From an uncultured Bacteroidales bacterium (GTDB lineage Bacteria; Bacteroidota; Bacteroidia; Bacteroidales; UBA932): 62,433 nt of DNA. Position numbers and translations under genes: made by a program. Under the pieces are notes generated by a model that was not told the origin of the DNA, did not search any database, and saw only the letters and a program-made list of their open reading frames with translations. This document shows positions 1-62,433 of this stretch, piece after piece; position 1 is the first letter of the stretch; every line of letters starts with the position of its first letter. The DNA lies in the NCBI GenBank assembly GCA_944325765.1, contig CALVBH010000063.1, positions 1-62,433 of the forward strand, given 5' to 3'.

Positions 1-2
1 CA

Positions 3-383
3 CTGGACAGGCTTCCGGAAGAGTTGCGGGTCAGGGCGTTCGAGAGGCTGTTCGAGGCGTGCGAGATAGCGAAGTTCACACCTGAGGAGAAACTCAAATA
101 CGAACACGATATGATTACCGAACGGGACTATGACAACATTATCTATACTGCCAAGATAGAAGGCAGGGCAGAAGGTATAGCCGAGGGTCGTGCCGAAGGT
201 GAGGCGAAAGGTCGTGTCGAGGGTCGTGCAGAAGGTCGCGTAGAAGGCAAAGCTGAGGGTCTGGCCGAAGGCAGAACAGAAGGAAAGACTGATGTTGCCA
301 GAGCTATGAAAGCGAAAGGGCTTGAGATCAGTCTGATTTCCGAACTGACGGGGCTTTCGGAGGAGGAAATCCAGCATCTTTAG
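3..383 (+). CDS. Rpn/PD-(D/E)XK nuclease-transposase family protein, C-terminal part (5' end outside window)
   Basis: The reading frame is open from the window edge, so the gene starts upstream and only about 126 C-terminal residues are visible. The segment LRVRAFERLFEACEIAKF followed by EEKLKYEHD resembles the helical region after the nuclease core of Rpn proteins (recombination-promoting nuclease, PD-(D/E)XK nuclease family transposase), which are abundant in Bacteroidota. A run of EGRA/EGxA tetrapeptides follows, then a short helix ending LTGLSEEEIQHL, which is the usual tail of these proteins. The catalytic core is not in the window, so activity cannot be judged. The first internal start codon in this frame is a TTG at 24, but homology-like sequence before it argues that it is not the true start. 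Confidence 0.75.
   Translation: MDRLPEELRVRAFERLFEACEIAKFTPEEKLKYEHDMITERDYDNIIYTAKIEGRAEGIAEGRAEGEAKGRVEGRAEGRVEGKAEGLAEGRTEGKTDVARAMKAKGLEISLISELTGLSEEEIQHL
159..290 (+). repeat. 12-nt tandem repeat coding EGRA-type tetrapeptides
   Basis: Eleven consecutive 12-nt units encode EGRA, EGIA, EGRA, EGEA, KGRV, EGRA, EGRV, EGKA, EGLA, EGRT and EGKT inside the Rpn-family gene. The period is exact and the units differ mostly at the third and fourth residues. Such tracts are common near the C terminus of Rpn-type proteins and probably change copy number by slippage without breaking the frame. Confidence 0.85.
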
Positions 384-403
384 AAATAAAATGCACCGAA
401 TAC

Positions 404-495
404 GTCATTCCGACCGGAGTCGAGGGATCTGCCGTATCTTGCCCGCAGCCTCCACTTCGACTCCAGGCTGCGCCCTTCTCTCAGGGCGACATCTG
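404..495. repeat. Dispersed CATCCTGAGCG-type intergenic repeat, copy 1 (degenerate, roughly palindromic)
   Basis: The stretch begins GTCATTCCGACCGGAGTCGA and ends, read on the minus strand, with CGCCCTGAGAGAAGGGCGCAG and GAGTCGAAG. Those minus-strand blocks match copy 2 at 25150 (AGGGCGCAGACCGAAGTCGAAG). It fills the gap between the convergent Rpn-family gene and the flippase-like gene. No gene is visible in it. Confidence 0.55.
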
Positions 496-503
496 AGGAA
501 AAA

Positions 504-1529
504 TCATTTCCTGAAGGTCTCGTCGAGGTAGGAAATGCCGCCGCATACGGCCATCGTGATGGCCTGGGATTCATGGGAGAGGGTAGCGAAAATAATTCCT
601 GTCTCGAACGGAATGCCGTAGATTGTGGAAAGTGCGAGAGAAACGATGAAATGAAAAGCCCCGAAACCGCCGGGAACCGGTATCAGCCAGCCGAAACTTC
701 CGGCTATCATCAGGAACAGCGCATCCACCGGACCGAGAGAATCCATTCCTGGCATGGCATTCATGGTCGTCGCACTCATTGTCCAGTACATCAGCCAGAT
801 AAGCAGGGTATAGAAGAAAAACTTCCATTTGCTTTTCATTTTCATACAGGAAAGAATTCCCTGCAGAAGCCCCTTGCAGGCATTGGCGACAGCCCGGGAG
901 AAAGAAAATCTGTTCCGTGTAGCGAAAATCGCATAGATTCCGATGCCTGCCAGCAGTATGAAACATACTATTACCCACCACAGACTGAAATTCATATTTT
1001 CCTCGAAAGGCTTCCACATCTTTTCGACGAAAAACGCTCCGAAATCCTGCCATTTGAACACGAGAAGGGCCACCAATATCAGAAGCATCGTAATCATATC
1101 CCAGCTGCGCTCCAGAACGACAGTGCCGAGAACCTTGTCGTAAGATGCCCGTTTTTTCACTCCCGTTTCATCCCGGCTTGCCGGATCCGGTTCCGAATTT
1201 TTGGTTATGAAACCGCAGCGCACGAATTCTCCGATGCGGGGGAACACGAAATTCGCTATATATCCTATGTTTACGGCGTTGAAAGTAGTCCTCCTGCTGA
1301 TACTTCCGTCGATGGGCAGGAGAATTTCTCTCCACCGCTGCCCCCTGAGCCAGAATGCCGCTATGCCAGCAATCATCGAAATGACGATATAGCCCCAGCG
1401 GCAGGACCTGAGTCCTGCAATGAAATCTTCCCATTTTACTCCCCTGAACGTGAAATAGAGGAGAAAACAGGCTACTGCGGCGGAAAGCAGGTATTTTATG
1501 ATTTTGGTACCGTAGTCTCTGGTATTCAT
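504..1529 (-). CDS. Flippase-like membrane protein (LPG synthase TM domain, UPF0104 family)
   Basis: The 341-residue protein has about eight hydrophobic segments and the family hallmarks: a first segment with YFTFRGVKWEDF, then RGQRWREILLP, the motif NIGYIANFVFPRIGEFVRC near residue 90, and GWLIPVPGGFGAFHF near residue 285. These define the lysylphosphatidylglycerol synthetase transmembrane family. Bacteroidota members lack the cytoplasmic aminoacyl-transferase domain, as this one does, so the name describes the fold and not a proven reaction; lipid or isoprenoid-glycan flipping is the usual guess. The ATG at 1529 lies 20 nt after a minus-strand TAAATTTG element, and the gene diverges from the PfkB kinase gene. 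Confidence 0.88.
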   Translation of the reverse strand: MNTRDYGTKIIKYLLSAAVACFLLYFTFRGVKWEDFIAGLRSCRWGYIVISMIAGIAAFWLRGQRWREILLPIDGSISRRTTFNAVNIGYIANFVFPRIGEFVRCGFITKNSEPDPASRDETGVKKRASYDKVLGTVVLERSWDMITMLLILVALLVFKWQDFGAFFVEKMWKPFEENMNFSLWWVIVCFILLAGIGIYAIFATRNRFSFSRAVANACKGLLQGILSCMKMKSKWKFFFYTLLIWLMYWTMSATTMNAMPGMDSLGPVDALFLMIAGSFGWLIPVPGGFGAFHFIVSLALSTIYGIPFETGIIFATLSHESQAITMAVCGGISYLDETFRK

Positions 1530-1548
1530 CCTGTCTGCGATAAAGCCG

Positions 1549-1588
1549 CAAATTTATCCAAAAAAACCGTAAAATTTCCGTATCTTTG
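1549..1588. promoter_or_regulatory. Divergent promoters for the flippase-like gene (-) and PfkB kinase gene (+)
   Basis: The minus strand carries TAAATTTG at 1556-1549 and the plus strand TATCTTTG at 1581-1588. Both fit the Bacteroidota -7 consensus TAnnTTTG. Each sits 20-30 nt before the respective start codon. Confidence 0.75.
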
Positions 1589-1613
1589 CAGTTCATTGTA
1601 AAAATTGACCCTG

Positions 1614-2624
1614 ATGAAATCGATTTTAGGTATGGGCAATGCCCTTACGGACATTCTCGCCGTACTTCAGGATGACTCGCTGCTCAGAAAATTCCATCTG
1701 CCGAGAGGTAGCATGCAGCATGTCGATATGAAAACGGGCGATACCATCTGGAAAGAACTCAAAAAGATGGGAGTACAGTATGTGGCGGGAGGGTCTGCTG
1801 CCAATACCATCACCGGAACCGCCATTTTCGGCATGAAATCCGGATTCATCGGGAAAATCGGCGATGATGATCTGGGGCATCTCTACAAGAGCGACCAGGA
1901 ACAGTACGGCATAAAGTCATTGCTCCTGAAAGGAGAACATTCTTCGGGAAGGGCCATGGTTTTCATTACGGCACCGAATGCCGAGCGGACGTTTGCGGTT
2001 TATCTCGGAGCGGCGTTGGAACTGGTCCCCCAGGACCTGAAACCTGAATTTTTCGAAGGGTACGATTATTTTCATATTGAGGGTTATTTAGTTCAGAATC
2101 AGAATCTTGTCCGCAGAGCGGTGGAGTATGCGAAGGCGGCGGGATGTGTGGTGTCTCTCGATATGGCTTCTTACAATGTCGTGGAATCCAATGAGGCTTT
2201 CCTGCACGATATAGTCGAGGATTACGTGGATATTGTCTTCGCGAACGAGTCGGAGGCCAGGTCGTTTACCCGGCTCGAACCGAGGGCGGCTCTGGATGAG
2301 ATAGCCAGACACTGTTCCATCGCGGTGGTGAAAGTGGGGAAGGACGGGTCGATGGTAAAAAGCGGGGATGAATACCATTATATCGAGGCTTATCCTGCAA
2401 ATACGATAGACGCGACCGGAGCCGGGGATACTTATGCTGCCGGTTTCCTGTATGCCCATTCCTTGGAAATGCCGCTGAAGGTGTGCGGGGAAATAGGTTC
2501 CATCATAGCTGCCAAAGTGGTGGAAGTGATTGGTACGAAGATAGATATCCCGCGCTGGAAAGATGCGAAAAACGAAATCAGGGCACTGATTGCGGCGAAT
2601 TCTTCTGATTCACATAATGCCTGA
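1614..2624 (+). CDS. PfkB-family carbohydrate/adenosine kinase
   Basis: The product has 336 residues and phosphorylates a sugar or nucleoside with ATP. Family signatures are visible: GMGNALTDI at the N terminus, a GGSAANTITG substrate-binding glycine motif near residue 60, and the anion-hole/catalytic motif DATGAGDTYAAGF near residue 270, where the GAGD aspartate is the catalytic base. The layout is like the adenosine-kinase branch of PfkB, but the substrate cannot be fixed from sequence. I use the ATG at 1614; a TTG at 1605 is in frame but would add only three residues. The stop codon overlaps the start of the next gene by 8 nt, so translational coupling is likely. Confidence 0.9.
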   Translation: MKSILGMGNALTDILAVLQDDSLLRKFHLPRGSMQHVDMKTGDTIWKELKKMGVQYVAGGSAANTITGTAIFGMKSGFIGKIGDDDLGHLYKSDQEQYGIKSLLLKGEHSSGRAMVFITAPNAERTFAVYLGAALELVPQDLKPEFFEGYDYFHIEGYLVQNQNLVRRAVEYAKAAGCVVSLDMASYNVVESNEAFLHDIVEDYVDIVFANESEARSFTRLEPRAALDEIARHCSIAVVKVGKDGSMVKSGDEYHYIEAYPANTIDATGAGDTYAAGFLYAHSLEMPLKVCGEIGSIIAAKVVEVIGTKIDIPRWKDAKNEIRALIAANSSDSHNA

Positions 2625-3147
2625 GAATATGAAATCGTGGTGGCGTAAATGGCGGCTGAAGAAGTTTTCGAGCAGGACTGCTACAGGTATGGTCCCGCTG
2701 AAAAGCATGCATTCGGCACTTTTGGTAATTGACGGGACTTGCCCGGACTGTGCTTCCGACGCGGAAAAACTTGCCGGATTCCTGAAAAACCGCGGCATTT
2801 CATCCTCCCTGATATTCATCGACTTGCGGAAACGCTCCAAGGACAATCCTGTATATGTGTCAGGTGACAATGTCATCACGTTGAGGGATGTAAACTGGTT
2901 CGGCATGCCGCGTCTGAAGAAAAAGGGAAAACTTTTCCGGGTGAAGGCCGACCTGCTGGTCAATCTGCGGGACAGCGATGACTTCACCGGCGATTTCATT
3001 TCCAAGGTTGCCGATACCCGGTTCAAAATAGGCTCCTGCGCATATGAGGGCAATCCTTTCGATCTGGTAGTGACCGGGACCGGTTATGACAGACTGATTT
3101 CTGAAAGAATAGACGAAATATGTAATTTCCTAACCCGGATAGTCTGA
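2617..3147 (+). CDS. DUF6913-like conserved Bacteroidota protein
   Basis: This is a 176-residue soluble protein with no catalytic motif that I recognise. It has a basic N terminus (WWRKWRLKKFSSR), a CPDC-containing segment near residue 45 and the block KADLLVNLRDSDDF with FKIGSCAYEG further on. That block resembles the DUF6913 family of Bacteroidota (short proteins with a Dlli.L / kvG pattern), but I assign it from memory. The start at 2617 overlaps the kinase stop; an in-frame ATG at 2629 is an alternative. The gene ends one base into the PopT start, so the kinase, this gene and PopT are co-transcribed. Its role is unknown. Confidence 0.65.
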   Translation: MPENMKSWWRKWRLKKFSSRTATGMVPLKSMHSALLVIDGTCPDCASDAEKLAGFLKNRGISSSLIFIDLRKRSKDNPVYVSGDNVITLRDVNWFGMPRLKKKGKLFRVKADLLVNLRDSDDFTGDFISKVADTRFKIGSCAYEGNPFDLVVTGTGYDRLISERIDEICNFLTRIV

Positions 3148-4136
3148 TGAAAAATTATCTGAAATATCTTTTTGTGACTGTAAAGGGCATCTGTATGGGT
3201 GCCGCTGATGTAATCCCTGGAGTTTCTGGCGGTACTATCGCCTTTATGACCGGAATTTACGAGGAACTGGTCGGCTCGATCAATGCGATAAACGGAACTG
3301 CGGTGAAGTTGTTTTTTACCGGCAGGTTCAGGCAGTTCTGGAAGCATATAAACGGGAATTTCCTCTTTTCTCTGGTCCTGGGCATAATGATCAGTATTCT
3401 GTCTCTGGCCAAACTGATGCAGTATCTTCTCGATTACCAGCCGGTGCAGACCTGGGCATTCTTCTTCGGACTGATAGTGGCCTCATCCATCTTCATCCTG
3501 AGGGGTATAAAATCGTGGAAAGCCAACGATTTCGTGATGCTGGTTTTCGGCATAGTCCTCGGTGTGGTGGTGTGTACGCTGGCTCCGACGGAAACCCCTG
3601 ACGGACTGTGGTTCATATTCTGTTGCGGGGCGATAGCCATCTGCGCCATGATATTGCCGGGGATTTCCGGCAGCTTTATCCTTCTCGTCCTGGGCAAGTA
3701 CAAATATATGATGGGGGTTCTGGCGGATATCGTTTCCGGCAAGGGTGACTGGCTGGATTTTGTGACAGTCATCGTGTTCATCCTGGGTGCTCTGTTCGGA
3801 ATCATTGCCTTTGCGAAGTTCCTGCACTGGCTGCTGCAGCATTATCATCGTCAGACATTGCTCGTGATGGCCGGTTTCATTATCGGCTCGCTGGTGAAAG
3901 TCTGGCCGTGGAGCAACATGCAGACCGTCATTCTGTCCCAGTTCCCGGATCTGCGTCCGCTGGCTGTGGAAAACGGGCTTGCTCCCGAGCTGATAGAGCA
4001 GTATTCCGGAATGGTCGACCTGCATGTGGGCGGGGCTGTGGCCTTCGCTCTTGTCGGCCTGTTCCTGGTAGTCGGTATCGAATTGGCTGGCACCTGGATT
4101 TCCCGGAAACGCGGTACTGACGCTCCTTCGGAATAG
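3147..4136 (+). CDS. popT: DUF368 family polyprenyl-phosphate transporter (PopT-like)
   Basis: The 329-residue protein has about nine membrane segments and two copies of the family motif: GAADVIPGVSGGTIAFMTG near residue 18 and ILPGISGSFILLVLGKY near residue 170. DUF368 proteins (PopT) bring undecaprenyl phosphate back to the cytoplasmic face of the inner membrane, recycling the lipid carrier for peptidoglycan and other glycans. The start ATG follows directly on the stop of the preceding gene. The gene symbol follows the published family name; the individual protein is assigned by motif only. Confidence 0.88.
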   Translation: MKNYLKYLFVTVKGICMGAADVIPGVSGGTIAFMTGIYEELVGSINAINGTAVKLFFTGRFRQFWKHINGNFLFSLVLGIMISILSLAKLMQYLLDYQPVQTWAFFFGLIVASSIFILRGIKSWKANDFVMLVFGIVLGVVVCTLAPTETPDGLWFIFCCGAIAICAMILPGISGSFILLVLGKYKYMMGVLADIVSGKGDWLDFVTVIVFILGALFGIIAFAKFLHWLLQHYHRQTLLVMAGFIIGSLVKVWPWSNMQTVILSQFPDLRPLAVENGLAPELIEQYSGMVDLHVGGAVAFALVGLFLVVGIELAGTWISRKRGTDAPSE

Positions 4137-4211
4137 TGCGGTGTCCGGGCGGCGTCTCAACAACGAATGTCGGAACATCCCAGATTTTTTTGACATTCTG
4201 ATAATAAGTCG

Positions 4212-4219
4212 TATCTTTG
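4212..4219 (+). promoter_or_regulatory. Promoter -7 element of tRNA-Arg
   Basis: TATCTTTG followed by CA lies about 60 nt before the tRNA-Arg gene, a perfect TAnnTTTG element. Confidence 0.6.
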
Positions 4220-4280
4220 CATCCGCTCGTGACGTTTACGGTGTCAGCGATGCCCGAATACGTTTCGACTACATACGGCC

Positions 4281-4354
4281 GGTCCGGTAGCTCAGTTGGA
4301 TAGAGCAACAGCCTTCTAAGCTGTGGGTCTTGGGTTCGAATCCCAACCGGATCA
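4281..4354 (+). tRNA. tRNA-Arg (anticodon TCT)
   Basis: The 74-nt cloverleaf has acceptor arms GGTCCGG (4281-4287) and CCGGATC (4347-4353) with discriminator A4354. The anticodon stem is ACAGC/GCTGT around loop CTTCTAA, giving anticodon TCT at 4315-4317. The T-arm is TGGGTTCGAATCCCA. CCA is not encoded (ACAT follows). Confidence 0.95.
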
Positions 4355-4463
4355 CATAAGAAAGCAGAGTGCGCCTGACTTAGTCAGGCGTTTTCCATTC
4401 CGGACTGACAGGACAGGAACTTGCTCAGGTACTGGAAGGGGGGGCAATGCCTTTTTCAAGAGA

Positions 4464-4498
4464 AAGAGCAACCATCTGAGAATCAGATGGTTGCTCTT
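4464..4498. terminator. Intrinsic terminator between two convergent tRNA genes
   Basis: A perfect 15-bp stem (arms 4464-4478 and 4484-4498, starting AAGAGCAACC) closes a 5-nt loop. It sits between tRNA-Arg (+) and tRNA-Pro (-). Read on the minus strand the stem is followed by a T-rich TTTCTCTT tract, so it probably ends the tRNA-Pro transcript and may act both ways. Confidence 0.75.
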
Positions 4499-4506
4499 GA
4501 ATTTTG

Positions 4507-4580
4507 TCGGGGTACTGTGACTCGAACACAGGACCCTCTGGTCCCAAACCAGATGCGCTAGCCAACTGCGCCACACCCCG
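4507..4580 (-). tRNA. tRNA-Pro (anticodon TGG)
   Basis: The minus strand reads CGGGGTGTGGCGCAGTTGGC and closes with TACCCCG plus discriminator A (4507). The anticodon stem CTGGT/ACCAG flanks loop TTTGGGA, giving anticodon TGG at 4546-4544. CCA is not encoded. Confidence 0.95.
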
Positions 4581-4657
4581 AGTACTTTCTTTTGGAAAGG
4601 ACTGCAAATATACGGCTTTTTTTCGGTAGTGCAAAGAAAAATCGAAAAAATCGAATA

Positions 4658-5119
4658 TTATTCCCGGTTCAGCCTGTATTCCATGCGGGAGATGATTCGG
4701 ACAACATCTTTCCTCAGCCCCTCCACAGTCAGGACACTGCCGGCTGCCTCTATGGTGATACGGTCCTCATATCTTCTTGAAAACCTGCCGGCTGCGCTTT
4801 TGAGCCGGAATGTCATCTTTTCCTCGGATTCCTTTTCCGTGACATAATCCAGGCCATGCATGATTTCCGTTATCTGCACGCGGTTGCTGCTGAGATTCCC
4901 GCTGATATGCGGGACGGACTTTACGTAACTCACTTTCGGATAGACAGCCGCTATAAGGACCAGTATGCCGAAAATTTCCCACAGGGATGTATAGCCGTTC
5001 CGGAACATGGTTTCGATATTCAGTTCGGCGGTGCCGGAAATCACGAAAACGGCGATAATCAGAACGAAAATCAGGAAAAAATATATGAATGTCTTGACGG
5101 ACCTTATGAAATATCTCAT
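4658..5119 (-). CDS. Small membrane protein of unknown function
   Basis: I do not recognise this 153-residue protein. It has two hydrophobic segments, about residues 10-30 (FIYFFLIFVLIIAVFVI) and 46-62 (LWEIFGILVLIAAVY), and then a roughly 85-residue charged C-terminal domain with alternating strands (MTFRLKSAAGRFSRRYEDRI). That is a plausible inner-membrane anchor with a cytoplasmic domain. The start ATG at 5119 lies 20 nt after a minus-strand TATCTTTG element inside a palindrome, so the gene has its own promoter. It stands alone between tRNA-Pro and the decayed glycan locus. Confidence 0.7.
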   Translation of the reverse strand: MRYFIRSVKTFIYFFLIFVLIIAVFVISGTAELNIETMFRNGYTSLWEIFGILVLIAAVYPKVSYVKSVPHISGNLSSNRVQITEIMHGLDYVTEKESEEKMTFRLKSAAGRFSRRYEDRITIEAAGSVLTVEGLRKDVVRIISRMEYRLNRE

Positions 5120-5129
5120 AATTCAAAAA

Positions 5130-5166
5130 GTTTGCTGACAAAGATATAATATATTTGTCAGCAAAC
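5130..5166. promoter_or_regulatory. Palindromic promoter with back-to-back -7 elements
   Basis: Perfect 13-bp inverted arms (5130-5142 GTTTGCTGACAAA and 5154-5166) flank an 11-bp AT-rich centre. A minus-strand TATCTTTG lies at 5146-5139 and a plus-strand TATATTTG at 5150-5157, so both strands carry a consensus -7 element and the same initially transcribed sequence. The minus copy serves the small membrane protein gene. The plus copy would transcribe antisense into the alkaline-phosphatase remnant. Confidence 0.65.
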
Positions 5167-5184
5167 ATAATATGAACGGTGACC

Positions 5185-6411
5185 TTAGTCGCGTTTTTTG
5201 CGCTTGTCCTTTGCCGCGGAACTCAGCAGGTTTACAATCTTGTGATTTACGTCAGTGTTTTCCTGCACTCCGGCAAATTCCAGGGACATCGGACCGTATG
5301 CGAAAAGCGGAACCATTATCGGGGTGTGTCCCCTCGATGCGAACAGGCCTTTTATCTTTCCGCTCTTGTTGTCCTTGCCGCGGAGCGAAAGCGCCCCGGT
5401 CTCGTGGTCGGCTGTGATGATTACCAGGGTATTGCCGTCCTTTTCAGCGAATCTTACGGCCGCTTCGACGGCTTTGTCGAAGTCGAGAACTTCGAGGACT
5501 GCGGTACCGAAGTCGTTGTTGTGACAGCTTTTGTCAATGCGGGCTCCTTCCACCATCAGGAAAAATCCTTTTTCGTTTTCAGGATGCGAGTCGAGGAATT
5601 CGATGGCATATTCCGTGGTTGCAGGAAGAAAATCTCCGCGGCCGTCCGCTATCGAGCAGACTTCTTCCTTTTCCGGAAGATATGCCACTCTTTTCGCCTT
5701 GTCGGGAATTTCATCGAGGCTGCTGACCACCTTGTAGCGTTTTTCTATCGCATCCCTTGTCTCGTATTCCTGATTTTCGAATGCGTTGTGGCTCCCTCCC
5801 GCGATGAAGGAAAGTCTGGCATCAGCCAGATCTCCCCATATTTCTTCCGACATGTGAAGTTCGGGCTGGTGGGCGAAGAACACTGACGGGGTGCATCCGT
5901 CGATGCCGTCCGTGGTGATGACTCCGGAAACATACCCGAGACCGTCTATGATTTCAGGGATGTTCTTCAGAGGTTTGTCGTTGATGTCCACTCCTATTGC
6001 CCCGTTGTGAGTCTTGTGTCCGGTGGCGTAGGCTGTGCCTGCCGCTCCGGAGTGGTTGCAGTTCATCCTGCGGCTGTCACCGGTCACTTCAGGGAAGGTC
6101 GGCATCCATTGAGGATCCAGCTGTTCTGCCATCCGGATATATGATCTGAGCATGTCCGTTTCCTTTTCAGACTCTACAAGCACCCTGAGAGGATGTGCGG
6201 CGTGATAAGTGTCCCATACCCAGTCGTCCGTATAGAAAGGTATGGTGTCGGTGTGGACCTTACCGTCGTAGGCGCTGAAATACCTGTCGCCTTCAGTGAG
6301 GCATACCATCCTTTCGCATATCCTGTACAGGGAGGTGTAGAATACTGTTTTCGCATCTTCATCGGAGCCTTCGACCCGGATAAGTCCGCTTGCCCCTGTG
6401 GCTGGTGACAA
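5185..6411 (-). pseudogene. Chimeric remnant: middle of a GH92 mannosidase joined to the C-terminal part of an alkaline phosphatase
   Basis: The open frame of 408 codons is two broken genes in one. Codons 10-120 match the middle of a GH92 alpha-mannosidase: GSDEDAKTVFYTSLYR, PFYTDDWVWDTYHA and WMPTFPEVTGDSRRMN are GH92 signatures. From codon 121 (about 6051) the sequence is an alkaline phosphatase: SGAAGTAYATGHKT, TTDGIDGCTPSVFFAH, MVEGARIDKSCHNND, ITADHETGAL and a GHTPIMVPLF block. The later metal ligands of the phosphatase are present. The first metal aspartate is absent, and the residue before the catalytic serine is His, not the usual Asp. The first nine codons before the GH92 part are out of frame with the preceding gene. 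An assembly error at the junctions cannot be excluded. Neither half is likely to be active. Confidence 0.8.
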
Positions 6412-7804
6412 TGAACGGCAGTCCGTTCACCAGATCGGCGGCGAAGTTTTCCCTCTGCGGATAGACTCGCATCATTCCGTTCGGAAGATGCACCGTAGGG
6501 TAGGTGGGAACGAGAAGGTGGCTTATGCCTCCCATATTCGGATTCACGTAGTCGACCGGCTCTTTTACGGGCGCGGACGGTCTTTCCGGCATCCGGACTG
6601 TGGCTTCGATTTCACCGCGCAGGGCCTTGCCGGCCATTCCGGCCAGCCACAGATATCTGTCTGTCTCGTATCCTTCGTATGAAAGGAACGGGCTTTCCCC
6701 GACAGGAACCTTGTTGGCGCATTTGAATATGGCCGTACCTTCGTCCATCTCGTCGAACATGGCTATGTACATCGTCTCCGCTCCCACGGACAGTACATTG
6801 CAGACCTGTTTCCAGAAAAATTTCCCTCCGAGCCTCGGTATGCTGTTCAGAGGGGCTGCCACTCCGTCCTTGAGATTGTACCAGCTGAACCCGGGGAAAA
6901 CCACCGGCATGTAGATTTTCCCGTGTTCGCGGCACCATTCCATGTCCTGTTCCATGAGTCCGAGGAATCTGTCGCAACTGTCGTAGTTGAACCGTCCGAC
7001 GAACCACGGGTGGACAATGTCGGCCTTGTCTATGATTTCGAGCAGTTTCGGGTCGGAGACAGCGTCCATCGAAAGAGTCCTCCAGTGTGCCGGCACTCCG
7101 AGAAGCACCGCACAGCCTTCCTCTTTAAGGAAGTCCACGATTCTTTCCACGTCATCGAGACCGTATCTGCGTCCGTCATCGAATCCTGCGCCCCAGACAG
7201 CGACAAGCGGCTTGCCGTTCTGATGCAGGTAATTGGCGCGGGAAGTGATCCTGTATTTTTCCGTAAGTTCTTTCCAGTCATCCAGAAGCATCTGCGTCTC
7301 TTCTGACGAAATTCCGGACAAGTCATACATCACGCAAATCGCCCTGCCGTATTCATCGGAAGCGTCCAGTGCATTCAGGAGGATGTCGTTATAGTTCGCC
7401 TTGCCTTTCCCGGTGCGAAGGGATGCGATGAATCTCTGCATGAAGACTCCGTCTATGCCGTACTGCCGCATCCAGCTGAAGTGCAGCATGGTTGTGGAGC
7501 GGTCGTGCGAACTGAATACCTCTGCGGCCGAGCCGTCCGGAAAGGAGAATGCCGTGGCGTAGGTCTTCCCGTATTCGGAAACTTCCGGCCAAAGGTCGAT
7601 GCTGCACATTCCGGGACGGAATTCTCCGTCTTTCTGATAGTGTTTCCACCCCAACTGTGCACCGTCGCCCACGGCATTGAACCAGCCTTGGTAACCGGCC
7701 AGTACCAGCCCCTCGACACTGTCGTATTTCCTTGCCCTGGCTGGCTGGAAACACGACAGGAGGGCTGCCGTAGCGAGGATGAAACAAATGTATTTCAGTT
7801 TCAT
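6359..7804 (-). pseudogene. GH71/99-like secreted glycosidase fused to a truncated GH92 N terminus
   Basis: Codons 1-24 form a signal peptide (MKLKYICFILATAALLSCF). Codons 25-410 resemble the GH71/GH99-like family (GYQGWFNAVGDG, WMRQYGIDGVFMQRFI, NGKPLVAVWGAGFDDGRR, MYIAMFDEMDEGTAIFK), enzymes linked to alpha-mannan breakdown in Bacteroidota. From codon 416 the sequence becomes the start of a GH92 mannosidase (PVDYVNPNMGGISHLL, PTVHLPNGMMRVYP, LPFIVTSHRG). At codon 471, about 6392, GH92 similarity stops and ten unrelated codons lead to a stop. The missing GH92 interior resumes in another frame in the next ORF, so a deletion with frameshift is the simplest reading. The GH99-like half is complete and could still be functional. 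Confidence 0.8.
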
Positions 7805-7811
7805 GGATGTT

Positions 7812-8808
7812 TTATTCTGTCAAGTCCGAATCTGTCGTGTCTGGATCAGTGACATCAGGATCAGTGGTGTCTGGATCTGTCGTCGTCTCCGTGCTGAATG
7901 TGAACTGTTCAGCGGTCACTTCCAGGAACTTTTCTCCCTTAAGCTCCGAAGGTTCGAGATTAGAGCCATAGGTCCATCTGTTCCAGGAATTTATGAGAAT
8001 GAGATTTTTGCTGCCCACATTTCTCTTGGCCACATTGCAGAAGTTGATGTAGTCTCCGGGTCTCCGTCTTCGCTGAAAGTGTAGTAATAGCTGTCAGGGC
8101 GTCGAAAGAATAGACCTGATGGTCGGAATAGTTTACGGGAGCGACCCAGCCGGTTCCCATTTCGCCTATAATATATGGCTCGACACCGTAAAAACTGGAG
8201 AAATCCGACCTGAACTGCCTCATGACTTCGTTGAAGTCGATGCTGAGCAGGGCGCTGCTGCTGAGATTGGCGGGAGTGATGAGCATAACAGGACGGCCGT
8301 CGATGGTGTAGTAAGAGTCCGAAAGCATCATGTCCGCAAGCACGTCCACGAAATCAGTGATGAACAGCTTGTATTTCTCCTCGCTTTCAAGAGGGTTGTC
8401 ATTGGTGACGTTCAGGTGCCCGGTGTCGTATCTGATGACATATTTCACATTTCCTCCGGCGGATGTCCGGGCCGAGGCGAACATGTCCATTGCCGCCTTG
8501 TCGGTGTCGGAGCCGTTGTAGGCGAATATGAAAAAGTCGAGACCGGCCTTGTCCGCCCAGGCGATATGCTGTTTCATCACGTGTTCAGTCGTGGTGTAGT
8601 ATCCGAGCATCGGCTTTTCAGGCGATTTCGCGGCGTCTACGGCGGTGGTGTAATTGTAATAGTAGGCTCCGGTAAGGGCATCCGACGACAGGGAAGTCTG
8701 CGGTATGTCGTAGATGTACTTGTCCTTGTCAGGAGCCCCGTACTCGTTCTTGTCGCACGCTGTGAGTGCGAGGACGACGGACACAAGTCCGAATATGATA
8801 TGTTTCAT
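7812..8808 (-). pseudogene. WbsX/GH99-like lipoprotein, frameshifted
   Basis: Translation from the ATG at 8808 gives a lipoprotein signal with lipobox LTAC (MKHIIFGLVSVVLALTACDK), then a WbsX/GH99-like domain: TGAYYYNYTTAVDA, HIAWADKAGLDFFIFAYNG, GRPVMLITPANL. Around 8110 the frame changes (the expected YYYTFSEDG is in another frame) and around 8055 it changes again. The third frame holds GDYINFCNVAKRN and the family C-terminal block ILINSWNRWTYGSNLEPSEL, ending at 7812 after a TDPD-rich tail. At least two small indels are needed to rejoin the frames, so either the gene is dead or the sequence has errors. An ATG at 8814 is an alternative start. It stops 7 nt before the GH71/99-like start, consistent with a former operon. 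Confidence 0.75.
7840..7892 (-). repeat. TDPD-type low-complexity coding repeat
   Basis: The last 25 or so codons of the WbsX/GH99-like remnant repeat Thr-Asp-Pro-Asp (TTDPDTTDPDVTDPDTT), seen on the plus strand as recurring GGATCAGTG/GTCTGGATC words. It is an acidic tail of the kind found on surface lipoproteins. Confidence 0.6.
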
Positions 8809-8827
8809 GTTCATGATGGATGTCAGT

Positions 8828-9609
8828 TTATTGATTGTAGTTGTCGACAAGATCCTGCAGGTTCTGGTTTATAAGCTGCGGTTTTGCCCACCACAGTTTC
8901 GTGTCGAGATTGTCTCCTCCGACCAGGTACTCCGAAATGGCCTTGTTGACGGCTTGCGGATTGTCCTGAAGTTCGGTGGAAGGATAGGCGAAACGCTGCG
9001 GAATGTACGCGAACTGCACGTCGGCCGAGCCTGCATTCACGGCGCGGTATCCTGTTTCCGGCGAGTAGTGCGGAGGAAGGTCGAGGACCTGGGATCTCCT
9101 TATCAGGGTCCATGCGTCCAAAGCCTGGTTGAACATGGCTATGTACTGCTGCATTATGATCTGGTGGTAGATAGGGTCATCCTCTTCGTCGGTAATGGCG
9201 CCAGAACTGAGTCCGAGATAATCCATGAACCAGCTTTCGCTGCCGTCAGGATTGTTGACAAGGTCGCTGGTCGTACCCCATTCGATTCCGTCGGTCGAGA
9301 GATATGCGGCGATGGCTTCGCTGTCGGTGACACCGAACTGCTGCATGGAAGCCTCCACTCCGAGTCTGTAGTATTCCGCATCCGAGCGGGAGCCGCTCCC
9401 GAGTCCGAGATGGATGAGTTCGCTCTTGAGGAGGCAGACTTCCGCGTAACTCATGAAAGTCTGTGCGTAGGACATGTCGAAGTAGCTGTCATGCATGAGG
9501 GAATAAGCCGTCGCTGGCGTACCGCTGTGCGGATTGGTGGAATCGAGCATTCCGTCCCTGGACAGGCTGTCAGGAATATGGCGGCCAGTATGGTCAATAT
9601 CCTTTTCAT
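8828..9609 (-). pseudogene. SusD/RagB-like glycan-binding lipoprotein, internally deleted
   Basis: An ATG at 9609 starts a lipoprotein signal peptide with lipobox (MKRILTILAAIFLTAC). Right after it the frame is lost, and from about 9570 a different frame carries the C-terminal half of a SusD-like protein: DSLSRDGMLDSTNPHSGT, FMSYAEVCLLKSELIHLG, YYRLGVEASMQQFGV, IIMQQYIAMFNQALDAWTLIRRSQ and YPSTELQDNPQAVNKAISEY. About 250 residues expected between the signal peptide and this segment are missing. SusD proteins hold glycans at the cell surface with a SusC transporter; no susC is next to it, because a divergent phosphatase gene occupies the upstream side. It heads the decayed glycan operon. Confidence 0.82.
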
Positions 9610-9717
9610 AGTTTCAAGATAGCGCGGGTTTGTTAATAAAAAATTAACAGGAATCTTAACTGTCTGATTTTTCAGCACTTTTCCGGAAAAATCCTTGTGG
9701 CGGACGTCCAGGATGAA

Positions 9718-9725
9718 TATATTTG
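9718..9725 (+). promoter_or_regulatory. Promoter -7 element of the histidine phosphatase gene
   Basis: TATATTTG matches TAnnTTTG. It implies transcription starting near 9732, which rules out the upstream in-frame starts and supports the ATG at 9765. Confidence 0.65.
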
Positions 9726-9764
9726 TCCATGCAGCATCGCCCGGAATATCCAAACTTCAATTAT

Positions 9765-11057
9765 ATGACAGGAAAAATTTTATCGGCCGCACTCGTTGCG
9801 GCAATGCTGTTTGCTGCGGACAGTCTCAGTGCGCAGGTGACTTTCAGTAAAATCAAATCCGACAGGACAAGTGCGGCAGGCATCCATACTCCGTACAAAG
9901 TACATGAACTTCATGACACTCCGGCACCGGAGGGGTACACGCCGTTTTATATAAGCCATGTCGCCCGTCACGGTTCGAGATACAATACCAATGAGCGGGA
10001 ACTCAAGAGTCTTCTGACCCCGCTTCACAAATGCGATTCCATGGGCATTCTCACAGACCTCGGCAAGGACCTTCTCAGGAGGGTGGAGCTTCTCTACAGC
10101 GAAAGCGAAGGCCGTTTCGGCGCCCTGTCCGCGAGGGGAGCGCGGGAACACAGGGGCATAGCGGACAGAATGTACCGCAGGTATCCGCAGGTATTTTCCG
10201 ACCCTGACCGCAGGAATGTCCATGCAGCATCCAGCACGTCGCTCAGATGCGTACTCAGTATGTCCAATTTTGCCGTGGCGCTCGTAAAGGACGACACCAC
10301 CCTGTGCGTGGACTTCAGTTCGGATGACAGGACAAAGGCGTATCTGATGAAAAATACCGGCATCGGCGACATAGAAGACGCGAGGAGGGAGATTACCACA
10401 CCCGTCAGGAGAGAGATGTTCGATCCGGGCAGGTTTTTCGATGCCGTCGTCACCGACCGGAAGGCATTGCGAAGCGCACTTAGAGACAGGGTCCAGTTCT
10501 GCAAGAATCTTTACGTTGCCGGGGGAATAGTCCACTGTGTCGACCTCGAAGACAAGGCCGAACTTTACGGGTTCTTTACCGATGACGAGCTCTATACTCT
10601 CGCATTGCTGGACAGTTACGATTTTTACGGAGATCATGCTAACAGCAGGGAATTCGGGAAGGAAAGGGTCGCCATGGCGGACGAACTGGTGGAAGACATC
10701 ATTTCAAAAGCGGACATGGCTGTTGCGGACGGATCTCATACGGCAGCCGACATCCGCTTTACCCATGACTGGATGATGAGCCCTCTTCTGGCTATGATTG
10801 GAATCGAAGGGATGTACAAGAGCCACAGCCTTCTCAATGCGGGACGTTACTGGATGACATCCGACTATATACCGATGGCCGCAAATTTCTATATGGTGTT
10901 CTACAGGTCAGAGGACAGCGGCGAGATATTGGTGAAACTGCTTCACAACGAAAATGAAGTGTCGCTTCCAGGTCTGAAGAAAGGTTCCGGCCCGTACTAC
11001 AGATGGAGCGATCTGAAACCGTATCTCTGCGAAAGAATAGCGTTTTTTACCGAATAA
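9765..11057 (+). CDS. Histidine acid phosphatase (MINPP/phytase-like), secreted
   Basis: The 430-residue product begins with a signal peptide (MTGKILSAALVAAMLFAADS, cut near SAQ). The phosphohistidine motif is ISHVARHGSRY near residue 65, where His attacks the phosphate. RNVHAASSTSLRCVLSM near residue 155 fits the second part of the active site, and HDWMMSPLLAMIG near residue 335 stands where the proton-donor HD/HAE motif is expected. This is the branch that contains Bacteroides MINPP phytases; an inositol-phosphate substrate is inferred, not shown. The gene diverges from the decayed glycan locus, which also held a phosphatase. Location is probably periplasmic. Confidence 0.85.
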   Translation: MTGKILSAALVAAMLFAADSLSAQVTFSKIKSDRTSAAGIHTPYKVHELHDTPAPEGYTPFYISHVARHGSRYNTNERELKSLLTPLHKCDSMGILTDLGKDLLRRVELLYSESEGRFGALSARGAREHRGIADRMYRRYPQVFSDPDRRNVHAASSTSLRCVLSMSNFAVALVKDDTTLCVDFSSDDRTKAYLMKNTGIGDIEDARREITTPVRREMFDPGRFFDAVVTDRKALRSALRDRVQFCKNLYVAGGIVHCVDLEDKAELYGFFTDDELYTLALLDSYDFYGDHANSREFGKERVAMADELVEDIISKADMAVADGSHTAADIRFTHDWMMSPLLAMIGIEGMYKSHSLLNAGRYWMTSDYIPMAANFYMVFYRSEDSGEILVKLLHNENEVSLPGLKKGSGPYYRWSDLKPYLCERIAFFTE

Positions 11058-11102
11058 GGGGAGTATTCTTGCCGATGGTGTCGCAGTTTGGCCGAAAATC
11101 AT

Positions 11103-11110
11103 TATATTTG
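11103..11110 (+). promoter_or_regulatory. Promoter -7 element of the coiled-coil membrane protein gene
   Basis: TATATTTG, a consensus TAnnTTTG, lies 29 nt before the ATG at 11139. Confidence 0.65.
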
Positions 11111-11138
11111 TCTTCAATAGACTGAAAACGGAAAGATT

Positions 11139-12029
11139 ATGGAAGAGACAAATTCAACTCGGAATCAGAAAGAGATTGCGCTGAAAAAGACGATGAACGT
11201 GATGATAGCCGTGGCGGTGGTGCTTGCGCTCGTGCTGGCTTACGTTTGGTATCAGAAAAGTTCTCTGGTCAGGGAATTGAACGTCGAGAAGGATGCGCTC
11301 ACACAGCAGATGATAACATTGCAGAACGACTATGCCACATTGTCTTCCGACAATGACCGTATAAACGCCCAGCTGGACTCTTCCCGCGAGGAGGTGTCGC
11401 AGCTGATAGAAAGGATAAAGAAGACTGAAGCCACGAACAGGGCCATGATCCGCCAGTATGAACGGGAACTCGGTACCCTGAGAAGCATCATGCGAAACTA
11501 TATCGTCCAGATAGATTCGCTCAACACCCTGAACCACAAGCTCACCGCCGATGCTGCGGCTGCACGCAGGGAAGCTGCGGAGACCCGCCGCCAGTCGGAA
11601 GAACTGAGCAAGGCCGTGGAAAGCCTTTCCGGACAGGTGGCAGCAGGTTCCGTGCTCAAGGGAAGGGCCATAAGGATGGACGCATACAACGGTTCCGACA
11701 AGATTACGGACAGGAGCAGTCGTGTAGTAAGGCTGATGACTACATTGAGCCTTGTGGAAAACGATCTGGCGCCGAAAGGTCCTGTACGCGTGTATATCCG
11801 GGTCAAGGGTCCTGACGGCATTCTTCTTACCGGCGATGACCAGCGTACTTTCGAATATGAAGGCGAACCGCTTATCTGTTCGGCTTCCCGCGAAGTCGAC
11901 TATCAGGGGAAGGAAGTCGAACTGAGCATTTATCTGAACGGGATATCCGATTTCGTCAAGGGTATCTATACGGTGGAGGCCTATACCGAAAACAATCTCC
12001 TCGGCTCCGCCGAACTTATGTTGAGATAA
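11139..12029 (+). CDS. Single-pass membrane protein with long periplasmic coiled coil
   Basis: The 296-residue protein has a short cytoplasmic N terminus, one membrane segment at about residues 20-38 (MNVMIAVAVVLALVLAYVW), a coiled coil from about 45 to 170 (QLDSSREEVSQLIERIKK, AAARREAAETRRQSEEL), and a beta-rich C-terminal domain (GPVRVYIRVKGPDGILLTG). Proteins of this build occur in many Bacteroidales next to housekeeping genes, but I know no proven function. The gene ends 11 nt before hemW and has its own promoter, so the two are probably one transcript. Confidence 0.8.
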   Translation: MEETNSTRNQKEIALKKTMNVMIAVAVVLALVLAYVWYQKSSLVRELNVEKDALTQQMITLQNDYATLSSDNDRINAQLDSSREEVSQLIERIKKTEATNRAMIRQYERELGTLRSIMRNYIVQIDSLNTLNHKLTADAAAARREAAETRRQSEELSKAVESLSGQVAAGSVLKGRAIRMDAYNGSDKITDRSSRVVRLMTTLSLVENDLAPKGPVRVYIRVKGPDGILLTGDDQRTFEYEGEPLICSASREVDYQGKEVELSIYLNGISDFVKGIYTVEAYTENNLLGSAELMLR

Positions 12030-12040
12030 CGTTTAAGGCC

Positions 12041-13207
12041 TTGGTCTATCTTCATATCCCGTTCTGCCGCTCGTTCTGTACCTACTGCGGATTCTATTCG
12101 GAGCTTCTGCCCGGCGGCGCAGCCTGCCGGAATATCCGCAATCCGGAAACGGTATCCGCTTTTGCGGATGCGGTATGCCGCGAGGCGGCTGACAGAAAGG
12201 CGGAATGTCCAGGCGGACCGGATACGTTGTACATAGGAGGCGGCACCCCTTCGGTGCTGCCTTTTTCTCTGCTCGAAAGGATTGTACGGACATTGTCGGA
12301 AGAATTCCGATGGAACGGGCTGGAGGAATTTACCGTTGAGGTGAATCCTGAAGACATTGCCGCAGGCGGGAAAAAATACGTTGAAGACCTGAGGCGGATC
12401 GGGGTGGACCGGGTAAGCATGGGAGTGCAGTCTTTCGACGACGGGGTCCTGAAATGGATGAACCGCAGACATGATGCGGCGACAGCATTGGAGGCGTGCA
12501 GGATACTTCGGTCGGCAGGCGTGGAGAATCTGGGCGTCGATCTGATTTTCGGCCTTTCCTTCATGGATGAGAAGATGTGGAATGCCACGATATGGCAGGT
12601 TCTGAATCTGCCCGGGGGACCTCCGGAGCATATATCCGCGTATCAGCTTTCCGTGGAGGACGGTTCCGCGCTCGAGAAACTGATATGGAAAGGCAAATAT
12701 CGCGAGGCTTCGGATGAGGTATGTGCGCATCAGTATGAGATCCTGTGCCGGGCTCTCGGGGCTGCGGGTTATCATCATTATGAAGTATCGAATTTTGCCC
12801 TGCCTGGACGTGAGGCTGTCCATAATTCGGCGTACTGGTCCGGAAAACCGTATGTGGGACTGGGACCCGGAGCACATTCACTGAGCATGTCGGGGGAGAG
12901 CCGTGTCAGAAGCTGGGCGAAACCTTCCCTGCAGGAATATATCGCGGCTTATTCCGCAGGCGGCGCCAAGGATATCCGGGAGAGTGAGGTCCTGACGGAG
13001 GAACAGATGGCGATGGAGAAAATCATGCTGTCTCTCAGAACGGATACGGGGATGCCGGAGACTGAACTCAGACGGCTCGGAAATCCTGACGGAATCGACA
13101 GGATGCTGGCGTCCGAAGATTTGAAACGGATACGTGGAGGAAGAATCCGGATTCCGGAAGACAGATTCTTCATCTCCGATGCCATAATCCCGGAATTGGT
13201 CCGCTGA
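12041..13207 (+). CDS. hemW: Radical SAM heme chaperone HemW
   Basis: The 388-residue protein has the radical-SAM cluster motif CRSFCTYC (CX3CX2C) at residues 9-16, a glycine-rich YIGGGTPSVLP near 65, VEVNPEDI near 105 and GVQSFDDGVLKWMNRRHDA near 130, all typical of HemW. HemW binds heme and is thought to deliver it to respiratory proteins; it is not a coproporphyrinogen oxidase despite its old name. No ATG is available in frame: the first usable start is TTG at 12041, giving MVYLHIPFC, which aligns with the family N terminus. It follows the coiled-coil protein gene by 11 nt. Confidence 0.92.
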   Translation: MVYLHIPFCRSFCTYCGFYSELLPGGAACRNIRNPETVSAFADAVCREAADRKAECPGGPDTLYIGGGTPSVLPFSLLERIVRTLSEEFRWNGLEEFTVEVNPEDIAAGGKKYVEDLRRIGVDRVSMGVQSFDDGVLKWMNRRHDAATALEACRILRSAGVENLGVDLIFGLSFMDEKMWNATIWQVLNLPGGPPEHISAYQLSVEDGSALEKLIWKGKYREASDEVCAHQYEILCRALGAAGYHHYEVSNFALPGREAVHNSAYWSGKPYVGLGPGAHSLSMSGESRVRSWAKPSLQEYIAAYSAGGAKDIRESEVLTEEQMAMEKIMLSLRTDTGMPETELRRLGNPDGIDRMLASEDLKRIRGGRIRIPEDRFFISDAIIPELVR

Positions 13208-13236
13208 GAGATGACAGGAAAATTGAACATAAGACT

Positions 13237-15048
13237 ATGAACGAGTATTCAGAAAGGCTTGGCCGTCTGAGGCCCCTGATGTCGGACAACGGCTGGGATG
13301 CCGTGATAATCACCGGCTCAGACCCCCACGCGAGCGAGTATCCGGCACCGCGCTGGCAGCAGGTAGCCTGGCTTTCCGGCTTTACGGGAGAAGCAGGGGA
13401 CATGGTGATAACGCAGGATCACGCCGGACTGTGGACTGATTCCCGGTATTTTATTCAGGCTGCCCGACAGCTCTCGGGCACTTCCGTGGAACTGCACAGG
13501 ACGCGCGTGCCGGATGCCGTGGACATACCTCACTGGCTTGCCGGAAGGGTGCGGACCATAGCAGTGGACGGACTGTGTTTCACGAAAGATATGGCAGATG
13601 CCATAGAGAGGGCTGCGCAGGAGGCCGGGACAGACTGCAGAATCGTGGATGTCCCCGATTTGCTTTCGGCTGTCTGGACAGACAGGCCCGCCGTGCCTGC
13701 GACACCGGTTATGACGCTTTCTGAAGAGACAGTCGGCAAATCACGTTATGAAAAACTGACGGAATTGCGGAAATTCCTGCTTCTCAAAGGGTGCGACAGC
13801 ATGCTGATACCGGCGCTGGACGAGATAGCCTGGCTTCTTAATATCCGCGGGGAAGACATAGAGTATAATCCGTACTCGATTTCATACCTTTTCGTCTCCC
13901 AGTCGGATGCAGTCTGGTTCGTGAGAAAGGACGAAGACGAGCCGGACCCCGATACGGCGGACAGTTTCAGGGAACTTGAGGCTGACGGTGTTTCGATACG
14001 GCCGTATCAGGACATAATGGATATGCTTTCCGAAATGCAGGACGCGGAAGATCCGGCTGTTTTTCTCGATCCGGCCTCTCTGAACCTCACCCTTTACAAC
14101 GAAATTACTTCGCTTCTGCCGGAAGAAAAGGTCTTGACAGGGAATTCTCCCGTACAGCTGTGGAAGGCGGTGAAGAACGCGATGGAAATCGACGGGATGC
14201 GCGAGGCTTTCCTTGAAGACGGCATAGCTGTGGAAAAGTTCCTTTTCTGGCTGGAAAATACCGTCGGGACCGGCCGGCCCGTCACCGAATGGGAAGCGTC
14301 GCTGAAACTGACTTCGCTCAGGGCAGCGATTCCCGGCTACAGGGGCAACAGTTTTGCAAACATCTCGGCATACGGTCCGAATGCGGCCCTGCCTCATTAT
14401 TCTACCCCTGAAACGGGGTCCGCCGTTATCTGCCCTCGTGGACTTTATCTGACCGATTCGGGAGGGCAGTACCTGTTCGGGACCACTGACATCACGAGGA
14501 CGGTTCCGATGGGGGAATGCACTCCGCTCGAGCGTGAAGACTATACGCTTGTCCTGAAGGGAATGATAGCCCTTTCCTCAGCCGTTTTCCCGAAAGGTAC
14601 GGCAGGCTGCCAGCTGGATGTTCTCGCCAGAGCACCGCTCTGGCGCAATGTCCGCAATTTCGGACATGGAACAGGTCATGGGCTCGGCTTTTATCTCGGC
14701 GTACATGAAGGACCGCAGGACATCCGCCAGAATTTCAATCCCCAACCGCTCCTTCCCGGTATGATTACTTCCGACGAACCCGGGATTTACAGGGAAGGCA
14801 TGCACGGGATAAGGCACGAAAATATTCTTCTGTGCAGGAGTTTCCTCTCCAATGAGTTCGGGGAATGGCTCCATTTCGAAACCCTCACCCTGTGCCATAT
14901 AGACACATCTGCGGTCGTCAGGGATCTGATGACCGCAGATGAAATAGCGTGGCTGAATGCCTACAACAGGAATGTCTATGAGCGGCTGTCTCCGCGGCTC
15001 GATGAAGAGACCGCAGCCTGGCTCCGCTCGAAGACCCTGCCGATTTGA
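13237..15048 (+). CDS. pepP: Xaa-Pro aminopeptidase P family protein (M24B)
   Basis: The 603-residue protein has the long bacterial/eukaryotic aminopeptidase P form with two creatinase-like N-terminal domains and a C-terminal pita-bread metallopeptidase domain. Metal ligands are visible: Asp in LTDSGGQYLFG and GTTDITRTV, His in HGTGHGLGFYLGVHEGP, Glu in TSDEPGIY and Glu in GIRHENI. It removes the N-terminal residue from peptides with proline in position two and normally uses two Mn ions. No signal peptide is present, so it is cytoplasmic. It starts 29 nt after hemW. Confidence 0.93.
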   Translation: MNEYSERLGRLRPLMSDNGWDAVIITGSDPHASEYPAPRWQQVAWLSGFTGEAGDMVITQDHAGLWTDSRYFIQAARQLSGTSVELHRTRVPDAVDIPHWLAGRVRTIAVDGLCFTKDMADAIERAAQEAGTDCRIVDVPDLLSAVWTDRPAVPATPVMTLSEETVGKSRYEKLTELRKFLLLKGCDSMLIPALDEIAWLLNIRGEDIEYNPYSISYLFVSQSDAVWFVRKDEDEPDPDTADSFRELEADGVSIRPYQDIMDMLSEMQDAEDPAVFLDPASLNLTLYNEITSLLPEEKVLTGNSPVQLWKAVKNAMEIDGMREAFLEDGIAVEKFLFWLENTVGTGRPVTEWEASLKLTSLRAAIPGYRGNSFANISAYGPNAALPHYSTPETGSAVICPRGLYLTDSGGQYLFGTTDITRTVPMGECTPLEREDYTLVLKGMIALSSAVFPKGTAGCQLDVLARAPLWRNVRNFGHGTGHGLGFYLGVHEGPQDIRQNFNPQPLLPGMITSDEPGIYREGMHGIRHENILLCRSFLSNEFGEWLHFETLTLCHIDTSAVVRDLMTADEIAWLNAYNRNVYERLSPRLDEETAAWLRSKTLPI

Positions 15049-15056
15049 ACTGTCCG

Positions 15057-16403
15057 TTATTCGGAGAGATTCCTGGCGATTTCCTCGTCCGACAGGGCGT
15101 AGTCTACGAGATTCCCGGCCAGATACTGGTCGTAGGAAGCCATATCCACCAATCCGTGCCCTGAAAGATTGAACAGGATAACCTTGCTCTCTCCGCTTTC
15201 CCTGCATTTCAGAGCCTCGTTTATCGTCGCGGCTATGGCATGGCAGGATTCCGGAGCAGGAATGATGCCTTCCGCCTTGGCGAACAGGCAGCCTGCCTTG
15301 AAGGATTCGAGCTGCTGGATGTCCACGGCTTCCATAAGCCCGTCCTTAAGCAGCTGGGACACGATGACGCCTGCCCCGTGATATCTCAGGCCGCCGGCAT
15401 GAATGTTCGCCGGCTTGAATTTATGCCCGAGAGTGAACATCGGGAGCAGCGGCGTATAACCGGTCTCGTCGCCGAAATCGTATTCGAACTTGCCTTTGGT
15501 AAGTTTCGGACACGAAGCAGGTTCGGCTGCGATGAACCGTGTCTTTTTGCCTTCCAGTATGTTGTGCCTGAGGAACGGGAACGCGATGCCGCCGAAGTTC
15601 GAACCTCCGCCGAAGCAGGCGATGACCATATCCGGATATTCCCCGGCCATCTCCATCTGTTTCTCGGCTTCGAGCCCTATGACTGTCTGGTGCAGCGCCA
15701 CGTGGCTGAGTACGGAACCGAGGGTGTACTTGCAGTTCGGTGTCATCCGGGCCAGTTCCACGGCTTCTGAAATCGCCGTTCCGAGAGAACCCTGATGATT
15801 CGGGTCTTTTGTGAGGATGTCTTTGCCTGCACGGGTCGTCATGGACGGCGACGGGATGACCTGCGCTCCGAACACCTGCATTATGCTCCGCCTGTAAGGC
15901 TTCTGTTCATAACTGATTTTCACCTGATAGACAGCCGCTTCCAGTCCGAAAAGTTTGGCGGCGTAGGAAAGGGCTGCGCCCCACTGTCCGGCACCGGTTT
16001 CCGTAGTGACATTCGTCACGCCCTCCTCCTTGCAGTAATATGCCTGTGCCAGAGCCGAGTTCAGTTTGTGCGAGCCGACAGGGCTGACACTTTCGTTCTT
16101 GAAGTATATATGGGCAGGCGTTCCCAAGGCTTCTTCCAGTCCGTAGGCACGTACCAGGGGAGTGGACCGGTAGTAAGCGTACATTTCACGTACCTTGTCG
16201 GGGATGTCGATCCATCTGTCGGTCTGGTTGAGCTCTTGTCTGCTGAGTTCCTTTGCAAACAGGGGATAGAGATCTTCAGGCGTCAGAGGCTGTTTCGTGC
16301 CCGGGTTCAGAAGCGGCATAGGCTTGTTCACCATGTCTGCCTGGATGTTGTACCATTGTTTCGGCAGATCCGCCTCATTCAGGAAATAACGTTTCTGTTT
16401 CAT
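15057..16403 (-). CDS. trpB: TrpB2-type tryptophan synthase beta-like protein
   Basis: The 448-residue PLP enzyme has the TrpB2 N terminus (MKQKRYFLNEADLPKQWYN) with its extra segment compared with TrpB1, the PLP lysine in GSHKLNSALAQAYY near residue 110, TETGAGQWGAALSYAA, and the phosphate-binding GGGSNFGGIAFPF near 245. TrpB2 proteins condense indole or phosphoserine with serine/indole without a stable TrpA partner. No other trp gene is nearby, which fits a stand-alone TrpB2 and indole salvage. It is transcribed towards aminopeptidase P and is separated from the upstream cytochrome b gene by a terminator. Confidence 0.9.
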   Translation of the reverse strand: MKQKRYFLNEADLPKQWYNIQADMVNKPMPLLNPGTKQPLTPEDLYPLFAKELSRQELNQTDRWIDIPDKVREMYAYYRSTPLVRAYGLEEALGTPAHIYFKNESVSPVGSHKLNSALAQAYYCKEEGVTNVTTETGAGQWGAALSYAAKLFGLEAAVYQVKISYEQKPYRRSIMQVFGAQVIPSPSMTTRAGKDILTKDPNHQGSLGTAISEAVELARMTPNCKYTLGSVLSHVALHQTVIGLEAEKQMEMAGEYPDMVIACFGGGSNFGGIAFPFLRHNILEGKKTRFIAAEPASCPKLTKGKFEYDFGDETGYTPLLPMFTLGHKFKPANIHAGGLRYHGAGVIVSQLLKDGLMEAVDIQQLESFKAGCLFAKAEGIIPAPESCHAIAATINEALKCRESGESKVILFNLSGHGLVDMASYDQYLAGNLVDYALSDEEIARNLSE

Positions 16404-16452
16404 TGTAAGTTTGTTTTAATGAGATTTGTAGTCGTAAGAAGGAATAATAAAA

Positions 16453-16484
16453 AAGGAGGGCAGTCGTTTCCGGCTGTCCTCCTT
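16453..16484 (-). terminator. Intrinsic terminator after the cytochrome b gene
   Basis: An 11-bp stem with one G-U pair (16453-16463 with 16474-16484; loop TCGTTTCCGG on the plus strand) is followed on the minus strand by TTTTTTATTATTCC. It lies 20 nt after the cytochrome b stop, so that gene is transcribed alone. Confidence 0.85.
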
Positions 16485-16503
16485 GAAGTCTTCGGGATAT
16501 TCC

Positions 16504-17184
16504 CTATGCCATGATATAGGCGTTTATCGCAGTGGCGGTAAATCCGAGGAATATCAGGGTCGCAAATACGTATGCGATGACTTTAAGTCGTTTCAGCCAG
16601 ATTTTGTTGTTCCAACCGATGGTCTGGAATGCGCTCCAGAAACCGTGGGTAAGGTGAAACCACAATGCACCGAACCAGATGATGTACAGCACCAGCACCC
16701 ACCATCGTCCGAAAGTGGTCGTAAGGAGAACGTAAGGATCAGTGGCTTCCTGACCCATGAATTCCTTCAGCTGCATTTCATCCCAGAAATGGGTGAGGTG
16801 GAATACTATGAATCCGAGAACGATGATGCCCAGCACTATCATATTTTTGGAAGCCCAGGAATCCGCCTTGGCCTTGCTTCCGACGGCATAGCGGAAATAG
16901 CCTCCGCGGGTATTGATATTGTGCAGGGTAAGAATGATGGCGTATATTATATGAATGATGAATCCGAGTGCAAGCACCGGCACCATAACGGTCACGATAG
17001 GGAGGGACATGAATTCACATCCCTTGGCGAACAGCCCGTCTGCCGAACCGAAATGTCCGGTAACGGAATCTATGATGGAGAATGAATTGATAGTGAGATG
17101 CAACAGGAGGAAAATAATGAGGAACAGTCCGGTTACACTCATTATGAGCTTCTTTCCGATAGATGATGTAAAAATGTTTGCCAT
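16504..17184 (-). CDS. frdC: Succinate dehydrogenase/fumarate reductase cytochrome b subunit
   Basis: The 226-residue protein has five membrane segments of the B-type (Wolinella FrdC/Bacillus SdhC) family. The N terminus MANIFTSSIGKKLIMSVTGLFLIIF, HLTINSFS, a LTHFWDEMQL segment and ALWFHLTHGFWSAFQTIGW supply the histidines that bind two hemes. The subunit passes electrons between menaquinone and the flavoprotein/iron-sulfur subunits FrdA and FrdB. In Bacteroidota frdC, frdA and frdB normally form one operon; here a terminator follows at once and neither frdA nor frdB is in the window, so the genes have been separated or the gene is an extra copy. Confidence 0.9.
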   Translation of the reverse strand: MANIFTSSIGKKLIMSVTGLFLIIFLLLHLTINSFSIIDSVTGHFGSADGLFAKGCEFMSLPIVTVMVPVLALGFIIHIIYAIILTLHNINTRGGYFRYAVGSKAKADSWASKNMIVLGIIVLGFIVFHLTHFWDEMQLKEFMGQEATDPYVLLTTTFGRWWVLVLYIIWFGALWFHLTHGFWSAFQTIGWNNKIWLKRLKVIAYVFATLIFLGFTATAINAYIMA

Positions 17185-17222
17185 ATCAGTAATCCAAGTA
17201 TTGCTGTTTGTTATCGCTCGTG

Positions 17223-17270
17223 CAAAGATATATTCTTTCTTGCAAGTTTCATAATAAAATGATATTTTTG
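17223..17270. promoter_or_regulatory. Divergent promoters for frdC (-) and pyrH (+)
   Basis: Minus-strand TATCTTTG at 17230-17223 and plus-strand TATTTTTG at 17263-17270. Both match TAnnTTTG and lie 20-40 nt before the starts. Confidence 0.72.
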
Positions 17271-17291
17271 TTTGCGTAAAATTTGAATATT

Positions 17292-17996
17292 ATGTATCGG
17301 AGAGTTTTGCTCAAACTCAGCGGAGAAAGTCTCGGAGGGCCGTCAGGGAAAGGCATAAGCGAGGAAATGCTGGCTGCATACGCGCAGGAAATTTCGGAAG
17401 CCGTGAAGGAAGGCCTTCAGGTCGCCGTTGTCATAGGCGGAGGAAATATCTTCAGAGGACTTTCCGGGGTCGGCAAAGGTTTCGACAGGGTCAACGGCGA
17501 CAAGATGGGTATGCTCGCGACGGTCATAAACTCGATGGGGCTGGCGATGGCTCTCCGCTCGGCAGGTGTGGAAGCCGAAGTCTTTACGGCTACGCCGATG
17601 ATGCCGGTGGCGCGTTATTATATGAGGGACGATGCCGTGGCGTTTATGGAAAAGGGCGGCGTATCCCTGATAGCGGGAGGTACGGGCAATCCGTTTTTCA
17701 CGACTGATTCGGGGGCTGCATTGCGGGCCCTGGAGATCGGCGCCGACGCATTGCTGAAAGGCACGAGGGTGGACGGCGTATATACGGCTGACCCGGAGAA
17801 GGATCCGACGGCAGTCAAATATGACGAACTGACTTTCGACAAGGCTTTGGAGGATCATCTGAAGGTGATGGACCAGACAGCCTTTGCGCTCTGCCGCGAA
17901 GGGAATATGCCGATAATCGTCTTCGATATGAACCGTAAAGGGAATCTGACCGGACTTCTCAGGGGCGAACGGGTGGGAACCGTCGTCCATGTCTGA
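17292..17996 (+). CDS. pyrH: UMP kinase
   Basis: The 234-residue product belongs to the amino-acid kinase fold and converts UMP to UDP. The nucleotide-binding KLSGESLGG is at residues 8-16, VVIGGGNIFRG near 52 and the catalytic/uridine-binding block GTGNPFFTTDSGAALRA near 130. GTRVDGVYTADPEKDP is the family C-terminal signature. I choose the ATG at 17292 over a TTG at 17283 because it fits the family N terminus. frr follows 56 nt later, the common pyrH-frr pairing. Confidence 0.96.
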   Translation: MYRRVLLKLSGESLGGPSGKGISEEMLAAYAQEISEAVKEGLQVAVVIGGGNIFRGLSGVGKGFDRVNGDKMGMLATVINSMGLAMALRSAGVEAEVFTATPMMPVARYYMRDDAVAFMEKGGVSLIAGGTGNPFFTTDSGAALRALEIGADALLKGTRVDGVYTADPEKDPTAVKYDELTFDKALEDHLKVMDQTAFALCREGNMPIIVFDMNRKGNLTGLLRGERVGTVVHV

Positions 17997-18052
17997 ATCC
18001 CTCCCGGTCATGACGGACTGAACGAATACAGAAAATACAAACATCAGATATT

Positions 18053-18616
18053 ATGGTAGACAAAGCAAAAGAAATCGCAGCTGCAGCCAAAACCAAAATG
18101 GAGGATGCGGTAAAATTCCTTGAAGAAGATGTCAAGACATACAGGGTAGGCAAGGCCAATCCCTTGATATTCAATAATGTCTTGGTGGACTATTACGGAA
18201 CTCCTACACCTGTTCCACAGGTGGCTTCCGTTACTGCTCCGGATGCCAGGACTTTGGTTATCCAGCCTTGGGAAAAGAAGATGATTCCGGTTATCGAGAA
18301 AGCCATCATGGATGCGAATATCGGTCTGACTCCGCAGAACAACGGCGAAAGCATCAGATGCTCGGTTCCGCCTCTTACAGAGGACAGAAGAAAGGAACTG
18401 ATAAAGAAGGTGAAGGCAGCCGGGGAAAATTCCAAGGTAGTGGTCAGGAATGCCCGCCGCGATGCCATCGAGTCCCTGAAAAAGGCCCAGAAAGACGGAC
18501 TTCCCGAAGATATGGAGAAGGATTTCGAACAGAACGTCCAGAAGGATACGGACAGCGCGGTAAAGAGAATCGACGATATAGTTTCCTCCAAGGAGAAGGA
18601 AATCATGACTGTCTGA
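18053..18616 (+). CDS. frr: Ribosome recycling factor
   Basis: The 187-residue protein matches full-length RRF: an N-terminal helix (MEDAVKFLEEDVKTYRVGKANP), the small domain with VDYYGTPTPVPQVASVTAPDARTL near residue 45, and the C-terminal helix hairpin KRIDDIVSSKEKEIM. It splits post-termination ribosomes together with EF-G. It is co-transcribed with pyrH. Confidence 0.97.
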   Translation: MVDKAKEIAAAAKTKMEDAVKFLEEDVKTYRVGKANPLIFNNVLVDYYGTPTPVPQVASVTAPDARTLVIQPWEKKMIPVIEKAIMDANIGLTPQNNGESIRCSVPPLTEDRRKELIKKVKAAGENSKVVVRNARRDAIESLKKAQKDGLPEDMEKDFEQNVQKDTDSAVKRIDDIVSSKEKEIMTV

Positions 18617-18673
18617 TTCCGCGGATTGTCTGATTTTTCAGCCGGAATCCATCGGATTTTGAAAATTATTTGC

Positions 18674-18681
18674 TATATTTG
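18674..18681 (+). promoter_or_regulatory. Promoter -7 element of the Phe/Tyr operon
   Basis: TATATTTG matches TAnnTTTG and places the start of transcription near 18688, about 14 nt before the leader peptide ATG. Confidence 0.75.
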
Positions 18682-18701
18682 TCATCAACGACACGGAAAA
18701 C

Positions 18702-18758
18702 ATGTACACACGATTTAGCGCATACGGTTATTTTTACTTCTATTTCCATAAAAGGTAA
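18702..18758 (+). CDS. Phe/Tyr-rich leader peptide of the aromatic operon
   Basis: This 18-codon ORF reads MYTRFSAYGYFYFYFHKR and stops at 18758. Nine of 18 residues are aromatic, with an uninterrupted YFYFYF run at codons 10-15 made of alternating Tyr and Phe codons. It lies between the operon promoter and an intrinsic terminator that comes just before pheA. This is the layout of ribosome-mediated attenuation: shortage of charged tRNA-Phe or tRNA-Tyr should stall the ribosome and prevent termination. The mix of Phe and Tyr codons fits an operon that makes both amino acids. Confidence 0.88.
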   Translation: MYTRFSAYGYFYFYFHKR

Positions 18759-18806
18759 TAGCCGGGCGACGCATTGTGTATATTATATTAAAGGTATTTA
18801 AATGTT

Positions 18807-18841
18807 GGGGCTGTCCGGAACCGGTCAGCCCCGATTTTTTT
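18807..18841 (+). terminator. Attenuator terminator before pheA
   Basis: GGGGCTG (18807-18813) pairs with CAGCCCC (18826-18832), extended by CCGG/CCGG across a T-T mismatch, and is followed by A and seven Ts ending at 18841. It lies 48 nt after the leader peptide stop and 17 nt before the pheA ATG. A weak competing pairing, CCGGG (18762-18766) with TCCGG (18814-18818), might act as the antiterminator; I cannot settle the alternative fold by eye. Confidence 0.88.
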
Positions 18842-18857
18842 GTATGACGAAGATAAA

Positions 18858-19709
18858 ATGAACCAGACAGAAAATCTCCCCAGACGCATAGCCATACAGG
18901 GTTATTCCGGCTGTTTCCACGAGCAGGCGGCGCTGACATTCTATGAAAAGTTCGACGGAAGCCGGCCGTCCATAGTGGAATGCGCCACCTTCGACGACTT
19001 GTACCGGTCTCTCGATGCAGGCAAGTCGGACGCATTGGTCATGGCGATAGAAAACACCGTTTCCGGCGGACTCCTGCCGAATTTCGAACTTCTGAGAAAA
19101 TACAACGTGAAGATCAAGGGCGAAGTGTTCCTCCGCATCCAGCAGAATCTGATGGCCCTGCCGGGACAGAAAATAGAGGATATAAAGGAAGTGAGGACGC
19201 ATTATATGGCCATAAACCAGACACGCCAGTTTTTCCAGTCATACCCGTGGATCAGGCTTGTCGAATCGGAGGATACCGCCAAGAGCGCAGCCGATGTGGC
19301 CGGTCAGAAACTTATGGGCGTGGGTGCGGTGGCATCGCTTCTCGCAGCCGACAGGTACGGACTCGAGGTGTTGAAGGAAGGCATCGAGACATACAAGCAG
19401 AATTTCACCCGCTTCCTGATTCTGGATGACGGCATCACGGTCCCGAAAGACAGGGTGAACAAGGTGTCTATGTGCTTTACTCTTCCTCACAAGGCCGGTT
19501 CTTTGGCCCAGGTGCTGACCATACTGTCGTTCTATGACATGAATCTGACGAGAATCCAGTCCCTGCCCATTCCGGGAAGGACCTGGCAGTATTTCTTCTA
19601 TGCTGATATCAAATTCGACAACTATCTTCGTTACAGCCAGGCGATTTCAGCGGTAAGGCCGCTGATGGAGGATCTGAATATCCTCGGCGAATATGAGGCA
19701 GCCCTTTAA
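18858..19709 (+). CDS. pheA: Prephenate dehydratase
   Basis: The 283-residue protein makes phenylpyruvate from prephenate, the committed step to phenylalanine. The N-terminal IAIQGYSGCFHEQAA is the family's substrate-binding start, IENTVSGGLLPNFELL carries the conserved ENT motif, and the C-terminal ACT domain (VSMCFTLPHKAGSLAQVLTILSFYDMNLTRIQSLPIPG, in two stretches) binds phenylalanine for feedback inhibition. There is no chorismate mutase domain; that activity is fused to the DAHP synthase downstream. I use ATG 18858 because the earlier TTG lies in the terminator T-tract. It is the first gene of the four-gene aromatic operon. Confidence 0.95.
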   Translation: MNQTENLPRRIAIQGYSGCFHEQAALTFYEKFDGSRPSIVECATFDDLYRSLDAGKSDALVMAIENTVSGGLLPNFELLRKYNVKIKGEVFLRIQQNLMALPGQKIEDIKEVRTHYMAINQTRQFFQSYPWIRLVESEDTAKSAADVAGQKLMGVGAVASLLAADRYGLEVLKEGIETYKQNFTRFLILDDGITVPKDRVNKVSMCFTLPHKAGSLAQVLTILSFYDMNLTRIQSLPIPGRTWQYFFYADIKFDNYLRYSQAISAVRPLMEDLNILGEYEAAL

Positions 19710-19722
19710 AACACGGACGATT

Positions 19723-20931
19723 ATGATAATCAAACCTGCAAAGAGAACGGAATCCGTTCAGGAATATTACTTTTCACGCAAACTGAAGGAAATTGACCGC
19801 ATGAATGCGGAAAGGACGGCTTGCGGCGGGGAACGTATAATCAATCTCGGGATAGGGGCGCCTGACGGGATGCCTCCTGCCGCTGCGATAGAAGCGCTCA
19901 GGGAATCCGCTTCCCGGCCCGGGAATCATGCCTACCAGAGCTATGCCGGCATTCCTCAGCTCAGACAGGCATTCGCGGACTGGTATTCGCGATATTACGG
20001 GGTGAAACTCGACCCTTCGTGCGAAATCCAGCCCCTGGTCGGTTCCAAAGAGGGAATCCTGCTGATTTCATTGGCCTTTATAGACGAGGGGGACAAGGTC
20101 CTCGTGCCCGATCCCGGCTATCCTACCTATGCTTCGGCCACGGCGTTGACAGGGGCTGAACTCGTCCCTTACGACCTGAAACCGGAGCAGGGCTGGCAGC
20201 CTGATTTCGAGGCGCTGGAGAAGATGGACCTGGACGGGGTGAAAATCATGTGGACCAACTATCCGAACATGCCTACGGGTGCGCCGGCTACGATGGAACT
20301 GTATGCCAGACTGGTGGATTTCGGACGCCGGCACGGCATCATGATCTGCAACGACAATCCGTACAGTTTCATACTTAACGACCATCCCCTTTCCATCCTC
20401 GCCGTGCCCGGCGCAATGGATGTCTGCCTCGAACTGAATTCCCTGAGCAAGGCCCACAATATGTCAGGCTGGCGTATAGGAATGGTGGCCGCCGGTGCCG
20501 AAGTCATATCTATGATACTGAAAGTGAAGAGCCAGATGGATTCAGGTATGTTCAGGCCTCTTCAGGAAGCGGCCGTAGAGGCTTTGTCGCAGGGTCCGGA
20601 ATGGTTTGAGGCTTTGAATGCCGGATACAGGAGGCGCAGGGCACTGGCAGGCAGGATTTTCGACATAATAGGGGCGCGGTACGACCATGACAGCAGCGGT
20701 ATGTTCCTTTGGGGAAAGATTCCGGAAGACTGCAGGTTCCTGAGTCCGGAGGATGGAGCCGGGAGTTCGCGCGGCGAGCAGGTTTCCGACCGGATTCTGT
20801 ACGGAGCTGGAGTTTTCATTACTCCAGGGTTTATATTCGGGAAAAACGGGCGCGACTATATCAGGATTTCGCTCTGCGCGAAGCCGGAGGTGTTGGAACG
20901 CTCTGCGGAAAAGATAATGGCGTTGGCGTAA
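19723..20931 (+). CDS. Class I/II PLP aminotransferase (aromatic operon)
   Basis: The 402-residue enzyme is a fold-type I aminotransferase. Visible signatures are INLGIGAPDGMPPAAAIEAL near residue 38, the NxP motif in TNYPNMPTGAPA near residue 180, the active-site lysine in ELNSLSKAHNMSGWRIGM near residue 245, and ARG in YIRISLC near the C terminus. Its place between pheA and tyrA suggests transamination of phenylpyruvate and hydroxyphenylpyruvate, or of prephenate; the exact substrate is inferred from context. An in-frame ATG at 19693 overlaps the pheA end, but 19723 gives a more family-like N terminus (MIIKPAKRTESVQEYYFS). Confidence 0.9.
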   Translation: MIIKPAKRTESVQEYYFSRKLKEIDRMNAERTACGGERIINLGIGAPDGMPPAAAIEALRESASRPGNHAYQSYAGIPQLRQAFADWYSRYYGVKLDPSCEIQPLVGSKEGILLISLAFIDEGDKVLVPDPGYPTYASATALTGAELVPYDLKPEQGWQPDFEALEKMDLDGVKIMWTNYPNMPTGAPATMELYARLVDFGRRHGIMICNDNPYSFILNDHPLSILAVPGAMDVCLELNSLSKAHNMSGWRIGMVAAGAEVISMILKVKSQMDSGMFRPLQEAAVEALSQGPEWFEALNAGYRRRRALAGRIFDIIGARYDHDSSGMFLWGKIPEDCRFLSPEDGAGSSRGEQVSDRILYGAGVFITPGFIFGKNGRDYIRISLCAKPEVLERSAEKIMALA

Positions 20932-20965
20932 GCTTTATGTATCAAATGGATAAAATGATTGTACG

Positions 20966-21832
20966 ATGAAAACGGGAATAGTGGGACTGGGCCTTATCGG
21001 AGGTTCGATGGCCATAGATCTGAAACGGAAAGGGTTTGCGTCGGAGATAACCGGGGTGGAGGCGGACAGCGTGAATGCTGCGGCAGCGCTGAAGATAGGG
21101 CTTGTGGACCGGGTAACGGGTCTGGAGGAGTGTGTGCGGGATTGCGACCTGATAATCGTAGCCGTTCCGGTGGGGGCCGCGGTAAGGATATTGCCGGAGG
21201 TCCTGGATATGTTCAGGGAAGAGGAGGGCAGGGCCGGAGTGTGCCGTAAGACGGTTATCGACGTATGTTCGACGAAGGAGCAGCTGGCTAAAACCGTTCA
21301 TTATCATCCGATGCGGACCCACTATGTGGCTACGCACCCTATGGCGGGAACCGAATATTCCGGACCATGGGCGGCCATGCCCGGACTTTTCGACGGCCGC
21401 GCCTGCATAATCTGCAATCAGGAAGAATCCTCGCCAGCATCGGTGCATCTCGTGGAGAAAATGTACGACTGCCTGAATATGAGGCCCATATATATGAATG
21501 CGGCGAGTCACGACGTGCATACCGCATACGTGTCCCACATATCCCATATCACGTCATTCGCCCTGGCCCTTACCGTCCTGGACAAGGAGAAGAACGAGAA
21601 GCATATCTTCGACCTGGCTTCCGGAGGTTTTTCCTCTACGGTCAGACTTGCGAAGAGCAACGCCGATATGTGGGTTCCGATCTTTTCGCAGAACCGTGAA
21701 AATCTGCTGAAAGTCATCGATACCTATCTGGATAAGGTCAATGCTTTCAGGCGGGCCATAGACGAGTTCGATGAGTCCGGGATCCGCTCCCTTATCGAAG
21801 ATGCAAACAGGATAAAAAGGATAATAAGGTAA
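20966..21832 (+). CDS. tyrA: Prephenate dehydrogenase
   Basis: The 288-residue protein oxidises prephenate to 4-hydroxyphenylpyruvate with NAD. The Rossmann motif GIVGLGLIGGSMA is at residues 4-16. VIDVCSTKEQL and the catalytic His region THPMAGTEYSGPWAA lie near residues 98 and 122, and VSHISHITSFALAL follows near 190. The protein is compact, with no ACT or mutase extension. It is the third gene of the aromatic operon, 34 nt after the aminotransferase. Confidence 0.93.
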   Translation: MKTGIVGLGLIGGSMAIDLKRKGFASEITGVEADSVNAAAALKIGLVDRVTGLEECVRDCDLIIVAVPVGAAVRILPEVLDMFREEEGRAGVCRKTVIDVCSTKEQLAKTVHYHPMRTHYVATHPMAGTEYSGPWAAMPGLFDGRACIICNQEESSPASVHLVEKMYDCLNMRPIYMNAASHDVHTAYVSHISHITSFALALTVLDKEKNEKHIFDLASGGFSSTVRLAKSNADMWVPIFSQNRENLLKVIDTYLDKVNAFRRAIDEFDESGIRSLIEDANRIKRIIR

Positions 21833-21857
21833 ATGATAATATAAAACGAACTGAATT

Positions 21858-22973
21858 ATGGACAAGAAATTAGACATTCTGCCTCTGAAAGACTGGAATC
21901 TGTTCAATCTTTTCAACGACAAGCGGCCGCTGCTGATAGCAGGGCCTTGCAGCGCCGAATCCGAAATCCAGATTATGGAGACGGCCCGCGGACTGAAAGC
22001 TATGGGCGTATGCGTGTTCCGCGCCGGGATATGGAAACCTCGCACCCATCCGAATACTTTCGAAGGCGTGGGTACTCCGGGCTTGAAATGGATGCAGAGG
22101 GTGAAAAACGAACTCGGAATGAAAATCTGTACCGAAGTGGCCAGCGAAAAGCACATTTTCGACTGTATGAAATTCGGTGTGGATATGGTTTGGATAGGAG
22201 CAAGGACGACTGCCAATCCTTTCCTGGTCCAGGAAATAGCTGACGCCCTGAAAGATACCGATATACCGGTACTCGTGAAAAACCCTGTCAACCCTGACAT
22301 AGACCTCTGGATAGGGGCGCTTGAAAGGCTGAACCAGGCAGGCGTCAGGAAATTGGGCGTGATTCACAGGGGCTTTTCCACTTCCGAGAAGATTCCGTAC
22401 AGGAACAGGCCGGACTGGCAGATAGCCATAGAGTTGAGGACCCGCTATCCTGAAATGCCCTTCTTCTGCGACCCGAGCCATATGGGAGGGGCGAAACAGT
22501 ATCTTCAGGAGATTTCCCAGACATCGTTGGATCTGGGGCTCGACGGACTGATGATAGAGTCGCACTGCGATCCGACCTGTGCCCTGAGCGATGCCAAACA
22601 GCAGCTTACGCCTAAGGAACTGGACGAGATGATGCAAAAACTGACAGTCAGGGAATCCGATTCCGACAGTCCGGAATACAGGGAAAACATCCATCAACTG
22701 AGGGCCAAAATCGATGTCCTGGACGAAAGCCTTCTGTATCTCCTGGCTTCGAGAATGAATATCAGCCGTCAGATAGGGGAGTACAAGAAACACAACAATA
22801 TCGCCATCATCCAGACCGGACGTTGGGATTCCCTTCTGGAGAAAGTGCTGGAGCGCGGCCGGGAACAGGGACTGTCGGAAAAATTCCTCTCTACGGTTTT
22901 CAACGCCATCCACGAGGCTTCCGTACAGGTCCAGAACGAGATTCTCAACGACAGTTCTGCAGATTCGCAATAA
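21858..22973 (+). CDS. Bifunctional DAHP synthase (type I-beta)/chorismate mutase (AroQ)
   Basis: The 371-residue fusion has DAHP synthase at residues 20-265 (AGPCSAESEIQIMETARGL, RAGIWKPRTHPNTFEG, VLVKNPVNPDIDLWIGALER, IHRGFS, FFCDPSHMGG) and an all-helical AroQ chorismate mutase at about 280-365 (LRAKIDVLDESLLYLLASRM). It opens the shikimate pathway and converts chorismate to prephenate, the shared substrate of the PheA and TyrA proteins encoded just upstream. Here the mutase is C-terminal. The 3' end overlaps the convergent lpxK 3' end by 29 nt. Confidence 0.94.
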   Translation: MDKKLDILPLKDWNLFNLFNDKRPLLIAGPCSAESEIQIMETARGLKAMGVCVFRAGIWKPRTHPNTFEGVGTPGLKWMQRVKNELGMKICTEVASEKHIFDCMKFGVDMVWIGARTTANPFLVQEIADALKDTDIPVLVKNPVNPDIDLWIGALERLNQAGVRKLGVIHRGFSTSEKIPYRNRPDWQIAIELRTRYPEMPFFCDPSHMGGAKQYLQEISQTSLDLGLDGLMIESHCDPTCALSDAKQQLTPKELDEMMQKLTVRESDSDSPEYRENIHQLRAKIDVLDESLLYLLASRMNISRQIGEYKKHNNIAIIQTGRWDSLLEKVLERGREQGLSEKFLSTVFNAIHEASVQVQNEILNDSSADSQ

Positions 22974-24084
22974 TATCCTGGAAGACGGACTTTTCTTCCT
23001 CTGTCAGGAAAACGGCTTCTATCGGTATCTGAAACATTCTTTTTCTGAGTGCTTCAGGTACTTTTTTCATACCCTTCAGCCTCTGGCTGTCCTTTTCGGT
23101 AGTGGCGAGCATGGCCGTTGGCTCTTTCCCGGCTTCCGCCCCGATGCTTCTGAGGTCTCCCGTCGTGAACCTGTGATGGTCCCCGAACTGCAGATGCCCG
23201 GCAATCGAGTATCTGCCTGCCAGATATGATCTCAGCGGCATGTCATTCGCGATTCCCGAGAACAGGACAGCCCTCTTGGCATAGACGTATCTCGGGTCGG
23301 CATCTTCGAAGACCGGCATGGCATCGCCGTACCGGATGGTGGAGAACAGAACAGTCTGGGTTTTCCCGCTCCGGGAATTCCTGCCCTGTCTTGTCCTGTA
23401 GTCGAAATCGCGGATGCCGAGAGAATCCAGCCATTGGTCCTTTTCGTTTTCATCCATAAAGGAAGGACACTTGGTGATGATGATGACATCCGCCGCCGAG
23501 GTGCGTTCCTTCAGGTCCCGAAGCCGTCCGAGCGGCATCAGATGGTCATCGGCCACGGGTCTGTGGAAGTCTATGAGCAGGATGGAAAGATCCGGTTTCA
23601 GAGCCCTGTGCTGGAAGGCGTCGTCGAGGACGATGATGTCCGCGGCGGGAAAATCCCTGTCGAGACATTTTTTCCCCTTTTTCGAAGCGGCGAGTTTTCC
23701 CGGATGGCAGAGAAAGTCGCACCCTTCCACTCGTTTCGCGTCTACGGCCACGGTTACGGACGGGAACTTGCATTTTATCTGCAGAGGCTCGTCTCCGGCG
23801 AAATCGGCAGTGCTGTCAGTCATAACCTGCTGGAAACCTTTGCTTTTCCTTTTATAGCCTCTTGACAGGACGGCAATATGTTTCCCTTCGAAGCCGGGCA
23901 GGGAGAGCAGGGTCCGGACGACCATTTCGGTATGCGGGGTTTTCCCTGTGCCTCCGACTGTTATGTTGCCGATGCAGACGGCGGGAACATCGGCCCCGGT
24001 GCTTTTCCTGATGCCGCGGTCATACAGAAAGTGCCTGATTTTCAGCGTCAGGTAATACGGGAAAAGTAATACGTTGTCTATCAT
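22945..24084 (-). CDS. lpxK: Tetraacyldisaccharide 4'-kinase
   Basis: The 379-residue inner-membrane-associated kinase phosphorylates the 4' position of the lipid A precursor. A short hydrophobic N terminus (NVLLFPYYLTLKIRHFLYD) precedes the Walker A-like GNITVGGTGKTPHTEM near residue 38. IIVLDDAFQHRALKPDLSILLID near residue 150 is the conserved DDxxQH region. It is the last gene of the metK-dusB-lpxK run, 54 nt after dusB. Confidence 0.93.
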   Translation of the reverse strand: MIDNVLLFPYYLTLKIRHFLYDRGIRKSTGADVPAVCIGNITVGGTGKTPHTEMVVRTLLSLPGFEGKHIAVLSRGYKRKSKGFQQVMTDSTADFAGDEPLQIKCKFPSVTVAVDAKRVEGCDFLCHPGKLAASKKGKKCLDRDFPAADIIVLDDAFQHRALKPDLSILLIDFHRPVADDHLMPLGRLRDLKERTSAADVIIITKCPSFMDENEKDQWLDSLGIRDFDYRTRQGRNSRSGKTQTVLFSTIRYGDAMPVFEDADPRYVYAKRAVLFSGIANDMPLRSYLAGRYSIAGHLQFGDHHRFTTGDLRSIGAEAGKEPTAMLATTEKDSQRLKGMKKVPEALRKRMFQIPIEAVFLTEEEKSVFQDIIANLQNCR

Positions 24085-24138
24085 AGTGTTTTGTGTTAAG
24101 TTCCCTCATTTCGCCCGGGATGACACGGATGCCCGGTG

Positions 24139-25134
24139 TTATCCCCAGCGCTCGCCGACATAGTCGAGAGTCCGGTACAGTTCGTCCGGATCGCTGAGGG
24201 TCACTAATTTCAGTCTGGTTTCCTTGAAATCCGGAAGCCCCTTGAAATAAGCCGAGAGATGCCGGCGCATTTCCAGGACTCCGACTTTTTCGCCCTTTAC
24301 TTCGATGGATTTCGCCAAATGCCGTTTGGCCAAAGCAACACGCTCCGTTACGCTCATCTGCGGCAGCAGTTCCCCGGTATCGAGGTAATGTCTGATTTCC
24401 CGGAAAATCCACGGGTGTCCGTATGTCGCCCGTCCTATCATGATTCCGTCCACGCCGTAGCGGTCGAAATATTCCTTCGCCTTTTCGGGAGAGTCTATAT
24501 CCCCGTTCCCAATAATCGGGATGTGCATTCTCGGATTTTCCTTGATTTTGCCTATCAGGGTCCAGTCGGCCTCCCCCTTGTACATCTGGCTGCGGGTCCT
24601 TCCATGTACGGTCAGCGCCTGAATCCCCGCATCCTGAAGCCTTTCGGCGAGTTCTACGATGATTTTCGAGTCTTCGTCCCAGCCGAGTCGGGTTTTTACC
24701 GTTACCGGCAACGAGACTGCGTCCACGACCATTTTCGTAATCTCCACCATTTTGTCGGGCTCTTTCATCATTCCCGACCCGGCTCCGCGCCGGGCAATTT
24801 TGTTGACCGGGCACCCGAAGTTTATGTCTATCAGGTCGGCGCCGTGGCCTCCGACAATATCGGGGGCTTTTTCCGCCATTTTCGCCGCATCGACCATGGC
24901 TTCGGGAATGTTGCCGTAGATCTGGATGCCGACAGGCGCCTCGTAGTCATAGGTGAGCATTTTGGCGAGGGATTTCCGGGCATCGCGTATGAGTCCGTCG
25001 GAAGAAACGAATTCGGTATACATCATGTCTGCCCCGAATTCCTTGCATACGAATCGGAAAGATGCGTCGGTCACATCTTCCATAGGCGCCAGAAACAGCG
25101 GCCTGTCCCGAAACTGTATGCTCCCTATATTCAT
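24139..25134 (-). CDS. dusB: tRNA-dihydrouridine synthase (DusB type)
   Basis: The 331-residue flavoprotein reduces uridine to dihydrouridine in tRNA D-loops. LAPMEDVTDASFRFVCKEFGADM is the FMN-binding start, IDINFGCPVNKIARRGAG carries the catalytic Cys near residue 108, and TVHGRTRSQMYKGEADW with IIGNGDIDSPEKA completes the barrel. MIGRATYGHPWIFREI is the DusB signature. It lies 70 nt after metK and upstream of lpxK. Confidence 0.92.
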   Translation of the reverse strand: MNIGSIQFRDRPLFLAPMEDVTDASFRFVCKEFGADMMYTEFVSSDGLIRDARKSLAKMLTYDYEAPVGIQIYGNIPEAMVDAAKMAEKAPDIVGGHGADLIDINFGCPVNKIARRGAGSGMMKEPDKMVEITKMVVDAVSLPVTVKTRLGWDEDSKIIVELAERLQDAGIQALTVHGRTRSQMYKGEADWTLIGKIKENPRMHIPIIGNGDIDSPEKAKEYFDRYGVDGIMIGRATYGHPWIFREIRHYLDTGELLPQMSVTERVALAKRHLAKSIEVKGEKVGVLEMRRHLSAYFKGLPDFKETRLKLVTLSDPDELYRTLDYVGERWG

Positions 25135-25149
25135 GGTTTTTTACTGTTT

Positions 25150-25192
25150 GTCATCCTGAGCGCAGGGCGCAGACCGAAGTCGAAGGATCTGC
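25150..25192 (+). repeat. Dispersed CATCCTGAGCG-type repeat, copy 2
   Basis: GTCATCCTGAGCGCAGGGCG followed by CAGACCGAAGTCGAAGGATC. It fills the gap between the metK stop and the dusB start. It is the best-formed copy, with both the CATCCTGAGCG head and the GTCGAAGGATCT tail. Confidence 0.75.
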
Positions 25193-25203
25193 TGAACGCT
25201 CCG

Positions 25204-26538
25204 CTACAGATTGAAAGCCTTCTTGATCATATCCACCGAATCAAGCAGCTCCCATCCGAAAAACTGCACGAACTCCTGCGTCTTCACTCCGCCTCTGCGG
25301 ATTTCCACGAAGTCTTTATATGGCTTCCGTCCGACGTGACCGTAGGCTGCAGTCGGCTCGTATATCGGTTTCTTGAGCTGGAACTTCTCTATGATTTTCG
25401 CCGGACGCAGGTCGAAAAGCCCGTTTATGCGTTCCGCGATGCAGGAGTCGCTGATCTGTTTCCCGGAAGCGTCCTTGGCGGCAGTGCCGTAAGTATTCAC
25501 GTAGATGCTGACAGGTTTTGCCACTCCTATGGCGTATGATATCTGTACCAACATTTCATCCGCAAGTCCCGCAGCTACCATATTTTTGGCTATGTATCTC
25601 GCCGCGTATGCTGCCGAGCGATCCACTTTCGACGGGTCTTTGCCGGAAAATGCCCCGCCTCCATGCGCACCCTTGCCACCGTAGGTATCCACTATGATTT
25701 TCCTGCCGGTCAGACCCGTATCTCCGTGAGGTCCGCCAATGACGAATTTCCCGGTAGGATTCACATGCAGGATGTAGCCGTCGCGGAAAAGGGCGGCAGT
25801 CTCTTCAGGAAGCTCCGCCACAAGTTCGGGAATCAGGATTTCCTGCACGTCTTTCCGGATTTTGGCCTGCATGGCGGCATCCACGCGTTTCTGCCCGTAC
25901 TGGTCGCAGGCATCCTTGTAGCTTATATTGCCGAGCTCTGTCGGCACGAATTCGTCGTGCTGGGTGGAAATGACGATGGTGTGGACTTTCAGCGGCTTGT
26001 GCGTCCGGTCATCGTATTCGATGGTGAACTGGGATTTCGAATCCGGGCGCAGGTAAGGCATCCGTGACGGAGTTTCCCTCCTGATACGCGACAGTATCAT
26101 CAGCGCCTTGTGCGAGAGCGCCAGCGGCAGCGGCATGTATTCGGCGGTGTCGCTGCAGGCGTAGCCGAACATCATTCCCTGGTCTCCGGCTCCCTGCTCG
26201 TCGGCGTTTTCCGTGACCACGCCCCTGTTTATGTCCTGTGACTGTTCGTGCAGGGCCGAAATGACGCCGCAGGAATTTCCGTCGAACATATATTCGGCCT
26301 TGTTGTACCCGATTCTGTTTATTACCCTCCGGGCAATGTTCTGGATGTCCACGTATGCGTCTTCCGATCTGACTTCACCGCCTACCACGACCAACCCCGT
26401 GCTGCAGAATGTCTCGCAGGCGACTTTGGCCTCCGGATCCTGTCTGAGGAATTCGTCGAGGATGGCATCGGAAATCTGATCCGAGACCTTGTCCGGATGT
26501 CCTTCGGACACCGATTCTGATGTAAACAAATATGCCAT
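25204..26538 (-). CDS. metK: S-adenosylmethionine synthetase
   Basis: The 444-residue enzyme makes SAM from methionine and [24 protein letters not shown] holds the first ATP-binding His, [13 protein letters not shown] the substrate loop near residue 120, and [17 protein letters not shown] the second signature near 285. The start at 26538 matches the family; an upstream in-frame start would read through the leader terminator. Expression is probably controlled by the SAM-II-like riboswitch and terminator between 26562 and 26686. Bacteroidota MetK is longer than the roughly 385 residues of E. coli, as here. Confidence 0.96.
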
Positions 26539-26561
26539 AGCAACGTATTTTTTAAGACAAT

Positions 26562-26590
26562 AAAAAAGCTCCTTCAAGGAACTGAGGAGC
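26562..26590 (-). terminator. Leader terminator of metK
   Basis: On the minus strand GCTCCT (26590-26585) pairs with AGGAGC (26573-26568), extended by inner pairs, and is followed by TTTTTT (26567-26562). It lies between the riboswitch aptamer and the metK start 24 nt further on, so it looks like a premature terminator in the leader. Confidence 0.82.
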
Positions 26591-26641
26591 ACAAAACCAT
26601 ATCTAAAGATTGAAACCGCGCCTTAACGGCGTTTCAGTCAT

Positions 26642-26686
26642 TTTAGCATTTTTTTGTGTGGTTGCAAGCAGCCAAATCTCTCCACA
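26642..26686 (-). promoter_or_regulatory. SAM-II-type riboswitch upstream of metK
   Basis: The minus strand has the SAM-II order of conserved blocks: P1 5' strand TGTGG (26686-26682), GATTTG (26678-26673), GCTTGCAACC (26669-26660), P1 3' strand CCACA (26661-26657), an A-rich linker and GCTAAAA (26647-26641). These agree with the alphaproteobacterial metA-type consensus (GTGG, GATTTG, GCTTGCAGCCAC, AAA, GCTAAAA). A separate hairpin, TGAAACGCC with GGCG and GTTTCA, lies between the aptamer and the terminator. SAM binding would be expected to shut off metK. Confidence 0.88.
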
Positions 26687-26804
26687 TTCCGTTTTTCGGC
26701 TGCAAACATACACAGAAAAAGAAAGCAAAGCAAGTAATCCGGTAGATTTATTAAAAATATGTTAAAATCGGGACAGAATCCCTGTCACAAATTATAAAAA
26801 GTAT

Positions 26805-26812
26805 TATATTCG
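26805..26812 (+). promoter_or_regulatory. Probable -7 element of the TonB receptor gene
   Basis: TATATTCG is a one-base variant of TAnnTTTG, 37 nt before the ATG at 26849. Confidence 0.45.
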
Positions 26813-26848
26813 CGGCTTGTAAAACTGTTATTAAACAACCAAACTATT

Positions 26849-29800
26849 ATGAAACAAGCATTTAAAGGAATGCTGGTCCTGCTTGCGACTTTGTTCGCCG
26901 GCGTTTCGGCATTCGCTCAGGTCACGACTTCCGGCCTTACCGGCTATGTCGCTGACGAGGACGGGGAACCCCTTGTCGGAGCTGCAGTCATTGCGGTCCA
27001 TACTCCGTCCGGCACACAGTATTCGGCCGTATCGAATGAAGAAGGCCGTTACGTCATCACCGGTATGCGTTCCGGTGGACCTTACAGCGTGGAAATATCT
27101 TATATCGGAATGGCTGATATCGAATATAAAGACGTGGCACTTACACTGGGAGAGACATACGAACTGGATGCGGAAATGAAGGTTTCCAACGAACTGGATG
27201 CAGTCGTGCTCGTGGCTGAAAGCGCTTTCGACTCTCACAAGACCGGGGCGGGTACGAACTTCACTCTCGGTGCGATCCAGAATACCCCGACTGTCGAAAG
27301 AAGCGTTTACGATATCGTGCAGTACAATCCTCAGGCATCCATGACTATGGAAGGGGGAATCTCATTTGCCGGCACGAACAACCGATACAACAGTTTCCAG
27401 GTGGACGGTGCCGTGGCCAATGACGCATTCGGTCTTTCAAGCCAGGGTTACAACGGAGCACAGGCCGGTGTCACTCCCATCTCTTTGGATGCTCTCGAAG
27501 CCATCCAGGTGGTCGTGGCTCCTTTCGACGTGCGCCAGTCCGGCTTCACGGGCGGTGCGATAAACTCGGTGACAAAGTCCGGTACTAACACCATTACAGG
27601 TTCAGCCTATACCTATTTCAACAATCAGGATTTCATAGGAGTCACTCCGGGCAAAATATCCGAGGGTCAGAAGCGTTCGAGGTATGCGCAGCAGACCTCC
27701 CAGGTTTACGGCTTTACCATCGGTGCTCCTATCATTAAGGACAAACTCTTCATTTTCGCCAGCGCGGAATACACCAGGAATTCCACCCCGAATGTCTACA
27801 CTCCGGCCAACGGTTCGTACGACGGGCTGCAGCTTACTCAGGATGTCATCCTGAATCCAGGAACTCCCGATGAGGTCAATTTGGGAAATGTCTTCAACAA
27901 AGCCATCGCCGATGCCATTATCGAACATTATGAGGAAACTTACGGGGTTTCGAATACCGGAGAATCCTATTCACAGCATCAGGTCATAGACCAGTCCATA
28001 AATGCCATGCTAAGACTGGACTGGAACATAAAGGACAATCACAAATTCATGTTCCGCTACCAGATTCTGGACGGTTATGCAGACAAGTACGGCTCTGAAG
28101 CCGGTACGTATGTATTCAACAATTCCTCATACAGGCAGTCGAACCAGACCCACACTCTCGTGGCAGAACTGAACTCCCGTATTTCGGATGTTGTTTCCAA
28201 TGAATTCCGTGCTACAGCGACCCTCGTCAGGGACAAACGTTCCATACCTTATCAAGGTGCCAACGTCTATATCGGAAGACAAGAGCCGGTGATGATAAAC
28301 ATAGGTACGGACTATAGTTCCGGTGCCAACGAGATACAGTCCGATGTCTATACCATCGCCGACAATGTGTCCATTTTCAAGGGCAATCACAATATCACCG
28401 TCGGTACCCACAACGAATTCTTCCGCTTCTACAATGTCTTCATCCAGGCCGCGTATGGCTCGTATGGCTTCAATACCGTAAACGGCTTCCTGAACGATGA
28501 TTTCGAGAATGACGGATATGGCTATGCCTACAACTACGCCGACCCGTCAGTGACCGGTGGCGAGAGCATCTGGGGAGGCACGCCGCGTGCCGCACAGTTC
28601 GGTTTCTATGCCCAGGACGAGTGGAAGCCGAATACCCGTTTTACCCTGACCTACGGTCTTCGTCTGGATATCCCTACCATGCTGAACAAGCCGACTGAAA
28701 ATCCGGACTTCAACTCCAGCGCGATAGCGAAATTCAATGACCAGTATGTAGGGACTGTTCCTAAGGCTTCAATTCTCTTTTCTCCGAGAATCGGTTTCCG
28801 CTGGTATATGGACAAGGCGAAGAAATCGCTCCTTCGCGGAGGTGCCGGTATCTTCACCGGACGCGTACCTTTTGTCTGGATACAGAATGCATACAACAAC
28901 ACCGGAATGGAATACAAATCGGTGTCAATCTACAAATCCGAAGAAATGGCGCAGCTGCCGTTCACAAGCAATCCATACGAGGATATAGTAAACAATCCGG
29001 AACTGAGTTTCATAACTCCGGGCAGCTCTAATACCATAAATACCGTATCCGAGAATTTCAAGTATCCGCAGACTTTCCGTCTGAACCTCGGCTATGAACA
29101 GGATTTCGGCTATGGATGGAAATTCACTTTCGACGCCTTGTATTCCAAGGGCTTCAACAATGTCTACTTCAAGAATCTGGCAGTGACGGAAAGAGACAAC
29201 GTGGTGTATGCCGTCGGTCCTGACGTACCGGGCAAGACCGCCACTCTCTACGATTATGTAGACGCTGACAGTCCTTATACTACGGTCGTAGGGCTGGCGA
29301 ATACGAACAAGGGCTTCTCTTATTCACTGAGCGCTCAGATAGAAAAGAGCTTCGCATTCGGTCTTGACCTGATGGCATCCTATACATTCGGTCATTCCTA
29401 CTCCGCGAATGACGGTCTCTCATCTACAGCTATGTCCAGCTGGCAGTACAACTATTCGGTGAATTCGAATGATCCCGAACTTTCTTTCTCGTCTTTCGAC
29501 CGTCCTCACAAGGTGATGGCCGTGGTATCTTACACTACTCCTAAATATGCTGCAGGCCGGCTTCAGACATCGGTTTCATTGACTTATAACGGTATCAGCG
29601 GCAGGAGATATTCTTACGCTCTGGCTGACGGCGGTGTGGATTTCAACCAGGACAGAGCCAACTACAATTCCCTTATGTACATACCTACCGCTTCCGAAGT
29701 GAATCAGATGGATTGGCAAGATCCGGCGGATGCCGAACTGTTCGAAAATTTCATAAAGGGAGACAAGTATCTCAGCAAGCACAGGGGAGAATGGTCCGAG

Positions 29801-30130
29801 AGATACGGTGCCATCACTCCGTTCGAGAACCATTTCGACCTGCATATCGCTCAGGACTTCTACTATGACAGGAAAGGCGGTCGCAAGATCCAGTTCGTGG
29901 TGGATTTCATGAATATCGGGAATCTGTTCAATCCTGAGTGGGGCGTATACAGAGCTTTCAGCCGTCCGCTCCGCCAGCCGTTGACAGTGACTGCCTTGAA
30001 TCCGGCTTCTGAAGGATCTGACGATATGGTTCCTGAATATGATTACAGCGAGCCTGCCGACCTGACGTCATCATTGGACGATGTATTGTCCCGCTGGCGC
30101 TGCCAGATCGGTCTCAGGGTGACATTCTGA
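26849..30130 (+). CDS. TonB-dependent outer-membrane receptor (Oar-like, carboxypeptidase-regulatory N domain)
   Basis: The 1093-residue protein has a signal peptide (MKQAFKGMLVLLATLFAGVSAFA), a CarboxypepD_reg-like beta domain at about residues 28-115 (GYVADEDGEPLVGAAVIAV, GRYVITGMRSGGPYSVEISY), a plug domain at about 130-250 (PTVERSVYDIVQYNPQA, LDALEAIQVVVAPFDVRQSGFTGGAINSVTKSGTN, in two stretches) and a long beta barrel ending in CQIGLRVTF with a terminal Phe. This is the Oar-like branch, not SusC: the typical SusC start and a partner susD are missing. The substrate is unknown. It is transcribed alone. Confidence 0.92.
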   Translation: MKQAFKGMLVLLATLFAGVSAFAQVTTSGLTGYVADEDGEPLVGAAVIAVHTPSGTQYSAVSNEEGRYVITGMRSGGPYSVEISYIGMADIEYKDVALTLGETYELDAEMKVSNELDAVVLVAESAFDSHKTGAGTNFTLGAIQNTPTVERSVYDIVQYNPQASMTMEGGISFAGTNNRYNSFQVDGAVANDAFGLSSQGYNGAQAGVTPISLDALEAIQVVVAPFDVRQSGFTGGAINSVTKSGTNTITGSAYTYFNNQDFIGVTPGKISEGQKRSRYAQQTSQVYGFTIGAPIIKDKLFIFASAEYTRNSTPNVYTPANGSYDGLQLTQDVILNPGTPDEVNLGNVFNKAIADAIIEHYEETYGVSNTGESYSQHQVIDQSINAMLRLDWNIKDNHKFMFRYQILDGYADKYGSEAGTYVFNNSSYRQSNQTHTLVAELNSRISDVVSNEFRATATLVRDKRSIPYQGANVYIGRQEPVMINIGTDYSSGANEIQSDVYTIADNVSIFKGNHNITVGTHNEFFRFYNVFIQAAYGSYGFNTVNGFLNDDFENDGYGYAYNYADPSVTGGESIWGGTPRAAQFGFYAQDEWKPNTRFTLTYGLRLDIPTMLNKPTENPDFNSSAIAKFNDQYVGTVPKASILFSPRIGFRWYMDKAKKSLLRGGAGIFTGRVPFVWIQNAYNNTGMEYKSVSIYKSEEMAQLPFTSNPYEDIVNNPELSFITPGSSNTINTVSENFKYPQTFRLNLGYEQDFGYGWKFTFDALYSKGFNNVYFKNLAVTERDNVVYAVGPDVPGKTATLYDYVDADSPYTTVVGLANTNKGFSYSLSAQIEKSFAFGLDLMASYTFGHSYSANDGLSSTAMSSWQYNYSVNSNDPELSFSSFDRPHKVMAVVSYTTPKYAAGRLQTSVSLTYNGISGRRYSYALADGGVDFNQDRANYNSLMYIPTASEVNQMDWQDPADAELFENFIKGDKYLSKHRGEWSERYGAITPFENHFDLHIAQDFYYDRKGGRKIQFVVDFMNIGNLFNPEWGVYRAFSRPLRQPLTVTALNPASEGSDDMVPEYDYSEPADLTSSLDDVLSRWRCQIGLRVTF

Positions 30131-30157
30131 CGCAGCATAAGAATCCGCATATAATCC

Positions 30158-30237
30158 GCGGCAGGAAAGGCGGCGTGGGCACTGTTGATTTCCGTAAGGA
30201 AATTGTAATTCTGTGCTCGCGCCGCCTTTCCTGCCGC
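30158..30237. terminator. Large stem-loop between the TonB receptor and DUF3109 genes
   Basis: Perfect 18-bp GC-rich arms (30158-30175 GCGGCAGGAAAGGCGGCG and 30220-30237) enclose a 44-nt loop that has its own small hairpin TTTCC/GGAAA and possible GCAC/GTGC pairing. It sits 28 nt after the TonB receptor stop and before the convergent DUF3109 stop. It probably ends both transcripts, although no clean T-tract follows. Confidence 0.6.
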
Positions 30238-30250
30238 CGGTGTTTGTATC

Positions 30251-30276
30251 GCTATGCCCTTCGCTCAGGATGACAT
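30251..30276 (-). repeat. Dispersed CATCCTGAGCG-type repeat, copy 3 (supplies the DUF3109 stop codon)
   Basis: The minus strand reads CAATGTCATCCTGAGCGAAG at the end of the DUF3109 gene. The TGA inside CATCCTGAGCG is the stop codon of that gene. Confidence 0.7.
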
Positions 30277-30858
30277 TGCCGCGGCAGCGGCTTCGAGCTC
30301 GGAATAGAAATCCTCCCCGAAATACCGGATTATCGGCTCTTTCAGAAACTCGTAGACCCTGATTCTATCCTGTTTTCCTTTTCTGAAAGCGCATTCGCAT
30401 ATTTCCCATCGGTGCAGATTCAGAGCCTTCAGCCCGCTTCCGAGTTCCGAGACGCGTATCGGATACAGCCAGCAGGAAATCGGCTTGCGGAAAGAACCCT
30501 TGCCGGAGAACCAGCTCCGCTCCACGGTGCAGAAGCAGTTCCCGCTTTCATCGAAACCGCTGTAAACGCATTCTTCGGTCTTCGGGACGAGCGGAGTCAC
30601 GAGGTCTCCGTCCCTGTCTGTGACGGAAAACCCTTCCGATTCCACTATGGCGCGGCCCTTTTCTCCCATCAGCGGACGGTATTCCATATAATTGGCTTTC
30701 AGAGCCTCATTTTCGCATTCTTCGAGAGGAGCCCCGCTGTCTCCTATCACGCAGCAGGCCCCCTTGCAGACTTCGTAGTCGCAGGCGAAATATTCAGTAA
30801 GGATTTCGCCCGATACTATACAGTCGTCTATCTGTATTATGGACGGGAACTTTTCCAT
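30265..30858 (-). CDS. DUF3109 family cysteine-rich protein
   Basis: The 197-residue protein matches the DUF3109 family of Bacteroidota. It has many conserved cysteines: FACDYEVCKGACCVIGDSG near residue 25, TEECVYSG near 95, NCFCTVERS near 107, ISCWLYPIRVSELG near 127 and WEICECAF near 150. The pattern is like YkgJ-type zinc or iron-sulfur proteins, but no reaction is established. It starts 3 nt after the M16-like gene, so the two share a transcript. The last codons and the stop come from a dispersed repeat. Confidence 0.87.
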   Translation of the reverse strand: MEKFPSIIQIDDCIVSGEILTEYFACDYEVCKGACCVIGDSGAPLEECENEALKANYMEYRPLMGEKGRAIVESEGFSVTDRDGDLVTPLVPKTEECVYSGFDESGNCFCTVERSWFSGKGSFRKPISCWLYPIRVSELGSGLKALNLHRWEICECAFRKGKQDRIRVYEFLKEPIIRYFGEDFYSELEAAAAAMSS

Positions 30859-30861
30859 TTT

Positions 30862-33429
30862 TCAGTCCTGTTTGATTATGTATTCTACCTTGCTGCCGCC
30901 GTACAGCGCCGCAAGCATCCTGTTTATGTCAGCGGCAGTGACCGCCGGTATGGTCTCCCCGTATCTTGCTTCCAGATTCTTGCCGTCCGTTATCCTGTCG
31001 GCAGTCATCTTGAGCCAGAATTCCGGGTCATCCTTGCGCGATTCGTAGATGTTGAGAAGACGTGCCCTGTAGATTCCGGCAGCGGTTTCGTCCAGCCCTT
31101 TTCCAGCCAGTCCGGAAAGGGCCGACCGTATGTCGAAAAGGCAGCCGAGGTATTCCGGCCCGTTTACGGATGCCGGAAGCGAGGACAGTCTGGCCGGCAT
31201 GGCGGAGATTGAAACCGAAACCCTTTCATGAGGGAAGGCGGTAAAGTCTCCGGATGCGGTTATGGTCATTCCTGAACTGGCCAGCGCAGACGCCGCTGCG
31301 TCTCTCAAAGCCATGGATGCGATCTGGGCGGCCATGTAATTTACCGGATTCATAGTCATCCCGGCGGAAAGCCGGATATCTATGGATGTCCCCGGTCCGT
31401 CCGATACGTAAGTGGACCAGCCAGAGGCAGGCTGATACATTACCGAAGGTCTCCTTCCGGCCGTCTGACCGGTCCTGAACCCGCCGATATAGGTTTCGAG
31501 TATTTTTCTGACATCGTATTCCTCCATATCTCCGACCAGGACGAGAGCTCCCTCGTCGGCTCGTGCGAACGAGCTTCTGAAAAAACTTTCGGCCCGTTCA
31601 GGAAGGTCTTCATACAGTCCGGAAAGGGATTTGTTCAGGGAATAACGGTAGTCCGGGCATATTATGCTGTCGATGACGGCCAGCCGCGAACGGTATTCGC
31701 CGCGCAATGATGTCAGACGGAGCCGTTCGCAGTCGAGGTAATAGCTTCCGAGTTCCTCGTCGGCAGTGTAATTGCCTGCGACGGAAAGAAGCGATTTCAT
31801 CAGCAGAGTCATGCGGTTGAACGGGGCGGAACCCGATATTTTCATATCGCTCAATTCTACCGAGGCATTCATGGTTATGCCTTCGGCCGCCAGCATCCTT
31901 CTGAATTCGGGACCTTCGATGCCGCATATGTTGCCCTTGAACAGAAGGTCGGAATAGAAGGCTCCCTCTCCGGCTTTCAGGTCGCTGACGGACGAGATGC
32001 CGTGCCTGAGGACCCAAGAGTAGAAAATATTGCCGTCTGTCGGCATTTTCTTGTACACGACGAGCATGCCGTTGGCGAACTGCCATATCCTGGCTCCGGA
32101 GTTTTTCCCGGTCGTGCTCTTCCGGACTTTCGTCTTTTCGGACGGCGTGATCAGCAGAAGCGTGTCGCTGTCCCGGAATCCGATGCCTGTATCCTCCTTC
32201 CGGCCGGTATCCTGCGGGAAATCGGGGAGAAGGGCGGAGATGTATCCGTTCAGGAAGTCTCGTCCGGTGGAATCCGGGAGTCCTGATGAGAGGAAAAACG
32301 AGGCCTCGTCCCTGGCGGAGACGATGTCTGCCCCGTATACGAAGGCCGAAACGCATTTTTTTACGTAACTGCCGTTGTCTTTCGAGCGTGCCGAGGCTCT
32401 GGAATACAGGTCCCGGGAGGTGACGGCTTTCGCGTATGAATATTCTTCGGGGCTCAGGCCATGGTCTTTAATGTCATTCAGGACTGAAAGCAGGACGGAG
32501 GACATCGCCGCGGTATCCTTCTGCTCCCCGTATATGCTCATCAGATATTTTTCCTTTTCGCCTGAATCGGCGGTCGGGGTGTGGACCATCCTTATCGATG
32601 AATAAGGAATATTTTCCTTGCGGAGCAGTCCGGCTGTGCGTATCTCGGCTATGGTCCGGAATTCATTCCAGAAAGTCGCGGCAATCAGCGATACGCTCGA
32701 CCCGCGCATATTTTCAGGGATTTCCGGTCCGTAGAATACTGCGCTGACACAGGCTCTGCCCGAGGAATCCGTCCTGACTCCGAGCGAAAACGGTTCGCTT
32801 CGGACGGGTTTCCCGGCGGCGGAGGTATCCACGGCAGCGGAAGTTTTTTCTTTGCCCGGATGAATCATCAGCGAAAGCATGTCCATCTTTTTCAGAAAGG
32901 CATCCCTGTCGATGTCGCCGGCTATGATTATCGCCTGGTCTTCCACGCCTGGCGTCCGTGTGCCGTCTGCCGCAGGCCTGTCGGAACTCTTCATCACTAT
33001 GTCGAAGAGCATCAGCAGGGTGGAGTCGGCTATCCTGTCCGTCCTGTCGAGCTGTACGTCGCGGAAGTGATAGAGAACGGCATCCTTCCAGACCGAAATG
33101 TAGCCGTCGCGGGGATAGAGAATCCCGTTGGCGGAAAGGTAGTCGAGAGGTTTCCTTCCCTGGAAATGCGGAAGGGAATCGAGGTCCCTTCTCGCTCTTT
33201 CAGTCTCGTCGGAGGTTTTCCCGGAAGCCGTCCCTCCGGTTTTCCTGACCACGGCGAAGTCGGCCATCCCGATATCCGAACTGTTCGTGACTATATAGTA
33301 CGACAGTCCGCAGTCCAGTTTTCCGGAAGATACGGCCGGGTCGGCCTTCAATGCTGAGGCTGCTTCCGCAGCAATGCCTGCGGCCGCCACGTAAACCGAA
33401 AGGAGCAGTTTCAGTATGTTTTTTCTCAT
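30862..33429 (-). CDS. M16 peptidase-like secreted protein lacking the HxxEH zinc motif
   Basis: The 855-residue product starts with a signal peptide (MRKNILKLLLSVYVAAAGIAAEA) and has four domains of M16 build: LDCGLSYYIVTNSSD opens domain 1, ANGMLVVYKKMPTDGNIFYSWVLRHG opens domain 3, and ALVLVGDMEEYDVRKILETYIGGF is typical of domain 4. Active M16 enzymes have HxxEH in domain 1 (HFLEHM). Here the corresponding stretch reads SLPHFQGRKPLDYL, so two of three ligands are missing. It is probably a non-catalytic partner or a chaperone-like chamber protein. I use ATG 33429; upstream in-frame codons lie across the promoter. Confidence 0.82.
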   Translation of the reverse strand: MRKNILKLLLSVYVAAAGIAAEAASALKADPAVSSGKLDCGLSYYIVTNSSDIGMADFAVVRKTGGTASGKTSDETERARRDLDSLPHFQGRKPLDYLSANGILYPRDGYISVWKDAVLYHFRDVQLDRTDRIADSTLLMLFDIVMKSSDRPAADGTRTPGVEDQAIIIAGDIDRDAFLKKMDMLSLMIHPGKEKTSAAVDTSAAGKPVRSEPFSLGVRTDSSGRACVSAVFYGPEIPENMRGSSVSLIAATFWNEFRTIAEIRTAGLLRKENIPYSSIRMVHTPTADSGEKEKYLMSIYGEQKDTAAMSSVLLSVLNDIKDHGLSPEEYSYAKAVTSRDLYSRASARSKDNGSYVKKCVSAFVYGADIVSARDEASFFLSSGLPDSTGRDFLNGYISALLPDFPQDTGRKEDTGIGFRDSDTLLLITPSEKTKVRKSTTGKNSGARIWQFANGMLVVYKKMPTDGNIFYSWVLRHGISSVSDLKAGEGAFYSDLLFKGNICGIEGPEFRRMLAAEGITMNASVELSDMKISGSAPFNRMTLLMKSLLSVAGNYTADEELGSYYLDCERLRLTSLRGEYRSRLAVIDSIICPDYRYSLNKSLSGLYEDLPERAESFFRSSFARADEGALVLVGDMEEYDVRKILETYIGGFRTGQTAGRRPSVMYQPASGWSTYVSDGPGTSIDIRLSAGMTMNPVNYMAAQIASMALRDAAASALASSGMTITASGDFTAFPHERVSVSISAMPARLSSLPASVNGPEYLGCLFDIRSALSGLAGKGLDETAAGIYRARLLNIYESRKDDPEFWLKMTADRITDGKNLEARYGETIPAVTAADINRMLAALYGGSKVEYIIKQD

Positions 33430-33498
33430 CGGATTCGCCGGTTTTTGGAAATCCGCTTCGATTTTCGAAAAAATCGAGGCAGTTTCTGATAAATCAGG

Positions 33499-33528
33499 CA
33501 AAAGTAAAATAAAAATTTTCTATTTTTG
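33499..33528. promoter_or_regulatory. Divergent promoters for the M16-like gene (-) and TPR gene (+)
   Basis: Minus-strand TACTTTTG at 33506-33499 and plus-strand TATTTTTG at 33521-33528, both matching TAnnTTTG. Confidence 0.68.
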
Positions 33529-33575
33529 CAATGATGTGCGTTTTTACAATTAAAAGGAACTAAATCAATATCGAT

Positions 33576-34514
33576 ATGAAGAAAATAATTCTCATTGCAG
33601 CATCAATGATCATGTCGGCTGTGGCTGTTTCTGCGCAGGATATGGCGGCAGCTACCGAGACTTACAACAACGGAGCTACGGCTTTGAACATGGGCGACAA
33701 CGAGGGTGCCCTCCAGTATTTCCGCGAGGCTCTGGCCATGGCAGAGGCCTGCGGCGAGGAAGGAGCGGAAATCGTGGCCAACTGCCAGACCTACATACCG
33801 GCCATAGCCTTTTCGGTAGCCAAGGAACAGATCAAGGCCAAGAATTACGAGGCTGCGCTGGCCGACCTTCAGGAGGCAGTGGAAATAGCCAAGGAATTCG
33901 CGAACGAGGAAGTGGCCATAGAGGCTGAGGACATGATACCGCAGGTATATCTCCAGCAGGGTATCGACCTCCTGTCCGCCAAGAATTTCGCGGCAGCCGC
34001 CGAGAGTTTCAAAAAATCGGTAGCCATAGATTCTACCAACGGCATGGCATCCCTCAGACTCGGCATGGCTCTCGCATCTTCCGGTGACATGGCCGGGGCG
34101 GAGGCTGCCTACAAGATGGCTATGAGACACGGTCAGGAGAAAAATGCCGTAAAGCAGCTTTCATCCACCTATATCAAACTCGCTGCCGCTTCTCTCAAGG
34201 CCAAGAAATATCAGGATGCCATAGATTATGCCCTCAAGTCGAACGATTATGCCGAGAATCCTACCGCCATGCAGGTGGCAGGCCAGGCTTCACTCCAGCT
34301 TCAGAAGAGCGGCGATGCCATAAATTATTTCGAGAAATACGTGGCTATGGCTCCTACCGCCCGCAACGTGAACGACATTTACTATTCCATAGCAGTGCTT
34401 GCCCAGCAGAGCGGTGACAACTCCAAGGCTTGCGGATACTATCAGAAAATCGTTTCCGATCCAAAGTACGGAGAGACTGCAAAGCAGCAGGTTGCGGCAC
34501 TCAAGTGCAACTGA
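33576..34514 (+). CDS. Secreted tetratricopeptide-repeat protein
   Basis: The 312-residue protein has a signal peptide (MKKIILIAASMIMSAVAVSAQ) and about six TPR-like helical pairs: YNNGATALNMGDNEGALQYF, VAKEQIKAKNYEAALADLQ, LLSAKNFAAAAESFKKSVA, LGMALASSGDMAGAEAAYK and others. It should act as a periplasmic protein-protein scaffold; no enzymatic part is visible. It is followed by the U32 gene after 14 nt. Confidence 0.88.
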   Translation: MKKIILIAASMIMSAVAVSAQDMAAATETYNNGATALNMGDNEGALQYFREALAMAEACGEEGAEIVANCQTYIPAIAFSVAKEQIKAKNYEAALADLQEAVEIAKEFANEEVAIEAEDMIPQVYLQQGIDLLSAKNFAAAAESFKKSVAIDSTNGMASLRLGMALASSGDMAGAEAAYKMAMRHGQEKNAVKQLSSTYIKLAAASLKAKKYQDAIDYALKSNDYAENPTAMQVAGQASLQLQKSGDAINYFEKYVAMAPTARNVNDIYYSIAVLAQQSGDNSKACGYYQKIVSDPKYGETAKQQVAALKCN

Positions 34515-34528
34515 GAAACTGAACGGGT

Positions 34529-36469
34529 TTGAAGGAACTCGAACTTCTGGCGCCGGCCAGAACGGCTGACATCGGCATCGCGGCCATAGACTGCGGTGCC
34601 GATGCCGTGTATATCGCCGGCCCTGAATTCGGGGCGCGGCAGGCTGCCGGGAATCCTGTCGACGATATCCGGAGGCTGTGCGATTATGCCCACAGATTCG
34701 GAGTACGCATCTTTGCCGCCCTGAATACCATAGTCTACGATGACGAGTTGCCGCGGGCCTTGCGTATGATGAAGGAAATGCAGGACGCGGGGGCGGATGC
34801 CATCATCATTCAGGATCTCGGTCTGACGGGACCGGCCCGAAGACTGGCCGGCTGTGCCGATAATCTTGAAATCCCGCTTCATGCCTCTACGCAGTGCGCC
34901 ATCAGGACTCCGGAGAAAGCCCGCTTTCTGGAAAGTCTCGGTTTCGAAAGGCTGATTCTGGAGCGCGGCCTTTCCTTGGACCGGATAAGGGAAATCCGGG
35001 CTGCCGTGGGCTGCGAACTCGAATTTTTCGTCCATGGCGCCCTGTGTGTCTGCTACAGCGGGCAGTGCTACATTTCCGAGAACATAGCCCGGCGAAGTGC
35101 GAACCGCGGGGCCTGCATACAGGCCTGCCGTTCACTTTATAATCTGACAGACAGCGAAGGAAATATACTGGTTTCGAATCAGCCTCTTCTTTCACTCAAG
35201 GATTTCAATCTCAAGTCCCGCCTTAAGGACCTGGCTGATGCGGGCATTTCATCGTTCAAGATAGAAGGCAGGCTCAAGAATATCTCCTACGTCAGGAATA
35301 TCGTCCGCGAATATTCCATGGCCCTCGATTCCATAGTGGAAAAGTATCCTGACAGATATCGCAGGGCCTCGTACGGCGAAGTCAGCGGCGGATTTTCCCC
35401 GGAGCCGGACAAAACATTCAACAGGGGCTATACGGAATTCTTTCTCGACGGCAGACGCGGCCGGTGGGCCAGCGGCGGGGCCGCCAAGTCGATGGGAGAG
35501 GAAGCCGGCATAGTGGAGAAGATATCTCCGGACAAGTCCGTTTTCACGCTGCGCCCTGCCCGCCCGGGACTCCGTTTCGGCAACGGTGACGGCTTCTGTT
35601 TCGTTACGGACAGGCAGAAAGTGGTCGGCTTCCGTGCGGATGTCTGCGAAGGTATGACAGTCAGATGCAAACCGGTTCCGGAACTGGCTGAAGGTGTCAG
35701 TCTTTACCGTAATATCGATCAGGCTTTCGAAAGAAAGCTCGAAACTGAACTGCCTCGCAGGCAGATCGGGGTAGAACTTTCCATTTCCTCTGCGGGAGAC
35801 GGTCCGGCTCTCGCAGTATCGGCCCTGAGCGAAGACGGGAGGAACTGGTCGGGAATTCTCGGGGAAGGGGCGGAGCCTGCCCTGAATCAGGAAAAGATGC
35901 ACGCGGTTCTCGCGGCCCAGCTGTCGAAGTCCGCGGAGCATTATGCCTTTTCCGTCCGTAGCATAGAGTCTGATTCCCTGCCTTTCCTCCCGGTTTCCGC
36001 GGTCAACGCTTTCCGGCGGCGGATCGCTCGGGAACTCGACAATATTCCTTGTGTGAAGTCCGGACTTCACGGAAACGGAGCCTCGCATGCGGAAGACATC
36101 CCTAAAGGCGCAGCCTGTCACGGCATCCCTTCATTCTTTCCGAAAGGACAGAGAATCAGCTACCGGGCAAACGTAGCCAACACCCTGTCCCGGAATCTGT
36201 TTTCATCCCTCGGCGCCGGTGACATAGAACAGGCATACGAACTTCAGAGAAAGCCTGGTGCGGAACTGATGCGCACTAAATACTGTATCAGGTACCAGTA
36301 CAGGCATTGCCCGAAATATCATAAGGATTCCTGGCCGTCCGGACTGTTCCTGGAGAACAACGGCAGGCTTTTCCCTCTCGAATTCGACTGCAAGGCCTGC
36401 GAAATGTCGGTACTGGCTCCGGACTCCTCTATTTCGAAGGTGATGGAAACGTCTCCGAAACGCTCCTGA
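34529..36469 (+). CDS. Peptidase U32 family protein with DUF3656-like C domain (RlhA/YdcP-like)
   Basis: The 646-residue protein has the U32 barrel (LLAPARTADIGIAAIDCGADAVYIAG) and the signature cysteines in EFFVHGALCVCYSGQCYIS and NRGACIQACRSLYNL near residues 167-205, expected to bind an iron-sulfur cluster. Length and domain order match E. coli RlhA (YdcP), which hydroxylates C2501 of 23S rRNA; that function is inferred. The C-terminal LEFDCKACEMSVL is the normal family end, and the last 15 or so codons beyond it are antisense to the neighbouring lipoprotein gene. The only in-frame start is TTG 34529, since a stop codon precedes it. Confidence 0.85.
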   Translation: MKELELLAPARTADIGIAAIDCGADAVYIAGPEFGARQAAGNPVDDIRRLCDYAHRFGVRIFAALNTIVYDDELPRALRMMKEMQDAGADAIIIQDLGLTGPARRLAGCADNLEIPLHASTQCAIRTPEKARFLESLGFERLILERGLSLDRIREIRAAVGCELEFFVHGALCVCYSGQCYISENIARRSANRGACIQACRSLYNLTDSEGNILVSNQPLLSLKDFNLKSRLKDLADAGISSFKIEGRLKNISYVRNIVREYSMALDSIVEKYPDRYRRASYGEVSGGFSPEPDKTFNRGYTEFFLDGRRGRWASGGAAKSMGEEAGIVEKISPDKSVFTLRPARPGLRFGNGDGFCFVTDRQKVVGFRADVCEGMTVRCKPVPELAEGVSLYRNIDQAFERKLETELPRRQIGVELSISSAGDGPALAVSALSEDGRNWSGILGEGAEPALNQEKMHAVLAAQLSKSAEHYAFSVRSIESDSLPFLPVSAVNAFRRRIARELDNIPCVKSGLHGNGASHAEDIPKGAACHGIPSFFPKGQRISYRANVANTLSRNLFSSLGAGDIEQAYELQRKPGAELMRTKYCIRYQYRHCPKYHKDSWPSGLFLENNGRLFPLEFDCKACEMSVLAPDSSISKVMETSPKRS

Positions 36470-37683
36470 ACATTGCTGTGCGCAAACAGGTAGCGGCTGC
36501 TCAGCGAGCCTCTCCAGACGATGTCATCGCGGGTCCTGAATGGAAGGTCTATTTCTATTCCGTAGCTTTTGGATGCTATCCTGACTAATGCGGTGCATTC
36601 CCAGGATGTCTGTCTGCCGCCGTCATCTTCTATAATCATAAAGGCGCAGTTGTCCACCTGGTCCGTCCAGTCCGACACCAGAACGGCGTTGAAAGGCTGG
36701 GCGATGCCCACCTGGTTTCTTTTCACGACGATCATAAAGTCCGTGATATTCGGAGAATAGAGTTCCAGCTCCGCTTCCGTGGAGGCGGTGAAGTTTTCCA
36801 CGGCCCCGCACTTGACGAAGAATTCGGAGGCTCCGGCAAACCATGAATCGTAGTTCCTGTGCATGATGAAGTCTTTCAGGATGAGTGTCCTGACCGTTCC
36901 TCCGGTCGAGGCCTTCGAGGCGAGTATGTCCATCGGTTTCCCGGCAGGATTTATGACGATGTCTCCGCCTTCTCCCACCTGGTCCGGGTACAGCTGTCTT
37001 ATCATATCCAGGGTAAGGTATCCGTCATCCGAATTCCTGTTGACGACCCATACGGGATATTCCTCGGCCATATTCTCATCCACGACTACCTGTTCGACCT
37101 GAATCAGGCCGTTTCTGTCTTTTCTGATTCTGTATCCGGTATTCGTGGAAGATTCGTTCTCGGGGTCGAACGTGATTATCGGATATTCTCCGGTATCCGC
37201 CCATTTTTCCGAGAAAGGCCAGTAAATCTGTATGTCCGAGGATGAAAGCAGGTTTATATAGTCGTTTACGTCATTCTCGTTTTCGAAGGATGCTTCCCCG
37301 ACGGAGGATTTCGTGGCGGCTTTGCCCATCAGATGTTCCCGGATAAGTTCCGAAAGGGGATTTTCGTATGCGGATGCGGCTTTTGTCCCCAGACGGTCAT
37401 CTCCGACACCTGCACCGGGGACCGAAAAGAGATTGGACATGGTGTATTCTTCATCGTAGCCGTTGGACGAAGACGAAGTGACGGCATCGTGTACCTCTGA
37501 TATGTGTTCCTTTTCGAACGGCAGTTCGGCCAGAAGTCCGGCAATCTCGGACAGCGGCGGACCATAGACAGTATTCTCCTGTCCGGAACCGTCTTCCTTG
37601 CCCGGGATAGGGTCGATGCACCCCGCTGCGAGAAGTCCTGCCGCCGATATGGCGGCAATGCTTTTCAGAAAATTCTTTTTCAT
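36319..37683 (-). CDS. Lipoprotein of unknown function
   Basis: From ATG 37683 the 454-residue product has a lipoprotein signal with lipobox LAAGC (MKKNFLKSIAAISAAGLLAAGC), a low-complexity region with TSSSSNGYDEEYTM and the remainder a soluble, beta-rich domain (YLTLDMIRQLYPDQVGEGGDIVINPAG, in two stretches; FIMHRNYDSWFAGASEFFV). I do not recognise the family. The natural C terminus is probably near ERFGDVSITFEIEESG (about 36440). After that the frame runs 120 or so nt antisense through the end of the U32 gene (LFSRNSPDGQESL), so the stop may have been lost. Confidence 0.72.
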   Translation of the reverse strand: MKKNFLKSIAAISAAGLLAAGCIDPIPGKEDGSGQENTVYGPPLSEIAGLLAELPFEKEHISEVHDAVTSSSSNGYDEEYTMSNLFSVPGAGVGDDRLGTKAASAYENPLSELIREHLMGKAATKSSVGEASFENENDVNDYINLLSSSDIQIYWPFSEKWADTGEYPIITFDPENESSTNTGYRIRKDRNGLIQVEQVVVDENMAEEYPVWVVNRNSDDGYLTLDMIRQLYPDQVGEGGDIVINPAGKPMDILASKASTGGTVRTLILKDFIMHRNYDSWFAGASEFFVKCGAVENFTASTEAELELYSPNITDFMIVVKRNQVGIAQPFNAVLVSDWTDQVDNCAFMIIEDDGGRQTSWECTALVRIASKSYGIEIDLPFRTRDDIVWRGSLSSRYLFAHSNVQERFGDVSITFEIEESGASTDISQALQSNSRGKSLPLFSRNSPDGQESL

Positions 37684-37809
37684 GATTTTTCTCCTCCTTT
37701 TTTCCGCAAAGAGAGCAATTGCCATCCGTTTATTCAAGGATTAAACGTTTAATTCCGGAAAAAACGCCTGTATCGGCACGGGAAGGGGAATTTTCGGAGG
37801 GCAGGAAAA

Positions 37810-38676
37810 CTATCCGTGTGCCACGACGAACCTGTCGCGGCCTGAAAGGTCCTGTCTTACAGTCGCTTCCGGAAACCCGGCATCGAGAAACAGGTGTGCG
37901 GTCTCCTGTCCGAAAGCCTCGTTTATTTCCACTGCAAGACAGCCCTTCGGAGCAAGGTGTCCGGAGGCGATACGGGCTATGGCCCTGTAGAACAGCAGGG
38001 GGTCTGAGTCGGGCACGAAAAGGGCGATATCCGGCTCGTAGTCAAGTACATTCTTATGCATCGCGGATTTCTCCGACAGACGCACATACGGCGGATTGCT
38101 GACTATTATGTCGAAGGGTGCTGTGCCGAGCGCGCGGGTCAGGGTCTCTTCTCCGCCAAGTATATCCGCATGGATGAAAGCCGGCCGGTTCGATCCTGCA
38201 TTCTGCGAGGCGGCTACGGACAGGGCTTCGTCCGAAATGTCCGCACCTGTCACTTCGGAGCCGGGAATATTGCCGGCCAAAGTCCAGGCTATGCATCCGG
38301 AGCCGGTACACAGATCCAGAATGCGCGGTGAGGAACATCCGGCGGCCGCGGTTTCCTCTATGACTATCCTGCACAGGAGTTCGGTTTCCGGGCGCGGAAT
38401 CAGGACGGCCGGAGTGACATTGTATTCCTTTCCGTAGAATTCGGCCTTTCCGAGAATGTATTGAAGGGGCTCGTGCCTGCACAGCCTTGTTATGCAGCTC
38501 CGCATTTCCTCCGCCGCCTGACTGTCCACCTCATATCCGGGTTCGCTTATATGAATGTAGCCCGGCACATGAAGTACCGAGCCGCACAGTGTCCGAATCA
38601 TTGCCGCGGTTTCACGAGGCCCGTACAAAGGCTTCAGTTCCGCCGCAGCTTCTGCGATGATTTCCTTTATTTTCAT
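37810..38676 (-). CDS. prmC: Release factor glutamine methyltransferase
   Basis: The 288-residue protein methylates the GGQ glutamine of RF1/RF2 using SAM. The SAM-binding ILDLCTGSGCIAWTLA is near residue 120 and the catalytic NPPY in IIVSNPPYVRLSEK is near 190. The N-terminal helical bundle is present (IRTLCGSVLHVPGYI). It follows ddl by 18 nt on the same strand and is the end of the pbp1A-ddl-prmC run. Confidence 0.95.
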   Translation of the reverse strand: MKIKEIIAEAAAELKPLYGPRETAAMIRTLCGSVLHVPGYIHISEPGYEVDSQAAEEMRSCITRLCRHEPLQYILGKAEFYGKEYNVTPAVLIPRPETELLCRIVIEETAAAGCSSPRILDLCTGSGCIAWTLAGNIPGSEVTGADISDEALSVAASQNAGSNRPAFIHADILGGEETLTRALGTAPFDIIVSNPPYVRLSEKSAMHKNVLDYEPDIALFVPDSDPLLFYRAIARIASGHLAPKGCLAVEINEAFGQETAHLFLDAGFPEATVRQDLSGRDRFVVAHG

Positions 38677-38691
38677 CCGGAAAGTTCCTCA

Positions 38692-38723
38692 GACTCACTT
38701 TGTCCGCTCAGGATGACATTGCC
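38692..38723 (-). repeat. Dispersed CATCCTGAGCG-type repeat, copy 4 (forms the ddl C terminus)
   Basis: The minus strand reads GGCAATGTCATCCTGAGCGG at the end of ddl. It is translated as QCHPERTK in a frame different from copy 3, and the stop lies just after it. Confidence 0.72.
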
Positions 38724-39753
38724 CTGGATGACCTGCAGGGCTGTTTTCTATTATTTCCGTCAGGAAATCCGTCATGTCGAGTCCCGCCGTCCTGACCATC
38801 TTCGGCACCAATGAGGCGCTGGTCATTCCCGGTATCGTATTTACTTCCAGGAAGTACAGCCCGTCATCGGAAAGTATGTAATCCACCCTGACCACGCCGG
38901 AGCATCCCAATCTGCGGTATATTTTCTTCGAGGCTTCCTGAACGCGGGCAGTAAGTTCCGCGGAAATGGGAGCGGGGCATATTTCCTCGCTGAACCCGTT
39001 GTATTTGGCGTCGTAGTCGAAAAATTCGTGGTCCGTGACGATTTCTATGACCGGCAGCGCCACGAACTCATGTCCGTTGAAATACACGGCATCAGTGATT
39101 TCCCGGCCCTTGATGTACTTTTCAGCCAGAATCATTTTCCCTTCGGAAAAGGCCTCCCTGACCGCATCGTCGAAATCTTCGGCGGCCTTTACCTTGACCA
39201 CCCCGAAACTTGAACCTCCGTCTGTAGGCTTGACGAAAAGCGGAAGCCCGAGTTTCGATATGACTTTTTCGGAAAGGTCCGGCGTCACTTCCCCCTGTCT
39301 GATGAAAACATCGTCGGCGCACTTGACATAATCCACGTTCCGGAGATAGTTCTTGCAGGTGAACTTGTCGAAAGTGATGGCCGAAACGAAGGAACTGCAG
39401 CTGCTGAAAGGTATTCCGAGCATTTCCAGATAGCCCTGCATCAGGCCGTTTTCGCCGGGAGTCCCGTGCTGCATTATGTAGGCGAAATCGAATTTCACCT
39501 TTTCTCCCCCGACAGTTACGGAAAAGTCGGTCTTGTCTATCGCCGGTCTTTCCCCTTCGGGCAATATGTTCCTGACGGAATTCTTCCTGCGGTAAGCCGC
39601 CAATGTCCATTGCCCGAAACGGGCGAAAATTTCGTAAACGTCGTATTCGGTGCCGTCAATGCGCGAAGCCGTAAATTCTCCGCTGCGGCAGGAAATCTCA
39701 CTCTCCGAAGAGTCGCTGCCATAAATGACGGCAATAGTCCTGTATTTGCTCAT
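38695..39753 (-). CDS. ddl: D-alanine--D-alanine ligase
   Basis: The 352-residue ATP-grasp enzyme makes the D-Ala-D-Ala dipeptide for peptidoglycan. The N terminus MSKYRTIAVIYGSDSSESEI, AYIMQHGTPGENGLMQGYLEMLGIPF (catalytic Glu region), LPLFVKPTDGGSSFGVVKVK and VDYILSDDGLYFLEVNTIPGMT (Mg ligands; each quoted as part of a longer block) are all present. The normal end is near FLTEIIENSP; the last codons GQCHPERTK are encoded by a dispersed repeat that also gives the stop. It starts one base after the pbp1A stop. Confidence 0.95.
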   Translation of the reverse strand: MSKYRTIAVIYGSDSSESEISCRSGEFTASRIDGTEYDVYEIFARFGQWTLAAYRRKNSVRNILPEGERPAIDKTDFSVTVGGEKVKFDFAYIMQHGTPGENGLMQGYLEMLGIPFSSCSSFVSAITFDKFTCKNYLRNVDYVKCADDVFIRQGEVTPDLSEKVISKLGLPLFVKPTDGGSSFGVVKVKAAEDFDDAVREAFSEGKMILAEKYIKGREITDAVYFNGHEFVALPVIEIVTDHEFFDYDAKYNGFSEEICPAPISAELTARVQEASKKIYRRLGCSGVVRVDYILSDDGLYFLEVNTIPGMTSASLVPKMVRTAGLDMTDFLTEIIENSPAGHPGQCHPERTK

Positions 39754-39754
39754 A

Positions 39755-42100
39755 TCAATCAAAAAAATCGTCGCTGTCGTTTCCGGATACGGCATCAGCA
39801 TCGCTGCCGTCGCAGTCCAGATTGAGGGTCATACCGGCCGGAGCGATGAACTGTTCATCTCCCGTGATGCCCAATGTCCCGTCTTTCAGCACCTTGTTCA
39901 TAAATATGCCCCATATCGGGAGAGCCATGTTTGACCCTCCTCCCAAAGCCAGTGATTCGAAATGCACCTGTCTGTCCTCGGCTCCGACCCAGATTCCGGC
40001 GGTGAGGGCCGGAGTATAGCCGATGAACCATCCGTCCGACTGGTCGTTCGTGGTACCGGTCTTCCCCGCTATTTCTCCGGTCAGTCCGTATTTGTATCTG
40101 AGCCTGACTGCCGTTCCTCCGGTGACCACTCCCTGCATCAGGTTGGCCATAAGGTAGGCCGTCTGTTCACTGATGGCTTCACGCTTGCTGTTGTTGAATT
40201 CGGACAGAAGGTTGCCCATATTGTCTTCTATCCTCGTGACGAAAAGCGGTTCGACATATACTCCGCGCGAAGGGAAAGTGTTGTATGCGGCTACCATTTC
40301 GTACAGTGACAGGTCCGCCGGGCCCACGCAGAGTGACGGAACTTCGTCTATATGGCTTCCGATGCCCATCTTCCGCATCATTTCGGCCATGGCGTGCGGC
40401 CCGAACTGCTTCATAAGGTAGGCGGAAATGTTGTTGCTGCTCTTCGTAAGCCCCCATTTCAGCGTGACGGTCTGTCCTATCCATTCGTCCCTGTCCGTAC
40501 TTTTCGGTGTCCACGTATCTTCGCCCACGATGAATGTCTGCGGCACGTTCACCACCCGGTCGCAAGGCGACATGCCTTCCTGCATCGCCAGAGTATACAG
40601 GAACGGCTTTATGGTCGAGCCGACCTGCCTTTTCCCCTGGCGGACATTGTCATACTTGAAATAGCGGTAGTCGGGACCTCCGACATACGCCTTTACGTGG
40701 CCGGTCTCGGGTTCTATCGCCATAAAGCCCGCCCGCAGATGCGACTTGTAATATCTGATGGAGTCGTCGGGAGTCATCAGCGTATCGATGTAGCCCTTGC
40801 CTTTCCACGAGAAGACCCGCATCTTGGTCTTTTCCCTGAAACTTTCGGAGATTTCCTGCTCGGAAGCCCCGCGTGCCTTCATTATGCGGTATCTGTCGCT
40901 CCATCTTCTGGCCTGGGTCATAAGCCTGTCGATGGTCGCCTCGTCCACTTCGTCGGAAAACGGCTTGTTCTTTTTCCAGCGGAGGTCCCTCCAGAAACTG
41001 TTCTGCAGGTCCTGCCCGAGATGTTCGGCCACGGCTTCTTCGGCATACTGCTGCATCCTGTAGTTTATGGTGGTATATATTCTCAGACCGTCCCTGTCGA
41101 GACTGTAGGACGTCCCGTCAGCCTTTTTGTTCTTGTTCAGCCAGCCGTAGAGGTCATCGTCCGCCCAGAGCAGGGAATCAGTCCTGTAGTCTTCGTAGAT
41201 GCTGTAGGATGACCGTTTAGGCTGTTTCGCATTCATTGTCCTGCGCAGCATATCCCTGAAATACGGGGCGAGTCCGGCATTGTGGTCCTGAACCTGATAG
41301 GCGAGCGTTATGGGGATGTCGCTTATGGAGTCGGCGGCGGCTTCGGAAAGATAGCCGGCCTTCGACATCTGTCTGAGCACGAAATTCCTTCGCCCGAGGG
41401 CCTTGTCCGGATTGAGTACCGGGTTGTATCTCGTCGGCTTGTTCACCATTCCGACCAGCATGGCGCTCTCCTCGGCTGTCAGGTCCGACGGGTTTTTCGA
41501 AAAGAATGTCTGGGACGCCGTCTTGATGCCGTATGCGTTGCTGCCGAAGAAGATGGCGTTCATATACATCGTCAGGATTTCGTTTTTCGTATAGTTCCTT
41601 TCGAGCTTGACTGCCGTAATCCACTCCTTCAGCTTGGTCCATACCATCTTTATATGCCTGGCTCCCGGGAAGTTCCCCGTGATTTCCTCTCTCGGATAAA
41701 GGGTCTTGGCCAGCTGCTGTGTAATGGTGCTGCCTCCTCCCTGGCTGGAGTCGCTCATCATCAGAGTCTTGACCAGCACGCGTGCCAGACTTCTGAAGTC
41801 GATGCCGGAATGCGAATAGAACCTTACGTCTTCAGTGGCTATTGCGGCCTGTATCAGGTATGGGGACAGGTCTTCATAGTTTACGTATGAACGGTTTTCG
41901 ATATGGAACGTGGTCAGGATTTCCCCGTCTTCGGCTATGACCTGCGTGGCCAGTTTGCTTTCAGGGTTTTCCAGTTCTTCGAATGACGGGATGTCCGCAA
42001 ACGCCCATACGGCCAGTATCAGAAGAACGGCACAGGCAACGGGCGTCAGCAGGATTATCCAGAACCATTTTATTATCCTTTTTTTCGTGATGTCTTTCAT
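39755..42100 (-). CDS. mrcA: Penicillin-binding protein 1A (bifunctional)
   Basis: The 781-residue protein has one membrane anchor (IIKWFWIILLTPVACAVLLILAV), a GT51 transglycosylase domain (AIATEDVRFYSHSGIDFRSLA, QGGGSTITQQLAKTLYPREE), and a class A transpeptidase domain with SxxK in QVGSTIKPFLYTLAMQ, SxN in KSSNNISAYLMKQ and KTG in AGKTGTTNDQSDGWFIGYTP. It polymerises and cross-links peptidoglycan in the periplasm. The start at 42100 is supported by the anchor; a longer open frame upstream has no coding character. The C-terminal tail is acidic (DCDGSDADAVSGNDSDDFFD). Confidence 0.95.
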   Translation of the reverse strand: MKDITKKRIIKWFWIILLTPVACAVLLILAVWAFADIPSFEELENPESKLATQVIAEDGEILTTFHIENRSYVNYEDLSPYLIQAAIATEDVRFYSHSGIDFRSLARVLVKTLMMSDSSQGGGSTITQQLAKTLYPREEITGNFPGARHIKMVWTKLKEWITAVKLERNYTKNEILTMYMNAIFFGSNAYGIKTASQTFFSKNPSDLTAEESAMLVGMVNKPTRYNPVLNPDKALGRRNFVLRQMSKAGYLSEAAADSISDIPITLAYQVQDHNAGLAPYFRDMLRRTMNAKQPKRSSYSIYEDYRTDSLLWADDDLYGWLNKNKKADGTSYSLDRDGLRIYTTINYRMQQYAEEAVAEHLGQDLQNSFWRDLRWKKNKPFSDEVDEATIDRLMTQARRWSDRYRIMKARGASEQEISESFREKTKMRVFSWKGKGYIDTLMTPDDSIRYYKSHLRAGFMAIEPETGHVKAYVGGPDYRYFKYDNVRQGKRQVGSTIKPFLYTLAMQEGMSPCDRVVNVPQTFIVGEDTWTPKSTDRDEWIGQTVTLKWGLTKSSNNISAYLMKQFGPHAMAEMMRKMGIGSHIDEVPSLCVGPADLSLYEMVAAYNTFPSRGVYVEPLFVTRIEDNMGNLLSEFNNSKREAISEQTAYLMANLMQGVVTGGTAVRLRYKYGLTGEIAGKTGTTNDQSDGWFIGYTPALTAGIWVGAEDRQVHFESLALGGGSNMALPIWGIFMNKVLKDGTLGITGDEQFIAPAGMTLNLDCDGSDADAVSGNDSDDFFD

Positions 42101-42244
42101 GTCCTCATTTTTATCAAGGTGCAAAAATAGCAACAAAATTTGAAAATTAATTTCTTTGTGCTTTACTTTGCAAGTCAATTTTTTGCGGCCTGCAGCATTT
42201 GTATTCGGCGGGACTGCATCCTTTACGGAACAGAACATTTTGCT

Positions 42245-44554
42245 ATGGAGGAAAATCTGGTCATTGTAGAGTCGCCGGCCAAGGCGGCTACCATAAAAGG
42301 CTTTTTGGGGGACAAGTTCACGGTCAAATCGAGTTTCGGCCATATCCGGGATTTGAGCAAGAACCGGCTGAGTATCGACATCGAACACGGGTTCAAACCT
42401 GAATACGAGATACCTTCGGACAAGAAAGCCGTAGTCTCCGAATTGAAAAAGGCAGCCAAAAAGGCCTCCGTAGTGTGGCTTGCATCCGATGAGGACCGCG
42501 AAGGGGAGGCCATTTCCTGGCATCTGTACGAAACTTTGGGCCTGGAGAAGGAAAATACCCGCAGGATAGTCTTTCATGAAATCACTAAGGACGCCATACT
42601 GAACGCCATAAAGAATCCGCGCGACATCGATATGGATCTCGTGGACGCGCAGCAGGCGAGACGGGTTCTCGACAGGCTGGTCGGTTTCGAACTTTCTCCG
42701 GTACTCTGGAAGAAAATCCAGCCGAAACTATCCGCGGGGCGCGTACAGTCTGTGGCCCTTCGTCTCGTGGTGGACAGGGAAAAGGAAATCATCGCATTCA
42801 GGAAAGAAAAGTTTTTCAGAGTCGAAGCCGTTTTCCACCCGGCAGGCCTGCCGGGCAATGTCACCGTAAAAACCGTCCTCGACCGCAAGTTCGCGACTCC
42901 GGAAGAAGCCTGCGCCTTTTTGGAGCAATGCGCTTCCGCCCGTTTTTCCATCGTTTCCATAGAGAAAAAGGAGGGAGTGAGGACTCCTGCGGCACCGTTC
43001 ACCACTTCCACGCTGCAGCAGGAAGCCTCCAGAAAACTCCATCTGTCCGTAAGTCAGACTATGAGCATAGCCCAAAGGCTTTACGAGGCCGGTCTTATCA
43101 CCTATATGCGAACGGATTCCACGAATCTGTCTTCGCTGGCCATAAATACGGCCAAGGAATATATTACCGGACATTTCGGCGAAGAATATTCCCGTCCGAG
43201 ACAGTACAAGACCAAAAGCAAAGGGGCGCAGGAAGCACACGAAGCCATCCGTCCGACCTATATAAGCAACACTTCCATAGAAGGGACTCCTCAGGAAAGG
43301 AAACTTTATGAACTTATATGGAAGAGGACCGTGGCTTCCCAGATGTCCGATGCCAGAATCCTCAGGACGGATATCAGAATCGGCGCCGCGGAAGTCGCCG
43401 GCGCATTTGCCGCGCAGGCTGCGGAAATGCTTTTCGACGGATTTTTCAGGCTGTATGCCGAAAGTCAGGATGACGAGCAGGACGATACGTCGGTCATTCT
43501 TCCCGAAATGAAAAAGGGCGATGTCATGGAAGAACGCGGCATTTCGGCGATATCCAGGTTTACGGCACCGCCTGCGAGATATTCGGAGGCGACACTCGTG
43601 AAGAAACTCGAGGAACTCGGTATAGGAAGGCCTTCCACATACGCCCCTACCATTTCGACGCTTACCAAAGGAAGAGGCTATATAATAAAAGGGGACAAGG
43701 AGGGAGAGAAAATCCCCGTTACCGACTATGTGCTTAAAGAAAAGAAAGTGGAGGCTGTCGGCAGGATGGAGACGGTGGGGGCGGAAAAAGGTAAGCTCCT
43801 GCCTCAGGAGATAGGGATGATAGTGACGGACTTCCTGGTAGCCAGGTTCGGGCCCGTACTCGACTACGGCTTTACCGCCAATGTCGAAAAGGAATTCGAC
43901 CAGATAGCCGCCGGCGGCATGAAGTGGGAGGACCTTATCAGCGCATTCTATACTCCGTTCCACAGCCAGGTGGAGGAGACTCTCAACAGCAGGGAGTACG
44001 GCCGCGTGAGCCGCGAACTCGGTACGGACCCTTCGGACGGACAGATGCTCGTGGCCAGGTACGGACAGTACGGACCGTATATCCAGAAGGGGGAAGGGGA
44101 GAACAGACAGTATGCAAGTCTGGCTCCCGGGCAGCTCATCGAGAGCATAACCCTTGAAGATGCATTGAAACTGTTCAGCCTGCCCCGTGTGGTGGGACAG
44201 TATGAGGGGACCGATATCATTGCGACCAAAGGTCGTTTCGGGCCTTATCTGAAATACGGAGACAGGAATGTTTCCCTTCCGAAGGGGACGGATCCGCTGA
44301 GGGTGGACCTGGAAAAATGTATCGAAATCATTTCACAGGCCGGGACGAAGCAGGAAAAACAGATAATCCTCGACTTCAAGGACAGCGGCATACAGGTGAT
44401 TGCGGGAAATTACGGTCCGTACCTGAAATATGACGGGAACAACTACAGGATTCCGAAAGGGACGGCGGCTGAAACTCTTACCGAGGAAGACTGCCGGAAA
44501 ATCATAGAAGAGGGGGCACCTACGGGAAAATCCCGACGCCGCAAGTCGAAATGA
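42245..44554 (+). CDS. topA: DNA topoisomerase I
   Basis: The 769-residue enzyme relaxes negative supercoils. MEENLVIVESPAKAATIKGF starts the Toprim domain, ASDEDREGEAISWHL holds its acidic metal ligands near residue 85, and the catalytic Tyr is in YMRTDSTNLSS near residue 290. IGRPSTYAPTISTL is near residue 465. The C terminus has repeated glycine/tyrosine modules (YGQYGPYIQKG, KGRFGPYLKYG, NYGPYLKYD) instead of zinc ribbons, as is usual in Bacteroidota. The start 42245 is chosen from the family N terminus. Confidence 0.96.
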   Translation: MEENLVIVESPAKAATIKGFLGDKFTVKSSFGHIRDLSKNRLSIDIEHGFKPEYEIPSDKKAVVSELKKAAKKASVVWLASDEDREGEAISWHLYETLGLEKENTRRIVFHEITKDAILNAIKNPRDIDMDLVDAQQARRVLDRLVGFELSPVLWKKIQPKLSAGRVQSVALRLVVDREKEIIAFRKEKFFRVEAVFHPAGLPGNVTVKTVLDRKFATPEEACAFLEQCASARFSIVSIEKKEGVRTPAAPFTTSTLQQEASRKLHLSVSQTMSIAQRLYEAGLITYMRTDSTNLSSLAINTAKEYITGHFGEEYSRPRQYKTKSKGAQEAHEAIRPTYISNTSIEGTPQERKLYELIWKRTVASQMSDARILRTDIRIGAAEVAGAFAAQAAEMLFDGFFRLYAESQDDEQDDTSVILPEMKKGDVMEERGISAISRFTAPPARYSEATLVKKLEELGIGRPSTYAPTISTLTKGRGYIIKGDKEGEKIPVTDYVLKEKKVEAVGRMETVGAEKGKLLPQEIGMIVTDFLVARFGPVLDYGFTANVEKEFDQIAAGGMKWEDLISAFYTPFHSQVEETLNSREYGRVSRELGTDPSDGQMLVARYGQYGPYIQKGEGENRQYASLAPGQLIESITLEDALKLFSLPRVVGQYEGTDIIATKGRFGPYLKYGDRNVSLPKGTDPLRVDLEKCIEIISQAGTKQEKQIILDFKDSGIQVIAGNYGPYLKYDGNNYRIPKGTAAETLTEEDCRKIIEEGAPTGKSRRRKSK

Positions 44555-44640
44555 TATAGAAAAGGAATAAAATACAGTAAATTACTTATAAATTGTTATC
44601 ATATCTTCTGATTTGCTTGCCGTTTATTAAAAAATTGTTA

Positions 44641-44648
44641 TAACTTCG
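44641..44648 (+). promoter_or_regulatory. Possible -7 element of the Lrp-family gene
   Basis: TAACTTCG is a one-base variant of TAnnTTTG, 28 nt before the ATG at 44676. Confidence 0.4.
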
Positions 44649-44675
44649 CGGTTGAAAAATAGAGGGGGTATAGCA

Positions 44676-45197
44676 ATGCACAGTTATCATGTAGATCAGA
44701 TTGACCAGAAGATTCTGTCTTTTCTGGTAAAAAACGCGAGAATGCCGTTTCTGGAAATAGCCAGGGAGTGCGGCGTGTCCGGAGCTGCCATTCATCAGAG
44801 GGTGAAACGTCTGGAAGCCAACGGGGTCATCACCGGTTCGAGGCTTCTCGTAAAGCCGCAGGCGCTCGGGCTCAATGTCTGTGCATACGTAAGTGTCTCA
44901 CTGTCCGAGTCCAACAAGTATCCCGAGGTCATAGAGGCGTTCAAGAAGATTTCCGAAATCGTGGAGTGTCATTTCGTTACCGGAAAATATGCTCTGCTCC
45001 TGAAAATATACTGCTTCAACCACGATCACCTGATGGAGATACTTGTGAATACCATTCAGAAGATACCTTACGTACAGTCTACGGAGACCCAGATTTCCCT
45101 GGATCAGGCCATAGAACGCCAGGTGTGGGTGAAAGAATATCAGAATACCAGTTTTTCGGCGAATATACGCAAGTCCGTAGAGGATGTGGAAGATTAG
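44676..45197 (+). CDS. Lrp/AsnC family transcriptional regulator
   Basis: The 173-residue protein has an N-terminal winged helix (IDQKILSFLVKNARMPFLEIA, GVSGAAIHQRVKRLEANGVITG) and a C-terminal RAM/ACT-like effector domain (VCAYVSVSLSESNKYPEVIEA, VECHFVTGKYALLLKIYC). Lrp-type proteins sense amino acids and bind DNA as octamers. The C-terminal tail (about 20 residues past the family end) is unusual but short. It is convergent with ispD and overlaps it by 4 nt. Its target genes cannot be told from the window. Confidence 0.92.
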   Translation: MHSYHVDQIDQKILSFLVKNARMPFLEIARECGVSGAAIHQRVKRLEANGVITGSRLLVKPQALGLNVCAYVSVSLSESNKYPEVIEAFKKISEIVECHFVTGKYALLLKIYCFNHDHLMEILVNTIQKIPYVQSTETQISLDQAIERQVWVKEYQNTSFSANIRKSVEDVED

Positions 45198-45910
45198 CGC
45201 CCGGCTTTCAGCAGGGTTCCGGCAATCGGCAGATCTTCCGGAACGGTGATTTTGATATTGTATTTTTCTCCGTCGACATACTTTAACGGCTCTCCGTATT
45301 TCTCCACTACCGACGCATCGTCGGTAAATTCCGTCGAGTAAGGGACGGAATATGCCTTTTTCAGGATTTCCGACCGGAAAACCTGGGGTGTCTGTGCTCC
45401 GAAGAGTCTGTTCCTGTCCGCCTGCTCTCCCGGAACTGCCGCGTATGAAACTTCTCCGTCCGGACCGGTTGTCTTTTCAAGAACTTTCAGAGTGTCGACA
45501 ACCGGTATGACCGGGATTACAGCAGGGCAGGTTTCCGCCAGGGCAAACAGCCTTTTTATCATATCCGTGGAAACGGCGGGTCTGACTCCGTCGTGGATGC
45601 CGGCTATCGCTCCGTCCGGAATTTTCCGCAGGGCGTTTTTTACGGAATGGAACCGGGTGATTCCTCCCGACACGATGGTTTGCCGCAGGACGAGGTTTTT
45701 CCTGTAACAGTATTCCTTCCAGGGCTCCTTCCATTCTTCCGGGAGTACCAGGACCGTGTTTATGCCCGGAATCGCCGCAGCGAATTTGTCGATGGTGTGG
45801 TGCAGGACGGCCTTGCCTGAAATTTCGAGAAACTGTTTCGGAGTCTTCCCTCCCATTCTGGTGCCGCTTCCTCCGGCGACGATGATGACGTATTTGCTCC
45901 GTTCGGTCAT
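45194..45910 (-). CDS. ispD: 2-C-methyl-D-erythritol 4-phosphate cytidylyltransferase
   Basis: The 238-residue protein makes CDP-methylerythritol in the MEP isoprenoid pathway. The CTP-binding loop VAGGSGTRMGGKTPKQFLE is at residues 10-30, IHDGVRPAVSTDMIKRLF near 105 and TDDASVVEKYG near 195. ATG 45910 is chosen because the open frame upstream is antisense to mreB. It diverges from mreB with about 108 nt between the starts. Confidence 0.94.
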   Translation of the reverse strand: MTERSKYVIIVAGGSGTRMGGKTPKQFLEISGKAVLHHTIDKFAAAIPGINTVLVLPEEWKEPWKEYCYRKNLVLRQTIVSGGITRFHSVKNALRKIPDGAIAGIHDGVRPAVSTDMIKRLFALAETCPAVIPVIPVVDTLKVLEKTTGPDGEVSYAAVPGEQADRNRLFGAQTPQVFRSEILKKAYSVPYSTEFTDDASVVEKYGEPLKYVDGEKYNIKITVPEDLPIAGTLLKAGR

Positions 45911-45972
45911 TTGTAAATTTCTTTCCGAGTCAAAATTACGTAAAAATAACGTGAAATTTCCGGAAAATATAG

Positions 45973-45980
45973 TAAATTTG
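45973..45980 (+). promoter_or_regulatory. Promoter -7 element of the mre operon
   Basis: TAAATTTG, matching TAnnTTTG, lies 38 nt before the mreB ATG at 46019. Confidence 0.65.
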
Positions 45981-46018
45981 AAAGATGTTTGTTTAACGGC
46001 AAAATTGACAGGAAAACA

Positions 46019-47041
46019 ATGGGATTTTCTTTTTTGACACAGGAACTTGCGATGGACCTCGGCACCGCCAACACGGTGATTTTCCAGAACGACGAGATAG
46101 TGCTGGACGAGCCGAGCATCATAGCCATAGACAATAATACCGGAAAACCGATAGCGCTCGGGCAGAAAGCCAAGCTGATGCATGAAAAGGTGAATCCGAG
46201 CATCAAGACCATCAGACCGCTGAAAGACGGTGTCATAGCCGACTTCAATGCTGCGGAACTGATGATACGGGGCTTTATCAAACAGGTGAACAGCCGCCGG
46301 CGTTCCCTTTTTACACCGAATCTCAAAATCGTGGTCGGAATACCGTCGGGCAGTACGGAAGTGGAAATCAGGGCAGTGCGTGATTCCGCCGAACACGCGG
46401 GAGGCCGCGACGTATATCTGATTTTCGAACCGATGGCTGCGGCTCTCGGCATCGGTATGGACGTAGAGGCGCCAAGGGGGAACATGGTGGTGGATATCGG
46501 AGGCGGAACGACCGAAATAGCGGTCATTTCCCTGGGCGGCATAGTGCAGCAGAACAGCATAAAGGTGGCCGGAGATGTCTTTACCAGTGACATACAGTAT
46601 TATCTCAAGCAGCAGCACAATATCAAGGTCGGGGAAATCACGGCCGAGAAGATAAAGATAGCGGTGGGTTCCGTGCTTCCGGACCTCGAAGTGGAGCCGG
46701 AGCCGTTCCTCGTAAGGGGACCGAACCTGATGACCGCCCATCCTGTGGACGCGATTGTCACCTATCAGGAAATCGCCCACTGTCTCGACAAGTCCATTGC
46801 CCGTATAGAGGCTGCGGTACTCCATGTCCTGGAGCAGACTCCTCCGGAGCTTTATTCGGACATCGTGGAGTCCGGAATCTATCTTTCCGGCGGAGGCGCC
46901 CTTCTCAGGGGTCTGGACAAGAGGCTTTCGGAAAAAGTCAATATTCCGTTCCACGTGGCGGAAGATCCGTTGAGGGCGGTGGCGCGGGGCACCTGTCTGG
47001 CTCTCAAGAATACGGAACACTATCCTTTCCTGATGAGATAG
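46019..47041 (+). CDS. mreB: Rod-shape actin homologue MreB
   Basis: The 340-residue protein has actin-fold nucleotide motifs: AMDLGTANTVIF (phosphate 1), VVDIGGGTTEIAVISLGG (phosphate 2) near residue 158 and YLSGGGALLRGLDKRL (adenosine) near 285. It forms filaments that position the elongation machinery under the inner membrane. I prefer ATG 46019 over a TTG at 45989 because MGFSFLTQELAMDLG matches the family. It is the first gene of mreB-mreC-mreD-mrdA-rodA. Confidence 0.97.
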   Translation: MGFSFLTQELAMDLGTANTVIFQNDEIVLDEPSIIAIDNNTGKPIALGQKAKLMHEKVNPSIKTIRPLKDGVIADFNAAELMIRGFIKQVNSRRRSLFTPNLKIVVGIPSGSTEVEIRAVRDSAEHAGGRDVYLIFEPMAAALGIGMDVEAPRGNMVVDIGGGTTEIAVISLGGIVQQNSIKVAGDVFTSDIQYYLKQQHNIKVGEITAEKIKIAVGSVLPDLEVEPEPFLVRGPNLMTAHPVDAIVTYQEIAHCLDKSIARIEAAVLHVLEQTPPELYSDIVESGIYLSGGGALLRGLDKRLSEKVNIPFHVAEDPLRAVARGTCLALKNTEHYPFLMR

Positions 47042-47042
47042 G

Positions 47043-47876
47043 ATGCGCGGTTCCGGAAACATATTCAGAATAGTCTTCAATGCAGTTGTCTTCCTCCTTC
47101 TGGAAACGGCTGCATTGGTTATGCTCAGCCATAACGGAAGAATGCAGGGTATCTGGATTTCCAGAGGGGTGCATGCCGTACAGGCTTTTCTGTGGGGAGG
47201 CGCTGAAGATATCCGTGATTATTTCTCGCTCAGGAAGCAGAATCGGGAACTTGCGGAAGAAAACTTCCGGCTGAGGAATACGATCCGGGAATACGGTTAT
47301 CTGACCGGAGTGAATCTGCAGACAGACAGCGTTCCGGAGGTTATAGGCGGATTCCGGTATATATTGGCCGATGCCGTAAAGATCAGCAACAACAAGCAGC
47401 ACAATTACCTGATTATCGACAAGGGTTCGGAAGACGGGGTGGAAGAACGCTCCGGCATCATTGCCCCGAACGGGGTGATAGGAATAGTCGATGCGGTCGG
47501 GAAACATTTTTCCTATGCCCGTTCATTCAAGAATTCCGGGATGGTCGTAAGCGCCAGAATAGGCAGGGATGGTCCTGTCGGGGAAATCATGTGGGACGGG
47601 ATGACGCCTGACGGGGCCGTACTTCGCGAAATCCCGCACCATATTCCGGTACATCAGGGCGACACGGTTTATACCAGCGGCTATTCTTCCATATTTCCTC
47701 CTGATATCCCGATGGGAATCACGGGAGAGGCTTCCGTAGTCAACGGTTCCACGTACAATATCGATGTCAGGCTTTTTGCCGATTTCGGCTCCGTGAGGTA
47801 TGTGACTGTCGTAAACAATATCGACAACAGGGAAATATCGGTTCTGGAAACCGGGGAGGTCGGAGATGAGGAGTGA
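47043..47876 (+). CDS. mreC: Rod-shape protein MreC
   Basis: The 277-residue protein has one membrane segment near the N terminus (IVFNAVVFLLLETAALVML), a coiled stretch (SLRKQNRELAEENFRLRNTI) and the two beta-barrel periplasmic domain (IIDKGSEDGVEERSGIIAPNGVIGIV, quoted in part; GDTVYTSGYSSIFPPDIPMG). MreC links MreB to PBP2. It starts 1 nt after the mreB stop and overlaps mreD by 11 nt. Confidence 0.95.
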   Translation: MRGSGNIFRIVFNAVVFLLLETAALVMLSHNGRMQGIWISRGVHAVQAFLWGGAEDIRDYFSLRKQNRELAEENFRLRNTIREYGYLTGVNLQTDSVPEVIGGFRYILADAVKISNNKQHNYLIIDKGSEDGVEERSGIIAPNGVIGIVDAVGKHFSYARSFKNSGMVVSARIGRDGPVGEIMWDGMTPDGAVLREIPHHIPVHQGDTVYTSGYSSIFPPDIPMGITGEASVVNGSTYNIDVRLFADFGSVRYVTVVNNIDNREISVLETGEVGDEE

Positions 47877-48378
47877 AAATAACAGGTGGCTGATGTATCT
47901 TCTGCTGGTGCTGATCCAGATATTGGTGTGCAATTTCATCAATACGGGCCCGTACCTGCTTCTGTCGTTGCTGCCCGTTTTCGTGCTTTGTCTTCCGCTG
48001 AATGTGCCTGCCGTCGTGCTGATGTTCATAGCTGCGGTTTCCGGTCTTGCGGTGGACTGGCTTTCCGAAGGTATCATAGGATTGAACTTCCTGGCACTGG
48101 TGCCGGTGGCGTTCATCAGGAACAGGATGGTCGTCCTGCTTTTCGGGAAGGACCATGCTGAAAGGACGGAGAATTTTTCCATCAGGAAAAACGGCTTTAC
48201 CCGCGTCTCCGCCGCCATCCTTATCTGTCAGTCGGTTTTCCTGCTGATTTATATCGTGGCTGACGGCGCCGGGACCAGACCGTTTGTGTTCAATCTGGTG
48301 CGCTTCGCCGTTTCGCTCGTCTGCGGCTATCTGATTTCGCTGCCTGTGTTCAATATGCTGACCTCCGGCGGAAAGTAG
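47866..48378 (+). CDS. mreD: Rod-shape protein MreD
   Basis: The 170-residue integral membrane protein has about five hydrophobic segments (WLMYLLLVLIQILVCNF, PYLLLSLLPVFVLCLPLN, ISAAILICQSVFLLIYIV). The family is weakly conserved; the assignment rests on size, topology and its place between mreC and the PBP2 gene. Confidence 0.88.
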   Translation: MRSENNRWLMYLLLVLIQILVCNFINTGPYLLLSLLPVFVLCLPLNVPAVVLMFIAAVSGLAVDWLSEGIIGLNFLALVPVAFIRNRMVVLLFGKDHAERTENFSIRKNGFTRVSAAILICQSVFLLIYIVADGAGTRPFVFNLVRFAVSLVCGYLISLPVFNMLTSGGK

Positions 48379-48389
48379 GAGGGCGGAAG

Positions 48390-50228
48390 ATGAAATTGGA
48401 CAAATCCAACAAACTCAAGGCGGGCCTTGCGGTCGCAGTCTCCATTATCCTTGCAAAACTTTTCGTCATCCAGATCGTCGATGAAAGTTTCAAGATCGAC
48501 GCCAGCAACAACTCCATGGTCTATTCCATCATTTATCCTCCGCGCGGAATCATCGATGACCGCAACGGAAAGATTCTGGTGGGCAACAAAATAGCATACG
48601 ACCTTCTCGTGACGCCCAAGGAAGTAGGGGAGTTCGACACGCTCGCCCTGAGCCGGGCGCTTGACGTCCCGGAGACCTTTATCCGCGAAAAAATGGCGGG
48701 GTATTATCGGGACAGGCGCAAAATCGGCTACCAGTCCGTGGTGATGCTGAAACAGATGACTCCGGAGCAGTACATGAAATTCGCGGAAATTTCCTATATG
48801 TTTCCAGGATTCCGCGGACAGGCGAGAAGCATAAGGGAATATCCCTACAATGCCGGGGGCAATCTTCTCGGCTATGTTTCCGAGGTCGATGCGGATTTCC
48901 TGAAAAGACACAAGGATTACAGTCCGGGGGACTATGCCGGAAAAACCGGTATCGAGGCGACCTGCGAGAAATATCTTAAAGGGGAAAAGGGCTACAACAT
49001 CTACCTCAGGAATTCGAAGAACAAGATAGAGGGCAGGTACCGTGACGGGGAAATGGACAGGGAAGCCGTACCCGGCAAGGACATTTCCACGACCATCGAC
49101 GCGGAACTCCAGCATTACGGGCAGGAACTGATGAAGAACAAGGTGGGAAGTCTCGTGGCCATAGAACCTGCGACCGGAGAGATTCTGACCCTGGTCTCAA
49201 GCCCCGGCATAGATGTGGAGATGCTGGCGGACATAGGTTCGCATTACAACGATATTCTGGCAAATCCGTACAAGCCGATGTTCAACCGCGCTGTCCAGTC
49301 TTCGTATCCTCCGGGTTCCGTATTCAAACTCGTGAACGGGCTTATAGGACTGCAGGAGGGTGTATTCACTCCGGATACCGAGTATCCGTGCAGCATGGGG
49401 TACCATTTCGGGAGAAATACGCTCGCGTGCCATGACCACCGTTCCCCGATAGATTTCGAGGAGGCGATAATGATGTCGTGCAACGCTTATTTCTGTTATG
49501 TTTTCCGCGGCCTTCTGGAAAGCGGCCGTTACGGTTCGGTGGACGAGGCGCTGGATGTATGGGCCAGGTATGTGAAAAGTTTCGGTTTCGGGGAAAAACT
49601 CGGCAGCGATTTCCCGTCGGAACTCGGCGGCTTTATTCCGGATTCCGGATATTACGACAAGATTTACGGGAAAGGAAGGTGGAAGGCCACCAATGTCATT
49701 TCCCTGTCTATCGGGCAGGGCGAAATAGGGTGTACCCCGCTGCATCTGGCGAATCTGTGCGCTACCATCGCGAACCGCGGCTATTATTACATACCCCATC
49801 TGATCCGCGATTCTAAAGAGGTGGAGATAGATGACAGGTACAGGGAGAAACAGTATACATTGGTGGATACGGTCCATTTCCACGAAGTCATAGAGGGAAT
49901 GTACAGGGCGGTGAACAGCGGATACGCCTCGGGAGGCACGGCGACCATAGCGGCTGTGAAGGGGCTCGACATCTGCGGTAAGACCGGAACCGCGCAGAAC
50001 CCGCGCGGGGATGACAATTCGGTTTTCATCTGTTTCGCACCCAAGGATCATCCGAAGATAGCTGTTGCTGCCTACGTGGAAAATGCATCGTTCGGAGCCA
50101 GATGGGCGGCCCCGCTGGCTTCGCTGTTGGTGGAAAAGTATCTGAACGGAGAAATATGCGAGGAGAGGAAACCGTTGGAGAGGAGAATGCTGGACGGTTA
50201 TCTTTTGGACAAGGTGAAAATCGATTGA
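48390..50228 (+). CDS. mrdA: Penicillin-binding protein 2 (elongasome transpeptidase)
   Basis: The 612-residue class B PBP has one N-terminal anchor (LKAGLAVAVSIILAKLFVIQI), a dimerisation domain (NSMVYSIIYPPRGIIDDRNG) and a transpeptidase domain with SxxK in YPPGSVFKLVNG near residue 310, SxN in MMSCNAYFCYV near 365 and KTG in DICGKTGTAQNPRG near 530. It cross-links new peptidoglycan during elongation, paired with the RodA glycosyltransferase encoded 4 nt downstream. Confidence 0.95.
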   Translation: MKLDKSNKLKAGLAVAVSIILAKLFVIQIVDESFKIDASNNSMVYSIIYPPRGIIDDRNGKILVGNKIAYDLLVTPKEVGEFDTLALSRALDVPETFIREKMAGYYRDRRKIGYQSVVMLKQMTPEQYMKFAEISYMFPGFRGQARSIREYPYNAGGNLLGYVSEVDADFLKRHKDYSPGDYAGKTGIEATCEKYLKGEKGYNIYLRNSKNKIEGRYRDGEMDREAVPGKDISTTIDAELQHYGQELMKNKVGSLVAIEPATGEILTLVSSPGIDVEMLADIGSHYNDILANPYKPMFNRAVQSSYPPGSVFKLVNGLIGLQEGVFTPDTEYPCSMGYHFGRNTLACHDHRSPIDFEEAIMMSCNAYFCYVFRGLLESGRYGSVDEALDVWARYVKSFGFGEKLGSDFPSELGGFIPDSGYYDKIYGKGRWKATNVISLSIGQGEIGCTPLHLANLCATIANRGYYYIPHLIRDSKEVEIDDRYREKQYTLVDTVHFHEVIEGMYRAVNSGYASGGTATIAAVKGLDICGKTGTAQNPRGDDNSVFICFAPKDHPKIAVAAYVENASFGARWAAPLASLLVEKYLNGEICEERKPLERRMLDGYLLDKVKID

Positions 50229-50232
50229 TGAA

Positions 50233-51702
50233 ATGGAAAGATTCAAGGGCAGAGGATTGAAGGAAACGCTGGACTGGCAGCTGATTATCGGGTATCTGAT
50301 ACTGGTTTTCATCGGCTGGCTCAACATCTATGCATCCGTCCAGTCCGCCGAATCGGTATCCATCTTCGATTTCGGGGCGAGGAGCGGAAAGCAGTTCGTA
50401 TGGATGATGACGGCTTTCGGACTGGCCGCACTGATTCTTTTCGTTATCAGCCCCCGGATATATGAAAGCTTTTCTTTGCCGGTCTATATAGCGACTTTAG
50501 TCCTTCTGGTCTCGGTGATTTTCCTCGGAGTGGAAGTCAAGGGTTCCCGTTCCTGGTTCGAATTCGGACCGGTGCGTTTCCAGCCTGCGGAAATCTCGAA
50601 AATATCCACGTCTCTGATGCTGGCCGCCGTGATGAGCCAGTACGGCTACAAGCTGAACAATCTCAGGAATTTCATAGTGACAGCCGCCATTGTCCTGGTG
50701 CCGATGGCGATAATCGTCGCGCAGAGCGAAACGGGTTCGGCCCTGGTGTATTGCGGCTTTATTTTCGTGCTGTACAGGGAGGGCCTGTCCGGCTGGATTC
50801 TGTTTATGGCCGGGATGGCGATACTGCTTTTCATACTGACCATGACACTCTCGCCCTATATGTCGGTTCTGGTGCTGCTGGGGATAGTTTCTCTCTGCTG
50901 CGGCCTGTATCGGAACAGGTTCCGCAAATGGCTCATGATTTTTTTTCCGGCGGTTGTCCTGCTGGCTTTCCTGCCCTGGGGTGCGGACCGTATTGCGGAA
51001 GCGCTTCATGCCGGTGAGGACGCTTTTGTCCATAATATCAGATGGGAGTATCTCCTGGCGGGGGCCGGTCTGTGTGCACTTCCTTATTTTGCAGTCAGGG
51101 CATACAGGGAACGCAGCGGCTTTCTCTGGGCTTCGCTGGCGGCTTTTGTTGCAGGGCTCATATTCATCTTTTCCGTGGATTTCATTTTCCACGATGTCCT
51201 GCAGGACCACCAGCGCAAAAGAATAGAAGTCCTGCTCGGACTGAAAGACGACCCTGCGGGTGTGGGTTACAATGTGAACCAGTCCATGATAGCCATCGGG
51301 TCCGGCGGCCTGTTCGGAAAGGGTTTCATGAAAGGGACGCAGACTACCTACGGGTTTGTTCCGGAACAGAGTACGGACTTCATTTTCTGTACCATAGGCG
51401 AGGAATGGGGTTTTGTAGGGAGTGCTGCCACCGTATTGCTTTTCGCCTTCATGATTTGGCGGATAATCCAGGATGCGGAGCGTTCGCGCGAGGCTTTTAC
51501 CCGGATTTACGGATACTGCGTGGCAAGCTGCATATTCATGCACCTGTTCATAAATGTCGGTATGACCATAGGGATTATGCCTGTCATAGGCATACCTCTG
51601 CCGTTCGTAAGCTATGGAGGTTCGTCGCTTTGGGCCTTTACCGTGCTGCTGTTCATCTTCATCGCGCTTGTAAGGCATGAAAGGCGCTATTTCGGAAAAT
51701 AG
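50233..51702 (+). CDS. rodA: SEDS glycosyltransferase RodA
   Basis: The 489-residue multispan protein polymerises glycan strands from lipid II. SEDS signatures are GSRSWFEFGPVRFQPAEISK near residue 98, QSETGSALVYCGF near 160, GLFGKGFMKGTQTTYGFVPEQSTDFIF (quoted as one block in two parts, near 360) and IGIPLPFVSYGGSSL near 455. It is longer than typical RodA because of an extra membrane region around residues 200-290, as in other Bacteroidota. It ends the mre operon; ahcY is convergent 6 nt beyond. Confidence 0.95.
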   Translation: MERFKGRGLKETLDWQLIIGYLILVFIGWLNIYASVQSAESVSIFDFGARSGKQFVWMMTAFGLAALILFVISPRIYESFSLPVYIATLVLLVSVIFLGVEVKGSRSWFEFGPVRFQPAEISKISTSLMLAAVMSQYGYKLNNLRNFIVTAAIVLVPMAIIVAQSETGSALVYCGFIFVLYREGLSGWILFMAGMAILLFILTMTLSPYMSVLVLLGIVSLCCGLYRNRFRKWLMIFFPAVVLLAFLPWGADRIAEALHAGEDAFVHNIRWEYLLAGAGLCALPYFAVRAYRERSGFLWASLAAFVAGLIFIFSVDFIFHDVLQDHQRKRIEVLLGLKDDPAGVGYNVNQSMIAIGSGGLFGKGFMKGTQTTYGFVPEQSTDFIFCTIGEEWGFVGSAATVLLFAFMIWRIIQDAERSREAFTRIYGYCVASCIFMHLFINVGMTIGIMPVIGIPLPFVSYGGSSLWAFTVLLFIFIALVRHERRYFGK

Positions 51703-51708
51703 AGTCTG

Positions 51709-52962
51709 TCATTCCCCGTACAGGTAGCGGTGCTGTTCCGGTGTGAGGACATCGATTTCGCAGCCCCATACGGCCAGTTCGCGGCGGGCGACCTCCCTGT
51801 CGATGGATTCCGGCACTTCGTTCACCATATTGCCCGGGCTTCTCCGGAGAGTATTCCGGTTCTGAACCAGATACCGTGCGCTGAGAGCCTGGATGGCGAA
51901 GGACATATCCATGATTTCCGCCGGATGCCCGTCTCCTGCAGCCAGATTTACGAGCCGGCCTTCGGCGAGGATGTAGACCGTATTCCCGTTACCGAGCCTG
52001 TAGCCAGTGATATTTTCGCGGGCCGTACCGGAATCCACGGCCATCTGTCTGAGTGCGGCCACATCCACCTCTACGTCGAAATGCCCGGCGTTGCAGCAGA
52101 TGGCCCCGTCCTTCATTTTCAGAAAATCATCTCCGGTAATGACTCCCTTGCATCCCGTCACGGTCACGAATACGTCGCCTTCGGATGCGGCCTGAGACAT
52201 TTTCATCACCCTGAATCCGTCCATCATCGCTTCCATGGCCCTTATCGGATCCACTTCCGTGACAATGACTTTGGCTCCCTGTCCCTTCGCTCTCATCGCC
52301 ACGCCTTTTCCGCACCATCCGTAACCTGCCACGACCACTGTCTTGCCTGCGACAATCAGGTTGGTCGTCCTGTTGATTCCGGTCCAGACGGACTGTCCGG
52401 TACCGTAGCGGTTGTCGAAAAGATGCTTGCAGTCGGCGTTGTTTACCAGCATCATCGGGAATAGGAGGGTTCCCGCCCTGTTCATCGACTGCAGTCTCAA
52501 TATCCCGGTAGTGGTCTCTTCGCAGCCTCCTATGACGTCCGGAATCAGGTGCCGGAAATCGGAGTGCATCAGCGACACCAGGTCTCCGCCGTCATCGATG
52601 ATGATGTTCGGTCCGGCTTCCAGGACTTTCCTTATGTGCCTTTTGTAATCTGCCGGAGTAGCTCCGTACCATGCAAATACGTTCAGGCCTTCGTGAACGA
52701 GGGCTGCGGCTATGTCGTCCTGGGTGGAAAGCGGATTGCTTCCGGTCACATACATTTCCGCCCCTCCGGCAGCCAGAACCTCGCAGAGGTAGGCGGTCTT
52801 TGCTTCGAGATGCACGGAAAGCGCGATTTTCAGGCCCTCGAAAGGCCTTTCTCCGATGAATTCCTTTTCCAGTCCGTTGAGCAGCGGCATGTGCCGTCTG
52901 ACCCAGTCTATTTTCAGCCGGCCCTTCTCCCACAGGTCCGTGTTTCTGATTTCACTGATCAT
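51709..52962 (-). CDS. ahcY: Adenosylhomocysteinase, short form
   Basis: The 417-residue NAD enzyme hydrolyses S-adenosylhomocysteine to adenosine and homocysteine. MPLLNGLEKEF opens the substrate domain, GCEETTTGILRLQSM holds conserved catalytic-region residues, NRYGTGQSVWTGINRTTN follows near residue 190, and VVAGYGWCGKGVAMRAKGQGA is the NAD-binding loop near 220. NAGHFDVEVD is near 300. It lacks the roughly 40-residue insert of the long bacterial/eukaryotic form and so resembles the archaeal/Thermotoga type, whose C terminus also ends differently from the usual KPDHYRY. It has its own promoter and is divergent from fabG. Confidence 0.92.
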   Translation of the reverse strand: MISEIRNTDLWEKGRLKIDWVRRHMPLLNGLEKEFIGERPFEGLKIALSVHLEAKTAYLCEVLAAGGAEMYVTGSNPLSTQDDIAAALVHEGLNVFAWYGATPADYKRHIRKVLEAGPNIIIDDGGDLVSLMHSDFRHLIPDVIGGCEETTTGILRLQSMNRAGTLLFPMMLVNNADCKHLFDNRYGTGQSVWTGINRTTNLIVAGKTVVVAGYGWCGKGVAMRAKGQGAKVIVTEVDPIRAMEAMMDGFRVMKMSQAASEGDVFVTVTGCKGVITGDDFLKMKDGAICCNAGHFDVEVDVAALRQMAVDSGTARENITGYRLGNGNTVYILAEGRLVNLAAGDGHPAEIMDMSFAIQALSARYLVQNRNTLRRSPGNMVNEVPESIDREVARRELAVWGCEIDVLTPEQHRYLYGE

Positions 52963-52982
52963 AAGTTCCGATTCTTGTGGTG

Positions 52983-53018
52983 CAAAGATAATATAAAATG
53001 AAAATTTCAGTATCTTTG
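52983..53018. promoter_or_regulatory. Divergent promoters for ahcY (-) and fabG (+)
   Basis: Minus-strand TATCTTTG at 52990-52983 and plus-strand TATCTTTG at 53011-53018. With their flanking GC they form an inverted pair (GCAAAGATA and TATCTTTGC). Confidence 0.75.
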
Positions 53019-53061
53019 CGGGATGTTTCGACTATATATGTTTAATTAAAATAAGGACAAA

Positions 53062-53808
53062 ATGGGACTTCTTAACGGAAAAGTTGCCGTCATCACCGGT
53101 GCGGCAAGAGGTATCGGAAAAGCTATCGCATTGAAATATGCGTCTGAGGGCGCTGACATAGCATTCACTGATCTTGTCATAAATGAAGCTGCCGAAGCGA
53201 CCGTAAAGGAAATCGGGGCATTCGGCGTAAAGGTCAAGGCATACGCTTCCAATGCGGCTGATTTCGAGGAAACTCACAAGGTAATAGCGGAAATCCTCGC
53301 CGAATTCGGCCATATCGATATTCTGGTCAACAACGCAGGTATCACCAAAGACGGTCTGATGATGAGAATGGAGGAAAAACAGTGGGATGCCGTCATTGCG
53401 GTCAATCTGAAATCCGCATTCAATTTCATCCACGCCGTTACTCCCGTTATGGCTAAGCAGAGAGGCGGCAGCATCATCAACATGTCGTCTGTCGTAGGCG
53501 TTTCGGGAAATGCCGGCCAGTGCAACTATTCCGCATCCAAGGCCGGTCTCATCGGTCTGGCCAAATCCATCGCCAAGGAAATGGGACCTCGCGGCATCCG
53601 TGCCAACTGCATCGCTCCTGGATTCATCATTACCGATATGACTGCCGCCCTTCCGGAGAAAGTGCGTCAGGAATGGGAAAAACAGATTCCGCTTCGCCGT
53701 GGAGGTACTCCTGAGGATGTGGCCAATGTCGCCCTTTTCCTGGGATCGGATCTGTCATCATACGTAAGCGGCCAGGTTATCCACTGCTGCGGTGCGATGA
53801 ACTGTTAG
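53062..53808 (+). CDS. fabG: 3-oxoacyl-ACP reductase
   Basis: The 248-residue short-chain dehydrogenase reduces 3-ketoacyl-ACP with NADPH in fatty-acid elongation. TGAARGIGKAIALKY is the cofactor loop at residues 13-27, NNAGITKDGLMMRM near 90 and the catalytic Ser/Tyr/Lys in NMSSVVGVSGNAGQCNYSASKAGL near 138-160 (quoted in parts). The C terminus (SSYVSGQVIHCCGAMNC) is a variant of the usual VNGGM end. It has its own promoter and is followed by a strong terminator. Confidence 0.93.
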   Translation: MGLLNGKVAVITGAARGIGKAIALKYASEGADIAFTDLVINEAAEATVKEIGAFGVKVKAYASNAADFEETHKVIAEILAEFGHIDILVNNAGITKDGLMMRMEEKQWDAVIAVNLKSAFNFIHAVTPVMAKQRGGSIINMSSVVGVSGNAGQCNYSASKAGLIGLAKSIAKEMGPRGIRANCIAPGFIITDMTAALPEKVRQEWEKQIPLRRGGTPEDVANVALFLGSDLSSYVSGQVIHCCGAMNC

Positions 53809-53840
53809 CATCCTGAGCGAAGCCGAAGGTTCTGCCGTCG
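53808..53840 (+). repeat. Dispersed CATCCTGAGCG-type repeat, copy 5
   Basis: AGCATCCTGAGCGAAGCCGA followed by AGGTTCTGCCG directly after the fabG stop. It carries the head and a degenerate tail of the repeat seen at 25150. Confidence 0.72.
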
Positions 53841-53856
53841 GTTTCTTCCGTCATTG

Positions 53857-53905
53857 AACAGTAATAAAAAGAAAAAACAGTGATTTTTTTCTTTTTATTA
53901 CTGTT
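53857..53905. terminator. A/T-rich bidirectional terminator after fabG
   Basis: Perfect 21-bp arms (53857-53877 and 53885-53905, AACAGTAATAAAAAG plus six A) with a 7-nt loop. The 3' arm continues into TTTTTTA, giving a T-tract for fabG. comF starts 32 nt beyond. Confidence 0.8.
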
Positions 53906-53923
53906 TTTTATTCAAGTCTCCCA

Positions 53924-53931
53924 TATATTTG
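53924..53931 (+). promoter_or_regulatory. Promoter -7 element of comF
   Basis: TATATTTG matches TAnnTTTG. It ends only 5 nt before the ATG at 53937, so transcription would begin about at the start codon. Confidence 0.55.
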
Positions 53932-53936
53932 GAAGA

Positions 53937-54698
53937 ATGTACGGCGGACTGAAATATTATCTGGAAAGTCTGGCAGACCTGGCGCTGCCGAGATCCTGCA
54001 TAGTGTGCGGCAGACAGCTCGGGACGATGGAAAGGCAGCTGTGCATATACTGCACTTCGGATTTTCCCTATACGTATTTCTGGGCTTCGAGATATAACCA
54101 GATGTCTCTCAGACTGAATGAAATGGCAGACCGGGACCGGGAACAGGACGGAGGAGCAGGAGCCTTTTCCAGATTCTCATACGCAGCGGCTCTTTTTTTC
54201 TATCATTCCGAGGCCGGCTATAAGAATATCCCGCGATATCTCAAATACAGGAAGAGGATATCCGCAGGGAAGTATTTCGCGGGGCTTCTCGCCTCGCGGC
54301 TGTATTCTTCCGAATATTTCCGGGATGTGGATATGATAGTCCCGGTGCCTCTTCACCCGCGGCGTAGACGCGAAAGAGGATACAACCAGGCGGAAATCAT
54401 AGCGGCTGAAATTTCCATGACCGGCGGATGCCCGATGAAATGCGATCTGCTCAGAAGGACCAGATACACTCCGACGCAGACCAGACTCCCGGTCGAGGCG
54501 AAAGGAAAGAACGTCCGCAGTGCGTTTTGCGTGGATTCGCGTTCGGCTGAAAAGATTTCACCTTCGCATATTCTGGTGGTGGACGATGTTTTTACCACGG
54601 GGGCTACTATGAATGCCTGCCGGAAGTCCCTTTGCGAATTTTTCGGGCCTCGGGTCAGAATCAGTGCAGCGACACTCGGCTTCGTCAACAGCGGATGA
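53937..54698 (+). CDS. ComF family phosphoribosyltransferase-like protein
   Basis: The 253-residue protein has the ComF layout: an N-terminal zinc-finger with CIVCGRQLG and CIYC near residues 20-40, and a PRTase domain with MIVPVPLHPRRRRERGYNQAE near 130 and the PRPP-binding ILVVDDVFTTGATMNAC near 210. ComF homologues assist DNA uptake in competent bacteria, but in Bacteroidota the role is not proven. ATG 53937 is preferred because MYGGLKYYLESLADLALP resembles the family start, and the longer open frame upstream is part of the terminator. Confidence 0.88.
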   Translation: MYGGLKYYLESLADLALPRSCIVCGRQLGTMERQLCIYCTSDFPYTYFWASRYNQMSLRLNEMADRDREQDGGAGAFSRFSYAAALFFYHSEAGYKNIPRYLKYRKRISAGKYFAGLLASRLYSSEYFRDVDMIVPVPLHPRRRRERGYNQAEIIAAEISMTGGCPMKCDLLRRTRYTPTQTRLPVEAKGKNVRSAFCVDSRSAEKISPSHILVVDDVFTTGATMNACRKSLCEFFGPRVRISAATLGFVNSG

Positions 54699-54709
54699 GA
54701 CCGCGCCCG

Positions 54710-55843
54710 TCAGCGGCGGACGAGATCGCGGTATATTTCCATAAGCCTGTCGGCCAGCACTTCTTCCGAAAAGGCAGAGGCGCAGTGGTATCCTCTTTCC
54801 GTCATTTCCCTGCGCAGTTCCTTGTCCGTGAGTACTTTTATGATTTTCTGCGTCAGATTCCCGGCGCTGTCCGGGTCTGCGTACATAGCCGCATCCCCGC
54901 CCGCCTCTTCGAGGCAGGAGCCCGTGGCGCCGATAACCGGCACCCCGCTGCACAGCGCCTCCAGTATCGGGATGCCGAAGCCTTCGTACCTCGAAGGAAA
55001 AACGAACACATCAGCCATCTGATAGACGGCCGGCAAATCTTCGGAACCGACATCAGTCAGAATATGGACCCTGTCTTCCACATGGCATCCGCGGGCGACG
55101 CTTTCCACGTATCCGGCATACGGAGTCCGCTTTCCGACCAGCACTAAATGAATGGCCGGAATATCCTGCAGGGTCTTTACTATCAGTGCCGCGTTTTTTC
55201 TCATCTCGATGGTTCCGACACACAGGATGTAACGTTCGGGCAGAGACAGCCGCCGCCTCGTGTCCTGAAGCGTCTCCGGGGTGCATCTTTTTCTGAACCC
55301 CGGGTCGCATCCCTGATAAGCCACGGAGATTTTCGACTTGGGAATAAAATAATACTTGACGATGTCCCGTGACGTACATTCGCTTACTGCGATGACCCTG
55401 TCCGCATTTCTGCAGGATGACCTGTATATGATATTCAGACGGTGCCGTTCGAGCCAGGAATACGAGTACGGATAAAAAAGGAAAATCAGGTCATGCACAG
55501 TCACCGCGGATCTGGTGTGGACGGCCTTTCTGATGTTGGCCGGCAGTTCGTTGCCCAGTCCGTGATAAATGTCCGCCCCGCGTTTCATAAGTTCATAAGG
55601 GATTCCGAACCTTTTCCACAATTTCGGAAAATGCCTGAGAACGGGATGTGTCGGGTAGCAGACCGTCACATTGGGCTGCCGGAAGAACTGTTCCAGCCGC
55701 TCCCCGTCTTTTCTGCGGGGAACGTAAATGTCTATCTGGCAGTCCGGGAACCGCTCGGCTATCGTCCTTATGGTGAATCTGCCGTAATTCCCGACCCCTG
55801 CCCTGTCCGTGGCTGCCTTTTCTCCGTCAAAAGCTATTTTCAT
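54710..55843 (-). CDS. GT4-family glycosyltransferase
   Basis: The 377-residue GT-B enzyme has a Rossmann start (MKIAFDGEKAATDRAGVGNYGRF), the acceptor-side block TVHDLIFLFYPYSYSW, and the GT4 donor-site signature PSRYEGFGIPILEALCSGVPVIGA near residue 290 (in two stretches) with the conserved E-x7-E pair. It probably adds a sugar to a surface glycan; donor and acceptor are unknown. It is convergent with comF and diverges from the PAP2 gene. Confidence 0.9.
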   Translation of the reverse strand: MKIAFDGEKAATDRAGVGNYGRFTIRTIAERFPDCQIDIYVPRRKDGERLEQFFRQPNVTVCYPTHPVLRHFPKLWKRFGIPYELMKRGADIYHGLGNELPANIRKAVHTRSAVTVHDLIFLFYPYSYSWLERHRLNIIYRSSCRNADRVIAVSECTSRDIVKYYFIPKSKISVAYQGCDPGFRKRCTPETLQDTRRRLSLPERYILCVGTIEMRKNAALIVKTLQDIPAIHLVLVGKRTPYAGYVESVARGCHVEDRVHILTDVGSEDLPAVYQMADVFVFPSRYEGFGIPILEALCSGVPVIGATGSCLEEAGGDAAMYADPDSAGNLTQKIIKVLTDKELRREMTERGYHCASAFSEEVLADRLMEIYRDLVRR

Positions 55844-55891
55844 AAATTAAACGGTGACTTATGGAAAATTTTATGGTATCCGTTCCGGAAG

Positions 55892-55920
55892 TTCTGCAAA
55901 TTTACCGTATTTTTGCAGAA
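55892..55920. promoter_or_regulatory. Divergent promoters within an inverted repeat (GT4 / PAP2)
   Basis: Nine-base arms TTCTGCAAA (55892-55900) and TTTGCAGAA (55912-55920) include a minus-strand TAAATTTG at 55904-55897 and a plus-strand TATTTTTG at 55908-55915. Both match TAnnTTTG and almost touch. Confidence 0.6.
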
Positions 55921-55995
55921 AATCCTTTGAATATGTCCGGAATCTCGGGTTCCGGGCGTCCCGGACTCATTGATCTTTCGAACTGACCTTTGATT

Positions 55996-57120
55996 ATGAA
56001 GCGTATCCTTATATTTATCCTGTTTGCCGCAGTCCTGATTCATGGGTCTCTGCCTGTTTCCGCCCAATATTATCCCTCATTTGATGAAAGTATCAGGGAC
56101 ATGAGGATGAATGCGGTGGGAAACACGACTGTTAAATATGATGATTATCTGCAATATTCTTCCGCTGCTCTTGTTCTTGGACTGAAACTCGGAGGGTATG
56201 AAGGCCGTTCCTCCTGGGGCAGGATGCTCCTGGCCGATGCATTTTCCGTGGCTGCCATGAGTGCTGCCGTGAACGGCATAAAATATTCCGTAAAAAGGAT
56301 GAGACCGGACAATTCGACCAGAAATTCATTCCCTTCGGGGCATACGGCCACGAGCTTCATGGTCGCGGCTATGCTGCATGAAGAATACGGCTGGCGAAGT
56401 CCGTGGTTCAGTATCGCCGGATATACTGCGGCGTCGGTTACGGGAATTACCAGAATCGTCAACAACAGGCATTGGGCTACCGACGTGATAGCGGGAGCTG
56501 CGATAGGCATAGCTTCGGTCAAACTCGGCTATTTTCTGACAGGCCTGATTTTAAAGGATATATATCAGAACGAACGTTATTCCGCTCCGGTCCCGGGTTT
56601 CGACCCGGAGCGGAAATATTTCGATGCCGGCCTGTTTCTCGGATACAGATTCCTTCTTGGCGGGGAGTTCCCGGTCAATTCCGACGGGACTTCCATATTG
56701 CCGGGAGGCGCTGTTTCCGGACTTGAGTTTTCCATACCCATAGCATCTGGAGAGCGGCTGAAAGGGACTGCCGGCGTTGCCGCAAGGCTCGGCATCAACG
56801 CTTGTTACTTGAATAACGGCTTATCCTTCAATACATACGATTTCCTCGCCGGCGGTTACTGGCGTCACGCTTTTGCCAGGGTTCTGGAAACCGACGCGCA
56901 ACTTCTGGCCGGCTATTCCCTGCCCGGCAATACTTCCATATCGCGGCCCGCAGGCCTTGCCGACGGCTTCACCTTGTCCTGTGGCGGTTCTTTCGGCGTA
57001 GCTACCGGGGAAAATTTCAAAATAAAGCTTTTCGCGCGTTATGAAATTTCAGATATTTCTGTGCGAAGGGGGATGGTTCAGGGGGCTGTAGTGGGTGGTT
57101 CGGCCTCCATCTTCTGGTAG
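55996..57120 (+). CDS. PAP2-family phosphatase with C-terminal beta-barrel-like domain
   Basis: The 374-residue protein has a signal peptide (MKRILIFILFAAVLIHGSLPVSA). The PAP2 acid-phosphatase motifs are all present at residues 95-170: KYSVKRMRPD, SFPSGHTATSF and GITRIVNNRHWATDVIAG. From about 205 on it changes to an amphipathic beta-strand domain with many Gly/aromatic repeats (LFLGYRFLLGGEF, FLAGGYWRHAF) that ends in SASIFW, a C terminus like that of outer-membrane barrels. PAP2 enzymes dephosphorylate lipids such as undecaprenyl pyrophosphate or lipid A. The ATG 55996 is chosen over a TTG at 55990. Confidence 0.88.
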   Translation: MKRILIFILFAAVLIHGSLPVSAQYYPSFDESIRDMRMNAVGNTTVKYDDYLQYSSAALVLGLKLGGYEGRSSWGRMLLADAFSVAAMSAAVNGIKYSVKRMRPDNSTRNSFPSGHTATSFMVAAMLHEEYGWRSPWFSIAGYTAASVTGITRIVNNRHWATDVIAGAAIGIASVKLGYFLTGLILKDIYQNERYSAPVPGFDPERKYFDAGLFLGYRFLLGGEFPVNSDGTSILPGGAVSGLEFSIPIASGERLKGTAGVAARLGINACYLNNGLSFNTYDFLAGGYWRHAFARVLETDAQLLAGYSLPGNTSISRPAGLADGFTLSCGGSFGVATGENFKIKLFARYEISDISVRRGMVQGAVVGGSASIFW

Positions 57121-57128
57121 CGGGGCAC

Positions 57129-57276
57129 GGAAGCGGGCGGTCTGCGGCGTTATCCTCGACATTCCTCCTCGGTCATTTACGGAAGTAAACTCCCTCGTGC
57201 GGGTTCTCGATGCCTTGCATCTCACCCGTTTCCGTGTCCCGCGCTACGCTCTGGAAGCGGGCGGTCTGCGGCGTTA
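57129..57276. repeat. 24-bp direct repeats flanking a 100-bp intergenic element
   Basis: GGAAGCGGGCGGTCTGCGGC plus GTTA occurs at 57129-57152 and again, identical, at 57253-57276. The 100 nt between holds a small inverted pair (ATTTAC, GTAAAC) and CTCGTGCGGG/TCTCGATGCC words. The second copy contains the stop codon of the YhcH-family gene (57274-57276). Confidence 0.75.
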
Positions 57277-57699
57277 AATAACTTTGACCTTGAAGATGGC
57301 CTTGTGGATTTTGCCTTCGCCTATGAGCGGAGCATGTGCCGTCTCCGGTGCGAAAGTTATCGCTTCTCCCGGAGCGATGGTCTTCGTTTCTTCTACCGGA
57401 TCCCTGTAGAACAGAATGTCCTTGACGGTATTCATCTCCCCGTCAGGCAGTTTGCATTCGCTGCGCGGTTTTACACCGAAGGTCTCCTCCTTTGAAAGCG
57501 GCACCTGGATGTCGATGTATTTGTCGTGGACTTCCAGCCTGGCCTGCTGCGGAGTTTTCATATCGCTGTCCACGATGTTTACATAAAGATTGTCCCCGTC
57601 GATGATATGTTTTCCGTTTTCGAGAGAATTCAGATCGTGTGTCTGGATATACTCGATTGCTTTCGCGTAATAAGGGTTGTTTTTAAGTCTGTCTTCCAT
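57274..57699 (-). CDS. YhcH/YjgK/YiaL family protein
   Basis: The 141-residue cupin-like protein (DUF386) has the family blocks GKHIIDGDNLYVNIVDSDM near residue 28, EVHDKYIDIQVPLSKEETFG near 58 and FAPETAHAPLIGEGKIHKAIFKV near 115 (in two stretches). Members bind metal and are linked to sialic-acid or other anomeric-sugar handling; the exact role is open. Its stop codon sits in a direct repeat. No partner sugar genes are next to it. Confidence 0.9.
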   Translation of the reverse strand: MEDRLKNNPYYAKAIEYIQTHDLNSLENGKHIIDGDNLYVNIVDSDMKTPQQARLEVHDKYIDIQVPLSKEETFGVKPRSECKLPDGEMNTVKDILFYRDPVEETKTIAPGEAITFAPETAHAPLIGEGKIHKAIFKVKVI

Positions 57700-57784
57700 A
57701 GTCGGGAATTTATCGGTTTTCAGTCAATTTTCGCTAAGATACGAATTTCTTTCTTTTCCCGTTCGATGTACAGTCAAATTTTTG

Positions 57785-57792
57785 TACCTTTG
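57785..57792 (+). promoter_or_regulatory. Promoter -7 element of the split tRNA-Leu
   Basis: TACCTTTG, matching TAnnTTTG, ends 9 nt before the tRNA 5' end. Confidence 0.7.
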
Positions 57793-57836
57793 TGCCCGGA
57801 AGCTCTGGTGGTGGAATAGGTAGACACGCAGGACTT

Positions 57837-58585
57837 ATGAAGTTCACTTTCGCTAACTGTCTCCTTTGCTTTGCATGAACATAGTGTTTTGCTATGAATA
57901 TTAAACGAAACAAAGAAGATATATTGGCAGCAGCTAAAAGTTCTTTCAGCATAGCAGAGATGTGCAGACGTCTTGGACTGGTTCCGAGTGGAGGTAACTA
58001 CAGGCTTATGCACAATGCAATAGCTGAATACAATATTGATACATCTCATTTCAGAGGACAAGGCTGGAATGTCGGTCTAAAATTCAGACCGACATCTCAG
58101 AAACAGTTATCTGAGATTCTTGTAAAAGGATCATCTTTTCAATCATACAAATTGAAAAACAGACTGTTCAAGGAATGTCTCAAGGAAAAAAGGTGTGAAC
58201 ATTGTGGCAGAAGAACTTGGCTGGGACATGAAATCCCTTTGGAAATCCATCATAAAAATGGAGACAATAGGGATAACAGATTGGAAAATCTGGAGATACT
58301 ATGCCCGAACTGCCATGCGTTGACGGATAGTTATCGAGGGAAGAACAACAAGAGTGCTACAAAGGAAACTTTGTAAGTAGAACTCCTCTAACAAACAGAA
58401 ACCTCGCGGACAGAAATGTCCGCTTTGGCGATGGCTCTCTAAAATCGGTCTGTGACCGGTAAATGGCGTAGAGACTATACGGGGAGGACCTAAACACACA
58501 TGTGTATGGTCAAGAAATAGTCCAGACTACAACGACTTAGCAGTATTTGGCTGAAGCCGGCTTGTGTAAAAGCAAGAGTAGTAAG
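57837..58585 (+). other. Group I intron in tRNA-Leu(TAA), with internal HNH gene
   Basis: The intron is 749 nt and begins after U34 (exon ends CTT) and ends with G58585 (AAG before AAAATCC), as group I introns require a 5' exon U and a terminal G. Core signals are visible: GTAGAGACTATACGG (58468-58482) and AAGAAATAGTCC (58512-58523) as the R and S elements, with P7 from GACTAT (58473-58478) and ATAGTC (58517-58522). P8 GACC/GGTC (58487-58490, 58508-58511), a CGGTC/GACCG hairpin (58445-58457) and a GCGGACA-GAAA-TGTCCGC hairpin (58406-58423) are also seen. Exon GGACTT can pair with AAGTTC (57840-57845) as P1, though I cannot find the usual U-G pair. Without the ORF about 266 nt remain. Confidence 0.9.
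57894..58376 (+). CDS. HNH homing endonuclease encoded in the tRNA-Leu intron
   Basis: The 160-residue protein has an N-terminal helix-turn-helix-like segment (ILAAAKSSFSIAEMCRRLGL), a GGNYRLMHNAI block followed by DTSHFRGQGWN, and a C-terminal HNH zinc domain: CEHCGRR near residue 101, then LEIHHKNGDNRDNRLENLEI with CPNCHAL. The paired CxxC motifs bind zinc and the HH...N...H residues form the nuclease centre. It should cut an intron-less tRNA-Leu allele and allow intron spread. The coding sequence is visibly richer in A and T than its neighbours, a sign of separate origin. It sits in the 5' part of the intron, outside the catalytic core. Confidence 0.93.
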   Translation: MNIKRNKEDILAAAKSSFSIAEMCRRLGLVPSGGNYRLMHNAIAEYNIDTSHFRGQGWNVGLKFRPTSQKQLSEILVKGSSFQSYKLKNRLFKECLKEKRCEHCGRRTWLGHEIPLEIHHKNGDNRDNRLENLEILCPNCHALTDSYRGKNNKSATKETL

Positions 58586-58640
58586 AAAATCCTGTGGGCA
58601 GAAATGTCCGTACGGGTTCGATTCCCGTCCGGAGCACCAT

Positions 58641-58680
58641 AAATCCCTGCCAATCAAACGATTGGCAGGGATTTAATTTT
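58641..58680 (+). terminator. Intrinsic terminator of tRNA-Leu
   Basis: A perfect 15-bp stem (58641-58655 AAATCCCTGCCAATC with 58660-58674) and 4-nt loop, followed by AATTTTT. It begins 4 nt after the tRNA discriminator base. Confidence 0.88.
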
Positions 58681-58766
58681 TATGGAGGTGTCCTCGGTTC
58701 AGTATGATACCATGCAGCGTTTCTTTCTCATTTTATTTCGTTGTTTTCCTTTTTCTTCAAAAAAGT

Positions 58767-58790
58767 TATATTTGTACCGATTTAAGTACA
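58767..58790 (+). promoter_or_regulatory. Promoter and probable operator of yefM-yoeB
   Basis: TATATTTG (58767-58774) is the -7 element. It overlaps an inverted pair TGTAC (58773-58777) and GTACA (58786-58790). YefM-type antitoxins bind palindromes with a TGTACA core, so this is the likely autoregulatory operator, just before the ATG at 58807. Confidence 0.7.
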
Positions 58791-58806
58791 TACTGGAGGG
58801 AATACA

Positions 58807-59085
58807 ATGAAAACAGTGAATTTTACAGAACTTAGAAAAAATCTGCGTTCATATCTTGACAGGGTTATAAACGATACCGACACGGTAGTAATAAGCCGGG
58901 AGAACGGCACGGCCGCCGTGCTCATCTCCATGGATGAATACAACGCCGTAAAGGAAACGGAATACCTGATGCAATCCCCGGCAACCATGGACGCGATAAG
59001 GAAAGCGGCTGACGAGCTCGATCGCGGGGAATCCGTCAGACAGGAAGACGGGGAAACAATTGCCGATTTCCTGGAGCGTGTCTGA
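58807..59085 (+). CDS. yefM: YefM/Phd-family antitoxin
   Basis: The 92-residue protein starts with the DNA-binding Phd/YefM fold (MKTVNFTELRKNLRSYLDRV, then TVVISRENGTAAVLISMDEYNAV) and has a C-terminal tail that would wrap and block YoeB (LDRGESVRQEDGETIADFLERV, in part). It represses its own operon together with the toxin. The toxin gene starts 1 nt after its stop. Confidence 0.93.
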   Translation: MKTVNFTELRKNLRSYLDRVINDTDTVVISRENGTAAVLISMDEYNAVKETEYLMQSPATMDAIRKAADELDRGESVRQEDGETIADFLERV

Positions 59086-59086
59086 T

Positions 59087-59356
59087 ATGTACAGGATTGT
59101 CTTTTCAATGCAGGCAAAATCCGACTGGGATTTCTGGAAATCATCTGGGAACACCGCCATTATGAGGAAAATTGCCGCCCTGCTGGAAGATGTGGCGGAA
59201 CATCCCTACACCGGGACGGGAAAGCCGGAGCCGCTGAAATACGAGCTTTCCGGGTGCTGGTCCCGTAGAATCAACAAGGAACACAGGCTTGTATATCGGG
59301 TAAAAGAAAGAGTTGTCGAGGTTGAGGTTTTATCTATACGCCGCCATTACAGATAA
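59087..59356 (+). CDS. yoeB: YoeB/Txe-family mRNA interferase toxin
   Basis: The 89-residue RelE-fold toxin cleaves mRNA on the ribosome. TGKPEPLKYELSGCWSRRIN, EHRLVYRV and the C-terminal RRHYR supply the expected catalytic residues (Glu of PEPLK, Arg of EHRLVY, terminal His-Tyr). ATG 59087 is the family start (MYRIVFSMQAKSDW); an upstream TTG would overlap the antitoxin gene. The active-site residues look intact. Confidence 0.93.
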   Translation: MYRIVFSMQAKSDWDFWKSSGNTAIMRKIAALLEDVAEHPYTGTGKPEPLKYELSGCWSRRINKEHRLVYRVKERVVEVEVLSIRRHYR

Positions 59357-59402
59357 TCCCGAGCTATGGAACTGCTCTATCTGTTTGCTTGCCGTGCTTG
59401 GC

Positions 59403-59419
59403 ATTCCCGCCTGGAGCAC
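59403..59419 (+). repeat. Degenerate copy of the tRNA-Leu 3' end
   Basis: ATTCCCGCCTGGAGCAC matches the tRNA-Leu 3' end at 58621-58637 (ATTCCCGTCCGGAGCAC) at 15 of 17 positions. It lies 46 nt after the yoeB stop. It could be the far attachment site of an island inserted at the tRNA. However, GTGCTTGGC and GCCTGGAGCAC around it can also form a hairpin by themselves. Confidence 0.4.
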
Positions 59420-59425
59420 TCCTTT

Positions 59426-59464
59426 AAAAGGCCGATACGGAAAAATTCTCCGTGCCGGCCTTTT
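59426..59464 (+). terminator. Terminator after yoeB
   Basis: AAAAGGCCG (59426-59434) pairs with CGGCCTTTT (59456-59464), and an inner ACGG/CCGT extends the stem. TTTTGTCTT follows. Confidence 0.78.
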
Positions 59465-59483
59465 GTCTTACGGTATGATTTCT

Positions 59484-59491
59484 TAATTTTG
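59484..59491 (+). promoter_or_regulatory. Promoter -7 element of the surface-glycan operon
   Basis: TAATTTTG, matching TAnnTTTG, lies 42 nt before the acyltransferase ATG. Confidence 0.6.
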
Positions 59492-59533
59492 CATTCCGGA
59501 ATCGGAATCGATGCCCGGTTATCCGGAAATTTT

Positions 59534-60436
59534 ATGGTTTATCATCTGCTCAGGTCCTTACTCAAAATGTTTTCGTACATCCCGTTCGGAGTGATGTACT
59601 TCCTGTCGGATATCCTGTTCTTCCTGATGTATTACGCGGTCGGTTACAGGCGTAAAATCGTGAGGCAGAACCTGACAGACTCCTTTCCGGAGAAGGACCT
59701 GAAGGAAATCAAACGGATAGAAAGGAACTTCTACAGGTTTTTCTCCGATATGATAGTGGAGAGCTGCAAGCTTGCTTCCATTTCGAAGGAGGAAATGATG
59801 AGCAGGATGAAATTCACGAACATAGAGGCAGTAAACGCCCTGCAGCGTGAGGGAAAATCCGTGGCCATTTATCTGGGCCATTACGGAAACTGGGAATGGA
59901 TATCTTCCCTGCTTCTGTGGCTGGAGAAAGACATCACAGGCGCGCAGATCTACCATCGGCTCAGCAATCCGGCCATGGACCGCCTTATCATGGAACTGCG
60001 CGAGCGTTTCGGAGTGAAATGCGTCGAAATGCGCCAGACTGCCCGTTATGTCCACAGGCAGATGACGGAACACAGGATATGCACTATCGGCTTCATTGCC
60101 GACCAGTCGCCGAGAAAGAAAGACGCCAGACATTTCCTGACATTCCTGAATCACAGGACACCGGTGCTTGTCGGGACGGAAAAAATCACGAAACATTATG
60201 GTTTTACCGCCTGGTTTTTAGATGTCAGGAGGATAAAAAGAGGCTATTATGAGGCTGAGTTCGTGAGGTTGCACGAGGACCCGCAGTCGCTGCCGGATTT
60301 TGAACTCACATCCCTCTATTTCGGGCATCTCGAACGGGTTATACGCGAACGTCCGGAGCTTTACCTCTGGAGTCACAACCGCTTCAAATATACTGAAGAC
60401 AGTGTAGCGCAGCGGAGGGCGGATCAGGGAATATGA
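59534..60436 (+). CDS. LpxL/HtrB-family lipid acyltransferase
   Basis: The 300-residue inner-membrane protein has a hydrophobic N terminus (FGVMYFLSDILFFLMYYAV), RRKIVRQNLTDSFPEKD typical of lipid A acyltransferases, and the catalytic HxxxxD/E motif in YLGHYGNWEWISSL near residue 116. IGFIADQSPRKKDARHFLTF near 190 is a second family signature. It probably adds a secondary acyl chain to lipid A or a related lipid. ATG 59534 is preferred because the longer open frame runs through the yoeB terminator. It overlaps the next gene by 4 nt (ATGA). Confidence 0.9.
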   Translation: MVYHLLRSLLKMFSYIPFGVMYFLSDILFFLMYYAVGYRRKIVRQNLTDSFPEKDLKEIKRIERNFYRFFSDMIVESCKLASISKEEMMSRMKFTNIEAVNALQREGKSVAIYLGHYGNWEWISSLLLWLEKDITGAQIYHRLSNPAMDRLIMELRERFGVKCVEMRQTARYVHRQMTEHRICTIGFIADQSPRKKDARHFLTFLNHRTPVLVGTEKITKHYGFTAWFLDVRRIKRGYYEAEFVRLHEDPQSLPDFELTSLYFGHLERVIRERPELYLWSHNRFKYTEDSVAQRRADQGI

Positions 60437-61434
60437 AAGACAATATTATAGATTTTGTAATCACCTGGGTCGATATGAACGATCCGGCATGGCAGGAAGA
60501 ATTCGCCAAATACTCCGGAAACCGGGAAAATTCGAAGAACGGAGTCTCGAAAGCGAGATTCCGCGACTACGGTTTCCTGAAATACTGGTTCCGCGGAGTG
60601 GAAAGATTCGCCCCGTGGGTGAGGAAGATACATTTCGTTACCAGCGGACAGAAACCCCACTGGCTCGATACCTCCAATCCGAAAATCCACCTCGTAAGTC
60701 ACAGCGATTTTATCCCGAAGCAGTTTCTGCCGACCTATAATTCCGCGGTCATTGAGCGTTACATTCATAAAATTCCGGGTCTGGCAGAACACTTCGTGTA
60801 CTTCAACGACGATTTCTACATAATAAACGGCATCACACCGGAACGTTTCTTCAGAAACGGCCTGCCCTGCGATATCGCCGTATTCCAGTACAACCCCTCC
60901 TGGTCCCAGTGGTACAGGCGAATCAAGAACAACATCCGGCTCATAAACCGTTATTTCGACAAGAAAGAAGTGATGGCCCGTTTCCACGACAAATGGTTCG
61001 ACAAGAGTTACGGCTCGAAAGCCCGCTGGAACCATATCCTTAAACCGTACGGGAAATTCATCACCCTCAGGGTCCACCACAACGCCCAGCCGTATCTGAA
61101 ATCCACGTTCGAGGAAGTATGGAACGTGGCCGGAAAGGAACTGACGGAGACATCCGTCAACCGCTTCCGTGCGGACAACGACTATACCCCGGAACTTTTC
61201 CGCGCCTGGCAGATATGCCGGGGCAATTTCGAACCGTACAACACCTATCGGGATACGAAAATGTTTCCGCTCATGATACGTTCGGCACAGGCCGTAAAGG
61301 CTATCCGGGACCAGTCCTATTCCCTGATATGTCTGAACGACAATGTCCATATCCGCCACTATGAGCAGGTGATGGAAAATATCCGCAATGCATTCGAACA
61401 GATACTTCCGGAAAAATCGGCATTCGAACTTTGA
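60433..61434 (+). CDS. Stealth-family capsular polysaccharide phosphotransferase
   Basis: The 333-residue protein matches Stealth proteins, hexose-1-phosphoryltransferases related to GlcNAc-1-phosphotransferase. CR1 is IDFVITWVDMNDPAW at residues 6-20; CR2 covers WVRKIHFVTSGQKPHWLD near 62 and FNDDFYIINGITPERFF near 120; CR3/CR4-like blocks follow (HHNAQPYLKSTFEEVW, ICLNDN). It likely transfers a sugar phosphate to a surface glycan from the cytoplasmic side. It is coupled to the acyltransferase gene. Confidence 0.9.
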   Translation: MKDNIIDFVITWVDMNDPAWQEEFAKYSGNRENSKNGVSKARFRDYGFLKYWFRGVERFAPWVRKIHFVTSGQKPHWLDTSNPKIHLVSHSDFIPKQFLPTYNSAVIERYIHKIPGLAEHFVYFNDDFYIINGITPERFFRNGLPCDIAVFQYNPSWSQWYRRIKNNIRLINRYFDKKEVMARFHDKWFDKSYGSKARWNHILKPYGKFITLRVHHNAQPYLKSTFEEVWNVAGKELTETSVNRFRADNDYTPELFRAWQICRGNFEPYNTYRDTKMFPLMIRSAQAVKAIRDQSYSLICLNDNVHIRHYEQVMENIRNAFEQILPEKSAFEL

Positions 61435-61458
61435 CAATCTTTCTGAAAATCATCCTAT

Positions 61459-62331
61459 ATGAACAAGGTCCTGGCAGAAATCATAGCGGGAGTCATTCCC
61501 GACAAAATGGAGCGGAACAGGTGGCGCGGCATTTTGCGTTACGGGCTTTTCAAGGCCATGAAAATGTCGTGGCGGATGCGCCGCGACCATACGGTGCCCC
61601 GGTATTATCTGACAGTCTGCGCCATAGCGAAGAATGAGGGTCCGTATTTTCAGGAGTGGATAGAGTGGCATCGCAGCCAGGGTGTGGAGAAATTCTATAT
61701 CTACGACAACGAAAGTACCGACTGTACCAGGGAAGTGCTGGCTCCCTACATCGAATCCGGAATAGTGGACTACACCTTTTTCCCCGGTCAGAAGATGCAG
61801 CTTCCGGCATACGACGACTGCTTCGAAAGGCATCGTCTGGAAGCCCGCTGGATAGCGGTCATAGACCTGGATGAATTCATAGTCCCGATAAAGGACAGGT
61901 CGATTCCTGATTTCCTGCACCGGATGGAAAGGTTTTCTTCTGTGGAAATCAACTGGCTGGTCTACGGCAGCGGCGGGGCGAAGACCCGGGAACCCGGAGG
62001 CGTGATGGAGCGGTTCAGACGCCATTCCGTTCCGGAGCACAGGCTGAATACGCATGTGAAAAGCATAGCCGATCCGCGGCGCGTGTGCACGATGACCGGC
62101 TGCCACGAGGCCGCACGGCTGAGGGGCCAGGCTGCCGATTCGCACGGAGAACCTCTGAAAAAAGGCTTCCGTGACAGGAAGCCCCAGCAGGATGTAATCC
62201 GTATAAACCATTATGCCGTAAAGTCATACGAGGAGTTCCTGTCCAAGAGAGCCCGCGGCCGCGCCCGAATCGCCACCCTTCGTTCCATGAACTATTTCGA
62301 CTCCTACGACCTGAACGACATCGAGGACTGA
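61459..62331 (+). CDS. GT92-family glycosyltransferase
   Basis: The 290-residue protein matches glycosyltransferase family 92 (DUF23): VCAIAKNEGPYFQEWIEWH near residue 53, FYIYDNESTDCTREVLAPYI near 77 and the metal-binding DLDEFIVP near 136, then NTHVKSIADPRRV near 195. GT92 enzymes use UDP-sugars, often galactose. With the acyltransferase and Stealth genes it forms a surface-glycan operon (24-nt gap). Substrate unknown. Confidence 0.88.
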   Translation: MNKVLAEIIAGVIPDKMERNRWRGILRYGLFKAMKMSWRMRRDHTVPRYYLTVCAIAKNEGPYFQEWIEWHRSQGVEKFYIYDNESTDCTREVLAPYIESGIVDYTFFPGQKMQLPAYDDCFERHRLEARWIAVIDLDEFIVPIKDRSIPDFLHRMERFSSVEINWLVYGSGGAKTREPGGVMERFRRHSVPEHRLNTHVKSIADPRRVCTMTGCHEAARLRGQAADSHGEPLKKGFRDRKPQQDVIRINHYAVKSYEEFLSKRARGRARIATLRSMNYFDSYDLNDIED

Positions 62332-62337
62332 GCCGTA

Positions 62338-62433
62338 CTATTTCTCGAAAGAGGACTTGTCCGGGAATCGCTTCTGCATGAATTCTCTGGCGCGGATTCT
62401 GTCATTGTCGGCAGCATGCTCCGAATCGTTCAG
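62338..62433 (-). CDS. C-terminal end of an unidentified protein (continues outside the window)
   Basis: On the minus strand the frame is open from the window edge to TAG at 62340-62338 and encodes about 31 residues, including DNDRIRAREFMQKRFPDKSS. It is convergent with the GT92 gene, 6 nt apart. The composition is coding-like, but too little is visible to name a family. Confidence 0.5.
   Translation of the reverse strand: MNDSEHAADNDRIRAREFMQKRFPDKSSFEK

Follow-up and report, generated by a model that had tools for sequence, protein, structure and literature searches.

tRNA-Leu(UAA) gene and its intron

The window, the whole stretch of 62,433 nucleotides analysed here, carries a tRNA-Leu(UAA) gene that is interrupted in its anticodon. 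All features described below are on the forward strand. The 5′ exon (57802-57836) ends at U34 and is followed by an intron of 749 nt (57837-58585) with a terminal G at 58585; the 3′ exon (58586-58636) completes the gene, and CCA stands directly 3′ of it at 58637-58639. With introns allowed, ARAGORN reports at this locus (L034) a single tRNA-Leu with the anticodon taa and a 749-nt intron after tRNA position 35. Without introns it finds no tRNA at the locus. The original prediction spoke of two tRNA-Leu halves 749 nt apart that form 86 nt when joined, of an exon ending in U and an intron ending in G, and of an ORF-free core of about 266 nt. ARAGORN agrees on the halves, the joined exons are 86 nt long, both boundary bases are read in the sequence, and 266 nt of the intron are left once the HNH ORF is subtracted. 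ARAGORN labels such as tRNA-Ser and tRNA-Phe at several loci were rejected as mis-splits of tRNA-Leu(UAA).

There are 34 tRNA matches in the genome of the window, and the tRNA-Leu genes among them are CAA, GAG and TAG. The intact second tRNA-Leu(UAA) gene that the original prediction had considered as the opposing case is found neither in this genome (88% complete) nor, by pattern search, in G107 (98% complete), a genome of the same genus with the same intron.

A candidate terminator-like hairpin followed by a T run is located at 58640-58675; the consensus scan finds 1 against a mean of 0.7 in shuffles. The rest of Rfam likewise has no group I match on the window intron; its weak rli38 matches are located on the terminator hairpin and were rejected. 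A YefM antitoxin and YoeB toxin pair (Pfam) is found at 58807-59353, immediately downstream of tRNA-Leu(UAA).

HNH gene in the P1 loop

The HNH gene predicted originally inside the intron is an ORF of 160 aa (57894-58376), which matches Pfam HNH_3 just over the cut-off (26 bits, cut-off 24.8) and PHROG 10822 at 9e-45. Residues C101, C104, H120, N132, C137, C140 and H141 are invariant in 13 rows; we take them to be the HNH motif and the zinc-binding cysteines. Between the window and L035, its same-genus twin locus, dN is 0.063 and dS 1.54 over residues 1-152, giving a dN/dS of 0.041 with dS near saturation. Judged from these substitutions, the HNH gene is under purifying selection. A PDB sequence search gave no relative (best E 0.088), and Foldseek against PDB gave nothing at E 0.001.

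The position of the gene follows from the relatives. In the ORF-free introns of L105, L107 and L112 the guide GAGUGC lies 26-32 nt after the splice site. The same hexamer is present in the window at 58352-58357, downstream of the ORF start, and hence the HNH gene sits in the P1 loop. The 5′ strand of P1 is GGACTT (57831-57836), with U34 at the splice site; it pairs with the guide with a U.G at the splice site. The guide (GAGTGC in DNA) is thus the 3′ strand of P1 and at the same time a set of HNH codons (..K-S-A..). The last HNH codons (..K S A T K E T L stop) are made of the guide sequence and of P2, a covarying hairpin at 58358-58375 (58358-58364 / 58369-58375) that overlaps the ORF end. A P1 directly at the splice site (GACUU-AUG-AAGUUC) was rejected, as it has U-A instead of U.G and is not kept in relatives.

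The guide hexamer is found at the expected place in 52 of the 55 introns whose exons were both found by pattern, and is absent there in 3; the U.G in these 52 is built into the count, as both the exon U and the guide G are set by the search pattern. The fourth guide pair is mismatched in 12 of the 52. A sense HNH frame starts upstream of the guide in 34 of the 52 introns and reads across the guide in 34/34. In the rest, the ORF comes after the guide (5) or there is no sense HNH ORF (13). A few duplicate or near-duplicate loci, e.g. L035/L100 and L043/L044, are included in these guide and ORF counts. In L103 and L108 the HNH frame apparently starts at a TTG formed by the final base of the exon and the two bases that open the intron, the start being our reading. 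By eye, the tRNA-Leu(UAA) introns of L043 and L139 combine an HNH gene in the P1 loop with another coding insert, located in P8.

Structure of the intron RNA

We aligned 14 window-type cores (alignment A3) and drew the P2-P9 structure on the same alignment on which it was scored, so the scoring favours the structure. In this scoring 96.0% of the cells are paired, and two-sided changes occur in 32 pairs against 17.9 in shuffles. When the partners are slid, pairing falls to 33-45%. Covariation is observed in P2, P3, P5, P6a, P8 and P9a.

The P3 5′ strand (58383-58387) pairs with the 3′ strand at 58482-58486, with two-sided changes in 4/5 pairs; the pairing differs among members, being CUCCU/GGGAG, UUGCC/GGCAA or UUUCG/CGAAA. 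The P5 hairpin at 58406-58423 (58406-58411 / 58418-58423) has two-sided changes in 6/6 pairs, the P6a hairpin (58444-58460) in 6/7, and the P8 hairpin at 58487-58511 (58487-58490 / 58508-58511) in 3/4. P7, the predicted G-binding site, is formed by GACTAT (58473-58478) and ATAGTC (58517-58522). It is paired and invariant in 14/14 rows, hence it shows no covariation and speaks neither for nor against a group I structure. The compensatory changes expected of a group I P3-P7 pseudoknot and P8 are seen in P3 and P8, with P7 constant. P9 at 58526-58582 (58526-58530 / 58578-58582) encloses P9a and P9b; four of its five pairs are constant, and the fifth is unpaired in 6 rows. A single-sequence fold of the core with the 3′ exon is not unusually stable (z -1.5).

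The P4-P6 stretch is where the window type departs from its relatives. The block CUAACAAACAGAAACC, exact in 11/14 rows, replaces the normal P4. Only two P4 pairs are drawn, both invariant, together with the conserved unpaired block, which is odd for a group I intron. In the regular-type introns P4 has five pairs, three of them with two-sided changes. The window intron is best explained as a probable divergent sub-lineage of an IC3-like tRNA class.

Detection by covariance models

The original prediction proposed a check with Rfam RF00028. This part of it did not hold: the model gives no match on the window intron at E up to 1, nor up to 10, and none on the same-genus twin L035, and matches 0/9 related window-type loci at E up to 1. 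Over the genome of the window it has three matches below cut-off elsewhere and none at the window intron. A gathering-threshold search of 20 loci with fast filters, L041, L042, L043 and L048 included, finds none at the cut-off. The cut-off of 50 bits is barely passed by the regular-type introns of L036 (50.3 bits) and L037 (51.3 bits), which belong to another genus of the family and carry an HNH 53% identical at the same site in the same gene. The silence of RF00028 may be due to the altered P4-P6 stretch.

A model of the relatives, in contrast, recognises the intron. R1 was built from 19 regular-type tRNA-Leu introns (alignment A2, L036 included) with 0 window-type rows. It matches the window intron at 58377-58585 with 73.7 bits and E 2.2e-14, the R1 E-values being rough after a short calibration. 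R1 also matches 13/13 other window-type loci; in the 137,561 bases searched it has no further match at E up to 10. The lack of a group I covariance match, which the original prediction had named as refuting it, thus applies to RF00028 and not to R1, of whose rows L036 is the one known to pass RF00028. Chance does not explain the arrangement, since the two halves combine to a single tRNA and a model from which the core was left out still matches it. The R1 match and the covariation support the original claim of a group I intron with an HNH gene in a Bacteroidota tRNA-Leu(UAA). RF00028 and plain ARAGORN overlook this group I type. The tRNA introns of the cyanobacterial phylum are known as group I, and R1 matched tRNA introns in 37/117 genomes of that phylum.

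Presence and absence within the genus

The pattern search, in which matches with CTC were left out as tRNA-Leu(CAA), finds an uninterrupted tRNA-Leu(UAA) gene in 26 of the 61 genomes of the window's genus; ARAGORN confirms it in the four loci fetched (L368-L371). An R1 intron match is present in 29/61 genomes. Two genomes have both, namely G579 (a weak match, with no split tRNA found) and G588 (small contigs), and eight, all drafts, have neither. Hence, among close relatives one and the same site is occupied or empty, which is the pattern of a mobile intron.

Both intron types occur in the genus. The window type is found with the HNH gene inside in the window and in G107, and without HNH in L364 and L366; in L365, on the same contig as L112, a window-type intron without ORF is followed by an HNH gene about 100 nt behind the tRNA. 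G084 has a regular-type intron (L259), so that within a single genus this site received two distinct introns. All 15 further intron loci fetched from the genus are of the regular type, with a full-length HNH in 4, a partial one in 2 (81 and 26 aa) and none in 9.

In the wider samples R1 matches are present in 8/149 genomes of the family and 32/395 of the phylum, some of them in non-Leu tRNAs. The HNH gene was found in 5/149 family genomes, with one short match. IC3-like introns in other tRNAs, CAU-type by eye and Arg UCU by ARAGORN, were observed in Bacteroidota (L269-L280, L284, L286, L287-L291), with up to three matches per genome.

HNH family and its tRNA neighbours

The HNH searches gave 219 loci, 182 of them with an aligned stretch of at least 110 residues and 167 of these unique. 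The loci were chosen by protein similarity with mostly intronic queries, and the two large searches comprise the best 80 matches each. Among the matches listed, 134 of the 167 unique homologs are in or beside tRNA-Leu(UAA). By script, 50 of them lie inside a tRNA-Leu(UAA) intron in sense and 11 in antisense; 17 are beside an intron-bearing gene and 56 beside an uninterrupted one (within 600 nt, median 31 nt). Other tRNAs are the neighbours in 15/167, and 18/167 have no tRNA near, again among the matches listed. Eleven of the 33 misses are at tRNA-Leu(UAA) introns by R1 and exon, so the count rises to 145/167 of the matches listed; L101 and L140 are probable. Ten of the 56 uninterrupted neighbour tRNAs are shorter than 80 nt, the Leu label coming from the anticodon; the UAA loop is plain in 9 of them and less so in L050. 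The share of tRNA-Leu(UAA) among more distant HNH relatives may be lower.

As a control, we considered the HNH genes outside introns. Among the matches listed, Leu(UAA) is the closest uninterrupted tRNA at 50 of 74 such loci, where 25.7 would be expected; for the 28 loci with at least 4 tRNAs the figures are 12 observed and 2.9 expected. Thus, the link between the HNH family and tRNA-Leu(UAA) holds also in the absence of the intron. An HNH tree of 165 rows, from a short search with SH-aLRT as its only support measure, has sisters with strong support of which one adjoins an intron-bearing tRNA and the other an uninterrupted one. L197 and L219 are such sisters: their neighbour tRNA is recognisably the same, with an intron at one locus and without it at the other. 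A further split/whole pair is L202 and L212, whose tRNAs are less similar. In the window's own HNH clade of 7, four are inside an intron and three beside one.

Several arrangements were seen at individual loci. In L122, L130, L155 and other Hymenobacter loci a free HNH gene stops at the start of an uninterrupted tRNA-Leu(UAA), overlaps that start or lies shortly before it, an arrangement also found in named strains. In L046, L051 and L195 the free HNH is preceded, by eye, by an apparent severed 5′ half of tRNA-Leu. An antisense HNH lies inside the tRNA-Leu(UAA) intron in L148, L158, L160, L173, L174, L176, L222 and L231; the antisense-HNH loci are Pseudomonadota and Chloroflexota MAGs and phage contigs. 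In the Lewinella relatives L113, L114 and L265 the HNH-bearing intron seems to be inserted after U33, not U34, which leaves the mature tRNA unchanged; L113 is from a named strain, Neolewinella agarilytica DSM 24740.

Phage copies

Ten of the 210 phage records with an HNH match were fetched, and in seven of them tRNA-Leu directly adjoins the HNH gene: UAA in Munch, Francesca and LR745208, UAG in GodonK, Cronus and Atu_ph07, and CAA in S-CRM01. On the other side of the HNH gene, GodonK and Cronus have a further tRNA directly adjoining it. Of the other three records, one has a tRNA-Gly beside the HNH and two have no tRNA. The phage-contig locus L047 (1958-2908) has a tRNA-Leu(UAA) intron with, by eye, a LAGLIDADG-like ORF in P7-P8, and an HNH gene just behind the tRNA. 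ROOL and GOLLD RNAs (L048 4052-4671, L054 4400-4913) adjoin phage tRNA arrays that also hold HNH genes. A 2014 review places every phage intron to date in protein-coding genes (PMC3984707), and the tRNA introns in phage contigs contrast with this statement.

Origin of the intron

The RNA tree has 88 rows from 89 matches, the second L048 match being absent. The sample that we take for the cyanobacterial phylum is the phylum of L140, a Gastranaerophilales locus. The 19 tRNA-Leu introns of that phylum form one clade (96/97), four of these rows being ARAGORN Ser calls taken as tRNA-Leu mis-splits. The window type is a separate clade (100/100) of 12 bacterial rows and the phage-contig intron L039. 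Regular-type introns of phage contigs and of Bacteroidota are intermixed in the tree. The deeper joins are unsure because the bootstrap is unsettled and long branches meet there. This HNH was found in none of the 30 loci fetched via R1 from the cyanobacterial phylum (about 1.5 kb flanks), and within that phylum the gene was found only in the Gastranaerophilales genome of L140.

Two origins had been offered originally, an independent invasion of the same site and a move across phyla. The two supported clades disfavour descent from the cyanobacterial introns, and the evidence, read from the RNA tree, favours the view that a mobile lineage entered the same site on its own. The original prediction did not include the place of the ORF in the P1 loop and its overlap with the guide, the relatives in phage contigs, or the tie of the HNH family to tRNA-Leu(UAA) at loci lacking the intron.

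Proposed mechanism and alternatives

We suggest that the locus carries a functional, mobile-derived group I intron, to which we give a probability of about 0.86. The proposal builds on the observed anatomy, covariation and RNA homology, on the selection seen in the HNH gene, on presence and absence in the genus and on the association of the HNH gene with its tRNA; the steps of splicing, cleavage, homing and transfer are proposed as follows. The tRNA-Leu(UAA) precursor would fold so that the guide GAGUGC pairs with the exon GGACUU. An external G held in P7 would attack after U34, and the freed exon would in turn attack after the terminal G of the intron, joining the exons. The product would be the sole tRNA reading UUA, as far as the drafts show. 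The unspliced precursor would yield the HNH protein, which would cut tRNA-Leu(UAA) genes lacking the intron close to the anticodon; with the intron-bearing copy as repair template, both intron and ORF would be installed at once. Likely carriers between hosts are phages that have tRNA-Leu(UAA) genes. Once the site is occupied, the HNH gene would decay or leave, giving ORF-free introns, and the intron itself might be lost later.

Several points count against this mobile explanation. RF00028 misses the intron and its window-type relatives and is weak on the regular type as well, P4 is reduced to two pairs, the structure was scored on the alignment on which it was drawn, the single-sequence fold is unremarkable and PDB offers no relative. 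Free HNH genes are found beside an intact gene, their presumed target, and MAG contigs can be misbinned phage DNA. It is conceivable that the intron splices and is an old chromosomal resident, with the HNH gene a passenger without a role in spread. The core would then be kept by need, because the tRNA seems to be the only UUA reader, and the lack of HNH in 9 of the 15 intron loci fetched from the genus fits a passenger. We nevertheless regard this as improbable, since presence within a single genus is patchy and two distinct intron types occupy the site, the HNH dN/dS is 0.041, and a phage-contig copy is in the same RNA clade. Some homing endonucleases double as maturases, and the ORF is physically woven into P1 and P2, so the HNH protein might mainly aid the splicing of its own intron. 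Introns of both types in the genus manage without HNH, however, and 56 of the 167 unique homologs are beside an uninterrupted gene among the matches listed; a role mainly as a maturase is highly improbable.

The position after U34, the IC3-like core and the R1 matches in the phylum of L140 (37/117 genomes) are what one would expect if the classic trnL intron of cyanobacteria or plastids were its source. Against such a source, the introns of that phylum are a clade of their own (19 introns, 96/97) with the window type apart (100/100), and this HNH is present in 0/30 of the loci fetched there, only the genome of L140 having it; very little weight is left for this origin. The least probable alternative, in our estimate, is a dead tRNA that is never spliced, with UUA decoded in some other way or by a further gene hidden in an assembly gap. 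The genome of the window is only 88% complete and RF00028 is silent, which would suit a dead locus, but G107 at 98% has the same intron and, by pattern, no intact UAA gene, and exons and core stay conserved across the 14 rows, with compensatory substitutions. We therefore keep to a functional intron derived from a mobile one.

Beyond the single locus, we raise tentatively, at somewhat less than even odds, that one HNH lineage is specialised on tRNA-Leu(UAA) across bacteria and phages. For it the intron would be an optional shelter, the HNH gene residing inside it, beside an intron-bearing gene or beside an uninterrupted one, and the two modules would be gained and lost separately. If this is true, the ancient trnL intron that cyanobacteria and plastids carry without an ORF would represent what has settled down from a still mobile family.

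Relation to known systems

The window intron is similar to the cyanobacterial and plastid trnL IC3 intron in the gene, the position after U34, the pairing of the guide with the anticodon-stem exon and the type of P7/P8. It differs in the HNH gene in the P1 loop, the changed P4-P6, a clade of its own, and presence and absence within a genus. Bonocora and Shub reportedly described in 2001 an endonuclease-bearing intron in cyanobacterial tRNA-fMet, its enzyme being of another fold. It shares with the present case an intron-encoded homing endonuclease aimed at the anticodon region, in another tRNA. Beggiatoa and Thiomargarita, which we take to be Gammaproteobacteria, likewise have an intron in this gene. 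Putative group I introns are given for tRNA-Leu-TAA and tRNA-Arg-TCT in Beggiatoa BOGUAY and Thiomargarita, thus also outside cyanobacteria for tRNA-Leu UAA; the Thiomargarita tRNA-Leu-TAA is listed with 353 bases including the intron, which leaves no room for an HNH ORF (PMC4853749).

Free-standing endonucleases also keep company with tRNA genes. The phage GIY-YIG enzyme SegB is encoded beside tRNA genes and drives their amplification without isotype preference (PMC13096335); unlike SegB, the HNH described here (PHROG 10822) is tied to tRNA-Leu, mostly UAA among the 167 homologs listed. The Jug gut phages of Bacteroides and Phocaeicola are rich in group I introns and HNH genes, the introns being described in protein-coding genes and the term tRNA being absent from the main text (PMC12363816). 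That tRNA genes are missed owing to group I introns has been reported (PMC8450103), a 2025 intron database holds IC3 introns mostly of plants (PMC11835236), and trnL intron evolution has been studied in Nostoc (PMC4476775). In the open-licence PMC literature we found no report of an HNH-bearing intron in a tRNA-Leu(UAA) of Bacteroidota or phages; subscription journals lie mostly outside it, and earlier reports are possible.

The trnL intron is the textbook ancient intron and is normally ORF-free at this site. Its manner of spread is for this reason an open question, and a mobile-looking form is now found at exactly that site. One genus shows the site empty, occupied with HNH, and occupied with a broken or missing HNH, and there are copies in phage contigs besides. 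Intron gain, intron loss and phage transfer at an essential tRNA gene thus become directly testable.
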